DNA from: JAGLHV01 sp023132075 [NCBI: bacterium]
Lineage (GTDB): Bacteria; CBDUZB01; JAGLHV01
Length of the DNA stretch: 7,319 nucleotides
Assembly (NCBI GenBank): GCA_023132075.1
Contig: JAGLYT010000076.1
Span: 1 to 7,319 of the forward strand
Direction: 5' to 3'
Shown here: positions 1-7,319 of the stretch, piece after piece
Layout: each line of letters starts with the position of its first letter
Numbering within the stretch: the first letter of the stretch is position 1
Program-made: the position numbers and the translations under genes
Notes under the pieces: generated by a model
Database searches by the model: none
Told to the model about the DNA's origin: nothing
The model's input: only the letters and a program-made list of their open reading frames with translations

Positions 1-257
1 CTTTCACCTGTTTTAACTGAAATCGTGCAGGAAACATTTTCTAATTTTTTAATAAATTCCTGCGCTTCCTTTACCAATTTAATCTCTTTTTTTTCTTCTA
101 ATTTTCTCTCAATTATTATTCTTTTTAAATTTGCAGAAGAAACCTCTACAGCGAATCCCCTGGGCAAAAGAAAATTCCTGGCATATCCCTTGGCCACATT
201 TACTTTTTCACCTTCTTTACCCAAACCTGTGATTTCTTTCCTAAGTAGAACTTCCAT
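1..257 (-). CDS. rplI: 50S ribosomal protein L9, 3'-truncated by window edge
   Basis: L9 binds 23S rRNA at the base of the L1 stalk and helps maintain the reading frame. The 85 complete codons visible begin MEVLLRKEITGLGKEGE and contain the family signature (GxGKxGExVxVxxGYARNFLxPRGxA) at residues 11-36. A lysine/glutamate-rich stretch at about residues 49-72 matches the start of the long connecting helix. The C-terminal rRNA-binding domain lies beyond base 1, so the gene is cut by the window and not necessarily broken. The ATG at 257 is preceded by GGGAGG at 268-263, an ideal spacing, so the start is firm. It lies 53 bases after the DUF2232 stop and has no obvious promoter of its own, so it is probably co-transcribed with that gene. 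Confidence 0.96.
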   Translation of the reverse strand, partial: MEVLLRKEITGLGKEGEKVNVAKGYARNFLLPRGFAVEVSSANLKRIIIERKLEEKKEIKLVKEAQEFIKKLENVSCTISVKTGE

Positions 258-310
258 AAAATCCTCCCTTTTTCACAACATACCCTATTGGACATATAGT
301 TTATGTATTA

Positions 311-1333
311 TTATTTCATTTTATTAATGTCTATAAAACAATTCTTTTTTTTGTTTTCGTGTTTTTTTCTAAAATCAACCCATACATCCATCAATCCGAA
401 ACCTACTAATAAAATAGGCTGCAAAATAGTCAACGCATAAAATAAATATTTCGTCATTTTTTGTATTTTGTATTTTTTGCAAAAATAACTCAACAAAGAT
501 AACCCACTAATGAAATAAAGCACTATGTATATCACCAACACATTTTGTCCGAGAAATTTCACAAAATTACAATTACTATAAAATCCTACCCAATAAAACA
601 CCCCTCCGGCAATAAACCCAAAAATCAATTTTTCTTCAGGACGCCAGAAAGAAAATAAAGGGAGATTTCTTAAGTAATATCCTAATTTAGTAAATAAGGC
701 CCGAGCTACTTTATAAAGCATAAATACTCCCAGAAAACAACCCAAGACAATGACAGAAAAAAATATATCTTCTAAAAACTCCATTTTTTCTTTCAGGAAA
801 AACAATAGATTCTCTAAATCATCAGGAGGGATATCAACTTCTTTATAAAATTCCAAAATCCGGCTGTCATAAATCCTTAAATGTTCCACCATCCGGCCAA
901 AAACATCATAGTGAAAAAAAGATAAGGATATAAATTCAAAAAAACAAAACATTGCAAAACATAATAAACTTCCCCCAACCACCAACCACAAAGCAGAATA
1001 CTTCTTTTCTATACTATATCCAAAAAATAATCCTATGCTTCCAAAAACCAGGGGAAAAAAAAGAGTATAAATTTTTCCCCATGAAACGTAAATAACTAGT
1101 GAACTAATCAACAAAGAAAGAAATGCTCTTTTATAACCTTCATCCAGAAACAAATAAATAAATGGTAAAATTGAAAAAAAATAAAAGAAAAACCCAACTA
1201 CAGGCAAAAAAATTGCGCTACTAAACAATACCGCACCCAACATGCTCACAGATACTAAACTAATTAATCTCAACATTAATCTTTCTTTTATATATCTACT
1301 TTCTAACAAATTTTCCCTTTTTAAAACATACAT
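311..1333 (-). CDS. DUF2232 (YybS-like) polytopic membrane protein
   Basis: This is an integral membrane protein of unknown function. Counting from the most upstream ATG (1354, 347 residues), hydrophobic spans lie near residues 29-50, 53-70, 76-92, 95-114, 121-145, 196-217, 243-260, 267-291 and 303-323, about nine in all. A hydrophilic loop at about 150-195 separates the first five spans from the rest. The C-terminus has the pattern GLMDVWVDFR at 320-329, which I associate with the DUF2232 family, and the position between rpsR and rplI is a common location for that family. The start is unclear. The ATG at 1354 follows a U8 tract directly and has no Shine-Dalgarno sequence. The ATG at 1333 is used here. 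A TTG at 1309 has AAGGGA about 5 bases upstream, and an ATG at 1276 sits just before the first span. The family name rests on pattern memory and context, not a search. Confidence 0.8.
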   Translation of the reverse strand: MYVLKRENLLESRYIKERLMLRLISLVSVSMLGAVLFSSAIFLPVVGFFFYFFSILPFIYLFLDEGYKRAFLSLLISSLVIYVSWGKIYTLFFPLVFGSIGLFFGYSIEKKYSALWLVVGGSLLCFAMFCFFEFISLSFFHYDVFGRMVEHLRIYDSRILEFYKEVDIPPDDLENLLFFLKEKMEFLEDIFFSVIVLGCFLGVFMLYKVARALFTKLGYYLRNLPLFSFWRPEEKLIFGFIAGGVFYWVGFYSNCNFVKFLGQNVLVIYIVLYFISGLSLLSYFCKKYKIQKMTKYLFYALTILQPILLVGFGLMDVWVDFRKKHENKKKNCFIDINKMK

Positions 1334-1356
1334 CTCAAATACTACATGACCCATCC

Positions 1357-1415
1357 AAAAAAAACTACAATAATATTCCTCGAATTTTCATCCGAAGAAC
1401 AAATCTTTTATTGTA
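1357..1415 (-). terminator. Compound hairpin plus U8: terminator or attenuator after rpsR
   Basis: Read on the minus strand, TACAATAA (1415-1408) pairs with TTATTGTA (1373-1366). Nested inside, TTCTTCG (1399-1393) pairs with CGAGGAA (1382-1376), one pair being G-U, around a 10-base loop. The structure is followed by G and eight T (1364-1357). This is intrinsic-terminator architecture, although the outer stem is all A-U except one G-C pair. It begins 12 bases after the rpsR stop and ends two bases before the first possible start of the membrane-protein gene. A shorter alternative hairpin, CTTTT/AAAAG around ACAAT, uses the same upstream arm and could compete with it. I infer full or partial termination of the rpsF-ssb-rpsR message. 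Confidence 0.65.
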
Positions 1416-1426
1416 AAAGCGATTAT

Positions 1427-1696
1427 TTACGCCGAAGAAAAAGGCAGTAATCCTACAATCCTTGCTCTTTTTATCGCCTTACACAATCGCCGCTGATGTT
1501 TAGCACAGGCACCGGAGATTCTCTGGGACAATATCTTCCCCCGGTCTGTTACATACCTTTTAAGTATTGGAACATCTTTATAATCAACTTCATCTATTTT
1601 TTTCGCACAAAAACGACACACTTTTTTTCTAAAAAAATTTTTTCTCTTAAAACCACCTTTTTTTCTGCCAATTCCCGTAGACTTTCTTTTAAGCAT
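1427..1696 (-). CDS. rpsR: 30S ribosomal protein S18, zinc-ribbon (C+) form
   Basis: S18 binds 16S rRNA together with S6 on the platform of the small subunit. The 89-residue product has a basic N-terminus, then VCRFC, IDYKD-like [20 protein letters not shown], and the strongly conserved end [29 protein letters not shown]. Cys27, Cys30, Cys64 and His67 form a CxxC...CxxH set, which fits the zinc-binding version of S18 rather than the E. coli type that lacks these residues. The open frame extends upstream to a GTG at 1786, but those 30 residues do not look like S18. The ATG at 1696 has GAGGG seven bases upstream and gives the usual family length, so I chose it. It is third in the rpsF-ssb-rpsR cluster, 89 bases after ssb. 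Confidence 0.96.
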
Positions 1697-1703
1697 ATTT
1701 CTA

Positions 1704-1708
1704 CCCTC
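1704..1708 (-). promoter_or_regulatory. Shine-Dalgarno that fixes the rpsR start
   Basis: GAGGG (within AAGAGGGTAG on the minus strand) ends seven bases before the ATG at 1696. It decides in favour of that start over the upstream in-frame GTG at 1786, which overlaps the ssb stop codon and would add 30 residues unrelated to S18. Confidence 0.85.
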
Positions 1709-1785
1709 TTCATATAAATTTATAAAATATACAACACTAATTTTCCCTGCCTTGAACTTTAATTTTTCTGCAATAATAAAACACA

Positions 1786-2638
<853 letters not shown>

Positions 2639-2753
2639 TTGACCAAAACCTCCTTTTAATTTGAACCTTATTGTAAATCTCTCTAAACATAAATTCTGTC
2701 ACAAAAAAACTAATATTTGTTCTTTTAAACAGTAATCATCAAAAAGACAGGAA

Positions 2754-2783
2754 AGTATACAATATTTTTCTTTCTCTTGACAA
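2754..2783 (-). promoter_or_regulatory. Predicted sigma70-type promoter of rpsF-ssb-rpsR
   Basis: On the minus strand, TTGTCA (2783-2778, five of six to TTGACA) is followed after 18 bases by TATACT (2759-2754, five of six to TATAAT). Transcription would start near 2747 and give a leader of about 110 bases before the rpsF ATG. It is the best promoter match I found between the kinase gene and rpsF, and it fits the need for a strong promoter on ribosomal protein genes. Confidence 0.6.
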
Positions 2784-2804
2784 GGAAAAAATTTAAGATA
2801 CTAA
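2777..2804 (+). promoter_or_regulatory. Possible weak divergent plus-strand promoter
   Basis: A perfect TTGACA (2777-2782) lies on the plus strand, overlapping the minus-strand -35 box because CTTGACAAG is nearly palindromic. The best -10 candidates are poor: TACTAA after 16 bases (three of six) or GATACT after 14 (four of six). No plus-strand gene follows, although a plus-strand terminator lies at 3362-3410. The perfect -35 may be only a by-product of the opposite promoter. Confidence 0.2.
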
Positions 2805-3187
2805 AAAAAAATTGCCCCTTAATGCCACATTCGTCAAAAACAATCGATAAATCACAAAACAAAATCAAATATAAATTTAAACCAACACTATCTCCATCTT
2901 AAGTTCAATAATCTTCCACCTCAATTAAAAACATCCCTTCTTCTCATAATTTAACCTTCTATCCCTAAAACTAAAAATCTCTAATTTAACAAAAAACTTT
3001 ACTAATATACCCGGTTATTCTTTACATATTCATCCCGGCAAAACCCGTCCATATAACAAGCAAATTATTCCCGTTAACCCAATTTCTGTCTGAACAATCT
3101 ATAATTTTAATTTAATACACCCTATTTTCTACAGGATAGTCCTTTTCCAATAAAAAATGTACTAAGAAACTTTATAAATTAAATAAA

Positions 3188-3236
3188 CCAGAATTTCCCA
3201 TTCAAATTTTTTTAACCCAAATACGGGATATTCTGG
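3188..3236. repeat. Imperfect inverted repeat (hairpin) in the gap
   Basis: CCAGAAT (3188-3194) is complementary to ATTCTGG (3230-3236). After a T-T mismatch the stem continues with TCCC (3196-3199) against GGGA (3225-3228), giving 11 pairs and a 25-base AT-rich loop. On the minus strand it is followed by a T-rich but interrupted tract (TTTATTTAATTT), so it could be a weak terminator for the kinase message. It could equally be an interspersed palindromic element or a protein-binding site. Confidence 0.45.
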
Positions 3237-3281
3237 CTCCCTAAATTTTTTCTGTTAAAAATTTTTAAGCAAACCCCTTTC

Positions 3282-3315
3282 TTTTAACTTATACTAATAT
3301 TTATTTTAGTTAAAA
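3282..3315. repeat. Short perfect inverted repeat TTTTAACT/AGTTAAAA
   Basis: Eight-base arms at 3282-3289 and 3308-3315 flank an 18-base AT-rich spacer. Neither side carries a T tract, so it does not look like an intrinsic terminator. In such AT-rich sequence an eight-base match may be chance, and no role is assigned. Confidence 0.25.
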
Positions 3316-3361
3316 CAAAAACCTCTCTCACAAACAACCCGGCACTAAGTCCGGTCCCAAC

Positions 3362-3410
3362 ACCCCTATCACAAATAAAACCAACACATTCTTATTTTAG
3401 GGGTTTTTTT
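3362..3410 (+). terminator. Plus-strand intrinsic terminator abutting the kinase stop
   Basis: ACCCCTA (3362-3368) pairs with TAGGGGT (3398-3404). Past a four-base bulge TCAC, AAATAA (3373-3378) pairs with TTATTT (3392-3397), closing a 13-base loop. On the plus strand the stem runs straight into seven T (3404-3410). This is good terminator form, but it points against the kinase gene, whose stop codon occupies 3411-3413. On the minus strand the hairpin has A7 before it and no U tract after it, so there it could only cap or stabilise the 3' end of the kinase mRNA. Which plus-strand transcript it would stop is unknown. Confidence 0.5.
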
Positions 3411-6400
3411 CTACATCTTCCTTTTTACTTTTTTTATGAATTCTTTTATCTCCGCATCTCCTGGATCCAGATTAAGAACCCTTTCCCATTCAGCTACAGC
3501 ACGTTTAAAATCACCATCTCGATAGTAACAAAACCCTATAGCATAAAAAAGATCCTTACTTCTATCTACAGGTCTAACCCCTTGTGCAATATTATCCATT
3601 ATTTTGTTTATGTATGTAACATATCTTTCCGAATCATTTACCATTTTTTTATCATCCGGACTAAGATTTAATATCTGACTATATTTATCATAAGTTGTAA
3701 GCCACCTCTTATCTTTAAAATCTTCTTTTGCCTGAGCAGAAAGAATCTTACATTTTCGCTTTATTTCTTCAGCTTCTTTTTTAGCAATCTCCTTATTAAT
3801 CTTGTCAAGATATTTTAGAGCTTTCTTATCATTTGGATTAACTTTTAACAATTTATTTAAAGTTTTCTTTGCTTTTATCAACTTACCATCTTTATAATAT
3901 TTAACCCCTTTCTCAAAAAGTTTTTCTTTGTCCTTAGAAATCGCCATTAAAGAAAAAGATACTTTTACTTCCTTATCCCCCCATTTTAACCCCTTAGTTA
4001 CTTCCATCGCTTCATATTCTTTTTGTTTCCCAACTTTTATTTTGTATTTACCAGCCTTTAGAAATTTTTTCCAAACACCCTTTTCGTTTGTCTGCCCTAC
4101 CCATTTATTGTTAAGTAGGATATATGCATCATGAATATTACGCTCATTTGCAATATTTTTAGCTACTATCTTTAACACAATAGGTTTTGGTTTTAATATT
4201 GCTTTAACAACTTTTTTATCATTAATATTAACTTTAAAAGAACGACTTTCATATTTAGGCAACTTTTTAAAGCTTATGTCATAAGCATTTATAAGCAGAG
4301 GATATTTAAAAGGGGTCTTTTTACCATTTATTGCCGTTCCCTTTACATACACGCTGGCATTAATATCCTTTTTAGGATCTCCCTTTTCATAAGCATAAAA
4401 ATAAATCCATTTCTTAAGAACCGGATTAATATTTACTTCAGTATCTGCATTAACTTTAATTGTGCTTACCCACGGCAAAAATTCAGGCTTTTCTAACTTT
4501 ATTTTATATTCTCCTATTTTAATACTAATCTTCTGAGGAGTAGTCCCCCAGGCAGTCTTTGAATCATCTACATAAATAGCTGCCCCCTGAGGAGAAGAAT
4601 TAAGGGATATTTCTTTCCAAAAGGTCCCCAGCAAAGTATAATTTATTAAACCATCATCGACAACAGACGAATTTATATCCCAATATCTACGATCTATCCC
4701 TTCCTGATCGGATGCATCTTTAACTAGATTTACATTACATTGTCCCCGCATAGTAATCTTTTCAATGTTTCCTAAATCGTTAAATCCATCCATAACTAAT
4801 TTAACAGTATGTTCTCCCACTTTTATATTTTGAATTAAAGGAGTCTTTCCGGGTAATTTTTTTCCATCAATATAAATTTCCGCACCTTCGGGTAGTGAAT
4901 TAATTTCTAACCCAATCTCAAAAGGAATAGCAATTAAATTCATCTTATTTTTCTTATCGTTATCTGTAGTATCAACTCCATCAAGTTTAATATCCTGTTT
5001 TCCTTTTTCAATCCCAAATACCGTTATTCTGCGCTCAATATCTTTGTATCCCTCTTTCTTTAACATTAAGGTATAATTACCGGGCAAAATTTTTGAAATA
5101 TAAACCGGTGAAAAAGCATTATTTTTCAACACATTTTCCATATTATCGCTAACAAGGGAAACTGAAGCCCCTGAAGGAATAGTATCAACACTAAGAGTGG
5201 GAGGCCAAAAAAAGTTATAGATTTCAGTTCCTAAAGAAGTCCAGTGTTGAAATGTATCCAAAGCCACAAAACCAATTACACCAATTAACAAAGATAGAGA
5301 AACTCTAATAATCATTTTTTTATATCTATTAGCTGTATCCAGAACAAAATCAAATACGGTTTTTTCTCTTGGTTCTCCCTCTATTGCTATTTTTTCCTTT
5401 TCACCTTTCTTTTTAACTTTCTTTTTAACTTCCTTTTTAACTTCCTTTTCAACTTCATTCATTTCTTTTTTTATCTCTTTTTGTGTTTCTTTTTCTTCAG
5501 TTTCAGGTAAAACAAAAAATGGTTTTTGTTTTGCCGAGGAATCATTAGCTTTAACTTTTTCTACGGTTGTTTCCTGCTCAATTGCTGCTCTACGAGAACG
5601 ATTACTCTCTTTTTTTGAATTTTCTTCCTCTCTTTGTATTTCGTTTTTTAAATTTCCATATATAAATTCTTTGAATTCCCCCTTCAACATATGAGAATAT
5701 TTTTTTTGCTTATGAAGATATTCCTGTAAATCAACAAAGATATCTTCGTCATATTGATATCTTTTTTCTCTATCTTTCTTTAAAGATTTTGTTACCGTTT
5801 TCGCTAAGTTGTCAGGAACCCCCGTCTCTTTTAAAAGTTGCAAATTTACTCTGCCTTTTTTTACTTTTTCCCAAACATCATAATCAGTACTACCTTCAAA
5901 CGGCCATTGTCCCGTTAATAATCGATATAAAACTATTCCTATAGAATAAATATCAGAACGATAATCCAGCTCAACATCTCCCCTCGCCTGCTCAGGGGAC
6001 ATGTACGCAACCTTTCCTCTTAATGCTCCTTTTTTTGCCTTAGCTATATAACGGGTAGTTGCTTTAGCAATTCCAAAATCGGTAATTTTTATCCTTCCGT
6101 CAAAATAAACCATAATATTCCCGGGAGAAATATCACGGTGAACAATCCCCAACGGCTCGCCTGTAATTTCATCTACTTTAGAGTGAGCATATTTAAGGCC
6201 CTTTAAAACTTCACTGACAATATGCGATGCTAAATCAAAAGATATTTTTCTCTCCTGTTCCTGGCATTTTTCAAGGAGATCGTACAAATTACAACCCTTG
6301 ACATACTCCATAATAATGTAATAAATGTTATTCGCTGTTTTTAAAAAATCAATAACCCTAACAATATTTTCATGTTCCAACTTAGAACTATTAACCGCTT

Positions 6401-7319
6401 CATCTCTAAACATATCCAGAAATCTAGCTTCCTGAGAAAAAGATTTGTGTATTTTTTTAACCGCAACGAATTTTTCCAGGTTTATTGCCCACGCTTTATA
6501 AACAGAAGCAAATCCTCCTACCCCTATTTCTCTGATTATGTGATACCTATTTCCACTTGCTTTCAAAAATTCTTTTGTTATTTGTTCAAGATTTTCTTTT
6601 GCTGCACCAGAAACAATCTCTTGACTTACATTATCCTCTTTTTCTATTGCTTTTGCTATCGCCTCCTTCAATTGGCTGGCAGAAATAGGTTTTACTAAAC
6701 AGGCATTAGCATAATCTCTTATTTCCTCTTCCAAGTTTTCTTTAGAAGATTCATCAATTACAATTATATAATAGGCTTCCTTATCAATATCCCTAAGTTT
6801 TTTAATTGTTTCTAACCCATCCCCATCAGACAATTGATAATCAACCACTATTACATTAAAAATAATTTTACCAACCTTTTCAATCGCTTCTTCCCGGGTA
6901 AAAACACAAGTAACAACACACTCCTTCTTTCTCAAAACGTCAGACATAAACTTTGTTGATTGGGGATCATTATCAACTATCAGTATACTTTCTCCCCCAT
7001 GCTCAAATCGGCTAAAAGCTTTTTCTTTTTTCTTATGCATTTTTTTCTCTTTAAACTCCTTAGTTGCTTTTTTCTCTTCCTCTGCTTTCTTGTGCTCTTC
7101 TTCTTTTTTCTCCTCAGCGGCTTTTTTCTCTTCCTCTTCCTTCCTGCTCCTCTCTTCCTCTTCCTTCCTGCTCCTCTCTTCCTCTTCCTTCCTGCTCCTC
7201 TCTTCCTCTTCAGCTGCTATTCTCTCTTCCTCTTCCTTCCTGCGCTTCTCTTCTTCTTTTTCTTTCTCAACTGCTATTCTTTCTTCCTCTACCCTCCTGC
7301 GCATCTCTTCTTCTTTTTT
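3411..7319 (-). CDS. Receiver-Ser/Thr kinase-TM-PEGA-TPR signalling protein, 5'-partial
   Basis: This appears to be a membrane-bound Hanks-type Ser/Thr protein kinase with a fused two-component receiver domain. Numbers count from the in-frame ATG at 7304. The frame stays open through the window edge (KKEEE before that Met), so the true start lies upstream. Residues 1-97 are an E/K/R-rich helix. The receiver is at about 106-222 with D111, D113, phospho-acceptor D155 and K205. The kinase is at about 254-530 with the glycine loop GVGGFASVY, K283, E302, HRDISPGN (389-396), DFG (409-411) and SPE (436-438). A charged linker (550-660) precedes one membrane span at about 664-682, with Lys/Arg on the kinase side, which makes the kinase cytoplasmic. 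PEGA domains lie at about 703-774 (PSGA), 797-863 (literal PEGA) and 898-965 (PQGA). Two PEGA-like beta domains (966-1040, 1042-1120) and TPR-like helices (1123-1297) follow. Kinase function and PEGA calls are firm; the ligand and substrates are unknown. Confidence 0.93.
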   Translation of the reverse strand, partial: KKEEEMRRRVEEERIAVEKEKEEEKRRKEEEERIAAEEEERSRKEEEERSRKEEEERSRKEEEEKKAAEEKKEEEHKKAEEEKKATKEFKEKKMHKKKEKAFSRFEHGGESILIVDNDPQSTKFMSDVLRKKECVVTCVFTREEAIEKVGKIIFNVIVVDYQLSDGDGLETIKKLRDIDKEAYYIIVIDESSKENLEEEIRDYANACLVKPISASQLKEAIAKAIEKEDNVSQEIVSGAAKENLEQITKEFLKASGNRYHIIREIGVGGFASVYKAWAINLEKFVAVKKIHKSFSQEARFLDMFRDEAVNSSKLEHENIVRVIDFLKTANNIYYIIMEYVKGCNLYDLLEKCQEQERKISFDLASHIVSEVLKGLKYAHSKVDEITGEPLGIVHRDISPGNIMVYFDGRIKITDFGIAKATTRYIAKAKKGALRGKVAYMSPEQARGDVELDYRSDIYSIGIVLYRLLTGQWPFEGSTDYDVWEKVKKGRVNLQLLKETGVPDNLAKTVTKSLKKDREKRYQYDEDIFVDLQEYLHKQKKYSHMLKGEFKEFIYGNLKNEIQREEENSKKESNRSRRAAIEQETTVEKVKANDSSAKQKPFFVLPETEEKETQKEIKKEMNEVEKEVKKEVKKKVKKKGEKEKIAIEGEPREKTVFDFVLDTANRYKKMIIRVSLSLLIGVIGFVALDTFQHWTSLGTEIYNFFWPPTLSVDTIPSGASVSLVSDNMENVLKNNAFSPVYISKILPGNYTLMLKKEGYKDIERRITVFGIEKGKQDIKLDGVDTTDNDKKNKMNLIAIPFEIGLEINSLPEGAEIYIDGKKLPGKTPLIQNIKVGEHTVKLVMDGFNDLGNIEKITMRGQCNVNLVKDASDQEGIDRRYWDINSSVVDDGLINYTLLGTFWKEISLNSSPQGAAIYVDDSKTAWGTTPQKISIKIGEYKIKLEKPEFLPWVSTIKVNADTEVNINPVLKKWIYFYAYEKGDPKKDINASVYVKGTAINGKKTPFKYPLLINAYDISFKKLPKYESRSFKVNINDKKVVKAILKPKPIVLKIVAKNIANERNIHDAYILLNNKWVGQTNEKGVWKKFLKAGKYKIKVGKQKEYEAMEVTKGLKWGDKEVKVSFSLMAISKDKEKLFEKGVKYYKDGKLIKAKKTLNKLLKVNPNDKKALKYLDKINKEIAKKEAEEIKRKCKILSAQAKEDFKDKRWLTTYDKYSQILNLSPDDKKMVNDSERYVTYINKIMDNIAQGVRPVDRSKDLFYAIGFCYYRDGDFKRAVAEWERVLNLDPGDAEIKEFIKKVKRKM
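7141..7212 (-). repeat. Three tandem 24-bp repeats in the kinase N-terminal helix
   Basis: Three head-to-tail copies of a 24-base unit (7141-7164, 7165-7188, 7189-7212) are identical except for the last base of the third. They encode EEEERSRK three times (residues 32-55). Diverged E/K/R-rich copies flank them on both sides. The plus strand here is almost pure pyrimidine. Near-identity at the DNA level, including codon choice, indicates recent duplication by slippage or unequal crossing-over, so copy number may vary between strains. Confidence 0.9.

Follow-up and report, generated by a model that had tools for sequence, protein, structure and literature searches.

The window analysed here, a stretch of 7,319 nucleotides, is an entire contig (G000:C364), and positions 3411–7319 of its minus strand hold a 1302-aa open reading frame that is open at the contig edge, its 5' end missing. 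Read from the N-terminal side, the frame begins with a highly charged, E/K/R-rich stretch (7005–7319; its first 100 residues include 42 E, 25 K and 13 R), which from its composition is presumed to be a coiled coil and whose repeats break the assembly. It is followed by a receiver domain (6657–6986), matched by Pfam Response_reg at residues 112–221 of the 1302-aa frame (E 2.4e-15; score 57.1 bits, cut-off 30.2 bits), by a linker (6552–6656), and by a Ser/Thr kinase domain (5751–6545; Pkinase above its cut-off at residues 259–523 of the same frame, E 1.1e-46) with the motifs GVGGFASV, VAVKK, HRDISPGN, DFG and SPEQA. The glycine loop, VAVK lysine, HRD and DFG are thus all present, and by these motifs the protein is a Hanks-type Ser/Thr kinase with a complete catalytic set. 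A charged juxtamembrane stretch (5316–5750) leads to a single span predicted by hydropathy (5250–5315; residues ~667–691). Beyond it, and presumably on the outer side of the membrane, Pfam counts three PEGA stretches (E 3.1e-39, 133.2 bits against a cut-off of 20.8), which a purpose-built HMM places at 4998–5195, 4731–4910 and 4428–4610, the third corresponding to the best Pfam stretch (residues 901–970). A possible fourth PEGA-like domain (4200–4364) was detected by the purpose-built HMM only (E 5.1e-9). The C-terminal part contains a first TPR-like stretch (3780–3908; Fis1_TPR_C at cut-off) and a second TPR stretch (3456–3551; best TPR_2 stretch, residues 1257–1288), with TPR_2 giving two stretches overall (41.2 bits against a cut-off of 27). 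Pfam, hydropathy and the frame of a congener therefore bear out the earlier note, which had placed a receiver, a Hanks kinase, a span, three or more PEGA domains and TPR helices in this order on one chain and had proposed a domain-family search; all four families, Response_reg, Pkinase, PEGA and TPR_2, score above their Pfam cut-offs.

In the congener G002, the homologous gene is complete and encodes 1422 aa in one frame, with 84% identity to the source protein across residues 2–1302, and neither gene contains a frame break. We considered whether the domain order might be due to chance or to an assembly artefact, and this was ruled out because the Pfam scores lie far above the cut-offs and the same frame is present in G002. 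The congener kinase carries an 8-cysteine domain and the charged coil N-terminal to the receiver; the cysteine domain lies outside the window. Another contig of the source genome, C115, ends in a sequence that matches the charged stretch at 7005–7319 (93% over 81 bp), and the missing N-terminus of the source kinase is very probably located on that contig. No Rfam match at the gathering score was found in the window.

The neighbouring genes, also outside the window, were examined in G002. Directly upstream of the kinase, on the same strand, lies a gene for a PP2C-TM-PEGA phosphatase, which scores 250.6 with the NCBIfam Stp1/IreP model, above its cut-off of 230, and the next gene beyond it encodes an FHA-FHA-TM-FG-GAP (propeller) protein. 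The adjacency of kinase, PP2C and FHA genes on one strand holds throughout in G002 and as far as the coil in G001, while the locus of the source genome is split across three contigs. On the basis of its gene content, the locus is best described as a kinase/phosphatase/phospho-reader set. In the unrelated genome G011, a receiver-less kinase-TM-PEGA gene likewise has an FHA-FHA gene and then a PP2C gene after it, and contig C39 of the source genome holds a paralogous propeller/PP2C/kinase set without a receiver. Because these sets occur without it, the receiver appears to be an addition to a pre-existing trio.

A receiver fold is well supported. The two-sequence AlphaFold2 model of the receiver-kinase part was of low confidence (mean pLDDT 38.7) and usable for the receiver alone, and the modelled receiver resembles known receiver structures, the best being 3crn_A (Z 16.7, rmsd 1.6 over 103 residues); the PEGA/TPR model (mean pLDDT 38.1) was partially ordered in the TPR helices only. 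The active site, in CheY numbering, is incomplete. D12 (6972–6974), D57 (6840–6842; residue 160 of the 1302-aa frame) and K109 (6690–6692) are retained, but a full site would have an acidic pair, T or S at 87 and Y or F at 106, and here these positions are N13 (6969–6971), I87 (6756–6758) and C106 (6699–6701), the two congeners agreeing at all three. Most other receivers in these genomes keep the usual residues: in the source genome D13 is found in 23 of 26 rows, T/S87 in 21 and Y/F106 in 24 (one receiver being counted twice), and in G002 the corresponding counts are 23, 23 and 25 of 27. C106 is unique to the kinase-fused receiver among the receivers of both genomes. N13 may be tolerated, because another G002 receiver has D13N with T87 and Y106 intact. 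Degeneracy is also not peculiar to the kinase protein, since further odd receivers exist in both genomes, two of them in one 620-aa ORF of the source genome and two in G002. Between source and congener, dN/dS was 0.45 for the receiver, against 0.12 for the kinase and 0.15 for the PEGA region, and it was 0.31 for the juxtamembrane stretch. Compared with the other orthologous receivers, the kinase-fused one had the highest value of 17 pairs (0.43; runner-up, 0.35), although these are single pairwise estimates over ~117 codons and the receiver value is still below 1. We read this receiver, from its residues and rates, as a degenerate, phosphorylation-independent module; its phosphorylation may nevertheless be possible, because D12, D57 and K109 remain.

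What is new about the protein is how known modules are combined; as a system it is not of a new kind. Like the kinases of the PknB/PrkC type with their PP2C partner (Stk/Stp), it has a Hanks kinase, one predicted span and outer repeats, with a PP2C neighbour in the congener. It differs in having PEGA and TPR but no PASTA domain among the Pfam matches, and in the receiver, coil and cysteine domain that precede the kinase; the NCBIfam model PknB_PASTA_kin gave 270.9 bits against a cut-off of 450. A common kinase-TM-PEGA core is shared with proteins of G011 (contig C64; L132:7258-9609) and G107 (contig C116), at 34% identity over residues 257–946, and the FHA and PP2C genes that follow the G011 gene resemble the locus of the source genus. 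In these proteins, however, a receiver was not found, the cysteine domain is lacking, and no TPR is listed.

We favor, with somewhat better than even confidence, the view that the protein acts as the membrane kinase of a locus for Ser/Thr phosphorylation and that its receiver serves mainly as a fixed docking or dimerization module, not as a gate for a histidine kinase, because parts of the phosphate switch have been lost (N13, I87 and C106). Domains, gene neighbors, residues and evolutionary rates were observed; membrane topology, the sensing of ligands, the flow of substrates and the role of the receiver, as we infer them, would fit together as follows. The kinase, the PP2C phosphatase and the FHA reader are each predicted to span the membrane and are presumed to carry a domain on its outer side (PEGA/TPR, PEGA and beta-propeller, respectively), and the outer PEGA/TPR part of the kinase would be a likely sensor or scaffold. 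The kinase would phosphorylate its own chain and its targets, the PP2C protein would undo this phosphorylation, and the FHA protein would read phospho-threonine and link the signal to its outer propeller. The receiver, situated between coil and kinase, would position the kinase by docking or dimerization.

The earlier note had instead suggested that a histidine kinase gates the Ser/Thr kinase through the receiver, and had advised a search for an unpaired histidine kinase upstream. No histidine-kinase domain (HisKA, HATPase_c) was found among the scanned annotated-size ORFs of the 20-kb stretch of G002 and the window; the upstream genes of the congener are those for PP2C and FHA. A cognate histidine kinase, as expected near a two-component system, is thus missing from the ORFs scanned. 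An unlinked one is possible because the source genome has 15 HATPase_c matches above cut-off, and it would phosphorylate D57 and thereby switch the Ser/Thr kinase on or off. Both congeners retain D12, D57 and K109, although a domain with a purely structural role would not need them; this is consistent with such a gate and counts against a fixed module, as does the reported phosphorylation of CheY T87I, a variant that is nevertheless described as unable to signal. The receiver fold is also intact. In addition, PA3346 of Pseudomonas aeruginosa likewise joins a receiver to a Ser/Thr phospho-signaling enzyme, which is a phosphatase rather than a kinase, and its receiver is reportedly phosphorylated by a histidine kinase and controls the phosphatase (PMC12189002). 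However, the substitutions remove one acidic residue and both partners of D57 in the D57-T87-Y106 route described for CheY, the receiver is the fastest-evolving of the 17 pairs, and D57 is absent from four N-terminal receivers on other kinases. Together with the lack of a histidine-kinase domain in the G002 stretch, these observations make the gate an unlikely explanation, at perhaps one chance in five.

Somewhat less probable still is a reversed wiring, in which the kinase or the PP2C protein uses the receiver as a Ser/Thr substrate or docks on it, or the receiver sequesters a partner such as an HPt or histidine kinase. Ser/Thr kinases that phosphorylate response regulators have been described (PMC12189002), and a short linker joins receiver and kinase, but no positive sequence evidence points to this wiring. 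That the receiver is a passive relic being lost is very improbable: its dN/dS is the highest of the 17 pairs and Pfam finds no receiver in a G085 TonB_C kinase that resembles those with one, but the value (0.43–0.45) is below 1, the frame is unbroken in both congeners, and D12, D57 and K109 are kept.

If the fixed-module reading is true, a Ser/Thr kinase can incorporate a two-component receiver that has not kept its phosphate switch, and caution is advisable before every receiver-kinase fusion is taken as cross-talk between two signaling systems. As for the architecture, the earlier note knew of no characterization of this exact order, and none was found in the open-access papers searched for receiver-kinase-TM-PEGA-TPR; in PMC1262709, the words 'receiver' and 'PEGA' do not occur. 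We surveyed the closest matches listed, mostly from 60 and 386 searched genomes, that carry a kinase above a purpose-built HMM threshold (60 further regions, 18 regions and search-returned loci). Among the 137 distinct close kinase ORFs examined, 54 had PEGA and 10 a receiver, and both were present together in two, both from the source genus. These counts used purpose-built HMMs rather than Pfam, related genomes were counted separately, and a receiver or PEGA domain may have gone unseen where an ORF is truncated at the edge of the region retrieved.

Kinases that share a receiver with this protein differ in where it sits. Receiver-kinase-TM-TonB_C proteins (L080, L094 and L168, and the similar L151, which lacks a Pfam TonB_C match) likewise have the receiver ahead of the Hanks kinase in a single chain, but TonB_C replaces PEGA/TPR, the linkers are long, and position 57 is S or A in all four of these receivers. 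The kinase-TPR-receiver proteins L171, L166 and L167 and the kinase-receiver protein L024 also combine kinase and receiver, but their receivers are C-terminal and have D57 and K109, position 87 being S (three of the four are from one family, f107). We raise, tentatively and as a less-than-even proposition, that N-terminal receivers on membrane Hanks kinases form a recurrent phosphate-independent allosteric class of pseudo-receivers, at which the source genus and the separate receiver-kinase-TonB_C set would have arrived with the loss of different residues, a two-component part having been co-opted to regulate Ser/Thr phosphorylation as a fixed element. The contrast between altered N-terminal and unaltered C-terminal receivers on kinases is testable: among the 10 receiver-bearing kinase ORFs, the active site was altered in all six N-terminal receivers and in none of the four C-terminal ones.

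The window spans the entire contig C364 of a draft genome of 1.87 Mb in 389 contigs, and carries the 3' portion of the kinase gene (3411-7319, minus strand), a frame of 1302 aa that is cut off by the contig edge. An earlier note had read receiver, Hanks kinase, membrane span, PEGA and TPR on one chain, and this architecture was borne out: Response_reg, Pkinase, PEGA (three stretches) and TPR_2 each scored above the Pfam cut-off, hydropathy predicted a single span, the catalytic motifs are present in the kinase domain, and the gene of the congener G002 has the same order. The G002 gene is whole and in one frame, encoding 1422 aa that begin MDKCKLC and comprise cysteine domain, coil, receiver, kinase, span, PEGA and TPR. 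In the window's own genome, the start of contig C115 resembles the charged repeat at the edge of the kinase gene (93% over 81 bp), and C115 encodes a cysteine-rich N-terminus followed by a coil of the same kind; no exact overlap of at least 10 bases was found between the ends of C115 and C364. C115 was assigned to the kinase gene because of synteny with G002 and the 88% identity of the cysteine domain. In a third congener, G001, the same domain lies at the edge of contig C179, downstream of the same two genes, and the contig ends at the coil; G001 yielded no close relative of the kinase body, its best match (37% identical) being another kinase.

Eight cysteines align across copies of this small N-terminal domain, in the pattern CxxC, C, CxxCC with FxISxG after it, and CxxC; no Pfam family scored above cut-off for it. 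Stand-alone ORFs of 68-87 aa carry it too. Sites of the domain are L042:8953-9168 (-), L239:1997-2245, L240:3795-4055, L241:4628-4831, L242:4034-4267, L243:601-828 and L244:3289-3516. In three other genomes the stand-alone ORF lies downstream of CstA, identified from Pfam in one and from resemblance in two; within the genus such ORFs follow genes that by eye resemble Der, PlsY and GpsA. At E 0.001 the domain was detected in 7 of 386 genomes, one of the seven being a weak match with stops.

On the window, the kinase gene is followed on the minus strand by S6, SSB, S18 and DUF2232 genes (Pfam); in G002 the same-strand order is S6, SSB, S18, DUF2232, L9 and DnaB, with S6 to DUF2232 identified from Pfam on the window. 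Upstream in G002, genes for an SLH-like protein (SLH below cut-off), an FHA-FHA-TM-FG-GAP propeller-TM protein and a PP2C-TM-PEGA phosphatase precede the kinase on one strand, the PP2C-kinase gap being 23-53 bases depending on the start codon chosen. The receiver kinase is therefore part of a kinase/phosphatase/phospho-reader set. A paralogous propeller, PP2C and short kinase with one span, without a receiver, are present on contig C39 of the own genome (L039:2147-4962 (-)). In genome G011, whose kinship is given only as "same domain" and which is apparently not of the same phylum, kinase-TM-PEGA, FHA-FHA and PP2C adjoin one another, again without a receiver. Since similar sets lack it, the receiver is best seen as an add-on to a locus type that exists without it.

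The predicted receiver fold best matched 3crn_A (Z 16.7, rmsd 1.6 over 103 residues). By CheY numbering, D12, D57 and K109 are kept in the window receiver and its G002 counterpart, both of which have N13, I87 and C106. The own genome gave 26 rows of full-length receivers, with one receiver entered twice; D13 was found in 23, T or S at 87 in 21, Y or F at 106 in 24, D57 in 26 and K109 in 25; the corresponding counts for the 27 G002 receivers were 23, 23, 25, 25 and 27. No other receiver of either genome carries C106. A 620-aa ORF of the own genome holds two further odd receivers and G002 has another two, and one G002 receiver combines N13 with T87 and Y106. According to passages of PMC7395124, the CheY signal runs via D57-T87-Y106, and PMC3774744, with reference to Zhu et al. 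1997, describes T87I mutants of CheY as phosphorylatable yet giving no clockwise rotation. Set against this route, I87 and C106 make the classical output switch look lost as judged from sequence, and phosphorylation of the receiver itself may still be possible.

By simple pairwise estimates between the own genome and G002, the receiver has a dN/dS of 0.45. The kinase stands at 0.12, SSB at 0.14, the PEGA region and the PP2C domain at 0.15 each, the TPR region at 0.30 and the juxtamembrane part at 0.31. Among 17 orthologous receiver pairs, drawn from 30 and 28 receivers of the two genomes, the window receiver ranked highest (0.43), followed by 0.35, with the others at 0.06-0.30.

Parts, order, neighbours, residues and rates were observed; the working proposed here is inferred. 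The PEGA/TPR part would lie outside the inner membrane and sense something in the envelope or hold it; the kinase would autophosphorylate and phosphorylate partners, the PP2C protein would undo this, and the FHA protein would read phospho-threonine. The receiver would position or dimerise the kinase with no phosphate needed. The earlier proposal that a histidine kinase gates the Ser/Thr kinase through the receiver has some support from the conserved D12, D57 and K109, from 15 HATPase_c matches above cut-off in the own genome, and from the precedent of PA3346, a Ser/Thr phosphatase under receiver control according to PMC12189002, but the lost switch residues and the rate of receiver evolution speak against it. 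Also against it, no histidine-kinase domain was present among the neighbourhood proteins scanned.

Placement of the receiver was compared across 137 distinct kinase ORFs, a set of close rather than exhaustive matches whose loci are mostly the closest in 60 and 386 genomes, among the matches listed. Of these, 54 carry PEGA and 10 a receiver, and both together occur in the window protein and its G002 counterpart alone. The receiver is N-terminal to the kinase in L080, L094, L151 and L168 (with a Pfam TonB_C at the end of L080, L094 and L168), and the phospho-acceptor D57 is replaced there by S or A; in L024, L166, L167 and L171 it is C-terminal, with D57, K109 and S at 87 all kept. The site is thus altered in all six N-terminal receivers, including those of the window protein and G002, and in none of four C-terminal ones. 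N-terminal receivers from outside the genus may share one origin, so the alterations count as at least two events, not six. Elsewhere among the searched genomes, every part and every pair (receiver-kinase, kinase-PEGA, kinase-PP2C-FHA) is present too. For the order that the earlier note gave as not known to be characterised, the literature searched held no description; for the full order from cysteine domain to TPR, confined to this genus among genomes searched, no published account was found there.

A TonB-dependent receptor in the own genome suggests an outer membrane in the host cell. The congener record JAUVLC010000041.1 (L047) is labelled Clostridia, a label that may be wrong and is made doubtful by the same receptor; no relative outside the genus is listed closer than "same domain". 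A 1757-aa kinase-AAA-TPR-GAF-histidine-kinase protein is encoded at L040:2951-8224 (-) on contig C330 of the own genome and at L044:126-5402 (-) on contig C406 of G001, and stand-alone receiver genes flank its gene.
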